A stretch of DNA of 38,703 nt, taken from positions 1 to 38,703 of the forward strand of contig JANYGI010000149.1 in NCBI GenBank assembly GCA_025362495.1. Direction: 5' to 3'. Source of the DNA: Byssovorax sp. (GTDB lineage: Bacteria > Myxococcota_A > Polyangia > Polyangiales > Polyangiaceae). Positions within the stretch are counted from its first letter, which is position 1. The number at the start of each line of letters is the position of its first letter. The position numbers were made by a program, and so were the translations under genes. Shown here in pieces: positions 1 through 38,703 of the stretch. Below the pieces are notes generated by a model. The model did no database searches. It was not told the origin of the DNA and worked only from the letters and a program-made list of their open reading frames with translations.

Positions 1-1
1 T

Positions 2-328
2 CGCTACGCGAGCCTCTTCAACGCCCGTGACTGGGACGGCGTCCGGGCCCTCGTCGGCGACGACTGCCGCCTCGATCTGGTCTCGAAGTCGCAGCGCCGC
101 GGCAAGCAGGTCGGGATGTACTTTGGCCGCTACGAGAAGGAGAACGTCGCGCTCCGCGTCGTGCGCCTGGAGGGCCAGCTCGCGTTCGCAGCGTACGTGG
201 CGGGCGCCTCGATGCCGGCGTACTTCATCCTGGTCGACTTCGTCGATGGCCGGGTGACGGCGATTCGCGACTTCCGCTATGTGCCCTACATCGCGACGGA
301 GGCCGAATTCGAGATCGTCACGACCTGA
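2..328 (+). CDS. C-terminal part of a SnoaL/NTF2-like domain protein, probably the tail of an ECF sigma factor (5' end outside window)
   Basis: The reading frame is open from the window edge to a TGA at 326-328 (108 residues). It begins with [15 protein letters not shown], the opening helix typical of SnoaL-like folds that follow the sigma-4 region in ECF sigma factors carrying a C-terminal SnoaL domain. It continues with [12 protein letters not shown] and ends in the strands [19 protein letters not shown] and [12 protein letters not shown]. In that family the domain modulates sigma activity in place of a separate anti-sigma factor. No sigma-2 or sigma-4 region is visible because the start lies upstream, so the sigma assignment is inference; a stand-alone SnoaL/NTF2-like protein is the alternative. 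It converges on the band-7 gene. Confidence 0.7.
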
Positions 329-366
329 GCGTGCCTGTTCATCGGCCACTCTCGAAGCGGAGGTAG

Positions 367-381
367 AGCACGCAACGTGCT
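367..381. terminator. Small hairpin between convergent genes
   Basis: AGCACG-CAA-CGTGCT forms a perfect 6-bp stem with a 3-nt loop in the 132-bp gap between two convergent genes. The position suits a bidirectional terminator, but there is no T-tract and the stem is short, so this is a weak call. Confidence 0.25.
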
Positions 382-460
382 TCCCCGTGCGATCAGGCAG
401 TGTCCGGCCGAGCTCCGGCCAGACTCCGAGACGAATCCCGGTCGCGGGGCGCCGACGCGC

Positions 461-1525
461 CTACAGCGCAGGGCTCTTCTTCGCGCGTCGATCGATCCGC
501 GGCGCGGGCGTCGGCTTCGGGGCGGCGCCCACGGGGACGTCGAAGCCGGTCGCGTGGCTCGGCCCGTACATTCCTCCTCCCGCGCCGGCGTAGGGTGGAA
601 AGAGAAAGCTCGGCACCTTGGACCAGTCGCCGAGGAGGATGTGAGTCCCCTCGCCGCCGAGCTTCCCCAGCGCGTCGTAGGCGTGCATCTGCACCTCGAG
701 CCAGGTCAGGCCTTTGGCCGTGGCCTTGGCCTCTTCCGCCTGCGCCTTCGCCAGCAGGATCCGCTGCTCGGCTTCGCCCTTTGCCCGCGTCACCGACGTG
801 GTCGCTTCGGCCTCGGCCTGCACCTTGTCGAGCTTGGCCTGCTCCTCGGCGACGGCGCGCTCGTTCTGCTTGTCGCGCACGGCCTGCTCGGCCTTGAGCT
901 TGTCCTGATCGGCCTTGGTCTCGAGCTCCAGCTTGCGCCGCAGCGCCTCGTTCTCGATGGCCGCCTTCTGCCGGGCGGCCTCCTGCTCGCCGACCAGCTT
1001 CGATCGAACGGCGGTGACGATCTCCGGCGCGTACTCGATGCCTTCCATGGTGATCGACGAGATCTCGATGTGCTTGCCGGCGATGCGACGGCGGAGATCG
1101 GCCTCGATCTCGTCCTCGATCTTCTCGTTTAGCTTCTGCAAATCGAGGTACGAGTGCCGCGCGAACACGCCCCGCGCCACGCTGCGGAACTCGGGCCCGA
1201 CCACCTCTTCGTAGTAGTTCTGGCCAATCTCGGTGTCGAGCCCGTAGAGCTCGGACACGATCGGCCGATAGATGACGGCGAAGCGGAGATCGAGCTGCAA
1301 CCCTTCGAGTGACGTGGTGCGGACTTGCTCCTTGTGAGTCGAGTAGGTGATGTCGAAATCCTCGAGCCGCCCGTACGCGCCGAGCTTGTAGTAGCCCGGC
1401 CCGAGCACCTCGTGCTGGAGGCCTTTCTGGCGCGGATCGAAGAACAGGGCGCGGTGCCCCGGCTCGACGACCGCCCCCGCGCAGCCGCTGCAGAGGACGA
1501 GTGAAAGAACGATGATGGAGCGCAT
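461..1525 (-). CDS. SPFH/band-7 (prohibitin-like) domain lipoprotein
   Basis: 354 residues. The N-terminus is a lipoprotein signal with lipobox LCSGC (Cys15), where most band-7 proteins have a transmembrane anchor. Residues about 18-195 match the SPFH fold: VEPGHRALFF, GPGYYKLGAYGR, the strand DLRFAVIYRP and IEISSITMEGIEYAPEI. Residues about 185-290 are a charged coiled coil rich in Ala, Glu, Lys and Gln, as in prohibitin/stomatin proteins, followed by a Pro/Gly/Ala-rich tail. Family members oligomerise at membranes as scaffolds for proteases or microdomains. The lipid anchor implies a periplasm-facing or outer-membrane location here (inference). A 33-bp gap separates it from the upstream small lipoprotein gene, so they probably form one operon. 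Confidence 0.85.
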   Translation of the reverse strand: MRSIIVLSLVLCSGCAGAVVEPGHRALFFDPRQKGLQHEVLGPGYYKLGAYGRLEDFDITYSTHKEQVRTTSLEGLQLDLRFAVIYRPIVSELYGLDTEIGQNYYEEVVGPEFRSVARGVFARHSYLDLQKLNEKIEDEIEADLRRRIAGKHIEISSITMEGIEYAPEIVTAVRSKLVGEQEAARQKAAIENEALRRKLELETKADQDKLKAEQAVRDKQNERAVAEEQAKLDKVQAEAEATTSVTRAKGEAEQRILLAKAQAEEAKATAKGLTWLEVQMHAYDALGKLGGEGTHILLGDWSKVPSFLFPPYAGAGGGMYGPSHATGFDVPVGAAPKPTPAPRIDRRAKKSPAL

Positions 1526-1558
1526 GAATCCTCCTCGGTGATCACTGCTCTTGCAGGG

Positions 1559-2074
1559 TCACGGTTCGACGGCACCGAGCCAGCCCGCGAGATCGCGGCT
1601 GAGCTGGCTCATGCAGGAATAGACGACGCCGGCGCCGTCCCCCGCCGGGACGACGCTCGATTGCCGACACTGGGCCTGCGTCTGGGCGAGATAGCGCCGC
1701 CCCACGCGGGTGCGCAGTGTCGCCCGCACCCCCAGCGTGACGACGAGGCGGCCTTCATGATGGCTGGCCTCGGCGTCGATCAGCTCGACGAAGAGCTGCC
1801 AGCCTTCGGGCCGTTGCGCGCGGTGCGCGTCGGCCCACGGGACAGCGGCCGTGGAGATGGAATGACCGAGGGCCGTCTCGACGTCGCCATAGGCCACGCC
1901 GGCGCCCTCGACCGGGAGAGGATCCCGGATACCCGTGCTGCGCGTGACGACCTCGAGAGGCACCTCGGGACGGGGCGTGAGCGTGACGGGCGCCCCCGCG
2001 ACGCCGAGCAGGGGAATCGTCGCCGGTGAGCCGCACCCGGTGAAGAGCAGCAAGAGCAAAGCAGCGCGGCGCAT
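1559..2074 (-). CDS. Small predicted lipoprotein of unknown function
   Basis: 171 residues. It starts with a short hydrophobic signal and lipobox LFTGC (Cys14). The mature part is Pro/Val-rich and then has strands such as GWQLFVELIDAEA and GRLVVTLGVRATLR, ending with a helix that holds CMSQLSRDLAGWL. The layout recalls ABC-type transport auxiliary lipoproteins (PqiC/LptE-like), but no diagnostic motif is visible, so the function is left open. It lies directly upstream of the band-7 lipoprotein gene on the same strand, suggesting a shared envelope role. An inverted repeat lies 32-52 bp upstream of its start. Confidence 0.7.
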   Translation of the reverse strand: MRRAALLLLLFTGCGSPATIPLLGVAGAPVTLTPRPEVPLEVVTRSTGIRDPLPVEGAGVAYGDVETALGHSISTAAVPWADAHRAQRPEGWQLFVELIDAEASHHEGRLVVTLGVRATLRTRVGRRYLAQTQAQCRQSSVVPAGDGAGVVYSCMSQLSRDLAGWLGAVEP

Positions 2075-2105
2075 CCCGCGGCGCTCAGCAAGCGATGGGC
2101 CAGCA

Positions 2106-2126
2106 CTCGAATCGAAACAATTCGAG
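2106..2126 (-). promoter_or_regulatory. Dyad CTCGAAT-N7-ATTCGAG, possible operator
   Basis: A perfect 7-bp inverted repeat with a 7-nt spacer lies 32-52 bp upstream of the small lipoprotein start at 2074. It is AT-richer than its surroundings. Spacing and symmetry fit a dimeric regulator site, but no regulator can be named. A second palindromic run, CCCGACC-G-GGTCGGG, follows at about 2139-2154. Confidence 0.3.
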
Positions 2127-2230
2127 CCCTTGCGTCCGCCCCGACCGGGTCGGGCGTGAAAAGAATTTGTCGGCTGCCGTGAAGAGCGACAAGTCTCGTT
2201 CGCCGGCGCCGCGGCGCGAGCGCGATCGCG

Positions 2231-4069
2231 TCAACGCTGGAACGGCAGCGGCCGCGGGGCGCGATCGTCGAGAACGAGGCTGACGAGGACGGCGGCGTGC
2301 GCGTCGTCGCCGGTGATCTCGAACACGACCTCGTGCAGACCTGACGAGAACTCGCCGGGAGGGAGAGCAAAGTCGATGTTGCTCGCGACCGGCAAGAGGG
2401 GCTTGGCGTCGCCGAACCACCGTGGCTCGCCGAGCGCGCGGCCCTCGCCGAGGCGCACCATGGCGCCGCTCGGCCCCGACGCGCGGAGCCGGGCGAGCGT
2501 GGCGAAGGGCCATTGTACGGCGAACACCAGGCGACCTCGCGCCCCCGTCAGCTTCACGCCGTCGGCGGCGGGCGCCACCCCGCTCATGAGGCGAGTGAGG
2601 CGCGGATCGGTGAACGGTAGATCGCGCCGATACCAGCCGAGGGTGCGGAAATTCCGGGCGTACCAGCGCGGGATGAGCGCGTCGCCAAAGCGATCACGCG
2701 GGAGGTGATACCGCAGGTCGAAGCCGACCTCGGCCGGTACCACGGCGAGGCGACCGAGCCGGGCAAAAAGGTCGTCTCCGGTGGTGTGGCCGCGCGGGGC
2801 GTTCCACGCCCAGTCCAGCGCGGCGAGGCAGAACGGCGAGGCGAAGATCACCGCCGCCGCCGCGAGCGCGCGGGCGGGCAGCCGGGACCACGTGGCGACG
2901 TAGCGCAGAGAATGGCAGGCCAGCACCACGCCGAGTGGGCTGAGATTCGCGAGCCGGCGCGCAGGTGCCCAGTCGAGGGCCGCCGAGGAGAGATAGAATT
3001 CGAGGGCCGCGATCACGCAGAGCGGGATCAGGAGGTGGCGTGATCCGCGATCGCGGAGCGCGAGCCCCAGGCCAGCGACCGAGAGCCAGAGAGCAGGCGC
3101 GCTGAAGAAGACGCCCTGGACCTCGTCGAACAGCAGCAAGAACGGGTGGGCGTGGGCGAGCTGCAGGAAATACCGGCCGTGCGTGAACACGAACGGGCTA
3201 CCGTAGAGATACTGATAGAGGGCGCCAAACGAGCCCAGCGCCGCCAGGGTCGCGGCGCCGATCAGGGCACCCGCGAAGAGGCCCTCTCGTCGCCGCGACG
3301 AGAATGTAACAGCGAGAGCGACGAGGGGCACGAGCGCGAACATCGCGTTCGAGAGGCGCTGGACGATGCATGCCCCGAGGGCCAGAGCCACCCAGGCCCA
3401 GCGCCGCCGCTGCAAAGGGCTCTCCTCGGCGCGCGCCGTCGCCACGAGCAGCGCGGCGACGAAGAGCACATCGCAGGTGTGCGAGTAGCTGGGAAGGCAG
3501 GTGGCGATCTTGAAGACCGGGCCGGCGAGCACCACCAGCGCGACCGCGAGCGCGGCGATCGCGTCCGTGAACCAGCGCCGCGCGAGTCGATAACAGAGCC
3601 AGGCCGTGAGCGCGCCCATGATCGGAGACAGGCCGAGCACCAGCATGGAAAAGCGCCCACCGCAGCTGTCGCGCAGCGGCAGCGCGCCGAGCACGAGACG
3701 GAGGATCCGTAGCGCGGGAGCCCACACCAGGGCTGGACCGGCATAGAAGATGTTGTCGGGGTGCCCGGTGCCCCGATCGATGCCAATGGCGAACGGATCG
3801 CCGCAGAGGGCGTAATCGTTCTTGAAGTCGAGGTCTCCGTCGAAGGCGAGCGAGCGAGCGTAGATCCACGAATAGAAGCCGTCGGAGCCCGGCGTCCACG
3901 AGATGGGCGTCGACGCATAGAGCCAGAGCGAGGCGACGAGCATCACCACGGTGACCACGAGACCCCATCGCTGCTCCACGAGGCGCGACGCGAACGGGCC
4001 GCCGAGGGCGCGCTCGATGCGCTGAGCGACGCTTGCCGCGGGAGGCGCTTCGTCGGCTGCATTCTTCAC
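2231..4069 (-). CDS. Polytopic membrane protein, GT-C glycosyltransferase-like
   Basis: About 612 residues from a GTG at 4069. This start is preferred because upstream codons overlap the divergent cytochrome gene and encode no plausible protein; an upstream start at 4249 remains formally open. One transmembrane helix at about residues 35-52 is followed by an acidic loop (GSDGFYSW, SLAFDGDLDF at about 61-82) and then many hydrophobic helices to about residue 430. The C-terminal 180 residues are soluble. An acidic first extracytoplasmic loop plus 9-12 helices is the GT-C layout (PMT/ArnT-like enzymes using polyprenyl-phosphate sugars). The specific substrate cannot be read. It is divergent from the cytochrome operon, with about 180 bp between starts. 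Confidence 0.75.
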   Translation of the reverse strand: MKNAADEAPPAASVAQRIERALGGPFASRLVEQRWGLVVTVVMLVASLWLYASTPISWTPGSDGFYSWIYARSLAFDGDLDFKNDYALCGDPFAIGIDRGTGHPDNIFYAGPALVWAPALRILRLVLGALPLRDSCGGRFSMLVLGLSPIMGALTAWLCYRLARRWFTDAIAALAVALVVLAGPVFKIATCLPSYSHTCDVLFVAALLVATARAEESPLQRRRWAWVALALGACIVQRLSNAMFALVPLVALAVTFSSRRREGLFAGALIGAATLAALGSFGALYQYLYGSPFVFTHGRYFLQLAHAHPFLLLFDEVQGVFFSAPALWLSVAGLGLALRDRGSRHLLIPLCVIAALEFYLSSAALDWAPARRLANLSPLGVVLACHSLRYVATWSRLPARALAAAAVIFASPFCLAALDWAWNAPRGHTTGDDLFARLGRLAVVPAEVGFDLRYHLPRDRFGDALIPRWYARNFRTLGWYRRDLPFTDPRLTRLMSGVAPAADGVKLTGARGRLVFAVQWPFATLARLRASGPSGAMVRLGEGRALGEPRWFGDAKPLLPVASNIDFALPPGEFSSGLHEVVFEITGDDAHAAVLVSLVLDDRAPRPLPFQR

Positions 4070-4247
4070 GGCGGGCCGGGAGAAAGACCGGGAAACGCCG
4101 CGGGTGTCAAGCCCTCGTGCCGGGACGTGGGGTGGAGCTCGCAGAGGGGCAGTCGGGTTCGCGTCGTGGCGCGGACATCGCGCATCCGCCGCGCGCGTGT
4201 CGTTCTTCGCGGTCGTCGGGGGCGCCGTGTACACTGCCGCGAACCCC

Positions 4248-6302
4248 ATGCGCCGATCTCGACTCGCCGCGCTGCTCGTCCTCGCGAGCGAACTCTCCGC
4301 GTGTCACTCCGAGCCGCCTTCGTCCGACGGCGGCGCTCCGGCGTCGGCGTCGAGCTCGTCCGCTCCGGTCGCGCGGTCGTCCGCTTCCGCGAGCGCGGCG
4401 CCAGCGGCGGCCAGCGTGCCTCCGCCGCCGCGCGAAGGGGGAGCCCTGGTCCGCGCGGCTCACGGCGAGGCGCTCTACATCGCCGACGAAGATCGCTCGG
4501 CGGTCCTTCGCATCGCGCTGCCGCTCGACGAGCGCGCGCCGATCGCCACGAAGATGCCCGGTCGGCCGGCGCAGGCGCTCGCCGTCGGCGATCTCTTGCT
4601 CGTGACGATCCGCGATCCCGGCCTCCTGCTCGTGATGGCGCCCGCCGCCGACGGGAGCCTCGCCGAGACCGCGCGCATCGCTGTCCCGGTCGACGCCTGG
4701 GGCCTCGCGGTGAGCCCCGATGGCAAGACGGCCGTCGTGACGTCGGCGTGGTCGCATCAGGTCTCGGTCGTCGATCTCGACGCGAAGACGGTGCGCTATT
4801 CGCTCGACGTCGAGCGCGAGCCGCGCGGCGTCGTCGTGCGCGACGGCAAGGTCGCGTACGTGAGCCACCTCGTCGGCTCGGCGCTGACGCGGATCGATCT
4901 CGACGGCCCCGGAAAGGCCTCGCGCGTCGACTTTCCTGCGGCGCCGCTGCGCACGCCGCTCGACGCGAAGCTCGACGCGTCGTTCGGGTTTTCACTCGCG
5001 ATGTCGCCGGACGGAAAGCGCCTCTTCGCGGCCCGCCACGCCCTCGGCGCGCCCGGCGAGGCGGCGTGGTTCGGGGCGCCCACGGTCGACGTGCTGATGC
5101 TCGCGAACGACAAGCCGCTCGCCCCCGCGCGCGCTGGAAAGCCCCTCGGCGGCTCGGCGGTGGAGGACAAGATCGAGGAGACGTGGCTGACCACGCCCAT
5201 GCCCGCGATGGTGCAGCCGCGCGCGATGGTCTACCGGCAATCGACGAAGACCGTGCTCGTCGCGAGCGAGGGCGCGCACACGCTCTACGAGCTCAACGCG
5301 GTGGCGATCGATCCCGGGATAACCTCGGTGTTCGAGCAGGCGCTGGGATCGAGCGCCGATCCGACCGAGCCCGCGCCGACCCGGTGCGGAGCGCCCTCCG
5401 GTATCGCCCTCTCGCCCGACGAGACGCTCGCGTACGTGTGGTGTCGCGCGACGGGGGATATCGCTCTCGTCGAGCTCGGCAAGTTCAGCGAAGCGGCGAG
5501 CGTGCGAGTCCGGCACCTCGCCGACGATCCGCTCCCCGCGGCCGCCGCGCGCGGTCGACGCGCGTTCTACGACGCATCGGACCCGATCACGAGCGGCGGG
5601 CTCGCGTGCAGCGGTTGCCACCCGGAGGGGCGCGACGACGGTCACGTGTGGCTGGAAGTCCCCGGGCGGTTCACGAAGGCGCCGATCTTCGTCGGATCGA
5701 CGTACATGATGCCCGACGACAAGAAGCCTTACGATCGGTATCCGCGCCAGACACCGATGCTCGCGGGGCGCGTCGCGGCGGCCGGCCCGTACGGGTGGCA
5801 CGCCCAGAATGACGATCTCGAGGCGCGCATCCTCGAAGGGACGCGACTCCATCGCTGGTTCAATCCCGAGCAGCCGTGGGAGCGGCTCCAGACGGCGGCG
5901 AAGCAGCGCGCCGGCGCCCTCGCCGGGTTCCTTCGCGGCGGTCTCGTCCCGCCGCCGAAGCTCGCGCGCCCGCTCACCCCTCAGGAAGAGCGCGGCCGCG
6001 ACGTGTTCTCGGGCGCCGACACCGGCTGCGCCGGCTGCCACACGCCGGCGACCGAGTACACCGCTCGCGTCGCCGTGCCGATCAAGTCGCCTCCTGCGAC
6101 TGCAGCGTTCTCGGTCGAGGCCAACGACGCCTTCAAGACACCCTCTCTCCTGTTCGTCGGCGGGACTGCGCCGTACTACCATGATGGCCGCGCGCCGACG
6201 CTCGAGGCGCTGATCGCTGGCAACGAGGACCGCATGGGGAAGACGAGCCAGCTCTCGGAGGAGGACCGCGCCGCGCTCGTCGCGTTCCTGAGGACGCTTT
6301 GA
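4248..6302 (+). CDS. Lipoprotein with YncE-like propeller fused to a di-haem cytochrome c peroxidase (MauG-like) domain
   Basis: 684 residues from the ATG at 4248, chosen because it directly yields a signal peptide with lipobox LSAC (Cys19). A Ser/Ala/Pro-rich linker follows, then a beta-propeller at about 60-440 with repeats such as VSPDGKTAVVTSAW, MSPDGKRLFAARH and LSPDETLAYVWC. The cytochrome part has two CxxCH haem sites, CSGCH (454-458) and CAGCH (594-598), plus PSLLFVGGTAPYYHDGRAPT, a typical C-terminal di-haem peroxidase signature. Such proteins handle peroxide or oxidise protein or metal substrates in the periplasm; the propeller may bind the partner. It heads a three-gene operon, with its stop overlapping the next start. 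Confidence 0.9.
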   Translation: MRRSRLAALLVLASELSACHSEPPSSDGGAPASASSSSAPVARSSASASAAPAAASVPPPPREGGALVRAAHGEALYIADEDRSAVLRIALPLDERAPIATKMPGRPAQALAVGDLLLVTIRDPGLLLVMAPAADGSLAETARIAVPVDAWGLAVSPDGKTAVVTSAWSHQVSVVDLDAKTVRYSLDVEREPRGVVVRDGKVAYVSHLVGSALTRIDLDGPGKASRVDFPAAPLRTPLDAKLDASFGFSLAMSPDGKRLFAARHALGAPGEAAWFGAPTVDVLMLANDKPLAPARAGKPLGGSAVEDKIEETWLTTPMPAMVQPRAMVYRQSTKTVLVASEGAHTLYELNAVAIDPGITSVFEQALGSSADPTEPAPTRCGAPSGIALSPDETLAYVWCRATGDIALVELGKFSEAASVRVRHLADDPLPAAAARGRRAFYDASDPITSGGLACSGCHPEGRDDGHVWLEVPGRFTKAPIFVGSTYMMPDDKKPYDRYPRQTPMLAGRVAAAGPYGWHAQNDDLEARILEGTRLHRWFNPEQPWERLQTAAKQRAGALAGFLRGGLVPPPKLARPLTPQEERGRDVFSGADTGCAGCHTPATEYTARVAVPIKSPPATAAFSVEANDAFKTPSLLFVGGTAPYYHDGRAPTLEALIAGNEDRMGKTSQLSEEDRAALVAFLRTL

Positions 6303-6904
6303 AGCCCGCGTCGTATCTTCTCCTCGCCGTCGCCCTCCTCGGCTGCACGGATCCGAAGAGCCACGCCGCGCCGGTCGCGTCGGCCGAGACCACGGTCGAT
6401 CCGGCGACGATCCCCGCCGAGGACGCGGGCCCGAGCGACGCCGGGGCCGACGCGAGCGACGCCGCGGCTCCCCGGCGTCCGTTCGTGGCTCCCAGCGTTC
6501 GCACGCTCGACATCCCCGAGGAGACGAAGAGCCCGATCCCGAAGACGCCGGAGTGGACCGATACCGTGCGTCGCGACGTGGTCGTCCGGCCCGAGTACAC
6601 CTGCACGCTGCAGCACGTCCGCGAGTGGAACCGGATCACCTGCGACGCCGCGAACGCGACGGTCACGCTCGTCACGGGCACGCGCGACGGGACCTTGCTC
6701 TGGGCCACCCGCGACTCGGCGCAGATCCTGTTCCCGGTGCGCCGCGGCGATCGCCGGGTGATCGAGCTGCTGCCCCACGCGAAGCTGGTGACGGTCGACG
6801 GAAACTACGGGCCGAGTCAGTTCGAGCAGCCGGGGGGAGGTCCCGTGGTCCTCACCGAGATGTGGTTGGAGGGTGAAGATGCGCCGACGCTCGTGGTCCA
6901 GTGA
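6299..6904 (+). CDS. Predicted lipoprotein of unknown function, coupled to the cytochrome gene
   Basis: 201 residues. The start is a TTG at 6299 overlapping the preceding stop (TTGA), so translation is probably coupled. The signal ends in ALLGC (Cys16). A linker rich in Ala, Asp, Gly and Pro (EDAGPSDAGADASDAAAP) leads to a globular beta-rich domain at about 75-200 with two Cys (YTCTLQH, RITCDAAN) that could form a disulfide. No family was recognised. The operon position suggests it acts with the haem protein, and its codon use matches the neighbours. Confidence 0.75.
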   Translation: MKPASYLLLAVALLGCTDPKSHAAPVASAETTVDPATIPAEDAGPSDAGADASDAAAPRRPFVAPSVRTLDIPEETKSPIPKTPEWTDTVRRDVVVRPEYTCTLQHVREWNRITCDAANATVTLVTGTRDGTLLWATRDSAQILFPVRRGDRRVIELLPHAKLVTVDGNYGPSQFEQPGGGPVVLTEMWLEGEDAPTLVVQ

Positions 6905-8264
6905 TCCGTCGCGCTGGGGGCTCGTCGCGATCGGCGTGCTCCTCGGCGCGTGCAAGAGTAGCAGCGCGCCCGCGGACGCGGGGACGAGCACGCCAGTCGC
7001 CAGCGCTCCCGTCGCTGGCTCGGCGGCGCCTCCGCCCCTCACCGATGCTTCCGCGCCCGACGCCTCCGCGCCGACCGGCGTCGGCATGGACGCCGGCCGC
7101 TCCAGCGATGCTGGACCCGACTTCGCAGCGGGTCAGTGCCCGAATTTCGATCCCGAGCGGTGGAGTGCCTATACCTCGATGGCCGCCGAGACCGCGTGCT
7201 GGATCTTCACGCCCTCCGCGAAAAACAGGTTTCCCGTCGTCGCCTGGGAGCCGTGTGGTCGCGAGGGCTTCGGCTCGAAATGCCGGCGGCTCAAGCTCGC
7301 GCCGGGCGAGAGTCTCGCGTTTCACGGGAAAGACAATCGCGACGTCGACGTCGTGGGCAAAGGACCCGGTCGCATCGCCTTCGTCACCGGGTGCGCGGGC
7401 ATGACGTCGCGCCAGTTCATCGTCGCGGACCTCGACGGCCCCGTCACGGGCGCCATCGCGTTCGACCCCGACTGGCGCTGTTCTCTCGCTCCCGGCCTCC
7501 GATCGAGCGGCTGGGGTGCCGGTATCCAGTTCGAAGATCCGCACCCGGACCCGGTGGCCGTCGACGATGAATGGCGCGGGACTTCGCGCCTGTCCGTGTC
7601 GATCACCGCAGCTCGGTCGCAGCTCGTCCCGATCAAGCACGATGGCTCGCTCGGCGAAGAGCCGAGCCTCGGCTATCGGGAGCTCCGGACCTGGAAGAAC
7701 CTCCCGAAGTCCGCCGCGGAGTCCGCGGCGCTGGGGATCCCTGCTGGCATCAAGCCCGACCTCGGCGTGTCGACCGACGGGACCGACGTCGTCTGGACCG
7801 TCGGCGACCGGACCGCGGGCGAGAAGGGGACCTGCAGTGTCTTCGCCGGCGCCTGGACGAAAACCCCGGCCGAGGTCGTGGCGACGCACGTCGTCGATCT
7901 GAGCTGCATGGAGGCGAACGACTGGAAGGTTCGCTGCGGGTACGCGATGACGGCGACGGGCGAGGAGCAAGCGCTCCTCCTGCGCCTCAAAGACGGGATG
8001 ACGTTCCGCTTTCCGAAGCTGAGCGCTCCGCTGGATCGAGGCACGAAGGCCGCGACGGTCCCCATTGACATGAGCTGCAAAGAGCTCTTCCTCCGCGTCG
8101 GCGGCCCGAGCCCCAATGTGTTCCGGGTCCCGCTCGACGCGCTGCCGGAAGGGACGCCGCCGAGCCAGCCGCCGGCCCCGATCGCGGCGGCGATCGTCGA
8201 TGGAGGGGCGCCGCGGGACGCTGGCCCCGGCGTCGACGCCGGTTCTGTCGACGCGGGGCGCTGA
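6879..8264 (+). CDS. Predicted Cys-containing lipoprotein of unknown function
   Basis: 461 residues from the ATG at 6879, which has GGAGGG at 6868-6873 with a 5-nt spacer; a GTG at 6873 is a poorer alternative because it overlaps that site. It overlaps the end of the previous gene by 26 bp. The signal ends in LLGAC, followed by a long Ala/Pro/Ser/Asp linker. The folded part holds several scattered Cys (GQCPNF, ETACWIF, EPCGREG, SKCRRL, VTGCAGM, LSCMEA, VRCGYA, MSCKEL), suggesting disulfides in the periplasm. It ends with another Asp/Ala/Gly-rich low-complexity tail. No known family was recognised; it is the third gene of the cytochrome operon. Confidence 0.75.
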   Translation: MRRRSWSSDPSRWGLVAIGVLLGACKSSSAPADAGTSTPVASAPVAGSAAPPPLTDASAPDASAPTGVGMDAGRSSDAGPDFAAGQCPNFDPERWSAYTSMAAETACWIFTPSAKNRFPVVAWEPCGREGFGSKCRRLKLAPGESLAFHGKDNRDVDVVGKGPGRIAFVTGCAGMTSRQFIVADLDGPVTGAIAFDPDWRCSLAPGLRSSGWGAGIQFEDPHPDPVAVDDEWRGTSRLSVSITAARSQLVPIKHDGSLGEEPSLGYRELRTWKNLPKSAAESAALGIPAGIKPDLGVSTDGTDVVWTVGDRTAGEKGTCSVFAGAWTKTPAEVVATHVVDLSCMEANDWKVRCGYAMTATGEEQALLLRLKDGMTFRFPKLSAPLDRGTKAATVPIDMSCKELFLRVGGPSPNVFRVPLDALPEGTPPSQPPAPIAAAIVDGGAPRDAGPGVDAGSVDAGR

Positions 8265-8305
8265 TCCTGCGGCTCGACCGCGGACGTTTTCGCCCGCAGA
8301 TCGCC

Positions 8306-8515
8306 TCTGGCGCGCCGGGGAAGCCATTTCGACGCGGGGGATCGCTCGTCCGGGACACGGGGGCGGCTCTCTGGCGCGGCGGGACGCGCTTCTGGCGCGC
8401 GGGGGCGTGCTTCTGGCGCGGGGGGACGCGCTTCAGGGACACGGGGTCGCCCTTCTGGCGCGGGAGGAGGCCCTTCCGGGACATCCCGGAGAGGCTCCAG
8501 GACATCTCTCGCGCG
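8306..8515. repeat. About ten diverged tandem copies of a 21-bp unit
   Basis: Ten consecutive 21-bp units can be laid out from 8306 to 8515 with no indels. Two unit types mix: one begins like TTCTGGCGCGGGG (for example 8390, 8411, 8453), the other like TTCCGGGACACGGGG (8348, 8432, 8474). The period is exactly seven codons, so every frame gives a heptad peptide; one reverse-strand frame reads as Pro-rich ARPxAPE-like heptads. No credible start, ribosome site or flanking domain supports a gene, so it is annotated as a non-coding repeat. It lies in the 392-bp gap after the cytochrome operon. Confidence 0.8.
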
Positions 8516-8531
8516 GGGCCGAGGCGACCGC

Positions 8532-8596
8532 AAATGCAGCCGTTGCGCCAGCCTGAGCCAGGCGCAGCGGCAACACTCGCGAGAATCACTGCATTT
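8532..8596 (+). other. Long imperfect hairpin upstream of the DUF2330 gene
   Basis: An outer stem AAATGCAG (8532-8539) / CTGCATTT (8589-8596) is stacked on an inner stem CCGTTGCGCC (8540-8549) / GGCGCAGCGG (8561-8570, one G-T pair) with an 11-nt loop. The 18-nt bulge on the 3' side contains the palindrome CTCGCGAG. It ends 60 bp before the DUF2330 start, so it could be a structured leader or the terminator of the upstream operon. There is no T-tract. Confidence 0.4.
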
Positions 8597-8656
8597 CTCC
8601 CTCTGCGTGCGCTGGCATGCGGGGTGCTTCGTGGGCGCCGTTCCCGGAGGCCCACC

Positions 8657-10012
8657 ATGAAGCTTTCTCACGCCCTTCTTCTCGCCGTCCCCGTCGCCGC
8701 GCTCGCCATCACCGACGCCCACGACGCTGCTGCCTGCGGCGGCTGTTTCGTCCCCCCCGAGGAGAGCACTCAGGTCACCGGACACCGCATGTTGCTCTCG
8801 GTCTCCCCGACCGAGACGACGCTCTGGGATCAGATCTCGTATTCCGGCAACCCCTCGTCGTTCGCGTGGATCCTTCCCACCAAGGGGATTGTCGAGGTCG
8901 GCCTCTCGTCCGACGCGCTCTTCGCCTTCGTCGAACAGGCCACCTCGGTCACGATCGCGCCGCCTCCGCTCAACTGCCCCGGACCGCCGGATGGATGCCA
9001 GTTCCCGGGCGAGGCCGATAATGGCTTTGGCGCCTCCGCCGGCGCCGGCGGCGGTTCCGCTTCCGGCGGCGTCACCGTCGTCGCCCAGGCCACCGTGGGC
9101 CCGTACGAGACGGTCCAGCTCAAGTCGGACGATCCGACGGCGCTGAAGAGCTGGCTCGCGGCCCACAACTTCAGCGTCCCGGCCGACGTGCAGCCGATCA
9201 TCGACGGCTACGTCGCCGACCACTTCGACTTCCTCGCGCTCAAGCTCGTCCCCGGCCAGGGCCTCGACTCGATGCGCCCGGTGCGCGTGACGTCGCCCGG
9301 CGCGAGCCCGACGCTGCCGCTGCGCATGGTCGCCGCCGGCACCGGCTCCCTGACGCCGATCACGCTCTGGGTCCTCGGCGAAGGGCGCTACGAGACGGCG
9401 AACTTCGACAACTTCACCATCGAGCCGAGCAGCGTGGTCTGGAACTGGGACACCCAGTCGAGCAGCTACACCACGCTCAAGCAGGCGGGCTTCGCCAAGA
9501 ACGCGGGCCTCGGCTGGCTGACGGAGGCCGCGCGGCCGACGTCGTCGTTCGAGCTCACCAACAACCTGATCCAGGTCGCGCAGAACAACGCGACCCAGAG
9601 TGGCTACGGCGACAGCACGGGCATGGGCGCCGTCGAGGAGGCGACGGCCGACGCCGACAAGCTCCTCGGCAACATCGCCCCGGCGTCGCTGTGGATCACG
9701 CGGCTCCACGCCGAGCTGCCGCGCGCGGCCCTCGGCAAGGATCTCGAGGTCGGCGCGTCGATGACGCAGACCCAGGTGGCGAACTTCATCCAGACGGCGG
9801 TCGGCATCGGCACGCCGCCGGCTTGCCCGATCTACAACTGCGGCGGGGGCGACGTGAGCGGCAGCGGCTTCTTCGGCAACGGCGTCGGCAGCAAGTCGAG
9901 CGCGAGGTGCGACGTCAGCGTCGGCGGCAGCAGCGGAGGCGGGACGGTGGCGATCGGCGGCCTCGGCGCGCTGGTGGCCCTGGCGATGGTCCGCCGCCGC
10001 AAGTCGCGCTGA
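8657..10012 (+). CDS. DUF2330 family surface protein with MYXO-CTERM-like tail
   Basis: 451 residues from the ATG at 8657, with GGAGG at 8646-8650. A Sec signal ends near DAAA and the mature protein opens with CGGCF, the conserved Cys-rich start of DUF2330 proteins. FAWILPTKG and PITLWVLGEGRYE are further family-typical strands. A Gly/Ser/Ala-rich insert lies at about 130-145. The C-terminus has a Cys (ARCDVS), a Gly-rich spacer, a hydrophobic segment GGLGALVALAMV and RRRKSR, as in MYXO-CTERM sorting tails. That implies export and later processing or anchoring at the cell surface, as known for Myxococcota. The function of DUF2330 is unknown. It stands alone, preceded by the repeat region. Confidence 0.9.
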   Translation: MKLSHALLLAVPVAALAITDAHDAAACGGCFVPPEESTQVTGHRMLLSVSPTETTLWDQISYSGNPSSFAWILPTKGIVEVGLSSDALFAFVEQATSVTIAPPPLNCPGPPDGCQFPGEADNGFGASAGAGGGSASGGVTVVAQATVGPYETVQLKSDDPTALKSWLAAHNFSVPADVQPIIDGYVADHFDFLALKLVPGQGLDSMRPVRVTSPGASPTLPLRMVAAGTGSLTPITLWVLGEGRYETANFDNFTIEPSSVVWNWDTQSSSYTTLKQAGFAKNAGLGWLTEAARPTSSFELTNNLIQVAQNNATQSGYGDSTGMGAVEEATADADKLLGNIAPASLWITRLHAELPRAALGKDLEVGASMTQTQVANFIQTAVGIGTPPACPIYNCGGGDVSGSGFFGNGVGSKSSARCDVSVGGSSGGGTVAIGGLGALVALAMVRRRKSR

Positions 10013-10027
10013 GCCCGAGCGCGTCGA

Positions 10028-10059
10028 CGAAGGCTGACGTCCCCCGGCGTCAGCCTTCG
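10028..10059. terminator. Perfect 12-bp stem between convergent genes
   Basis: CGAAGGCTGACG (10028-10039), an 8-nt loop TCCCCCGG, then CGTCAGCCTTCG (10048-10059). It fills the gap between the stop of the DUF2330 gene and the stop of the CHAT gene, so it can end transcription from both sides. There is no clear T-run, as is common in very GC-rich genomes. Confidence 0.75.
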
Positions 10060-10064
10060 CGCGT

Positions 10065-12020
10065 TCAGGTCCAGTCGCACCGGGAAGGCACGCCGGCGTC
10101 GTCGAGCACCTGGACGAGCTCTTCCGGCAACGCGCGCAGCGTCGCGTCGTTCTTCCACCACCAGGTCGCGTAGCGCGTGAGCTGATGCCGCACCGAGTAC
10201 GCGTCGAGCGACTCGGCCGCGACGACGCCGAGCAGCGCGTCGATGTGCTCGCGGGCGAACTTCGCCGCGACGGCGCGCGCCTCGTTCGTGAGCGGGAGGA
10301 CCTGCGCGAGGACGTGGAGCTCGGCCAGCGTGCCGTGGGCGCCGATGACGCGCCGCGGATCGCCCTCGTCGAGGGCGAAATGCGAGAGGCCGTGGGCCGT
10401 GATCCACCACGTTTCATCGAGCGAATCGCCGAGCGCGATGTCGAGCGCGAGGCGCTGCACCAGCGCCCAGACGGCGCTCATGTCGAGGCGGAACGCGTCG
10501 AGGTAATGCGCGCGCGCCGACTCGAGCGTGGCGCGGATCTCGGCGCCGAGCTCGACGCGGCGCGGGCCGTCGACCATGGCGTCGGCGCGGCGAACGAGGA
10601 TGTTGGCGTAGCGCTTCTCGGCGCTCGCGAGGCGGCCCAGCGTCTCGCCGCGGAGCTGCTGGCGCTCGATCTCGTCGGCCTGCGGCATCGCGGCCTTGAG
10701 GCGATCCATGGCCTGTTTCAGGGCGCGATCGCTCGCGCTCTCCACCTCGGCGCGGGCCTCGGCGGGCGCCGTCGCGAAGGCGCCGCTCGCCGCGGCCTGC
10801 CCGAGATCGATGCGCGCCATCGCCGTGTCGACCGCGAAGCGACGGCGCTCGAGCTTCACGCGATCGATCTGCCGATCGAAGTCGGGGGGGAGCGCCGCGT
10901 AGGCGACGAGGCTGGCCCAGTCGTGCGTCTCGGGGCAACGGATCGCCAGCTCTTGCCGGAGCTGGTGGATGATCGCCCGCGGGTCCTCGCCCCAGAGGAG
11001 GCCGCTGTAGAGCGTCTCAGCGAGGATGGCCGCGCCGCGGAACGAGAGCGGCAATTGCGAGGCGATCACCAGGGGAATTCCCGCTTCGTGGAGGTGGTGC
11101 GCGAGGCTCGCGCCGGGCGTGATCACCGAGCCCACGTTGCCGCTGTCGCAGCTCGCGAGCGTGACCACGACGGGGCTCGACAGCGTGCCCGCGGCGCCGT
11201 CGCGGTGGCAGCGCAGGGCGGCGGCGAGGCGCTCGCCGTTGACGACGTCGCGCGCGGAGGCGTCGCCCTCGGCGTGGAGCGCGAGGCCATAGCGCGCGCC
11301 GCCGTCGTCGCCCGGCACCGAGATTCCATGGGCGAGGATGTGAACGTGCGTGAAGGGCTCGGCCGCGCAGGCGCGGTAGATGTCGTCGAGCGTCGCGTTC
11401 GGCAAGAGCTTCAGGTGCTCTTCCATCTCGCCGGCGCTGCCGGTGGTGATCCACGGCGCGAGCGCCTGGCGAAGCGCGAGGAGGAGCTGGCGCAGCGGCA
11501 CGTCGGGCACGCCCGGCGGCGACGCGGCGGCGACGAGGATCCGCGGGCGCGTCGGCCACTCGAACGACGCGGGCGCGACGCGGCGGATCTCGCGCGTGAG
11601 CACGATCGGCGTGTTCGTCTGGAGCGAGAGCCACTGCCCCTGCCCGGGGAACCCCGGCGGCGCGCTCACCAGCTCGAACGGCAGCAGCGCGAGCTCCGAC
11701 GCCGAGAGGATCAGGCGCAGGTGCACGAGGCCCTTCGATCCCCGCGCCGCGTCGAGCTCGGCGCGGAGCGAGCGGATCGATCCGAGCATGCGGCTCACCG
11801 CGTCCGAGGCCTCGCGCAGGCTCCCCTCGCTCGCGGGGCGCCCGCCCTGGTAGCGCAGATCCGAGAGCCGGCGGAGGAGCTGCATGTGCTCGAGCTCGAC
11901 GGTCACCGTCTCGGCGTCGTGGTTGCCGGAGAGCGCGAGGTACTGCGTCAGCGGCGAGAGGAGCTGGTTGTGATCCGCCCCGTGCCGCAGCAGCTCGAGC
12001 GTGATGGTGCGGAGGTTCAT
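10065..12020 (-). CDS. CHAT-domain (caspase-like) cysteine protease with helical C-terminal region
   Basis: 651 residues from the ATG at 12020, which overlaps the upstream stop (ATGA). Residues 1-95 are helical. The CHAT domain spans about 100-380: the strand LILSASELALLPFELV, the His motif HVHILAHG (His231), the Cys motif VVVTLASCDSGN (Cys291) and HHLHEAGIPLVIASQLPLS. Both members of the His-Cys dyad are present, so it should be an active clan CD protease. The remaining 270 residues are helical and contain no clear TPR consensus. CHAT proteases are known as triggered effectors or regulators, for example activators of bacterial gasdermins and the TPR-CHAT partner of type III-E CRISPR. No gasdermin or CRISPR gene is present here. 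The gene is paired with the phosphoesterase gene and faces the subtilisin arm. Confidence 0.9.
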   Translation of the reverse strand: MNLRTITLELLRHGADHNQLLSPLTQYLALSGNHDAETVTVELEHMQLLRRLSDLRYQGGRPASEGSLREASDAVSRMLGSIRSLRAELDAARGSKGLVHLRLILSASELALLPFELVSAPPGFPGQGQWLSLQTNTPIVLTREIRRVAPASFEWPTRPRILVAAASPPGVPDVPLRQLLLALRQALAPWITTGSAGEMEEHLKLLPNATLDDIYRACAAEPFTHVHILAHGISVPGDDGGARYGLALHAEGDASARDVVNGERLAAALRCHRDGAAGTLSSPVVVTLASCDSGNVGSVITPGASLAHHLHEAGIPLVIASQLPLSFRGAAILAETLYSGLLWGEDPRAIIHQLRQELAIRCPETHDWASLVAYAALPPDFDRQIDRVKLERRRFAVDTAMARIDLGQAAASGAFATAPAEARAEVESASDRALKQAMDRLKAAMPQADEIERQQLRGETLGRLASAEKRYANILVRRADAMVDGPRRVELGAEIRATLESARAHYLDAFRLDMSAVWALVQRLALDIALGDSLDETWWITAHGLSHFALDEGDPRRVIGAHGTLAELHVLAQVLPLTNEARAVAAKFAREHIDALLGVVAAESLDAYSVRHQLTRYATWWWKNDATLRALPEELVQVLDDAGVPSRCDWT

Positions 12021-13480
12021 CCGAGCCCCTTGGCGACCGAGTAGCGGCTCGCCGGATCGGGCACGAGCTCGACGCCCGTCGGGGTCGCGACGGCGCGCTG
12101 GATCACGCCCGTCACCGCGGCGCCGTCGAGCGCGATCGACACCAGCGTCGGGTTGCGGAAGACGAGGCCCTGCACGCCGTCGAGGGCGTCGAGGGTCTGC
12201 CCGCGGAAGGCCTGGTACACCGGCGCGAACGCCGTGTCGTCGCCGAGCATCGCGTCGCTGAGGCGGATCAAGCGCACCCACGTGCCGCTGTTGAAATAGA
12301 ACCCGGGCGATCGCTTCCGCCGCAGCGCGCGCGCGAGGTGCGTGTGCCCGGCGACGACGAAATCGAAGCTCGGCCCCACGCGATCGTCGAGCCCGCGGAA
12401 CACGTCGTCCTCGGTGTCGATGGCGAAGGTCTTGTCGCCCGCGAGCCAGCCTTGCAGCGACGTGCGGAGATCCTTCGAGGGATCACGGCGCAGGAGCGCG
12501 TCGTAGATCAGATCGCCGAAGCCGAGCGTCGCGCCGGCGGGCGAGAGATCGACCGCGCCCTTGCCCTCGCGGTACAGGCCCTCGACCTCTTCGAGGAGCT
12601 GCGCGGCCTTCGCCGGCCCGCTCGGCGCCGCGGCCTCCGGCGCCCTGTCGCGCTGCACGAGCGCGGCGAGCGCGGCCTCGTCGCTCGGCGCGGCCTGCTC
12701 TGCGCCGAGGAAGCCGCTGCGCATCTCCTGCACCCCGAGGCGCATCGCGATAGGGGCGAAGCGCTTCAGCGCCGCGAGCGCCGTGGGATCGAGCGCGAGC
12801 AGCACCGCGACGACGGGCTTGGTTTCGGGCTTGAGCAGATCCACCATCGGGAACGTGCGCTTGATCCCGTTCATCACGTCGATCACCAGGCGCGTCCCGG
12901 CGTTGGGATCCCACACGGGGACGGCGCGGGCCTGGCGCAGGCTCTGGATCACCTGGTTCAACGCGGCCTGATCGACGACGTTCCACGCGTCGACCTCGTT
13001 GCCGTGGACGCAGAGCACGCGGCGCCCGCCGACGCTGACCGCGTAGCCGCTTCCATCCATGGCGATCCGCACGCGCCCCCGCGCTTCCAGGCTGTCGCCG
13101 CAGATCGCGAGGAGGAGCCGCTCCTGCACCTCGGGCAGCGCCAGCTCGACGTCGTGGTTGCCGATCGCGAGGACCAGCATCCGCAGCGGGGCGCGCACGA
13201 AGCGCGCGAGGGCTTCAAAAACCGGGCTGAACGCCGGATCGCCGAGCACCGCTTCGAGCTTGGCGACAGCGCCGTACGGATCGAGGTACGTCGCGCCGGG
13301 GGCCGCGAGGAAGTCCACGATGTCGCCGTTGAGCACGAGGCCCACGCGCGCGCCTTGGGCCCGCGTCGTCAGCGCGTCGATCGTCGCGGCGAGCAGCGGG
13401 CCTTGATCGAAGATCTGGTGTCCGGGCGCGCCGCCGAGGTGAAGGTCAGAGACGGCGTGAAGCTGATCGAGCTGATCCAT
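12017..13480 (-). CDS. Calcineurin-like metallophosphoesterase
   Basis: 487 residues from the ATG at 13480, chosen because it lies 10 residues before the first metal motif and has an AAGGGG tract upstream. The metal-binding series is complete: DLH (Asp12, His14), GD (Asp53), GNHD (107-110), VHGNE (His159) and GHTH (378-381). It is longer than the usual core because a helical insert of about 200 residues (about 165-365, rich in Ala and Glu) separates the VHG and GHTH motifs. There is no signal peptide, so it should be cytoplasmic. The substrate (nucleotide, nucleic acid or phosphoprotein) cannot be read. It is the first gene of the leftward arm, and its stop overlaps the CHAT start. Confidence 0.88.
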   Translation of the reverse strand: MDQLDQLHAVSDLHLGGAPGHQIFDQGPLLAATIDALTTRAQGARVGLVLNGDIVDFLAAPGATYLDPYGAVAKLEAVLGDPAFSPVFEALARFVRAPLRMLVLAIGNHDVELALPEVQERLLLAICGDSLEARGRVRIAMDGSGYAVSVGGRRVLCVHGNEVDAWNVVDQAALNQVIQSLRQARAVPVWDPNAGTRLVIDVMNGIKRTFPMVDLLKPETKPVVAVLLALDPTALAALKRFAPIAMRLGVQEMRSGFLGAEQAAPSDEAALAALVQRDRAPEAAAPSGPAKAAQLLEEVEGLYREGKGAVDLSPAGATLGFGDLIYDALLRRDPSKDLRTSLQGWLAGDKTFAIDTEDDVFRGLDDRVGPSFDFVVAGHTHLARALRRKRSPGFYFNSGTWVRLIRLSDAMLGDDTAFAPVYQAFRGQTLDALDGVQGLVFRNPTLVSIALDGAAVTGVIQRAVATPTGVELVPDPASRYSVAKGLG

Positions 13481-13601
13481 GCGTGGTTGCCCCTTCGCCT
13501 CGGGTTCAGCGTGAGCGCGATCGCGCGTCCGCCGCGGTCCAGGCTTCCTCGGCCACGAGCTTATCCAATCGGCGCGTCGCTGGGCTACCATCCGCCCTCT
13601 C
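13481..13601. promoter_or_regulatory. Divergent promoter region of the CHAT and subtilisin arms
   Basis: These 121 bp separate the starts of the phosphoesterase (leftward) and the GAF-like protein (rightward) and must hold both promoters. On the plus strand GCTACCAT (13585-13592), ten bases before the ATG, resembles a GC-adapted -10 element. No convincing -35 or operator was found. Confidence 0.4.
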
Positions 13602-14384
13602 ATGGCCTCTCGATCCTCGCCCGATCCCTTCGCGATCCGGCTCCGCGACCTCCTCTCCACGCTGGAGTCAGCCGCGCTCCTCGGCGCCGCCGAGTCGCGC
13701 GTGCGCGGGCTCGGCGAGCAGCTCCGTTTTGCCTGCCTGGCGATCCCCTGCTCCGAGGCCCTCGTCGCCCTCGAAATCGAGGCCCTCGGGCGGCTCTCGA
13801 TCCCGGTCGTCGCCGACGCCGACGGCGCGCGCGCGAGCGATCTCCACATCCTCCCGAGCGGCACCCCGTTCGCCTACCTGCTCGGCGGCGGCAGCAGCTA
13901 CGCGGCCGGCCTCGCGCCGGACGATCCGATGATCGCGGCGATCCTCCCGGCGCTCCGAAAGCCTCCGGCACACGGCATTTTCGTGCCGATCCGCCTCGGC
14001 GAATCCATCGTCGGCGGCGCGGCGCTCTTCTCGCACGACGCCCCGCTCGGCGACCGCGAGCTCGCCATGGCCGAGCGCCTCGGCGAGGTCCTCTCGCTCA
14101 CGGTCGAGTCGTTCCGCACCGAGCGCGTCGTCTTCGAGCTGTTCGCGCGCGCCCTCCCCGACGTGCTCGGCGAGGGCGCCGCGACGTCGCTCCCGGCCGC
14201 GCTGGAGCGGCACATCCGCGATCTCCGCCTCTTGCCGAGCTACCGCCGCCGGCTCGATCTGGCGCTCGCCGTCGGCCGCGTCGCCGACCACGGCGAGCGC
14301 GAGGCCGAGCTCGCGGCGTCGCTGCTCGATCGCATCGAGGTCTACGCGCGGGGCCTCGGCGGCCCGGGGGAGGGCGCGCTGTGA
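13602..14384 (+). CDS. GAF-like sensor domain protein
   Basis: 260 residues from the ATG at 13602. Residues 1-60 are helical. Residues about 65-175 resemble a GAF domain: HGIFVPIRLGESIVGGAALF is the typical central strand pair, followed by a helix ELAMAERLGEVLSLTVESF. The C-terminal 75 residues are helical and rich in Leu, Arg and Glu, without a recognised output domain. GAF domains bind small ligands or mediate dimerisation. It is the first gene of the rightward arm and its stop overlaps the subtilisin start (GTGA), so it may sense the signal that controls the protease. The GAF call rests on pattern only. Confidence 0.7.
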   Translation: MASRSSPDPFAIRLRDLLSTLESAALLGAAESRVRGLGEQLRFACLAIPCSEALVALEIEALGRLSIPVVADADGARASDLHILPSGTPFAYLLGGGSSYAAGLAPDDPMIAAILPALRKPPAHGIFVPIRLGESIVGGAALFSHDAPLGDRELAMAERLGEVLSLTVESFRTERVVFELFARALPDVLGEGAATSLPAALERHIRDLRLLPSYRRRLDLALAVGRVADHGEREAELAASLLDRIEVYARGLGGPGEGAL

Positions 14385-15172
14385 GCGTCCTCGACGACCA
14401 CGATCTCTCGGCCCGCGGGACCACGATCGCCATCATCGACTCCGGCGTCGAGGGCACGCACCCGTGGCTCGTCAACGCCACGATCCGTCACATGCAGGTC
14501 GAGAAGCGCGGCGACTCGTTCATCGTCGTCCCGGCCGAGGCGGGCGACCTCAGCGGCCACGGCACGGCCTGCGCGGGCATCATTCATCGCATGGCGCCCG
14601 CGGCCGAGATCATCAGCATCCGCGCCCTCAGCCCCGAGGGGCGCTGCAGCCGCGACGGCCTCGTCGCTGCGCTCCGTCACGCGGTGCACGAGCGCTTCAG
14701 CGTCGTGAACTTGAGCCTCGGCATCGACGTCCCGCGCAGCGCGCCGCTCCGCCCCACCGACTACAAATCGATCGTCGATCTTTACGAGACGGCCGACGCC
14801 GCGTACACGGCCGGCGTCGTGCTGGTCGCGTCGGGCCCCAACATCGCCTCGTTTCGCACCTACCCGGGGCGCTTCAAATCGCTGGTCGGCGTGGGGCGCG
14901 GCGCGTTCACCGACAGCGAGTCGCTCCAGCGCGAGGTCACCGACGACTACGAGATCCTCGCCCCGGGAAATGACGTCCTCGCGCCCGCGCTCGGCGGCGG
15001 CGAGCGCCGCTGGACGGGCACCTCGTTCGCATGTCCGCACGTCGCCGCGCACCTCGCCCGCCTCCGCGCGACGCGACCCGGCCTCTCGATCGAGGCTCTG
15101 AAAACAGCCCTTCACGCGCTCGCCGAAGCGCAGAAGCCCCGCGCCGTGGAGACGATCGATGCGACCGCTTGA
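14381..15172 (+). CDS. Compact cytoplasmic subtilisin-family (S8) serine protease
   Basis: 263 residues from the GTG at 14381, overlapping the previous stop. The catalytic triad is complete: Asp20 in IAIIDSGVEGTHP, His60 in LSGHGTACAGII and Ser215 in GTSFACPHVAAH. The oxyanion Asn is probably Asn154 in VASGPNIAS, where an extra Pro splits the usual SGN motif. There is no signal peptide and no inhibitory propeptide, unlike secreted subtilisins; the protein begins almost at the catalytic Asp strand. It should therefore act inside the cell and be controlled by partners rather than by prodomain removal (inference). The flanking GAF-like and TPR genes overlap it on both sides. Confidence 0.9.
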   Translation: MSVLDDHDLSARGTTIAIIDSGVEGTHPWLVNATIRHMQVEKRGDSFIVVPAEAGDLSGHGTACAGIIHRMAPAAEIISIRALSPEGRCSRDGLVAALRHAVHERFSVVNLSLGIDVPRSAPLRPTDYKSIVDLYETADAAYTAGVVLVASGPNIASFRTYPGRFKSLVGVGRGAFTDSESLQREVTDDYEILAPGNDVLAPALGGGERRWTGTSFACPHVAAHLARLRATRPGLSIEALKTALHALAEAQKPRAVETIDATA

Positions 15173-16901
15173 GCCGCTCGCCGCCCTGTCGCCGCTCGCG
15201 CGGCTGCTCAAGAGCGCGCCCGCCGCCGAGGTCACGGGCGAGCTCGATCGTCTCTCCACGATCCCGCTCGAGCCGCTCCCGGCCGCGGCGCTGGTCTTCG
15301 CTCGCGGCGCGCTCCGCCTGCGCGAAGGCGCCCTCGTGCAAGCCCGCGACGAGCTCGACGCCGCGTCGACGGCGCTGCTCGCCGCAGGCGAGATCGAAGC
15401 GAGCCTGCTCGCCCGCTGCGAGGCTCTCCTCGCCGCCGTCCGCCGTGGCCCGCGATCGGCCTACGCCGGCGCCGTCTCGGCGCTCGACGCCATCCTTTTC
15501 GAGGCCGAAAAGAAGGGGTTTCCGCGCGTCGCCGTCGTCGCGCTCCACTACCGCGGCACGGCCGAGCGCCTCTCCGGCGACGCCCTCGCCACGCAGCGCA
15601 CGCTCCTCGACGCCTTCCAGCGCAGCGACGCCAGGATCGAAGGCGCGCCGATGCTCGACGAGCGCGCGCAGATCCTCAACTCGCTCGGCACGCTCTACGT
15701 CGTCCTCGGCGCGTACGGCGCGGCGCAGGCGCTGCTCGAGCACGCGGCCGAGCTCGCGTGCCGCCTCGGCGACGCGGTCGGCGAAGCGATCGCCCACGGC
15801 CAGCTCGGCTCGGCGGCGCTCGCTCTCGGCGATCTCGATCGCGCCCGCCGCCACCTGCAGAAGCAAGAGTGGCTCGCCTCGCGATCGGGCGACGTCTTCG
15901 GCCGCACGCGCGCGCTGACCTTCCTCGCCGACGTCGCCCTCGACGCCGGCCGCCCCGACGAGGCCGCCGATCTCGCCGAGCTGGCCTTGAAATCGGCTGC
16001 GAGCGTCGAGCCGCCGCTCGCGCTCTGGTCGGCCTACGCGACGCGCGCGCTCGGCCGCGCCCGCATGGAAGTCGGCGACACGGCCACCGCGCGCACCCGC
16101 CTCGAGGCCGCGCGCGCCGGCTTCACCCAGTTCGGCAACCCGCTCGGCCAGGCCCTCGTCGACTGGGATCTCGCCCGCCTCGTCTTCGAGGAAGCGCGCG
16201 TCGTCGGCCACGAAATCACGGCGCACCCCGACTGGTTCGCGCCGGCGTGGGCGCTCGGATCGCTCGGCCTCGGCGCCCGCGTCGCCAAGCTCCTCGCCGA
16301 TCGCCGCCGCACCGGGGGCGTCGTCGATCTCGCCCTCGCAGCCTCGGCGCAGGCCGCGCCGCACCTCGCCGTCGCCCAGGAAATCGAGCTGATTTACGGC
16401 GATCCCGCCGCGCTCGCGGCCATCGCTTCCCGGCGCAACGCCGCGCAGCGCAACCTCGGTCGCCTCGCCGCCCTCACGCTCGCGCCGAGGGGGTTGCTCA
16501 TCGCCGCGATCGCCTCCGACACGATCGGCGGCGCCCACCGCGCCCTCCCGCCCGAGCGCGGCGCCGGCGCGGCGCTCCTCGAGATCCCGGGCGCGGCGAT
16601 CTGGGGCTTCCCGATCGCGGCTTCGATCGAGGAGGTCGGCCGCGATCTCGCCGCCCTCCGCGCCTCGCTCGGGCCCGACACGCGCGCGGTCCTCGTCGCG
16701 CGCCCCGACGCGCACGTCGTCGCGCCGCCGTTCCCGGGCGAGCTCGGCGCCTCGCTCGAAGGCGTCGACGCGGGCGATCTCATCGCCGCAGCGCGCGCCC
16801 TCGACGCTGGCATCCTCGACATTGCGGCTGGAGTCGCCTGGACCCCGGACGCCGAGGCCCGCGCCCGCATGGCCGGCTTCACCGTCCACGAAGCGCGCTA
16901 A
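15159..16901 (+). CDS. TPR-repeat protein partner of the subtilisin
   Basis: 580 residues from the ATG at 15159, overlapping the subtilisin gene by 14 bp. From about residue 40 to 330 it is a run of paired helices with TPR-like spacing, for example AQILNSLGTLYVVLGAYGAAQALLE cut by Ala/Gly/Leu at the consensus places, and AIAHGQLGSAALALGDLDRARRH. The last 250 residues are Ala-rich and mixed, without a recognised domain. TPR arrays bind proteins, so it may recognise the trigger or hold the protease inactive. It is the last gene of the rightward arm; the flavin reductase follows after 11 bp. Confidence 0.8.
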   Translation: MRPLEPLAALSPLARLLKSAPAAEVTGELDRLSTIPLEPLPAAALVFARGALRLREGALVQARDELDAASTALLAAGEIEASLLARCEALLAAVRRGPRSAYAGAVSALDAILFEAEKKGFPRVAVVALHYRGTAERLSGDALATQRTLLDAFQRSDARIEGAPMLDERAQILNSLGTLYVVLGAYGAAQALLEHAAELACRLGDAVGEAIAHGQLGSAALALGDLDRARRHLQKQEWLASRSGDVFGRTRALTFLADVALDAGRPDEAADLAELALKSAASVEPPLALWSAYATRALGRARMEVGDTATARTRLEAARAGFTQFGNPLGQALVDWDLARLVFEEARVVGHEITAHPDWFAPAWALGSLGLGARVAKLLADRRRTGGVVDLALAASAQAAPHLAVAQEIELIYGDPAALAAIASRRNAAQRNLGRLAALTLAPRGLLIAAIASDTIGGAHRALPPERGAGAALLEIPGAAIWGFPIAASIEEVGRDLAALRASLGPDTRAVLVARPDAHVVAPPFPGELGASLEGVDAGDLIAAARALDAGILDIAAGVAWTPDAEARARMAGFTVHEAR

Positions 16902-16912
16902 ACCTGGCCTCG

Positions 16913-17650
16913 ATGTTCCCCTCGCGGCCCTTCGACGCTCGCCTCGTCACCACCCGTCGACTGACCCCCTCCGTGCGCGAGCTGGTCTTCGAACGGACGG
17001 ACGGAGCCCCGTTCCAGTTCGATCCTGGCCAGTGGGTCAACCTCGTCCTCCCGCTCCCCGGCGGTGAGATCAAGCGGGCGTACTCGATCGCATCGGCGCC
17101 GGTCGCCGGCTCGCCGCGCTTCGAGCTGGCCATCACCCAGGTCGAGGGCGGCCCCGGCTCGCAGTACCTCCACGCGATGAAAGAAGGGGAAACCCTGCGT
17201 GCCATCGGCCCTCAAGGCCTCTTCACGCGCGGCAAGGACGTGGCGGCACCCTCGCTCTTCATCGCCACGGGCACCGGCCTCACGCCCTTCCGCAGCATGA
17301 TACAAGCGGCGTTGACGGCCGGCGACACCGCGCCCTTGTGGCTCCTCTTCGGCGCCCGCTACGAGGAAGACATCCTGTACGGCGACGAGCTGACTCGCTG
17401 GGCCGCCGCGCACCCGCACGTGCGGCATGAAGTGACGCTGTCGAAGGCCACGAACGGCTGGACGGGGCGCCGCGGGTACGTGCAGCACCACGCCTCCGAG
17501 CTGGTGAGAGACCTGCGCGCCCTCGGCGGCGGGGCCGATCCCCACGTCTACATCTGTGGCCTCGACCGCATGGTCGGCTCCGTCAAAGACCTGCTCCGCA
17601 ACGAGCTCGCTTTGCCCCGCAAGCACGTTCACACCGAGCGCTACGACTGA
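16913..17650 (+). CDS. Ferredoxin-NADP reductase family FAD/NAD(P)-binding oxidoreductase
   Basis: 245 residues from the ATG at 16913. The FAD domain has RAYSIAS (Arg55-x-Tyr57-Ser58) and PGQWVNLVLP. The NAD(P) domain has GTGLTPFRSM (about 120-129), LLFGARYEEDILY and HVYICGLDRM. This order is diagnostic for single-chain FNR-type reductases that pass electrons between NAD(P)H and a ferredoxin, flavodoxin or oxygenase partner. There is no iron-sulfur domain in the chain and no partner gene nearby. It lies 11 bp after the TPR gene, so it may be co-transcribed, though TAAACC at 16899-16904 could be a -10 element of its own. Confidence 0.88.
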   Translation: MFPSRPFDARLVTTRRLTPSVRELVFERTDGAPFQFDPGQWVNLVLPLPGGEIKRAYSIASAPVAGSPRFELAITQVEGGPGSQYLHAMKEGETLRAIGPQGLFTRGKDVAAPSLFIATGTGLTPFRSMIQAALTAGDTAPLWLLFGARYEEDILYGDELTRWAAAHPHVRHEVTLSKATNGWTGRRGYVQHHASELVRDLRALGGGADPHVYICGLDRMVGSVKDLLRNELALPRKHVHTERYD

Positions 17651-17895
17651 AGGGCGCTACTCATCGCGCTTTCGCACCCCGTTGTCGCTGCGAGACTGTC
17701 AAGGGTGCCTGATCGCGCGGGCAAGAACGCTGCGCCACAGTGCGCCGATCGTGGCAGTCAGATCAGATCGACTCGGTTCAAATCATCCTTCGCGCGGAGG
17801 AATGCTCTCGGCCTTCTTCTTGCTCGCGTCCTTGATGCGTCCGCCCAGCTCCCCGGGCCAAGCAACCTCTGGCACACCAACGAAAGCAAGAATCA

Positions 17896-18939
17896 ATGAT
17901 CAGCATGTGGAAAGCCTGCCTCGCGATGACAATGGCGACAGTCACCACCCTCTCTCTCGGGTGTAAAGGCGCTCCGGCGACCGGCGCGGGTGGCGGTCCG
18001 GGCGACGCCAGCGCGGGTAGCGGTCCGGGCGACGCCAGCGCGGGTGAAGGCGGCATGGGTCGGCAAGGTTGCGGCGGTATCGACGGCACAGGTGGAGGGG
18101 CCGGAGCCGCGACGACGCTGACGGCCGCGGCCCATCCTGCATCACCGGTGGTCGTGGACGCGACGAGCGTCTACCTGCTCACCGCTGACGGCGTGGTGAA
18201 GGTGCCCATCTCTGGAGGCGACGCGACGCCGATCGCCGCCGGCCAGTACGGCCCACGGGGGCTCGCGGTGGACGCGGCCAGCGCCTACTGGACCACGTAC
18301 GATGGTGCGGTGAGGAAGGTGCCAGTGACCGGAGGCGTCATCACCACGCTCGCGACGGGCCTGCATTTCCAGGGCGAAATCGCGGTCGACGCGACGAGCG
18401 TCTACTGGGTCAACGACTCCGGCCAGGCGATGAAGGTGGGAATCGACGGCGGTGCTCCGGTCATGCTGGCCTCGGCCCAGGGCTATCCCGAGAACATCGT
18501 CGTCGACGCGACGAACGTCTACTGGTCGTCCGTCACCATGGACTCCACCACGGGCAACCTGATGCGCGCGCCGATCGCCGGGGGCGGGGCTGTCGTGATC
18601 GCCACCGGGACCTTCGCTCCGGAGGGCCTCGTCGCCGACGCGGAGAACCTCTACTGGACCGACTTGAAGCTCGGCAAGTTGATGAAGACGCCGAAGAGCG
18701 GAGGTGCCTCGATCGATCTCGCCACGGCGCAGAGCGGTCCTCACGGAATCGCCGTCGACGCGACCACCGTTTACTGGGCGAACGCGGCCCCCGGCGGCAC
18801 CCTGATGAAGGTGGCAATCGACGGCGGCACCCCCACCGAGGTCGTGCCGAGCAAGACGCGCCCGCAGGCAATGGCGGTCGACGCGACGAACATCTACTGG
18901 GTGACCTATTGCGGCACCGTGGCGAAGGTGACGAAGTAG
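17896..18939 (+). CDS. Lipoprotein with six-bladed-like beta-propeller repeats
   Basis: 347 residues from the ATG at 17896; a second ATG at 17905 is also possible. The signal ends in LSLGC (Cys23). A Gly/Ala/Asp linker containing two GPGDASAG units follows. The body is a series of about 40-residue repeats marked by VDATSVYW-like strands (VDATSVYLL, VDAASAYWT, VDATSVYWV, VDATNVYWS, ADAENLYWT, VDATTVYWA, VDATNIYWV), each followed by a KVPISGG-like turn. Such NHL/YWTD-like propellers bind ligands at the cell surface and are abundant in Polyangia. It is transcribed alone after a 245-bp gap in which nothing convincing was seen. Confidence 0.85.
   Translation: MISMWKACLAMTMATVTTLSLGCKGAPATGAGGGPGDASAGSGPGDASAGEGGMGRQGCGGIDGTGGGAGAATTLTAAAHPASPVVVDATSVYLLTADGVVKVPISGGDATPIAAGQYGPRGLAVDAASAYWTTYDGAVRKVPVTGGVITTLATGLHFQGEIAVDATSVYWVNDSGQAMKVGIDGGAPVMLASAQGYPENIVVDATNVYWSSVTMDSTTGNLMRAPIAGGGAVVIATGTFAPEGLVADAENLYWTDLKLGKLMKTPKSGGASIDLATAQSGPHGIAVDATTVYWANAAPGGTLMKVAIDGGTPTEVVPSKTRPQAMAVDATNIYWVTYCGTVAKVTK
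17995..18048. repeat. Two tandem 27-bp units in the lipoprotein linker
   Basis: Units 17995-18021 and 18022-18048 share 24 identical bases and encode GPGDASAG followed by Ser or Glu. This looks like recent duplication in a flexible linker. Confidence 0.75.
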
Positions 18940-19004
18940 GAGACCGGAGAGACCCCGGACGATCCACCGACAGCGCGGCACCTTGACGCACTCGCCCCGG
19001 AAAC

Positions 19005-19059
19005 GATGCTTCTTCTGAAGGCTGCCCGCGCTGTTCACGCAGGCGGCAGGAGAAGCATC
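19005..19059 (+). promoter_or_regulatory. Leader hairpin covering the ribosome binding site of the next lipoprotein
   Basis: GATGCTTCT (19005-19013) pairs with AGAAGCATC (19051-19059), and inside it CTGCC (19022-19026) pairs with GGCAG (19045-19049). The likely Shine-Dalgarno AGGAG (19048-19052) lies within the 3' arm, eight bases before the ATG at 19061, so folding would hide it. Confidence 0.45.
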
Positions 19060-19060
19060 C

Positions 19061-19879
19061 ATGCGATCCATCAGCCAAGCCCTCCTGCTCTCGACTCTCG
19101 CGCTCACGGCTTCGTGCACCACGAGCCTCGCGAAGACCATCAAGGAAATGGGCCACCAGGAGCTGCGGCCGCCGACCACCTTGACGCCGCCGGGGACCAT
19201 CGTAGTCATTCGCGACGCCTCCCCGCTGGAGGTCGCCGTCGTCTGCACCCAGGACGACGTCGTGAAGAGTCGAGACATCCTGAGATCGCGCACCGAGAGC
19301 GTGAAGCTGGCCGAGAAGACGAAGACGTCGTTCCGCCTGGGAGCCGAGTATCTCGTCGCCTTCGGGATCGATCTGAGAGAGTCGCACCTCGACAGCGTCT
19401 CGCTCTCGATGAACGACGCCGAGGTCCTGGAGATCTCGGACGCCGCCATCGCCGCCGGCGCCCTCGAGCTCAGCCCGAGCTGCCGCAAGGCCATCGAGGT
19501 CCGCCGCGATCACCACCGCACGGTGGGCCTGATCAAATCGGCGCTGAGGGCGAACGTGGTTTACACCCTGGCGTTCGACGACACCGTCGATGTCACCGGC
19601 AAGGCCGCGCTCCTCTCGGGCCTGGCGATCAAGCTGGGAGGGAGCGTCGAGTCCACCCGATCGTCCACGATCCGGGGCGAAGGCCTGTACTGGGGAGTCG
19701 TCACCGACACCGACTTTTTCACGCCCGGCCAGACGGGGATATCCACCTACGATTTCCCCCTCCCGCGCGAGCCGATGACGCCGACCGAGGTCGTCAGTCG
19801 CTACCTGCTGCGCGCGGGCGCGGCGCCGATCACGCGGGTCGAGCCCCTCGGCGCCGACGCGCTCGACTACCCCCTCTGA
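19061..19879 (+). CDS. Predicted lipoprotein of unknown function
   Basis: 272 residues from the ATG at 19061. The signal ends in LTASC (Cys19). The mature part is a mix of strands and helices (TIVVIRDASPLEVAVVC, SFRLGAEYLVAFGIDLR, ALELSPSCRKAIEVRRDH, VVYTLAFDDTVDVTGKAAL) with no recognised family. Two Cys, in AVVCTQ and SPSCRK, could pair in the periplasm. It is a single gene converging on the SDR gene with only 15 bp between stops. Its start may be controlled by the hairpin at 19005-19059. Confidence 0.75.
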   Translation: MRSISQALLLSTLALTASCTTSLAKTIKEMGHQELRPPTTLTPPGTIVVIRDASPLEVAVVCTQDDVVKSRDILRSRTESVKLAEKTKTSFRLGAEYLVAFGIDLRESHLDSVSLSMNDAEVLEISDAAIAAGALELSPSCRKAIEVRRDHHRTVGLIKSALRANVVYTLAFDDTVDVTGKAALLSGLAIKLGGSVESTRSSTIRGEGLYWGVVTDTDFFTPGQTGISTYDFPLPREPMTPTEVVSRYLLRAGAAPITRVEPLGADALDYPL

Positions 19880-19894
19880 GCGGGCCAGACACCC

Positions 19895-20644
19895 TCAGAT
19901 CGTGCTCATTCCACCGTCGATGACCAGCTCGCTCCCCACGGTGAACGCCGCCTCGTCCGAGGCCAGGAACACGATGGCCCTGGCGATCTCGCTCGGCTCC
20001 CCGAAGCGCCCCGCGGGCACCTGGCCGCGGATGGACGCCGCCGTCTTCTGCAGAGCGTCGGGCGTCATCCCGAGCTTCCCGTAGAGCGGAGTCGACACCG
20101 GCCCAGGGCTCACCACGTTGACGCGGACGCCGCGCCCGATCAGCTCCCCGGACAGCGTCCGCGCCATCGAGATCAGCCCCGCCTTGGTGGCCGCATACAC
20201 GCTCGACGTCGGCATCCCGATGTGCGCGTTGACCGAGCCATTGAGCACGATCGACGTCGGGTTGGCCAGGATCGGCAAGAGCGCCTGCACCAGGAAGAAG
20301 GGCCCCTTGAGGTTCACGGCGAACGAGCGATCCCAGCTCGACTCGTCCCACTGCTCGATCGGCTTCAGCGCCGCGATGCCCGCGTTGACGAACAGCACAT
20401 CGAGCTGGCCGAAGGCCTTACCCACGCTCGCGGCCAGCCTCTTCTGCTCGGCCACGTCGCCGGCGTCGGCGCGCAGATAGAGCACGTCGTTCCCGAACTC
20501 GGCGCGGGCCTTCTCGATCGTCTCCGGGTTGGTCCCCGTCACCGCGACGCGGGCGCCCTCGGCCAGGAACTGCCGGGCCGTCTCCAGGCCGATACCGCTG
20601 GTCCCGCCGGTGATGAGAGCGCGCTTTCCGTTCAATCGGTTCAT
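19895..20644 (-). CDS. Short-chain dehydrogenase/reductase (classical SDR)
   Basis: 249 residues from the ATG at 20644, preceded by GGAGAAGAC. The cofactor motif TGGTSGIG is at 12-19 and NAG at 87-89. The catalytic tetrad is complete: Asn111, Ser137 (NGSVN), Tyr150 and Lys154 (YAATK). The end SDEAAFTVGSELVIDGG is the typical classical SDR C-terminus. It should reduce or oxidise a carbonyl/alcohol with NAD(P)(H); the substrate is unknown. The LysR remnant lies head to head with it, as expected for a former dedicated regulator. Confidence 0.93.
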   Translation of the reverse strand: MNRLNGKRALITGGTSGIGLETARQFLAEGARVAVTGTNPETIEKARAEFGNDVLYLRADAGDVAEQKRLAASVGKAFGQLDVLFVNAGIAALKPIEQWDESSWDRSFAVNLKGPFFLVQALLPILANPTSIVLNGSVNAHIGMPTSSVYAATKAGLISMARTLSGELIGRGVRVNVVSPGPVSTPLYGKLGMTPDALQKTAASIRGQVPAGRFGEPSEIARAIVFLASDEAAFTVGSELVIDGGMSTI

Positions 20645-20721
20645 GATGTCTTCTCCGTGGCTCCGTGGGCCGTTGCCCGAGGTCGATGACCGCAACCTAC
20701 AGTTCGCTTTGTCTTCCAGGA

Positions 20722-21066
20722 AGGCCCAGCGTCACCGGCGACGAGTGGCAGCTCAGCGACGACAGCGGCAAACCGCACCTGGTCAAGGTCACGTGCGCCA
20801 TGCACACCAACAACGGCGACACCGCCCGCGCCGCCGCGCTGGCGGGGCGAGGCATCGTCTGGCAACCGACGTTCCTCATCGGCGAAGATCTGCGCGAAGG
20901 GCGCCTCGTCCCGCTGCTGCCTGGCTATCACTTGCCCGACATCGACGTGCTCGCCGTCTACCCGAGCCGTCGCCACCTCAGCGCCAAGGTCCGGGTGATG
21001 GTGGACTTTCTCGCCCACGCCTTCAAGGGCACACCACCCTGGGACCGCCCCTCGAACAAGGCCTGA
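20722..21066 (+). pseudogene. Truncated LysR-family regulator (C-terminal effector domain only)
   Basis: About 114 residues match the end of the LysR substrate-binding domain: VTGDEWQL, NNGDTARAAALAGRGI, WQPTFLIGEDLREGRLV, and VYPSRRHLSAKVRVMVDFL. The HTH domain and the first part of the effector domain (about 180 residues) are missing. The frame immediately upstream does not resemble LysR and only 77 bp separate this fragment from the divergent SDR start. A full LysR gene would normally sit exactly here, so an internal deletion removed the 5' part. It is unlikely to make a functional regulator. Confidence 0.85.
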
Positions 21067-21127
21067 TCCCCCGCGGCTCACACCGGAGCAGCACCCGCCC
21101 GGAGCTACTCGTCGTCACGCAAGGCTC

Positions 21128-22483
21128 TCAGCTCCCGCTGACGATGGAGTCGACGAGGCCCTTCTCCAGCGTCGGATCGCCGAAGTCGTCGAGCGGGCCT
21201 CCCTCGGCGTTGGTGCAGCCGACGGCCGCGCCGATGGTGTTCAAGATCTTGTTGTTGGCGACGCCGCCCAGATCGACGTAGAGCCCGGTCTTCAGGAATC
21301 CACCGGCGTTGCCGGCGAGGAGATACGGCACGTTCTCGTAGCTGTGGCCCCCGGTCCCGAGATCGTTCATGTAGACCGCGACTCCCTGGTCGAGCAGCGT
21401 CCCCTGAGGGGTCTTGTAGGCCTTCAGCTTGTCGAGCAGGTAGCTGAAGAGCCCCAGCAGCTTGCGATCGATCTTGTGGTGCAACAGGACCGGATCGACG
21501 GCGTTGATGCGGTGGGAGATCTCGTGGAAGGGGACCTGCTTCACGCCGTCGATCCAGTAGCGCGTCTCGTCGGGGCCGCAGCCGAGCTGGAGCGTCGCGG
21601 CTCGGTGCGCGCCGCAGGCCACCGTCAGCGCGAGGAGGTCCATGTGCAGCCGCGCCAGGGCCTCGAAGTGATCGTCGTCGTCGATGTGGGTGGAGCCCTC
21701 CTGCAGATCCGCGACCTCGTCGCCGGACAGCCCGCAGACGATGCCGTTCTCCAGATCGCGGATCGAGGTGAAATGAAGGTCGAGCCGCGCCCGGTCGGCC
21801 ATCGAGAGGTCGTTGCGGCCGAGCAGCGTTTGCATCTCGCCCCGCACCAGATCGTTCACGCTGCGGCGCCGACCGCGCACGAGCGTGAACTCGCCGGGCG
21901 CCACGCTGGTGAGGCCAAAGAGCTTCTGGTAGGCAGTATACGGGCTGCGCTCGGCGGCGCGCAGCTTGCGGGCGCCACGGTACGACAGGACCTCGTCGAG
22001 GTAGTCTGTCTTGCGGCCGACATAGAGCGTGAGCGGCTCGTCCGCGGGCGCGCCGAGCTGGGTCACGATGCGGTTGTCGATCGACTCGCCCATCGCCAGG
22101 GTGGAGTTGCAGTCGTCCTTGGAGGGGCGCGCGGCGGTGAGCACCTGATTGCCAGCGGTCGAGTGCCGGCAGGCGTTGCCAGGATCGGCCAGCCGGAGGC
22201 CGCGCACGATGGTGAGGTCCTTCGCGTGACTGGCGAGCTCGGAGACCGCGCGCCCTTGATCGGCGGCGAGGGCCGCCGGCGTGAAGGCCCCTGTCGCGAA
22301 GCTCGGCCAGAACCGCTCGGGCTCGGCGCCGGCGGCCTGCTGAACGCCGTTGCCCTGGCGCACGAGGAGCGCAAACGGCGGCGCGGCGTTCGAGGCGCGC
22401 GCCTCCCGCGGCGCCAGGCCCTCGAGGAACGGCAAGGCGATCACCGCGCCGCTCAACCCTCGCAGAAAATGGCGTCTGTTCAC
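21128..22483 (-). CDS. DUF1552 family Tat-exported protein
   Basis: 451 residues. The N-terminus NRRHFLRG followed by AVIALPFLEG is a twin-arginine signal. The body matches DUF1552 proteins (AlkP-superfamily-like fold in related DUF1501/1552 groups): FALLVRQGNGVQQ, MGESIDNRIV, LPLSY-poor central helices, and GVAVYMNDLGTGGHSYENVPYLLAGNAGG, cut here as separate strands, near the C-terminus. Its start overlaps the stop of the DUF1592 gene by 4 bp (ATGA), the standard pairing of these families in Planctomycetes, Verrucomicrobia and Myxococcota. The biochemical role of the pair is unknown; an exported oxidative role is often proposed because partners carry haem-like motifs. Confidence 0.88.
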   Translation of the reverse strand: MNRRHFLRGLSGAVIALPFLEGLAPREARASNAAPPFALLVRQGNGVQQAAGAEPERFWPSFATGAFTPAALAADQGRAVSELASHAKDLTIVRGLRLADPGNACRHSTAGNQVLTAARPSKDDCNSTLAMGESIDNRIVTQLGAPADEPLTLYVGRKTDYLDEVLSYRGARKLRAAERSPYTAYQKLFGLTSVAPGEFTLVRGRRRSVNDLVRGEMQTLLGRNDLSMADRARLDLHFTSIRDLENGIVCGLSGDEVADLQEGSTHIDDDDHFEALARLHMDLLALTVACGAHRAATLQLGCGPDETRYWIDGVKQVPFHEISHRINAVDPVLLHHKIDRKLLGLFSYLLDKLKAYKTPQGTLLDQGVAVYMNDLGTGGHSYENVPYLLAGNAGGFLKTGLYVDLGGVANNKILNTIGAAVGCTNAEGGPLDDFGDPTLEKGLVDSIVSGS

Positions 22484-24198
22484 TGGATCTCCGTGATCGC
22501 GAGGGGGTATCGAACGATGTCGCTCATCAGCACCGAGACGAGCAGATCGCGCGCCGACGCTCCGGAGAGAGAGCGCCTGGCGAGATCGGCCACGAAGGGA
22601 TCGTCGGCGGGCACGCGCTCGCGGCCCGCGATGTACTCCAGGAGAAACCCGCTGAAGCAGGCGTGAACCTGGGGGCTCTTCGCGAGCACCTGGCTGAAGT
22701 CGACGGCGTCGGCGAAGGCCATGGGACCGTCGGTGAAGGGGAAGCTCGCCGCGGCGTCGATCGGAGAGTCGCCGTCGAGGGCGCGATACTCGCCCATCGC
22801 GCCGTAGTGCTCGAGCGCGAACCCAGGAGCGTTGATGTACGTGCCATGGCAGCTCTCGCCGCAGGTGCCCGGACCGGTGAGGGCGTTGATGCGCTCGCGG
22901 TTCGTCTTCTGGCCGCCGACTGTCGCGCCCTGGGCGGCGGCCGGCGGCGCGCCGAGCTTCTGACAGATGATCTTGCGGGTGACGAACACCCCACGTTGAA
23001 TGATGTTCGACTCCGAGTCAGTGCCCTTCCAGGCCAGGAACCCCGAGCGCGTGAGCAGCCCCGCGCGCTGCGACGGATCGAGCTCGACGCGCGAGAAGCC
23101 GTCGGCGTCAGGGGCGCCCGATGGAGCCTTGGTGATACCGTAAATGGCGGCGAGACGCGGCGTGACGAACGTGGTCGTGGAGGTGAGGAGCTCGCGCACG
23201 CCGCCGCCTCGCTGGAAGACATCTCCGGTGAACTTCCCGAGCTCCGCGCGCATCTCCGCGCCCACCGACGGGTCGAAATCGGGGTACAGCGTCTTGCTCT
23301 TGGTGAGGCTCGTGTACTGGTTGCCTCCATAGAGCTGATCGAAGAAGCGGGTCACCGTGGCGCCGGCGCGCGGGCTCCCGAGCAGGCGCTCGATCTGCGC
23401 GCGGAGCCCGGCCGGCACAGCGAGCTCGCCCGACGCGGCCGCGCGGAACAGCTCGTCATCGGGCATGCTGTTCCAGAGGGCATACGACAGCCGCGACGCG
23501 ATCGCCCAGGATCCGAGGGGCGCGAGGGCGACTCCGACGAGCGGAGACTGCGCGTCCATCTCGGCGCGATAGATGAAGTGTGGTGATTGAAGGAACGCGG
23601 TGATGCTGAGGCGAACGCCGGCGACGAAGGGGTCGAGATCGGGATAGAGCGTCGCTCCGCTGGCGAAAAGCGCGAGCTGCGCGTTCCGCTCGTCGAAGCG
23701 CAGCGGCCGGCGATAGGCCCTCTGGCCAAAGGCCATGATGAACGCCATCGCGTTCGTCGCGGGGGCCTCGGTGAGGTTCGGTGGCAGGATGCGCGCGAGC
23801 TTGGCCGCGTCGCCCGTCACGCTCGCGGCGATGCTCTCGGCCGCGCGCTCGTAATCGCTCCAGAGCGAAGGGCTCACCTCGAGCGCGGACTGGTTGTTGT
23901 CGAAGGCCTTCCCGCCGAGCGGATCGGGCGTGAACGCAGCCGAGAGCCTGGTGGGGGCGTCGAGGTGGAAGAGATCGACGACGGTCTGCTCCCACTGAGC
24001 GTGGCTGAGACGCGGAAACCGCGCGGCGACGACCTGCGTTGGGACCGCGATGGGCCCGCTGTCGGGCGGAGGATCACCGAGGTTCCCGACACACGCCATC
24101 AGCGATCCGGCGGCGAGCGCGCCGAAGAGGAGGACGATTCCCGCGGACGGGCGCGATCGGTGTCGAGGAGGCGTGATCGAGTCAGACGGTCTGCGCAT
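22480..24198 (-). CDS. DUF1592/DUF1588/DUF1585 family lipoprotein
   Basis: 572 residues from the ATG at 24198, preceded by AGAAAGGA. The signal ends in SLMAC (Cys36). Domain order matches the family: DUF1587 (RFPRLSHAQWEQTV), DUF1595 (GQRAYRRPLRFDE), DUF1592 (SPHFIYRAEM, LSYALWNSMPDDELF), DUF1588 (RAGLLTRSGFLAW, GVFVTRKIICQKLG) and DUF1585 (LLEYIAGRERVPADD). The usual cytochrome-like CxxCH of the DUF1588 region is CGESCH here, with one extra residue, so haem attachment is doubtful. There is no N-terminal cytochrome domain. It is the first gene of a two-gene operon with the DUF1552 gene. Confidence 0.88.
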   Translation of the reverse strand: MRRPSDSITPPRHRSRPSAGIVLLFGALAAGSLMACVGNLGDPPPDSGPIAVPTQVVAARFPRLSHAQWEQTVVDLFHLDAPTRLSAAFTPDPLGGKAFDNNQSALEVSPSLWSDYERAAESIAASVTGDAAKLARILPPNLTEAPATNAMAFIMAFGQRAYRRPLRFDERNAQLALFASGATLYPDLDPFVAGVRLSITAFLQSPHFIYRAEMDAQSPLVGVALAPLGSWAIASRLSYALWNSMPDDELFRAAASGELAVPAGLRAQIERLLGSPRAGATVTRFFDQLYGGNQYTSLTKSKTLYPDFDPSVGAEMRAELGKFTGDVFQRGGGVRELLTSTTTFVTPRLAAIYGITKAPSGAPDADGFSRVELDPSQRAGLLTRSGFLAWKGTDSESNIIQRGVFVTRKIICQKLGAPPAAAQGATVGGQKTNRERINALTGPGTCGESCHGTYINAPGFALEHYGAMGEYRALDGDSPIDAAASFPFTDGPMAFADAVDFSQVLAKSPQVHACFSGFLLEYIAGRERVPADDPFVADLARRSLSGASARDLLVSVLMSDIVRYPLAITEIQ

Positions 24199-24232
24199 GA
24201 ATCCTTTCTCGCGATCGGATCTCGACCGTTGC

Positions 24233-24275
24233 GGGGTCACCCCGTGGGGTCCTCGCTCATTCCACCCCTGCGGGG
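24233..24275 (-). promoter_or_regulatory. Structured leader dyads upstream of the DUF1592 gene
   Basis: GGGGT-C-ACCCC lies at 24233-24243. Next to it CCCCG (24240-24244) pairs with CGGGG (24271-24275) and GGGGT (24246-24250) with ACCCC (24264-24268), making a hairpin with a 13-nt loop. It is 35-77 bp upstream of the start at 24198. It could be an operator or an mRNA leader fold. Confidence 0.3.
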
Positions 24276-24403
24276 ACCTCCCCTTCACGGGTGAGGATGG
24301 AGACCGCGTGCCGCGTGCGCACGGCTCATCTTCTGGTCGGAGCAACGTCGATTTGTCGAAATCCGCGGGATTGTCGGGGGTGAACGCGATGACGATCGAA
24401 ATT

Positions 24404-24422
24404 GCCACTCGGAGTGAGTGGC
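24404..24422. promoter_or_regulatory. Dyad GCCACTC-N5-GAGTGGC in the 424-bp gene-free stretch
   Basis: A perfect 7-bp inverted repeat with a 5-nt spacer lies about 205 bp upstream of the DUF1592 start. The gap 24199-24622 shows no credible gene, and this dyad and the leader dyads are the only clear structures in it. Operator or the terminator of radC are both possible. Confidence 0.3.
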
Positions 24423-24622
24423 GCCAGCGCTCCGCACGCATCACGCCATCGTCACCTGCCGTCGTTTCAGGCCGAGCCGTCGATTCGCACGAGGGATCCC
24501 CCGGGTGTCGCTGTCGCGGTTTGTGGCACAGTCGATGGAGCTGGCACACAATCCCGCTGATGGCGCCTCCTCATCTCGAGCTGAAACATCGCGCCCGTCA
24601 CCGGTTGGATCGGCCTGTCATG

Positions 24623-25375
24623 TCAGATGGGCTCCAGCACGCCGCTCTCCAGCATCGATCGATAGCTACCATCGGCGGCAACGACGATGTGGTCCACCAG
24701 CGGTATCCCCATCACCTCTGCCGCGGCGGCCGTCATTCGCGTCATCGTCACGTCGTCGGGCGACGGCGTCGGATCCCCGCTCGGGTGGTTGTGGGCGAGC
24801 ACAAACGTCGAGGCCGAGTCGGCGATGGCCGCGGCCATGATGTCTCGCTGCGTGACCACCAGGCGATGAGCCCCGCCCTGGGCCACGCGCCGCGTCCCGC
24901 GCAGGTGATTACGGCCGTCGAGCGAGAGCACCCACATCTCCTCGTGTGGCAACGACGCCAGCGACCAGCGCAGGTGCGCCGCGACGGCCCTGGCGTGCCG
25001 GAGAGGCACTGTCGGCCGGGGTGCGCGCATCAACGTGCGTCGACCGAGCTCCATCCCCGCGCCGATCCGGAGCGCCTTGGCGAGCCCGATCCCGGGGTGC
25101 GCTGCCAGCGCCTGCGGCCCGAGCCGCAGCAGGCCTGGCAGCCCCACCGTGTCGTCGAGCAGCGCGGCCGCGACCAGGCTCGCCGGGCGCCCCGCGAGCC
25201 CCGTGCCGAGCACGATCGCCAGCAGCTCGATGTCGCCGAGCGCGGCGATTCCATCGAGCAGCGCGCGCTCGCGCGGACCCTCGGGCGCGACCCGCGGAGG
25301 ATCGTCGAGATCGTGGGCGGCGAGCTGCGGTGTGGCCGTCGGAGAGTAGGGCAGGGGAGAGGCGTCGATGCTCAT
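24623..25375 (-). CDS. radC: RadC-family JAB-domain protein
   Basis: 250 residues from the ATG at 25375. Residues 30-115 form the helical part with a helix-hairpin-helix (AAHPGIGLAKALRI). The JAMM metalloprotease-like motif is complete: Glu146 (HEEMW), His195 and His197 (HNHPSGD) and Asp208. The family was named for DNA repair, but its biochemical role is unresolved and many members travel with mobile or defence genes. No such neighbours are seen here and the gene sits alone. Confidence 0.92.
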   Translation of the reverse strand: MSIDASPLPYSPTATPQLAAHDLDDPPRVAPEGPRERALLDGIAALGDIELLAIVLGTGLAGRPASLVAAALLDDTVGLPGLLRLGPQALAAHPGIGLAKALRIGAGMELGRRTLMRAPRPTVPLRHARAVAAHLRWSLASLPHEEMWVLSLDGRNHLRGTRRVAQGGAHRLVVTQRDIMAAAIADSASTFVLAHNHPSGDPTPSPDDVTMTRMTAAAAEVMGIPLVDHIVVAADGSYRSMLESGVLEPI

Positions 25376-25481
25376 GACCGCCCCCCTGAGCACGCCGCAC
25401 GCCAGCGTGAAATAGCCTGGAATCGAAGGCAATTGTCGCCGATCCAGGGTGGCGGCCGCCAGGCGGGATCGCGCCGCCGCG

Positions 25482-26210
25482 CTACTCGATCTTCAGCACG
25501 TTCGCGGCAGGCAAGCCCGCCGCGAATGCGTCGCGCGCCGCGCGCACGTGATCACCCGAGGTGCCGTCGAACGTCAGCTTCGTCTTGTAGTCGGGATCGT
25601 TCCACTTCGGGTACGAGCCGATCTCCACGCTCGGGTGCGCCGCGACCGTCCGATCGAGCAGCTCCTTGATGTGGCCCTCGTCGAGATCGGTGAACACCGC
25701 CATCGAGACGAACGGCGTGTCGCTCCCGAGATCCTCGCGCACGAGCGGCATCTTCAGCTTGAAGATCTCCGGCACGCCAGGCAGCACCCACACGTTGCGC
25801 ATCACCACCGTCGGCCACTGGATCGTGCCGCTCGATACGAGGCGCGCACCCTCGGGGACGCGGGCCATCAAGAGGTGCCCCTCGGTGATCCGCTCGGCGT
25901 AGTAGCCGCGCAGAAGATCGTCGAGCTCCCTGGCGATCGTCACGCCGACGCCGAACGCCTGCGCGACGCCCTCGATGGTGAGATCGTCGTGCGTCGGCCC
26001 GACGCCGCCGCTCGTGAACACCACGTCGTGCGTGGCCGAGAGCTCCTTCACTTCCTTCGCGATGACGTCGATCTCGTCGAGGATCATCACCACGCGGCGG
26101 AGCAGGATCCCCATCGGCCGCAGCGTTCGCGCGAGGACGACGAGGTTCTGCTCGGCGATCTTCCCGCTCAGCAGCTCGTTGCCGATGATCAACGCGGCGG
26201 CGGTGCGCAT
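25482..26210 (-). CDS. MoaB/CinA N-terminal-like molybdopterin-binding domain protein
   Basis: 242 residues. It shows the MoCF/COG1058 pattern: IIGNELLSGKIAEQN, TSGGVGPTHDDLT (about 66-78) and WVLPGVPEIFKLKMP. It lacks the C-terminal amidase domain of full CinA, so it belongs to the stand-alone group often called CinA-like or competence/damage-inducible A. Related full-length CinA acts in pyridine nucleotide salvage; the role of the short form is not established. It follows xseB by 4 bp, so both are probably co-transcribed. Confidence 0.9.
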   Translation of the reverse strand: MRTAAALIIGNELLSGKIAEQNLVVLARTLRPMGILLRRVVMILDEIDVIAKEVKELSATHDVVFTSGGVGPTHDDLTIEGVAQAFGVGVTIARELDDLLRGYYAERITEGHLLMARVPEGARLVSSGTIQWPTVVMRNVWVLPGVPEIFKLKMPLVREDLGSDTPFVSMAVFTDLDEGHIKELLDRTVAAHPSVEIGSYPKWNDPDYKTKLTFDGTSGDHVRAARDAFAAGLPAANVLKIE

Positions 26211-26214
26211 CGGC

Positions 26215-26487
26215 TCAGCTCTCCAGATCGCGAAGGATGGGGCGTCCCTGCTCGTCGATGCCGAGCAGCTCCTCGACGCGGCGCTCCGCTTTATCGAGAC
26301 GATCTTGGGCCGCGCGCGACAGGCGCACGCCCTCTTCGAAGAGCGTGAGCGAGCGCTCGAGCGGGAGATCGCCGCCCTCGAGCTCGGTGACGATCTGCGC
26401 GAGGCGGCGCGTCGACTCCTCGAACGAGGCGCCCTCGGGGGTCATTTCCGTGGGCGCCGGTGCGCTCTTCGCGGTCGCTTTGCTCAT
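26215..26487 (-). CDS. xseB: Exodeoxyribonuclease VII small subunit
   Basis: 90 residues from the ATG at 26487. The family helix pair is clear: SFEESTRRLAQIVTELE, GDLPLERSLTLFEEGVRLS and AQDRLDKAERRVEEL. XseB assembles in several copies around XseA to degrade single-stranded DNA. The large-subunit gene is not in the window. The N-terminal 20 residues are a low-complexity Ala/Thr/Pro extension. Confidence 0.93.
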   Translation of the reverse strand: MSKATAKSAPAPTEMTPEGASFEESTRRLAQIVTELEGGDLPLERSLTLFEEGVRLSRAAQDRLDKAERRVEELLGIDEQGRPILRDLES

Positions 26488-26566
26488 CGCGGCGAGCGTC
26501 CCCCGAACCCCTTCCGGTTGCAAGCGAGAGAGCGCGCGGCGGCTTCGCGGCTCTCCGCGAGAGCGC

Positions 26567-27673
26567 TCACTCGCGGACGAAAATTTCCCGCGGCAGCCCT
26601 GGATTTGAAGCGTCGTGCTGATCGCCGCGCCACTCGGCGAAGCCGTCCTGCGAGCGGTAGAACGCGCCGACGAGCTCGTGCCCCACCTCGCCGCTCAGCG
26701 CGTCGAACGTGCGCCGACGCGCGCCGCCCGCGGGCTGATCGTTGCGTCGCGCGGCCGCGCGGTGCTGGATGAAGACGTTGAAGCCGGCGATGGTCCCGTC
26801 GGTGCGGAGCACGGTGATCCCGTCGGCGCTCATCATGCCCTGGAGCAGATCGGCGTAGGCCTGGATCGCGTTGCCCGTCTCCTCGCAGGGCGCGCGGCGG
26901 TATTTCCGGATCTGCGCGACGACGTCGATCGGGCTCTCGAGCAGCAGGCCGTCGGCGAAGAGTCGGCCCGTCGTGCTCTTCGGCTCGGCCGGCAGCACCG
27001 CGACGAGCATCCCGTGCGACTCGCGCAGCGACGTCACGAATACCCTTCGATAGAAGGTCCGCGCGTCGATCAGCGCGTCGGGCTCGACGTCGCGCGTGAG
27101 GGTGCGGACCAGCTCGCCCAGCGTCGTCGGCGGGGGCGGCATGTCGACGCGCGCGCCCGACAGATAGACGTACCGCGCCACGCCCCCGCTGCTGCGGAGC
27201 TCGAGCACGTTCTCCGCGAGCTGCACCACGCCGATGGCGCGGCGACCGCGGACGTTGCAGGCCCGCAGCCACTCCATCGGCGTGTCGTGGAGGATGAAGC
27301 TCGAGCCGTGGAACACGCCGTAACGCAGCTCGCCCGGCTGCCGCACGATGAAGATCGACCACCCGCGTCGACCGAGCGGAGCGCACTGCTTGAGCGCGCG
27401 CCGCATCGTCTCCGGCGTCGGCGGACCCTGGCCGATCCCGATCGGATCGCGGCCGTGGAGCACGCCGAGCAGCTCGTCGAGATCGTCGCCGATGTACACC
27501 GCGGGGAAGAGCGGGACGCCCTCTTCGCGGTAGCGCGAGAGCGTCACCAGCACCTCGGCGAGGGCCTCGGTCGTCTCTGGATCGCTCATGCTGGCCTCGT
27601 CGAGAAAATCTTCGACGGCACCCGTGAGCAGGTGGCGGTACGACAGGATCTGCGGCGAGGTAGGGATCGACAT
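26567..27673 (-). CDS. DisA_N-like (DACNV-type) probable nucleotide sensor domain protein
   Basis: 368 residues from the ATG at 27673. Residues about 275-345 resemble the diadenylate cyclase fold: ADGITVLRTDGTIAGFNVFI stands where active enzymes have DGA plus a hydrophobic strand, and GGARRRTFDAL stands where they have GTRHRxA. Both catalytic motifs are altered (DGI, RRR), so it is more likely a sensor than a c-di-AMP synthase. The first 270 residues have mixed strands (WSIFIVRQPGELRYGVFHGSSF, VARYVYLSGARVDMP). This fits the DACNV group of DisA-like sensors, by recollection of the pattern only. It is divergent from the cyclic-nucleotide-binding gene. Confidence 0.6.
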   Translation of the reverse strand: MSIPTSPQILSYRHLLTGAVEDFLDEASMSDPETTEALAEVLVTLSRYREEGVPLFPAVYIGDDLDELLGVLHGRDPIGIGQGPPTPETMRRALKQCAPLGRRGWSIFIVRQPGELRYGVFHGSSFILHDTPMEWLRACNVRGRRAIGVVQLAENVLELRSSGGVARYVYLSGARVDMPPPPTTLGELVRTLTRDVEPDALIDARTFYRRVFVTSLRESHGMLVAVLPAEPKSTTGRLFADGLLLESPIDVVAQIRKYRRAPCEETGNAIQAYADLLQGMMSADGITVLRTDGTIAGFNVFIQHRAAARRNDQPAGGARRRTFDALSGEVGHELVGAFYRSQDGFAEWRGDQHDASNPGLPREIFVRE

Positions 27674-27807
27674 GCGCGGGCGAGCGGCGCCGACAGGATT
27701 GCGCGGCGACCGCCCGAGGGCAATCGGCCAGTGCACGGCGTGCGGCCCGGCACCGTAACTTCGTCGGCTACGTGGGACACAGATGCGACCAGGCCCGCTC
27801 GTCGGTC

Positions 27808-27836
27808 TTGACCGGGCACGGCGCCGCGAGTTCTAT
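27808..27836 (+). promoter_or_regulatory. Sigma-70-like promoter of the cyclic-nucleotide-binding gene
   Basis: TTGACC (27808-27813), a 17-bp spacer and TTCTAT (27831-27836). The expected transcript start near 27843 leaves a leader of about 43 nt with AGGAGG at 27872-27877, eight bases before the ATG. Confidence 0.5.
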
Positions 27837-27885
27837 GCGGGCCCCCAGGCGCGCGAAGCCCGCAGCCGCACAGGAGGCATCCACC

Positions 27886-28755
27886 ATGCAGGTCAGCTCG
27901 TCCGATCTCCACGCCATCCCGCTCTTCCAGAACATCACCGAGGCGCACCTCACCGAGCTGATGGCGGCCTTCGAGCGGCTGACGCTCCCCGCGGACCACG
28001 TGCTCTTCGAGGCCGGCAGCGTGCCGGAGCACTTCCTGCTGCTCGTCAGCGGCGAGGTCGCCCTCCGCGAAGGCAACGAGACGCGCTTCCGTCTCACGCC
28101 GCTCGCCCCCATCGGCGAGCTCGGCGCCGTCAGCGGCCTCGTTCGCAGCACCACCGCGGTGACGACGCACCCGTCGGAGGTCTACCGGATCCGGGTCGAG
28201 GCCCTGCGCGCCTTCTTCGAGAAGCACGGCGACGTCGCGTTCCCGTTCTACCACAACCTCGTCAACGTCGTTGCCGACAAGGTACGACGTGACACGCGCC
28301 GCGTCGAAGCGATGCGGACCAACCTCATCCGCACGCAGAAGGCCATGAAGCGCCTGGTCGAGCAGCTCCTCGAGGCCGAGGAGACGCCCGTGAGCAAGTC
28401 GATCTGCGAGACGCTCGAAGACTTGATCGAGCACAACCGCCGCGCCCACTACCTGGTCGAGCCGGCCCACACGCTCAAGGCCTCGGTCCGCCTCGACGGC
28501 GGCGCGGTCGTCCCCGTCCTCGAGATGAACGACGGCATCCTCCACCTCGCGAAGAAGTCGACGCCGGCGCCGCTCAAGGGCGCGCACTGGAGCGGCGTGC
28601 TCATCCTCCCGCACGCCGAGGTCCCGGTGAGCGGCGTGATCGAGTCGAGCAGCGAGACGAGCCTGCACATCAAGCTCGATCTGCTGATCGCCGACTACGC
28701 GTCGGTCCTGCAGGAGTACCTGACGCGCCTGCAAATGCTCGATTTCGTGGTCTGA
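27886..28755 (+). CDS. Cyclic nucleotide-binding (CNB) domain protein with possible PilZ-like C-terminus
   Basis: 289 residues from the ATG at 27886. The CNB domain covers about 11-125: IPLFQNITEAHLTELM, a barrel, and a phosphate-binding cassette GELGAVSGLVRSTTAV (from 77). The key Glu78 and Arg87 are present but the usual PRxAT is RSTTA, so the ligand preference is open. A helix (about 135-165) links to a beta-rich domain at about 190-289 with RAHYLVEP and VPVSGVIESSSETSLHIKL, reminiscent of PilZ but without a clear RxxxR/DxSxxG pair. It has no HTH, so it is not a Crp-type regulator. The DisA_N-like gene lies head to head with it. Confidence 0.82.
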   Translation: MQVSSSDLHAIPLFQNITEAHLTELMAAFERLTLPADHVLFEAGSVPEHFLLLVSGEVALREGNETRFRLTPLAPIGELGAVSGLVRSTTAVTTHPSEVYRIRVEALRAFFEKHGDVAFPFYHNLVNVVADKVRRDTRRVEAMRTNLIRTQKAMKRLVEQLLEAEETPVSKSICETLEDLIEHNRRAHYLVEPAHTLKASVRLDGGAVVPVLEMNDGILHLAKKSTPAPLKGAHWSGVLILPHAEVPVSGVIESSSETSLHIKLDLLIADYASVLQEYLTRLQMLDFVV

Positions 28756-28793
28756 TCTGGTCGTCGCATGCGGGCGGCCCAAGAGTCACCCGC

Positions 28794-30296
28794 GTGAGCT
28801 CCGTCCCCTCGATCCGCGTCCGCACCGCCAACGCCCGCTCGATCGAGCCCGGCGGCGACTTCGTCCTCTACTGGATGATCGCCTCGCGCCGGGCGCGGCA
28901 CAATTTCGCCCTCGATCGCGCGATCGAGCACGCCCGCGCGCTGGGGAAGCCGCTCCTCGTGCTCGAGCCGCTGCGCGTCGGCTACCGCTTCGCCTGCGAT
29001 CGCTTTCACCGCTTCGTCCTCCAGGGGATGGCCGACAACGCCGCTCGCTTCGAGGGCACTGGCATCCTCTACCACCCGTACGTCGAGCCGACCGAGGGCG
29101 CGGGCAAAGGCCTCTTCGCGGCCCTTTCGGCGCGCGCCGCGGTGGTGGTGACCGACGATTACCCGGCCTTCTTCCTGCCAAGGATGGTCAAGGCCGCTAC
29201 CGCGCAGAGCCCGGTGCTGCTGGAGATCGTCGACTCGATTGGCCTGCTCCCGATCCGCGCGGCCGATCGCACCTACACCACGGCGTACTCGTTTCGCTAC
29301 TTCCTCCAGAAGAACCTGCGAGAGCACCTCGCCCACCGTCCCTGTCCCGATCCGCTGAAGGGCCTCGACATTCCCCCTCTCGCGAAGCTGCCGGGAGGGA
29401 TCGTCGAGCGCTGGCCTCGCGCCTCGGAGGCGCTCCTCGCGGGCGAGGAGGGCGCTCTCGCCGCGCTGCCGATCGACCACGCTGTCCCTCGCTCGCCCAT
29501 CCACGGCGGCGCCGCGGCCGGCGAAGCGCGTCTGCGCGAGTTCCTGAAGAGCGGTTTGCCGCTCTACGCCACCGAGCGCAACGATCCCGACGCCGACGCG
29601 GCGAGCGGCCTCTCTCCCTACCTCCACTTCGGCCATGTCTCCGTTCACGAGGTCTTCATGGCGCTGGCGAAGCGCGAGGGGTGGCGCCCCGAGAAGATAT
29701 CGAAGGTCGTCAATGGCCAGCGCGAGGGCTGGTGGGGCGCGAGCCCGGAGGCCGAGGCGTTCCTCGATGAGATCGTCACCTGGCGCGAGCTCGGCATCGT
29801 GATGTGCTCGCTCCGCGAAGATTACATGAGCTACGACTCGCTCCCCGACTGGGCCCTGAAGACGCTGGCCAAGCACGAGGGCGACGCCCGCCCCGTGCTC
29901 TACACGATGGCGCAGCTCGAGGGCGCAAAGACCCACGATCCGATCTGGAACGCCGCGCAACGGCAGCTCGTCGCCGAGGGGCGGATGCACAACTACCTGC
30001 GGATGCTCTGGGGCAAGAAGGTCCTCGAGTGGTCGAAGACGCCTCGCGAGGCGGTGGAGAGGCTGATTGTCCTCAACGACAAGTACGCCATCGACGGGCG
30101 CGATCCCAACTCGTACTCGGGGATCTTCTGGGTGTTTGGCCGCTACGATCGCGCCTGGGGGCCCGAGCGCCCCATCTATGGCACCGTCCGCTACATGAGC
30201 TCGGACAACACCGCGAAGAAGCTCAAGCTGAAGAGCTACCTCGCCCGCTGGGGCGGCTCTGCCTCGCAGACGAGCCTGTTCAGCGCTGGAAAGTGA
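28794..30296 (+). CDS. phrB: Class II CPD photolyase
   Basis: 500 residues from the GTG at 28794. The N-terminal Rossmann domain holds FVLYWMIASRRARHNFALD, the class II hallmark start. The FAD domain holds LSPYLHFGHVS, DPIWNAAQRQL, HNYLRMLWGKKVLEW, DPNSYSGIFWVFGRYDRAW and YGTVRYMSS, which separate class II photolyases from class I and cryptochromes. It should repair cyclobutane pyrimidine dimers with light, using FAD. Its last 17 bp overlap the end of the convergent PEBP gene, an unusual tail-to-tail overlap that leaves no room for a terminator. Confidence 0.95.
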   Translation: MSSVPSIRVRTANARSIEPGGDFVLYWMIASRRARHNFALDRAIEHARALGKPLLVLEPLRVGYRFACDRFHRFVLQGMADNAARFEGTGILYHPYVEPTEGAGKGLFAALSARAAVVVTDDYPAFFLPRMVKAATAQSPVLLEIVDSIGLLPIRAADRTYTTAYSFRYFLQKNLREHLAHRPCPDPLKGLDIPPLAKLPGGIVERWPRASEALLAGEEGALAALPIDHAVPRSPIHGGAAAGEARLREFLKSGLPLYATERNDPDADAASGLSPYLHFGHVSVHEVFMALAKREGWRPEKISKVVNGQREGWWGASPEAEAFLDEIVTWRELGIVMCSLREDYMSYDSLPDWALKTLAKHEGDARPVLYTMAQLEGAKTHDPIWNAAQRQLVAEGRMHNYLRMLWGKKVLEWSKTPREAVERLIVLNDKYAIDGRDPNSYSGIFWVFGRYDRAWGPERPIYGTVRYMSSDNTAKKLKLKSYLARWGGSASQTSLFSAGK

Positions 30297-30846
30297 CGGT
30301 CAGCTTCCCGCTGCCGGCGGACGAATTGACCAGCTCCTGAAAGAACGCGGCGTCGGGCTTGCCCGTCGGGATCGGCCGCCGCAAGGCCCACACCTGGAAG
30401 ATGTAGTGATGCGCGGCGCCGGCGGGCGGGCAGGGGCCGCCGTAGCCGCTCCGGTCGTAGTCGTTGATCAGATCGCGCGCGCCGTCCGGCAGCGGCCCGC
30501 CCGGACTGGCACCCTCGGGTAGCTCGGTGACGCTCGCCGGGATGCCCGTGACGACCCAGTGAACGAAGTTCTTGGCGTCGGGATCGACCAGGGTGACGAC
30601 GTAACCCACCGTCTCCGGCGGACCCTTGGACCAGGCGAGCGCCGGTGATTTCCCGAGGTGCTCGGCGTCCGTGCAGGCGCTCGCCGCGGGCATACTCTGC
30701 CCTTCGCTCAGCGTGGGAGACGAGACGCGTATCGTCTCCGGCGGGCTGATGGGGCGCGCCGTCGACCCTGCTTTCCCGCAGCCCGCGAGCGCGATCGACG
30801 ACGCCAGGGCGAACCCGACCAATCTCAGCTTCGACCTCATGCGCAT
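30280..30846 (-). CDS. YbhB/YbcL-type PEBP (Raf-kinase-inhibitor-like) lipoprotein
   Basis: 188 residues from the ATG at 30846; an in-frame ATG at 30840 has better spacing to GAGGGG upstream. The signal ends in LAGC. The PEBP fold is marked by SPALAWSKGPPETVGYVVTLVDPDA, FVHWVVTGIP, GYGGPCPPAGAAHHYIFQVWAL in separate strands, with the typical DPD and GxxGPCPP ligand-site motifs. The bacterial family is small and of uncertain function (ligand binding, possible protease or kinase modulation). The lipid anchor places it in the envelope. It is convergent with and overlaps the photolyase gene. Confidence 0.9.
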   Translation of the reverse strand: MRMRSKLRLVGFALASSIALAGCGKAGSTARPISPPETIRVSSPTLSEGQSMPAASACTDAEHLGKSPALAWSKGPPETVGYVVTLVDPDAKNFVHWVVTGIPASVTELPEGASPGGPLPDGARDLINDYDRSGYGGPCPPAGAAHHYIFQVWALRRPIPTGKPDAAFFQELVNSSAGSGKLTVTFQR

Positions 30847-30902
30847 GATCCCCTCGCTTCGCGCGTGCTCGACCTCGCCTTTGCACGCTCCGGGCCGGCG
30901 CC

Positions 30903-30931
30903 TTGACGCCTCCGTCCGCCCTGCCTACCAC
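30903..30931 (+). promoter_or_regulatory. Promoter of the aldo/keto reductase, apparently leaderless
   Basis: TTGACG (30903-30908), a 17-bp spacer and TACCAC (30926-30931). The start codon at 30939 lies just 7 bases after the -10 element, so transcription would begin at or next to the ATG. No Shine-Dalgarno is present. Confidence 0.45.
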
Positions 30932-30938
30932 ACGGCCC

Positions 30939-31961
30939 ATGGAACTGCGACAGCTCGGCAAAAGCGGCCTGCGCGTCAGCGCGCTCAGCCTCGGCGCGAT
31001 GACGTTCGGCGAGTCGACCACGTTCATGAAGGGCGTCACCTCGCCGGACGACGAAGCGCGGCGCGTGTTCGACGCCGCCGTCGACGCCGGGATGAACCTC
31101 ATCGACACCGCGAACGTGTACAGCGAGGGCCGCAGCGAAGAGCTGACGGGCCAGTGGATCAAGGGCAAGCGCGATCGCGTCCTCCTCGCGACCAAGTGCC
31201 GCTTCCCGATCGGCTTCGGGACGCGGTCGATTGGCCCTCACGATCAGGGCCTCTCGCGCAAGCACATCCTCGAAGCGTGCGAGGCGTCGCTCCAGCGGCT
31301 CGGCACCGACGTGATCGATCTCTATCAAGTTCACATGCAGGACGGCTCGGTGTCGATCGACGAGACGCTGCGCGCGCTCGACGATCTCGTGACCCAGGGC
31401 AAAGTCCGCTACATCGGCTGCTCGAACTACACCGGCTATCGCCTCACCGAGTCGCTGTGGAGCGCCGACCGCAAGAACACCCACCGCTTCGAGGCCGTGC
31501 AGCTCCAGTGGTCGCTCGTGGTGCGCGACGCCGAGCGCGAGGTCGTCCCCGCTTGCCGCGCCTTCGGTCTGGGCACGCTGGTGTGGTCGCCGCTCGCGCG
31601 TGGCTTCCTCAGCGGCAAGTACCGCCGCGGGATGAGCCCGCCGGCCGGCTCGCGCCTCGAGTCCTGGAAAGAGAGCTACAAGTCGGCCGACAACGAGCGC
31701 AACTGGAAGATCCTCGACGCCGTCACGGCCGTCGCGGCGCGCCGCGAGACCACTCCCGCCGCCGTATCGGTCGCCTGGCTGCTCGCCCGCCCCGAGGTCA
31801 GCTCGGTGATCATCGGCGCCCGCAACGAGTCGCAGCTCGCGGACAACGTCGCCGCGCTCGACGTGAAGCTCACCGCGGACGACGTGCGCGAGCTCGACGC
31901 GGCCTCGACGCCCGTGTGGGGCTACCCCCACGACTTCATCGGCCTGCGCGAGCCCTGGTGA
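30939..31961 (+). CDS. Aldo/keto reductase
   Basis: 340 residues from the ATG at 30939. The TIM-barrel family motifs are present: LSLGAMTFGE, LIDTANVYSEGRSEE, ATKCRFP, DVIDLYQVHMQD and VRYIGCSNYTGYRL. The catalytic tetrad is Asp56, Tyr61, Lys86 and His132. The C-terminal LLARPEVSSVIIGARNESQL is the NADPH-binding loop of the YakC/Tas-like branch. It should reduce carbonyl compounds with NADPH; the substrate is unknown. It stands alone, with its promoter in the 92-bp divergent gap to the PEBP gene, and still has the codon use of the upstream part of the window. Confidence 0.93.
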   Translation: MELRQLGKSGLRVSALSLGAMTFGESTTFMKGVTSPDDEARRVFDAAVDAGMNLIDTANVYSEGRSEELTGQWIKGKRDRVLLATKCRFPIGFGTRSIGPHDQGLSRKHILEACEASLQRLGTDVIDLYQVHMQDGSVSIDETLRALDDLVTQGKVRYIGCSNYTGYRLTESLWSADRKNTHRFEAVQLQWSLVVRDAEREVVPACRAFGLGTLVWSPLARGFLSGKYRRGMSPPAGSRLESWKESYKSADNERNWKILDAVTAVAARRETTPAAVSVAWLLARPEVSSVIIGARNESQLADNVAALDVKLTADDVRELDAASTPVWGYPHDFIGLREPW

Positions 31962-31989
31962 GGCGCCGCCGCGCGCCGTCGCCGAAGAA

Positions 31990-32018
31990 TCGACACGGCG
32001 CGCGAGCTGCGCTAGCTA
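31990..32018 (+). promoter_or_regulatory. Promoter of the DedA gene, apparently leaderless
   Basis: TCGACA (31990-31995), a 17-bp spacer and TAGCTA (32013-32018). The GTG start at 32026 is 7 bases further on and has no Shine-Dalgarno, the same layout as the preceding reductase gene. Confidence 0.4.
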
Positions 32019-32025
32019 CCGGCGC

Positions 32026-32748
32026 GTGGATAAATTACGCGATTTTTTGCAGCTCGTTCTTCACGCCGACGAGCTGCTGAAATGGGGGGGTTACCCCGCC
32101 CTGATGCTGATCGTCTTCGCCGAGACGGGGCTCTTGATCGGCTTCTTCCTCCCCGGCGACTCGCTGCTCGTGACGGCCGGCGTGTTCGTTCAGGCCAACC
32201 TGATGAACCCGCTCGGCCTCGATCCGTTCCTCAACCTCCTGGTGATGAACGTGGCGCTGATGGCCATGGCGATCATCGGCGACGCCATCGGCTTCTCGAT
32301 CGGCTACCGCGCCGGCCCGATGATCTTCAGCCGGAAGCAGTCGTTCTTCTTCCGCAAAGATCACCTCGACGCGACCCAGGCCTTTTACGAGAAGCACGGC
32401 GGCAAGACGATCATCATCGCCCGGTTCATCCCGATCATCCGGACGTTTGCCCCGGTCGTCGCCGGCATCGGCCGCATGGATTATAAGCGATTCCTGATGT
32501 TCAACATCGCCGGCGGCATCAGTTGGATTTGCAGCATGATGTTGCTCGGCTACACCCTGCACCTCTGGGCGGAACCGCTCGTCAATTGGGTCGGCCGCCA
32601 ACTCGGATTGCAGTTCCATTTCAAAGTCGAACGCAACATCGATAGCATCGTCGTACTGATCGTGTTGATCTCGGTGGTGCCGCTCGCTTGGAAGTTTCTG
32701 ATGCAACGATTGAACCGTCGCAAAGCTGTGACCGAAGCGGTCAAGTGA
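32026..32748 (+). CDS. DedA/VTT-domain membrane protein, apparently chimeric
   Basis: 240 residues from the GTG at 32026. Family motifs are intact: FAETGLLIGFFLPGDSLL (Glu33, Asp45), the re-entrant segment, and ARFIPIIRTFAPVVAGIGRM (about 132-151). DedA proteins are transporters of undecaprenyl phosphate or other lipids and affect membrane homeostasis. The frame is unbroken, but codon use changes inside it: up to residue about 122 Glu is GAG and third positions are GC, while from residue 152 GAT, TAT, CGA, AAT, GAA, CAA, GGA and TTG appear. The N-terminal half fits the upstream genome, the C-terminal half the downstream one. Confidence 0.9.
   Translation: MDKLRDFLQLVLHADELLKWGGYPALMLIVFAETGLLIGFFLPGDSLLVTAGVFVQANLMNPLGLDPFLNLLVMNVALMAMAIIGDAIGFSIGYRAGPMIFSRKQSFFFRKDHLDATQAFYEKHGGKTIIIARFIPIIRTFAPVVAGIGRMDYKRFLMFNIAGGISWICSMMLLGYTLHLWAEPLVNWVGRQLGLQFHFKVERNIDSIVVLIVLISVVPLAWKFLMQRLNRRKAVTEAVK
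32390..32480. other. Composition junction between Polyangia-like and Planctomycete-like DNA
   Basis: Everything to the left, including the intergenic bases at 31962-32025, is extremely GC-rich. Everything from about 32,479 on is visibly AT-richer with a different codon dialect. The interval covers the conserved DedA segment around residues 122-151, where unrelated genomes could share identical short words. No repeat, integrase or att-like site was seen at the boundary. Confidence 0.8.
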
Positions 32749-33025
32749 TGCGGAGGTCGTAGCAGCGGATTCGTAGCTCGCTTGGAAATCGACCGTGATC
32801 GCCAGCGTTTTGTTCAGCCACAACGGTAACATGGGCCGTCCAGCGTGGAAGCCTTCCCACGAAGACCGTTTGGATACCGGCGGTCGAAAATGGTCGCGCA
32901 ATGGCACGGTCGATTCCCCGTGACCGATTCTTCAGCAAGATCATTCTATCGAAGCATGCCCCTTGTTCCGCCTTCGGTAATTCCCGAAAATAACATCTTT
33001 GAGACTCATTCGCCACGGAACCACC

Positions 33026-34216
33026 ATGCCCGATCACTCGCTGAATACTCACCTAGCCGAACAACTCGCCGACTTGAAAAGCAAAGGGTTGTACAAGCGC
33101 GAGCGCCGCATTGAAACCCCACAAAACCCTGGTATCGCGGTCAATGGTCGAGAAGTTGTGAACTTCTGCGCGAATAACTACCTCGGGCTGTCAAACCACC
33201 CGGCCATCGTCCGAGCCGCACGGGATGCCCTCGACCAATGGGGTTTCGGGCTGTCTTCGGTGCGCTTCATCTGCGGCACCCAAGAGATTCACAAGCGGGC
33301 CGAACGCCAGATTGCCGAATTCTTTGGTTTGGCGGACAGCATCTTGTACATCTCGTGCTTCGATGCCAACGGTGGCCTCTTCGAGCCACTCCTCGGCGAG
33401 CACGATGCCATCCTGTCCGACGAGTTGAATCATGCCAGCATCATCGATGGCGTCCGCCTCTGCAAGGCCCAGCGCTTCCGGTACAAACATTCGAACATGG
33501 CCGACCTGCGGACCAAACTCATCGAGGCCAAGTCGGCCCGCTTCCGGATGATCTTCACCGATAGCGTCTTCAGTATGGACGGCGACTTGGCGAAGCTCTC
33601 TGAGATTTGCGACCTCGCCGACGAGTTCGATGCCATCGTCGCCATTGATGATTGCCACGGCACCGGCCATCTCGGAGCCACCGGCCGCGGTGCGGCCGAG
33701 GAACTGGGGGTCTTGGATCGCATCGACATTATCACCAGCACGCTCGGCAAAACGTTGGGCGGCGCCAGCGGTGGCTTCACCGCCGCAAGTGCCGAAGTCG
33801 TCGATTGGCTCCGCAACCGTTCGCGCCCTTACTTGTTCAGCAATTCGGTACCACCGTCGTTGGTCGCTGCGGGGATGAAAGCCTTAGAATTGGCCGATAC
33901 CAGCGTCGAACTACGGACGAAGTTGAAGGCGAACACTGCGAAGATGCGGCACGGTCTCGAAGCGGCGGGGTTCACTGTCAAGCCAGGCCCGACACCGATT
34001 CTACCCGTGATGTTTGGCGACGCCTCCATCGCCGGGAAGTTCGCAGAAGCTCTCTTGGCGAAGGGAATCTACGCCGTGGCGTTCAGCTTTCCCGTCGTTC
34101 CCCAGGGCCAAGCGCGCATCCGTTTGCAAGTTTCGGCGGCCCACACCGACGAGCAAATTGAAGCAGCCCTGACCGCCTTCCGCGAAGTCGGCCAAGCCAT
34201 GGGCGTAGTAAATTAG
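33026..34216 (+). CDS. kbl: Glycine C-acetyltransferase (2-amino-3-ketobutyrate CoA ligase)
   Basis: 396 residues from the ATG at 33026, nearly the length of E. coli Kbl; no good Shine-Dalgarno is visible. It shows the alpha-oxoamine synthase pattern: [59 protein letters not shown] and [13 protein letters not shown] with the PLP lysine Lys242. The SVRFICGT motif separates Kbl from AONS/ALAS relatives. It cleaves 2-amino-3-oxobutyrate with CoA to glycine and acetyl-CoA, the second step of threonine breakdown. The usual partner gene tdh is not adjacent. The 277-bp upstream gap holds no recognised gene. Confidence 0.95.
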
Positions 34217-34224
34217 CCGCGAGA

Positions 34225-34262
34225 CGAAGTCGAGCGCGGCCTGGGAATCGCGCTCGACTTCG
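34225..34262 (+). terminator. 14-bp perfect stem after kbl
   Basis: CGAAGTCGAGCGCG (34225-34238), a 10-nt loop, then CGCGCTCGACTTCG (34249-34262). It starts nine bases after the kbl stop. No T-tract follows, so it may end transcription by structure alone or protect the mRNA end. Confidence 0.7.
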
Positions 34263-34393
34263 CCACGCGGCAAATAATGGGATGCTGTCGGAAAGTAGAA
34301 TCCCATCCTATGGCCAAATTGCAATTCCTTGTAGACTTCGACACATTGCGCTGCGACCATCTTAACAGAATTCGTTCTTATGCGAGAATCTTC

Positions 34394-36865
34394 ATGAAGC
34401 ATTACTTGTGGGTTGGACTCTTACTTTCCACAGGATTCGGGCCTATTTTGGCTGCGGATGCTGGCAAACCTCTGAAATTGCCGGACGGAATTAGTGCCGA
34501 CAAACTCACCGATGTCAAGGAGGCAGCCAAAATCGCGGATCAGCTCGACAAGGAGTACCCTGCTCCGCAATCGGAAGCTGTGAAAATGCTCACGGCGATT
34601 CTGCGTGGCTCGCAATTGGAAGGCAAAGACGGTTGGTTCGGCCCAGCCCAAAGCCGCTACGACTTCGCTTGGCTCGCCGCACGGGCCGGAGCCGATCCGA
34701 AAGCCGTCACATTGCCACGCAGCAAGTTCGCAGCGTCGGCCAAACTGTTCGACATGCTCGACCGCGACGGCGATGGTGCTTTGACCCCCAGCGACCTCGA
34801 TTGGTCGGATCGCAGTTCCTACGTCATTCGTGCCAACATCATCAGTGGAATTTTCCGCAGGCTCGACCGCAGCGGCGATGGCAAACTGACTCGTGAAGAG
34901 TCGGATGCGTTCTTCAAGTTCCTGTCCGCCGGCAAGGATTCGTTCACGGCCGACGACATGCGCCGGGCACTCATTCCACGCGGCGCCGGCGGCTTCAATC
35001 CCGGCGATGCCCCCACCATCCCGGTCTTGGTCAAAGGGCTGTTCGCCGGCGAGATCGGTTCCATGAGCGAAGGCCCGAAACTCAACGAGGCCGCACCGGA
35101 CTTCACCCTGAAAACAGTGGACGGAAGCGAAACGGTGCAGTTGTCGAAACTCACGGGAAAAAAGCCGGTCGTCCTGGTCTTTGGCAACTTCACCTGCGGC
35201 CCATTCCGCGGCCTTTACCCCGATGTCGAAGCGATCTACCGTCGCCACAAAGATGCCGCAATCTTCGTGATGGTCTATGTGCGGGAGGCCCACCCGACCG
35301 ACGGCTGGAAGATGGATTCCAATGGACGCATGGGCGTGAAAGTAAAGCAGCCCACCACGAACGCGGAACGCAACGAGGTCTGCGAACAGTTCCAGAAGAA
35401 AATGAACCCCGGCATCACTTTGCTTGTGGATGATATCTCGGACCCCGCCGGCTCGGCCTACAGCGGCATGCCCGCCCGGCTTTACGTGATCGATCCGAAG
35501 GGCAAAGTGGCCTACAAGAGCGGTCGCGGGCCGTTCGGCTTCAAACCCGGTGAACTTGAGCAGGCCCTGGTCATGAACATGATGGAAAACACGCCGGAAG
35601 CCGACGCCAAACCGGCCCGACTGATGACCGACGAAGCCGCGTGGGCCAAGATGCCGAAAGTGGAAGCCGGCGGTGGCGTGCCGCTGCCGAACTGGGTCAA
35701 AGCCGTGGCGACCCATCTGCCACGCACGGCGGCGGCCATGCTGCTCCTGGATGAGGCCCAGCGGACGAAAGGGCCACTCGCCCCGGCTCTCCGAGCGAAG
35801 ATGCGTTGGGCCATCGCCAAGGCGAACCGCTGCGAGTATTCGCAACTGACGGCTTTGGCCGACTTGAATCGGGAAAGCGGTGCCGAGGCCGTCAAAATCC
35901 TGACCGGCGACGCGGCCCAGTGGCCGGCCGACGACCGCGAGCCGCTTGAGTTTGCCCGCATGTTGACGCTCGATGCACCGAAGGTGACTGATGCCCAGTT
36001 CGCCGCCTTGCAAAAGCGGTTCGGCGACAAGAAAGTTGCTGCGATGGTATACCTCGCGGCCTACGGCAACTTCCAAGATCGGTTGCTCCTCGGGCTGGCG
36101 GTTCCGCTCGAAACGGACGGCCCGATGGCACCGTTGACGGTGACGTTTGCCCCCGGTGCGCTCCAATCCGCTCCGCTGTTGCCGGAACAAAAGGAGCTAC
36201 CCAAACTGCTCGCCTCTGGCGAGTCGGTGGTGCCCGCCGAACCGAATTGGTCGAAGTTGTCGTTCGACGATTTGCAAACCCGGTTGGAGAAACAGCGGGA
36301 TCGCAAACCGCGCCTGGCGATCCCGAAATGGGACGACGTGAAAAGTGGTCTTCCAGCCGCATTCACCACGAAGCCGACGCGGATCATCTGGACGCTCTTC
36401 GGGTATGGATACGTCCCCGAACTGGCTGTGCCGTGGTCGGTCTGCACCAGAACCATGTGGGCGGAATCGCAGCAAGATCGCGTGTTCGAAGAAAGTTTGT
36501 TCTGGATCCAAACTCGGACGATTCAGTGCAACTACTGCATGGGCCACTGCGAAATGCTGCTGGAAGTCGCGGGGCTCGACAAGAAAGCGGTGGCAGAACG
36601 GACACGCCGGCTCGCGGGGGACGACTGGAGCTGCTTCACGCCAATGGAACAACGTGCGTATGCCTATGCACGGAAACTCACGGCCACACCGTGGGATTTG
36701 ACCACCGCCGACTACCGAGCACTGGAAAAAGACTCTGGGCCTGACAAAGCGATGTTCACGTTCTGGTGGCTCTGCCGTGGGCTGTACATGACCCGCGTTT
36801 CAGATGGGTTTCAACTGCCACTCGAGCGCGAAAACGTCTTCGGCGATCTCCCGGTTAAAAGGTAA
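34394..36865 (+). CDS. Exported EF-hand / deiodinase-like thioredoxin-fold / double AhpD-like fusion protein
   Basis: 823 residues from the ATG at 34394, which gives a clean signal peptide (hydrophobic VGLLLSTGFGPILAA). Two EF-hands follow: DRDGDGALT (Asp123-125-127) and DRSGDGKLT (from Asp158). Residues about 225-400 match the iodothyronine deiodinase family: VLVFGNFTCGPF with Cys268 where deiodinases have selenocysteine (codon TGC), VYVREAHPTDGW, and RLYVIDPKGKVAYKSGRGPFGF. Two AhpD/carboxymuconolactone-decarboxylase-like domains follow: one with a broken motif CEYS (480-483), one with CNYC-x2-H (712-718). It is probably a periplasmic redox enzyme; iodide chemistry is not implied. The gene stands alone. 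Confidence 0.85.
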   Translation: MKHYLWVGLLLSTGFGPILAADAGKPLKLPDGISADKLTDVKEAAKIADQLDKEYPAPQSEAVKMLTAILRGSQLEGKDGWFGPAQSRYDFAWLAARAGADPKAVTLPRSKFAASAKLFDMLDRDGDGALTPSDLDWSDRSSYVIRANIISGIFRRLDRSGDGKLTREESDAFFKFLSAGKDSFTADDMRRALIPRGAGGFNPGDAPTIPVLVKGLFAGEIGSMSEGPKLNEAAPDFTLKTVDGSETVQLSKLTGKKPVVLVFGNFTCGPFRGLYPDVEAIYRRHKDAAIFVMVYVREAHPTDGWKMDSNGRMGVKVKQPTTNAERNEVCEQFQKKMNPGITLLVDDISDPAGSAYSGMPARLYVIDPKGKVAYKSGRGPFGFKPGELEQALVMNMMENTPEADAKPARLMTDEAAWAKMPKVEAGGGVPLPNWVKAVATHLPRTAAAMLLLDEAQRTKGPLAPALRAKMRWAIAKANRCEYSQLTALADLNRESGAEAVKILTGDAAQWPADDREPLEFARMLTLDAPKVTDAQFAALQKRFGDKKVAAMVYLAAYGNFQDRLLLGLAVPLETDGPMAPLTVTFAPGALQSAPLLPEQKELPKLLASGESVVPAEPNWSKLSFDDLQTRLEKQRDRKPRLAIPKWDDVKSGLPAAFTTKPTRIIWTLFGYGYVPELAVPWSVCTRTMWAESQQDRVFEESLFWIQTRTIQCNYCMGHCEMLLEVAGLDKKAVAERTRRLAGDDWSCFTPMEQRAYAYARKLTATPWDLTTADYRALEKDSGPDKAMFTFWWLCRGLYMTRVSDGFQLPLERENVFGDLPVKR

Positions 36866-37026
36866 AATCGTTACATGCGGGCCGAAGATTCGACGATTAT
36901 TGATGTTTCGGCCCCATTGACTCACCTCCACACATTACTTAGACTTTTCCACACCCAACTTGGAACCTCCATGGGGGCAGTCACGGAAGGCTCGTTTCAA
37001 TCACCTTGCTTCTGGAGTCCACTCCG

Positions 37027-38703
37027 ATGCTCACGCACTTCCTCTCCCGGCTCTACCGTCCTACCGCACAAATTCGACCCGCTTCTAAAACGCGTGCTCG
37101 ACTGCTTAACTTGGAAGCGTTGGAAGCTCGGGATGTGCCCGCCGTGATCTACGCCCTGAACGAGACCAACGGGCTGTTCCGGTTCGACAGTGCGACCCCG
37201 GCCACCGTTTCGACCCCCGTCGCCATCACGGGCTTGGGTGTCGGTGAAACACTCCGGGGCATCGACTTCCGCCCACGCACCGGCCAGTTGATCGGGAGCA
37301 CAGTTGCCACGTCGAGCATTAACAACTCCGTCGTGAAAACGTACCGCATCAACCCGACGACGGGGGTGGCCACCCTCATCGGAGCCACGGCGGCCGCATT
37401 GCCGCAAGCGGGCGATGTGGACACGGGGTACGACTTCAACCCGACGGTGGATCGCATCCGCTTCGTCAACGACAACCCGAACAAGGAGAACGCCCGGTTG
37501 AACCCCAACACCGGGCTTCTGGCCGGCGACGACACCGACCTGACGTTCGTCGCGCCGGCGCTCGGCGACATCGTCGGCGCCGCTTACGACCGCAACACCG
37601 ACCGGCAGAATGCGACGCTCCTGAAAACAACGCTGTACGTCATCGACGAGAACGGCAACAACTTAGCCATCATCGGGGGCATTGATGGTGCCGGGCCGGG
37701 TGGCCCGAACGCCGGGGTCGTCACCGCCGTCGGGCCAATCGGTTTCAACGTGAGCGGTGGAGCAGATGTGGGTTTTGATATTGTGGAGACGCTAGATACG
37801 GCGACGAACAACAACGGCAATGGGACAGCGTTCGCCGCATTTACCACCAACTTGACGTTGAACTCGCTCTACACCATCAATCTGACAACCGGGGCGGCCA
37901 CGCTCGTCGGACAGATCGGCGACGGCAGCGGAATTCGCGGTTTGGCCGTAGCACCGGAAGGCGTGGTGGTCGTCGGCTCCGGTACCGGGGCCAACGGCGA
38001 CGTTCGTTTGTTTGACCCAACTACCGGGGCCCTGCGGATCGGGATCGTCCCGTTCGCGGGCTTCCAAGGTGGCGTCCGTGTCGCCGCCGGCGACGTCAAC
38101 GGCGACGGTATCCCCGATGCGGTGGTCACCGCCGTCGCGGCCCAAGGTCACGTCAAGGTGTTCGACGGCATCTCCGGGGCCGAGATCCGCAGCTTCTTCG
38201 CCTTCACGGGCTTCCAAGGCACCGTCAACGTCTCGACCGGCGACGTCAACGGCGACGGCTTCGCCGATATCCTCGTCTCGGCCAACGGGGCACCGGGCGG
38301 ACACGTCAAAGCGTTCAGCGGCCGCGACGGCACGGAACTCGCCAGCTTCTTCGCCTACGAGGGCTTCTTCGGCAACGTGACCGTATCGGCCGCCGACTTC
38401 GACAACAACGGCGTCAAAGAGATCGTGACCGCCGCCGCGGCCAACGGGCACGTGAAAGTGTTCACCGGCACCGGCACGGCGTTCACTTCGGCCACGCTGC
38501 CGACCTTTGTCAACAGCTTCTTCGCCTTCGACGGCTTCGGTACCGGCGATGTCAACGTGGCCGCTGGCGACCTGAACGGCGACGGCATCGCCGATATCGT
38601 CGTTTCGAGCGGGGTAGGCACGCAGGGCCACGTCAAAGGGTTCAACGGGTCGACCCACGCCGTGCTCGCCAGCTTCTTCGCCTTCGCCGGGTCGACCACG
38701 GGC
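37027..38703 (+). CDS. Planctomycete surface protein: DUF4394 domain plus FG-GAP-like repeats (3' end outside window)
   Basis: 559 residues from the ATG at 37027, open to the window edge. The N-terminus has a basic stretch and LLNLEALEARDVPA, the LExLExR-type motif found at the start of exported proteins in Gemmataceae. Residues about 40-300 match DUF4394: VIYALNETNGLFRFDS, LRGIDFRPRTGQLIG, TTGVATLIG, YDFNPTVDRIRFVND. From about 325 come VCBS/FG-GAP-like repeats with calcium-type loops DVNGDGIPD, DVNGDGFAD, DFDNNGVKE and DLNGDGIAD, spaced 50-58 residues. Such proteins are large extracellular or adhesive propellers. The upstream gap of 161 bp shows nothing clear. Confidence 0.9.
   Translation, partial: MLTHFLSRLYRPTAQIRPASKTRARLLNLEALEARDVPAVIYALNETNGLFRFDSATPATVSTPVAITGLGVGETLRGIDFRPRTGQLIGSTVATSSINNSVVKTYRINPTTGVATLIGATAAALPQAGDVDTGYDFNPTVDRIRFVNDNPNKENARLNPNTGLLAGDDTDLTFVAPALGDIVGAAYDRNTDRQNATLLKTTLYVIDENGNNLAIIGGIDGAGPGGPNAGVVTAVGPIGFNVSGGADVGFDIVETLDTATNNNGNGTAFAAFTTNLTLNSLYTINLTTGAATLVGQIGDGSGIRGLAVAPEGVVVVGSGTGANGDVRLFDPTTGALRIGIVPFAGFQGGVRVAAGDVNGDGIPDAVVTAVAAQGHVKVFDGISGAEIRSFFAFTGFQGTVNVSTGDVNGDGFADILVSANGAPGGHVKAFSGRDGTELASFFAYEGFFGNVTVSAADFDNNGVKEIVTAAAANGHVKVFTGTGTAFTSATLPTFVNSFFAFDGFGTGDVNVAAGDLNGDGIADIVVSSGVGTQGHVKGFNGSTHAVLASFFAFAGSTTG
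38191..38703. repeat. In-gene repeats of about 153-171 bp encoding FG-GAP-like units
   Basis: The block AGCTTCTTCG recurs at 38191, 38344 and 38671, with a shifted equal at 38515, each followed by CCTWC and a GGCTTC-type word. The spacing is 153, 171 and 156 bp. A more diverged unit precedes it near 38036. Such repeats can confuse short-read assembly near the contig end. Confidence 0.7.

Follow-up and report, generated by a model that had tools for sequence, protein, structure and literature searches.

Can a single protein chain hold both a deiodinase-like thiol site and the partner that recharges it? The question is raised by a gene encoding 823 aa in the window, our term for the whole 38,703-nucleotide stretch of Byssovorax sp. 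DNA that was analysed. An earlier note, made from the letters of this DNA, had read the gene as a deiodinase-like domain fused to EF-hands and two AhpD-like domains, with an internal electron relay between two redox centres. It had placed the gene correctly, in an uninterrupted frame (Table 1), and chance or a fragment was ruled out by conservation across 41 EF-type rows of the alignment. Although the longest frame opens at 34277, by eye only the 34394 start yields an N-terminus resembling a signal peptide; residues 1–22 form a low-confidence stretch in the predicted structure. On its sequence, the protein is probably exported and extracytoplasmic. The probable signal peptide is followed by two EF-hand loops, a deiodinase domain and two AhpD-like (CMD) domains.

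Table 1. Features of the gene, with positions in the window
Feature	Residues	Position	Strand	Basis
Whole gene, 823 aa		34394..36865	+	Uninterrupted frame, ATG at 34394 to stop ending at 36865
Probable signal peptide	1-21	34394..34456	+	By eye from MKHYLWVGLLLSTGFGPILAADA
NF038285 deiodinase_rel match (EF-hand and deiodinase half)		34556..35587	+	512-515 bits, cut-off 250
EF-hand loop 1 (DRDGDGALTPSD)	123-134	34760..34795	+	D123 41/41, D134 41/41 rows
EF-hand loop 2 (DRSGDGKLTREE)	158-169	34865..34900	+	D158 40/41, E169 37/41 rows
Deiodinase-like (PF00837) thioredoxin-fold domain	229-392	35078..35569	+	Profile and predicted-structure matches
Cys268 codon (TGC), deiodinase selenocysteine site	268	35195..35197	+	C 40/41, TGA 1/41 EF-type rows
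EAHPTDGW (E298, H300: proton relay)	298-305	35285..35308	+	Motif present
GRGPFGF	377-383	35522..35542	+	R378 aligns with Dio3 Arg275 / Dio2 Lys241
Linker joining the two halves	400-410	35591..35623	+	Mean pLDDT 61 over residues 401-410
Double AhpD-like (CMD) module, Sestrin2-like pseudo-dimer	411-808	35624..36817	+	Structure comparison
CMD1 one-cysteine site C480-E-Y-S483	480-483	35831..35842	+	C480 74/82, Y482 81/82 rows
CMD2 redox site C712-N-Y-C715-M-G-H718	712-718	36527..36547	+	C712, Y714, H718 82/82 rows

A deiodinase-type half with a single conserved cysteine

The EF-hand and deiodinase half is an already-curated family. The NCBIfam profile NF038285 ("deiodinase family protein", a hypothetical equivalog) covers residues 55–398 and passes its curated cut-off of 250 bits; the family shares the EF hands and the deiodinase domain with the window protein, has no CMD half and has no function named. 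Two calcium-binding loops had been proposed ahead of the deiodinase part, and the EF-hand_6 profile recovered them (30.3 bits, cut-off 25). Conservation of the loops speaks for predicted Ca2+ binding only and not for tuning: the EF hands would bind Ca2+, which probably makes the exported protein more stable, and the proposal that calcium tunes activity is speculation.

The thioredoxin-fold part is deiodinase-like, as proposed. PF00837 matched residues 229–392 with 91 bits (cut-off 27, E 9e-26), and the best matches among solved-structure sequences were DIO3 (4tr3, E 4e-18) and DIO2 (9h48, E 8e-18). On the same stretch the AhpC-TSA profile scored 33.1 bits (cut-off 26), and an ordinary AhpC/TSA domain lacking any deiodinase score, the outcome named as contrary to the proposal, was rejected on 33 versus 91 bits. 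The likeness to DIO1–3 extends to the fold (Z 17), the Sec/Cys position, with which Cys268 is aligned, the relay Tyr, Glu, His and Thr (Y295, E298, H300 and T267, each in 41/41 EF-type rows) and the GRGP motif; EAHPTDGW and GRGPFGF were both there as reported. We claim PF00837 membership, from profile and alignment, for the domain superfamily only and not for an iodothyronine-deiodinating enzyme. Unlike the membrane-anchored DIO proteins, the window protein is probably exported (by eye), is flanked by EF hands before and CMD domains after, has Pro for the second relay His and lacks the helper cysteine.

These residues bear on a reading that we consider unlikely, in which the protein would be a reductive dehalogenase: Cys268 (or Sec) would strip halogen from a halogenated aromatic, and the CMD half would regenerate it or would itself be a Bmp8-like dehalogenase. 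The invariant relay residues favour this, as does R378, which matches Dio3 Arg275, a proposed substrate clamp (PMC11592359), and which is found in 41/41 rows of the EF family and mostly missing from deiodinases without EF hands (Met in 20/31 rows, mostly GGMGP in place of GRGP). However, the equivalent of Dio2 His182, the second relay His, is P320 in all 41 EF-type rows, and the authors of the Sargasso Sea study anticipated that the bacterial members do something other than deiodinate thyroid hormones (PMC1088965).

Cys268 is the only conserved cysteine of the first half. No helper cysteine was found at −2 from the Sec position in the 41 EF-type rows (residue 266 is F in 39, Y in 1 and V in 1), and residue 341, with which the deiodinase distal cysteine aligns, is never Cys in the same rows. 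Re-reduction of DIO1 by GSH requires the helper cysteine at −2 (PMC9141512). Since the half has neither the helper nor the distal cysteine, the reducing thiol must come from elsewhere.

A sestrin-shaped double CMD half

Profile searches with the second half of the window protein alone gave no family at E 0.01, and Pfam CMD scored 11.9 bits on the window protein (cut-off 23, E 0.24); across the module alignment, Pfam CMD reached E ≤ 0.01 in 20 of 33 members (best 2e-11), a set that excludes the window's own half. The assignment of two AhpD-like domains nevertheless stood in the predicted structure, where CMD1 (404–579) matched the AhpD-like folds 2oyo, 6k40, 2prr and 6e8l at Z 16–17, and the CMD pair superposed on human Sestrin2 as a single unit (Z 25.1, 297 residues, rmsd 4.0, 12% identity); the fold match of CMD2 came solely within this superposition.

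The two active sites were compared in 82 rows from 57 loci, which include a protein identical to that of the window (L032). The earlier note had called the CEYS site of CMD1 decayed. Its second cysteine is indeed absent, but this is a family-wide state, with C480 kept in 74/82 rows and position 483 never Cys in any of the 82. The CMD2 motif, CNYCMGHC, had been taken as AhpD-like, and here the detail did not hold: its His sits three residues after the second cysteine (+3), whereas the AhpD His lies at +4, a position occupied by Cys719 (Cys in 81/82 rows), and E700, the −12 Glu, is Glu in just 52/82. The relay residues described for AhpD are Glu, Cys, His/Tyr, Cys and His(+4) (PMC3141380). Because this set is incomplete here (His +4 missing, CMD1 without its second Cys), the likeness to AhpD is of the works-like kind only. 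The shared element with AhpC/AhpD is a peroxiredoxin-like partner next to a CxxC CMD partner; the differences are fusion or neighbourhood, probable export, a deiodinase-type domain for AhpC and the shifted His.

Sestrins share the twofold pseudo-symmetric double AhpD fold (predicted structure), and Sesn-A, like CMD1, keeps Cys-x-Tyr and has lost the second cysteine (PMC4674687). In sestrins an electronegative DDYDY hinge replaces the C-terminal active site, and there are descriptions of bacterial double AhpD proteins whose CxxC is confined to the C-terminal domain (PMC11429811). The C-terminal site of this family is CxYCMGH in 79/82 rows, and CxY-TGA-MGH in the 3/82 where TGA stands for C715. 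Sestrin membership was rejected on this C-terminal active CxYC in place of the hinge.

The CMD half also supplies the second line of evidence for the dehalogenase reading. The module profile matched the tetrabromopyrrole debrominase Bmp8 over CMD1 (E 2e-6, a distant sequence match), CMD1 resembles the Bmp8 fold (Z 16.7), and Bmp8 has been proposed to act via a cysteine disulfide (PMC5577590). Yet Bmp8 is a single CMD unit with both cysteines and no deiodinase domain, and its two-Cys site is the equivalent of CMD1, whose second cysteine is lost here.

Loss of the CxxC in CMD1 can also be read in favour of a largely structural or sensing cell-surface protein with vestigial redox sites, and EF hands occur in structural secreted proteins too. 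We regard this as very improbable: Cys268, Cys712, Cys715 and His718 are invariant in the aligned rows except for TGA replacements, which points to selected redox chemistry.

Fusion, neighbourhood and TGA codons in relatives

The earlier note knew of no characterised protein with this domain order, and the order is not unique: it recurs in the identical L032 protein, in 15 more loci in one open frame and in L042, which was counted as fused despite an internal TAG at position 283 of its deiodinase half. From genome contigs 59 loci were gathered. Among 58 planctomycete loci, with frames called mechanically, the halves were fused in 18 (one, L069, in reversed order) and neighbours in 23, and 17 had the CMD half only. 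The neighbours lay on one strand in 22 loci and on opposite strands in 1; the same-strand gap was <400 bp in 20 (three with a 4 bp overlap) and 950 and 2316 bp in the other two. On the tree the fused and separate states alternate, with 7 changes needed, and the starred branches force at least 5 changes for the fused label and at least 6 for the separate label. A stop was seen inside a CMD gene in L080 and L066, and a frame break inside one in L070.

Recruitment of the 58 loci relied in part on the motif YCMGHCEM, and the absence of deiodinase-only loci among them reflects that selection. When 11 loci were fetched via the deiodinase half alone, the flanks taken contained no close CMD module in 9; in two of these nine (L132 and L135) one lay on the same contig, at 6.3 and 9.2 kb downstream. 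Of the genomes with CMD-only loci, 14 were searched, and 5 of them had no NF038285 match at E 1e-20. For deiodinases without EF hands, the CMD module was absent from all 10 neighbourhoods examined, of 29 loci. Both halves are rare around the window's own lineage: in even genome samples NF038285 exceeded its cut-off in 1/377 genomes of the phylum, 1/108 of the family and 1/317 of the class, and the CMD module was found in 1/377 of the phylum, every positive being the window's own genome (for the phylum and the class, scoring was limited to a few candidates in each genome).

These distributions cut both ways for a reading that we hold to be possible, if doubtful, namely that co-location or co-expression joins two independent peroxide- or disulfide-active modules, each reduced by outside thiols and with no electron transfer between them. 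It is favoured by the 9/11 deiodinase-anchored loci and the 17/58 loci just described, by the occurrence of the CMD half in ~900 aa proteins that carry two double-CMD modules but lack a deiodinase domain, and by the low-confidence linker. Against it stand repeated fusion in both orders, the single conserved cysteine of the deiodinase half and the pairing of TGA codons. The recurring neighbour clusters, inspected by eye, show no evident halogenase, which counts against dehalogenation.

Selenocysteine (TGA) versions, which the note proposed seeking in planctomycetes, were found there. TGA stands at position 268 in 30/31 rows of deiodinases without EF hands (the rows come from 29 of the best-scoring loci; some lower-scoring matches have no TGA), the family of the Sargasso Sea bacterial selenoproteins with TGA at the catalytic position (PMC1088965), and in two EF-type genes, L077 and L130. 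Each of these two adjoins a CMD gene with TGA at the Cys715 position. The two Sec/Sec pairs are sisters that kept TGA over ~15% protein divergence, and may represent one event; selenocysteine appears to be used at both active sites in one lineage. No fused or adjacent pair that was seen mixed Sec with Cys. A neighbouring gene pair of Sec Prx-like and AhpD-like type has a single precedent in ocean reads (PMC2398784). Of the four CMD loci with TGA, two (L048 and L054) had no intact deiodinase gene alongside, which we counted against a relay. The selB profile exceeded its cut-off in the L077, L048 and L054 genomes, and the window's genome carries selB and tRNA-Sec; the window gene itself was rejected as a selenoprotein, the Cys268 and Cys715 codons both being TGC.

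RNA structure gave a mixed picture. RNAalifold found no consensus for 31 ungapped sequences 3' of the deiodinase-half TGA and obtained one for the 3 CMD sequences, and single-sequence fold z-scores were weak (L077 sites −0.05 and −1.05, L048 −1.35, L054 +0.84, L012 −0.49). A perfect stem of at least 6 bp was present in 21 of 22 distinct sequences, drawn from the 31 of the deiodinase half with near copies and some others left out, versus 19% of codon-shuffled controls, a count that is supportive only because the test was made after the hairpins were noticed.

A proposed relay and its meaning

The two halves are probably redox partners, since they are often neighbouring genes and selenocysteine apparently occupies both sites in one lineage. 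The window protein combines a deiodinase-type, peroxiredoxin-like Cys268 site with an AhpD-type CxYC (Cys712/Cys715) in a sestrin-shaped double CMD module. The reading that we favour, by a little over an even chance, is an extracytoplasmic two-centre thiol redox protein whose CMD site would re-reduce the deiodinase-like site in an AhpC/AhpD-like relay. A peroxiredoxin motif and mechanism have been described for deiodinases (PMC11592359), and AhpC, a peroxiredoxin, is reduced by AhpD (PMC3141380). Cys268 would be oxidised in reacting with an oxidised substrate, for which a hydroperoxide or another electrophilic oxidant is the likeliest candidate; the Cys715/Cys712 pair would re-reduce it, as AhpD does for AhpC, and would be recharged by a periplasmic or secreted reductant. 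The internal relay of the earlier note, which is inferred from sequence, became likelier because the halves fuse repeatedly, once in reverse order, or lie side by side, because both centres carry TGA in one lineage and because the helper cysteine is lost. Counted against it were the uncertain relative placement of the halves in the predicted structure (pTM 0.61), the 9/11 deiodinase-anchored loci lacking a close CMD module, the 17/58 CMD-only loci, the altered AhpD relay residues and the possible single origin of the Sec/Sec pairs.

A bolder reading, quite unlikely in our view, is that the halves form one catalytic unit, a calcium-binding deiodinase-type enzyme with a sestrin-shaped AhpD-type reductase, that would dehalogenate halogenated aromatics outside the cytoplasm. 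It would apply to planctomycetes, whether the two are encoded as one chain or as paired genes, and at least one lineage would carry selenocysteine at both centres. If true, a single machine would unite dehalogenation of the deiodinase and Bmp8 types.

When bacterial deiodinase-like proteins were described in 2005, a redox role was no more than suggested (PMC1088965), and in the accessible part of a 2026 review they are listed without a specific role (PMC13188914). The fusion was not described in the accessible portions of the literature found on deiodinase with AhpD or on planctomycetes, a coverage mostly outside subscription journals. The relatives supply what is new, the repeated fusion or neighbourhood of the halves and TGA at both sites. 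A repeatedly fused partner and a double-TGA gene pair name the likely reductant and make the function testable. The fused proteins also offer a bacterial instance of a sestrin-shaped double AhpD module joined in one chain to a peroxiredoxin-like domain; a partnership of this kind was once proposed between sestrins and peroxiredoxins.

Domain composition of the fusion protein

The window's fusion protein, P0001, is encoded by an open frame of 823 residues (see table), of which residues 1-21 look by eye like a signal peptide and residues 117-135 and 153-169 match EF hands (Pfam). The thioredoxin-fold part had been read as a deiodinase rather than an ordinary AhpC/TSA protein, and this reading held: PF00837 (deiodinase family) scored 91 bits on residues 229-392, against 33 bits for AhpC-TSA over the same stretch. 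Given that a curated NCBIfam model, NF038285 ("deiodinase family protein"), already covers the EF hands and deiodinase domain jointly (512 bits), this half is not new. The nearest solved sequences were DIO3 (4tr3, E 4e-18) and DIO2 (9h48, E 8e-18), and Cys268 aligned onto their selenocysteine (Sec) position, as the earlier note had proposed. Cys268 was also the sole conserved Cys of the deiodinase half among aligned rows with EF hands (EF-type).

For the second half, which carries two AhpD-like (CMD) domains, the Pfam CMD match on P0001 was weak (11.9 bits), and the half alone matched no Pfam family at E 0.01. CMD was matched at E <= 0.01 by 20 of the 33 members of the module's alignment (best 2e-11, Pfam), and in a profile of the half the CMD1 part matched PA0269 (E 7e-10) as well as Bmp8, a debrominase (E 2e-6). 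In an AlphaFold2 model built on 50 aligned sequences (mean pLDDT 89, pTM 0.61) and compared with solved structures, residues 224-398 superposed on DIO2 (Z 17.3), CMD1 by itself on both Bmp8 and AhpD-like proteins (Z 16-17), and residues 411-808 on human Sestrin2 as a single unit (Z 25.1, 297 residues, 12% identity); Foldseek ranked DIO3 and DIO2 at the top. The CMD1 site retained C480 in 74/82 rows and Y482 in 81/82, with Cys at 483 in none, while C712, Y714 and H718 of CMD2 were each present in 82/82. According to the available portions of two papers, the N-terminal domain of Sestrin2 likewise retains only the motif's first Cys and Tyr (PMC4674687), and some bacterial double AhpD proteins, with CxxC confined to the C-terminal domain, are regarded as sestrin analogues (PMC11429811). 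Divergent double-CMD paralogues (~20-25% identity) carried an intact motif, CQYCLGHQE or near it, in the opposite, N-terminal CMD. CMD genes of 859-954 aa with two tandem double-CMD modules, hence four CMD domains, occurred in L045, L049-L054, L056, L057, L060, L062, L064, L068, L076 and L079.

Coordinates of the fusion gene, its neighbours and related features (L-numbers are loci of relatives)
Feature	Locus	Position	Remark
Fusion gene, P0001	window	34394-36865 (+)	823 residues
Upstream gene	window	32999-34216	resembles glycine C-acetyltransferase (kbl), by eye
Next gene	window	37006-38703	resembles FG-GAP-repeat exported protein, by eye
selB	L091, window's genome	G000:C216:17085-19049	adjoining tRNA-Sec
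Divergent double-CMD paralogue	L034	5647-7092	19 others besides the three listed
Divergent double-CMD paralogue	L052	4328-5776	
Divergent double-CMD paralogue	L086	3764-5209	
TGA-bearing double-CMD gene	L048	2092-3321	CFY-TGA-MGH
TGA-bearing double-CMD gene	L054	3242-4459	CFY-TGA-MGH
TGA-bearing double-CMD gene	L077	3785-5026	CFY-TGA-MGH
TGA-bearing double-CMD gene	L130	2655-3890	CFY-TGA-MGH
Deiodinase-like remnant	L048	12407-12655	broken; GNMTWGPFR
In-frame TAG	L042	6664-6666	query position 283
Prepilin-like gene	L037	2556-3587	
Prepilin-like gene	L055	4186-5163	
Prepilin-like gene	L076	3064-4011	

Fused and separate halves among relatives

A genome-contig scan yielded 59 loci, whose titles name planctomycetes apart from one plain "bacterium" (L054); the protein of L032, from a Fimbriiglobus MAG, was 100% identical to P0001, which makes a Gemmataceae origin of the window probable. 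Among the 58 loci with strong matches, the halves were fused in 18 (with the CMD pair first in L069 and an internal TAG in L042), encoded as separate genes on one strand in 22 (gap <400 bp in 20) and on opposite strands in one, and CMD stood alone in 17. A tree built from 41 EF-type domains and five outgroup rows required seven changes between the fused and separate states, and its well supported branches forced at least five for the fused label. Repeated switching of this kind is the classical sign that two partners function together. The TAG of L042, which interrupts an otherwise fused gene within its deiodinase half, is either a sequencing error or the sign of a pseudogene.

Because the scan seeds were short peptides of both halves, including the highly conserved YCMGHCEM, loci without CMD could hardly enter the 59. 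As a counter-check, NF038285 was run on 15 genomes (the L077 genome and 14 from the set of 17 CMD-only loci), a sample into which genome-level co-occurrence of the halves is built, and the deiodinase half exceeded the cut-off in 10/15, that is, in 9/14 genomes of the CMD-only loci. Fourteen deiodinase genes were listed and surroundings fetched for 11, the other three apparently being L058, L075 and L077, already counted. A CMD gene adjoined one of the 11 (L130), and in another (L140) a single frame, interrupted by a stop between the halves, led from deiodinase to CMD. No close CMD module was found in the flanks taken for the other nine, two of which (L132, L135) had a CMD gene 6.3 and 9.2 kb downstream; in L131 a divergent CMD gene lay ~3 kb upstream. 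Closeness of the halves is thus frequent, yet not the rule.

Other genes also recurred beside the cluster: a prepilin-like gene (GFTLVELLVVIAIIGVLIALLLPA), presumably DUF1559-like, in 22/59 loci, a small lipoprotein-like gene (~140 aa) in 20, and small CGDYL-motif proteins (~140-210 aa, exported by eye) in L037, L038, L061, L086, L051, L055, L068, L045 and L076.

Probable selenocysteine codons in both halves

Whether Sec (TGA) versions exist in planctomycetes had been raised by the earlier note, and reading through stops located them. In planctomycete rows lacking EF hands, which came from 29 of the better-scoring loci (some weaker matches have no TGA), TGA fell exactly at 268 in 30 of 31, as it did in the EF-type genes of L077 and L130. 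It also fell exactly at 715 of the CMD half in L048, L054 and L077, and L130 (from the genome of L073) mirrors L077, with a deiodinase carrying TGA at 268 followed by a CMD gene carrying TGA at 715. Since the paired genes are 86% and 85% identical, L077 and L130 represent a single lineage in which both TGA codons were retained. The TGA-bearing double-CMD genes were 59-85% identical mutually. No intact deiodinase gene lay beside the TGA-bearing CMD gene in L048 or L054, and NF038285 matched nothing in the L054 genome at E 1e-20; the L048 remnant, ~9 kb from the CMD gene, has Trp where relatives carry Cys or TGA. The genomes of L077, L048 and L054 all had selB over the cut-off. Hairpins 3' of the deiodinase-gene TGA were longer than in codon-shuffled controls; a consensus fold after this TGA failed, and single-sequence z-scores were weak.

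The window's genome, where each half was detected once, encodes selB (270.6 bits, cut-off 242) and tRNA-Sec, yet the catalytic codons of P0001 (Cys268, Cys715) are both TGC, so that Cys is used here in a host probably able to decode Sec. For the Sec family that lacks EF hands (29 loci), 10 chosen neighbourhoods (~12 kb each, one 9.5 kb) contained no CMD module, and the CMD partnership therefore appears to be a feature of the EF-hand family. In L019 and L024 two deiodinase-like genes adjoin in opposite directions, with TGA at the catalytic codon of both in L019.

A candidate thiol relay and its substrate

Re-reduction of DIO1 by GSH requires a Cys two residues before Sec, according to the available part of PMC9141512. 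This helper Cys is replaced by F266 in P0001, and the distal Cys of deiodinases is missing from the EF-type deiodinase half (alignment to solved deiodinases and the 41 rows), hence this half would require an outside thiol. By analogy with AhpD, described as the reductant of AhpC (PMC3141380, in part), the natural candidate for the reducing thiol is the invariant CxYC in the CMD half, whether fused or neighbouring. In such a relay, the substrate would oxidise Cys268, Cys715/Cys712 would reduce it, and an exported donor would recharge Cys715/Cys712. Sec usually replaces the catalytic Cys, and TGA at the second CxYC position accordingly marks Cys715 as the reactive residue. Because the place of the AhpD relay His (+4) is taken by Cys719, with His718 at +3, details will differ from AhpD.

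Dehalogenation by P0001-type proteins is possible, given that four deiodinase relay residues were retained in 41/41 EF-type rows and that Bmp8, reportedly likened to thyroid deiodinase in one paper, is a debrominase of the CMD fold. In the available parts of the sources, Bmp8 is proposed to act through a Cys disulfide (PMC5577590), and Dio3 Arg275, with which R378 aligned, to hold the substrate carboxylate (PMC11592359). However, the second relay His of deiodinases is absent, with Pro320 in all 41 rows, and peroxide or another oxidant would be the more economical guess.

Each component of the fusion is already known, and a Sec Prx-like gene next to an AhpD-like one was observed once, in ocean reads (PMC2398784; echoed in PMC13188914; both in part). 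The available portions of the literature searched on bacterial deiodinase-like proteins did not show the fusion or its recurrence, nor the form with reversed order or the Sec/Sec pair of genes. The arrangement is of fairly high interest, since a simple set of mutants would settle the matter.
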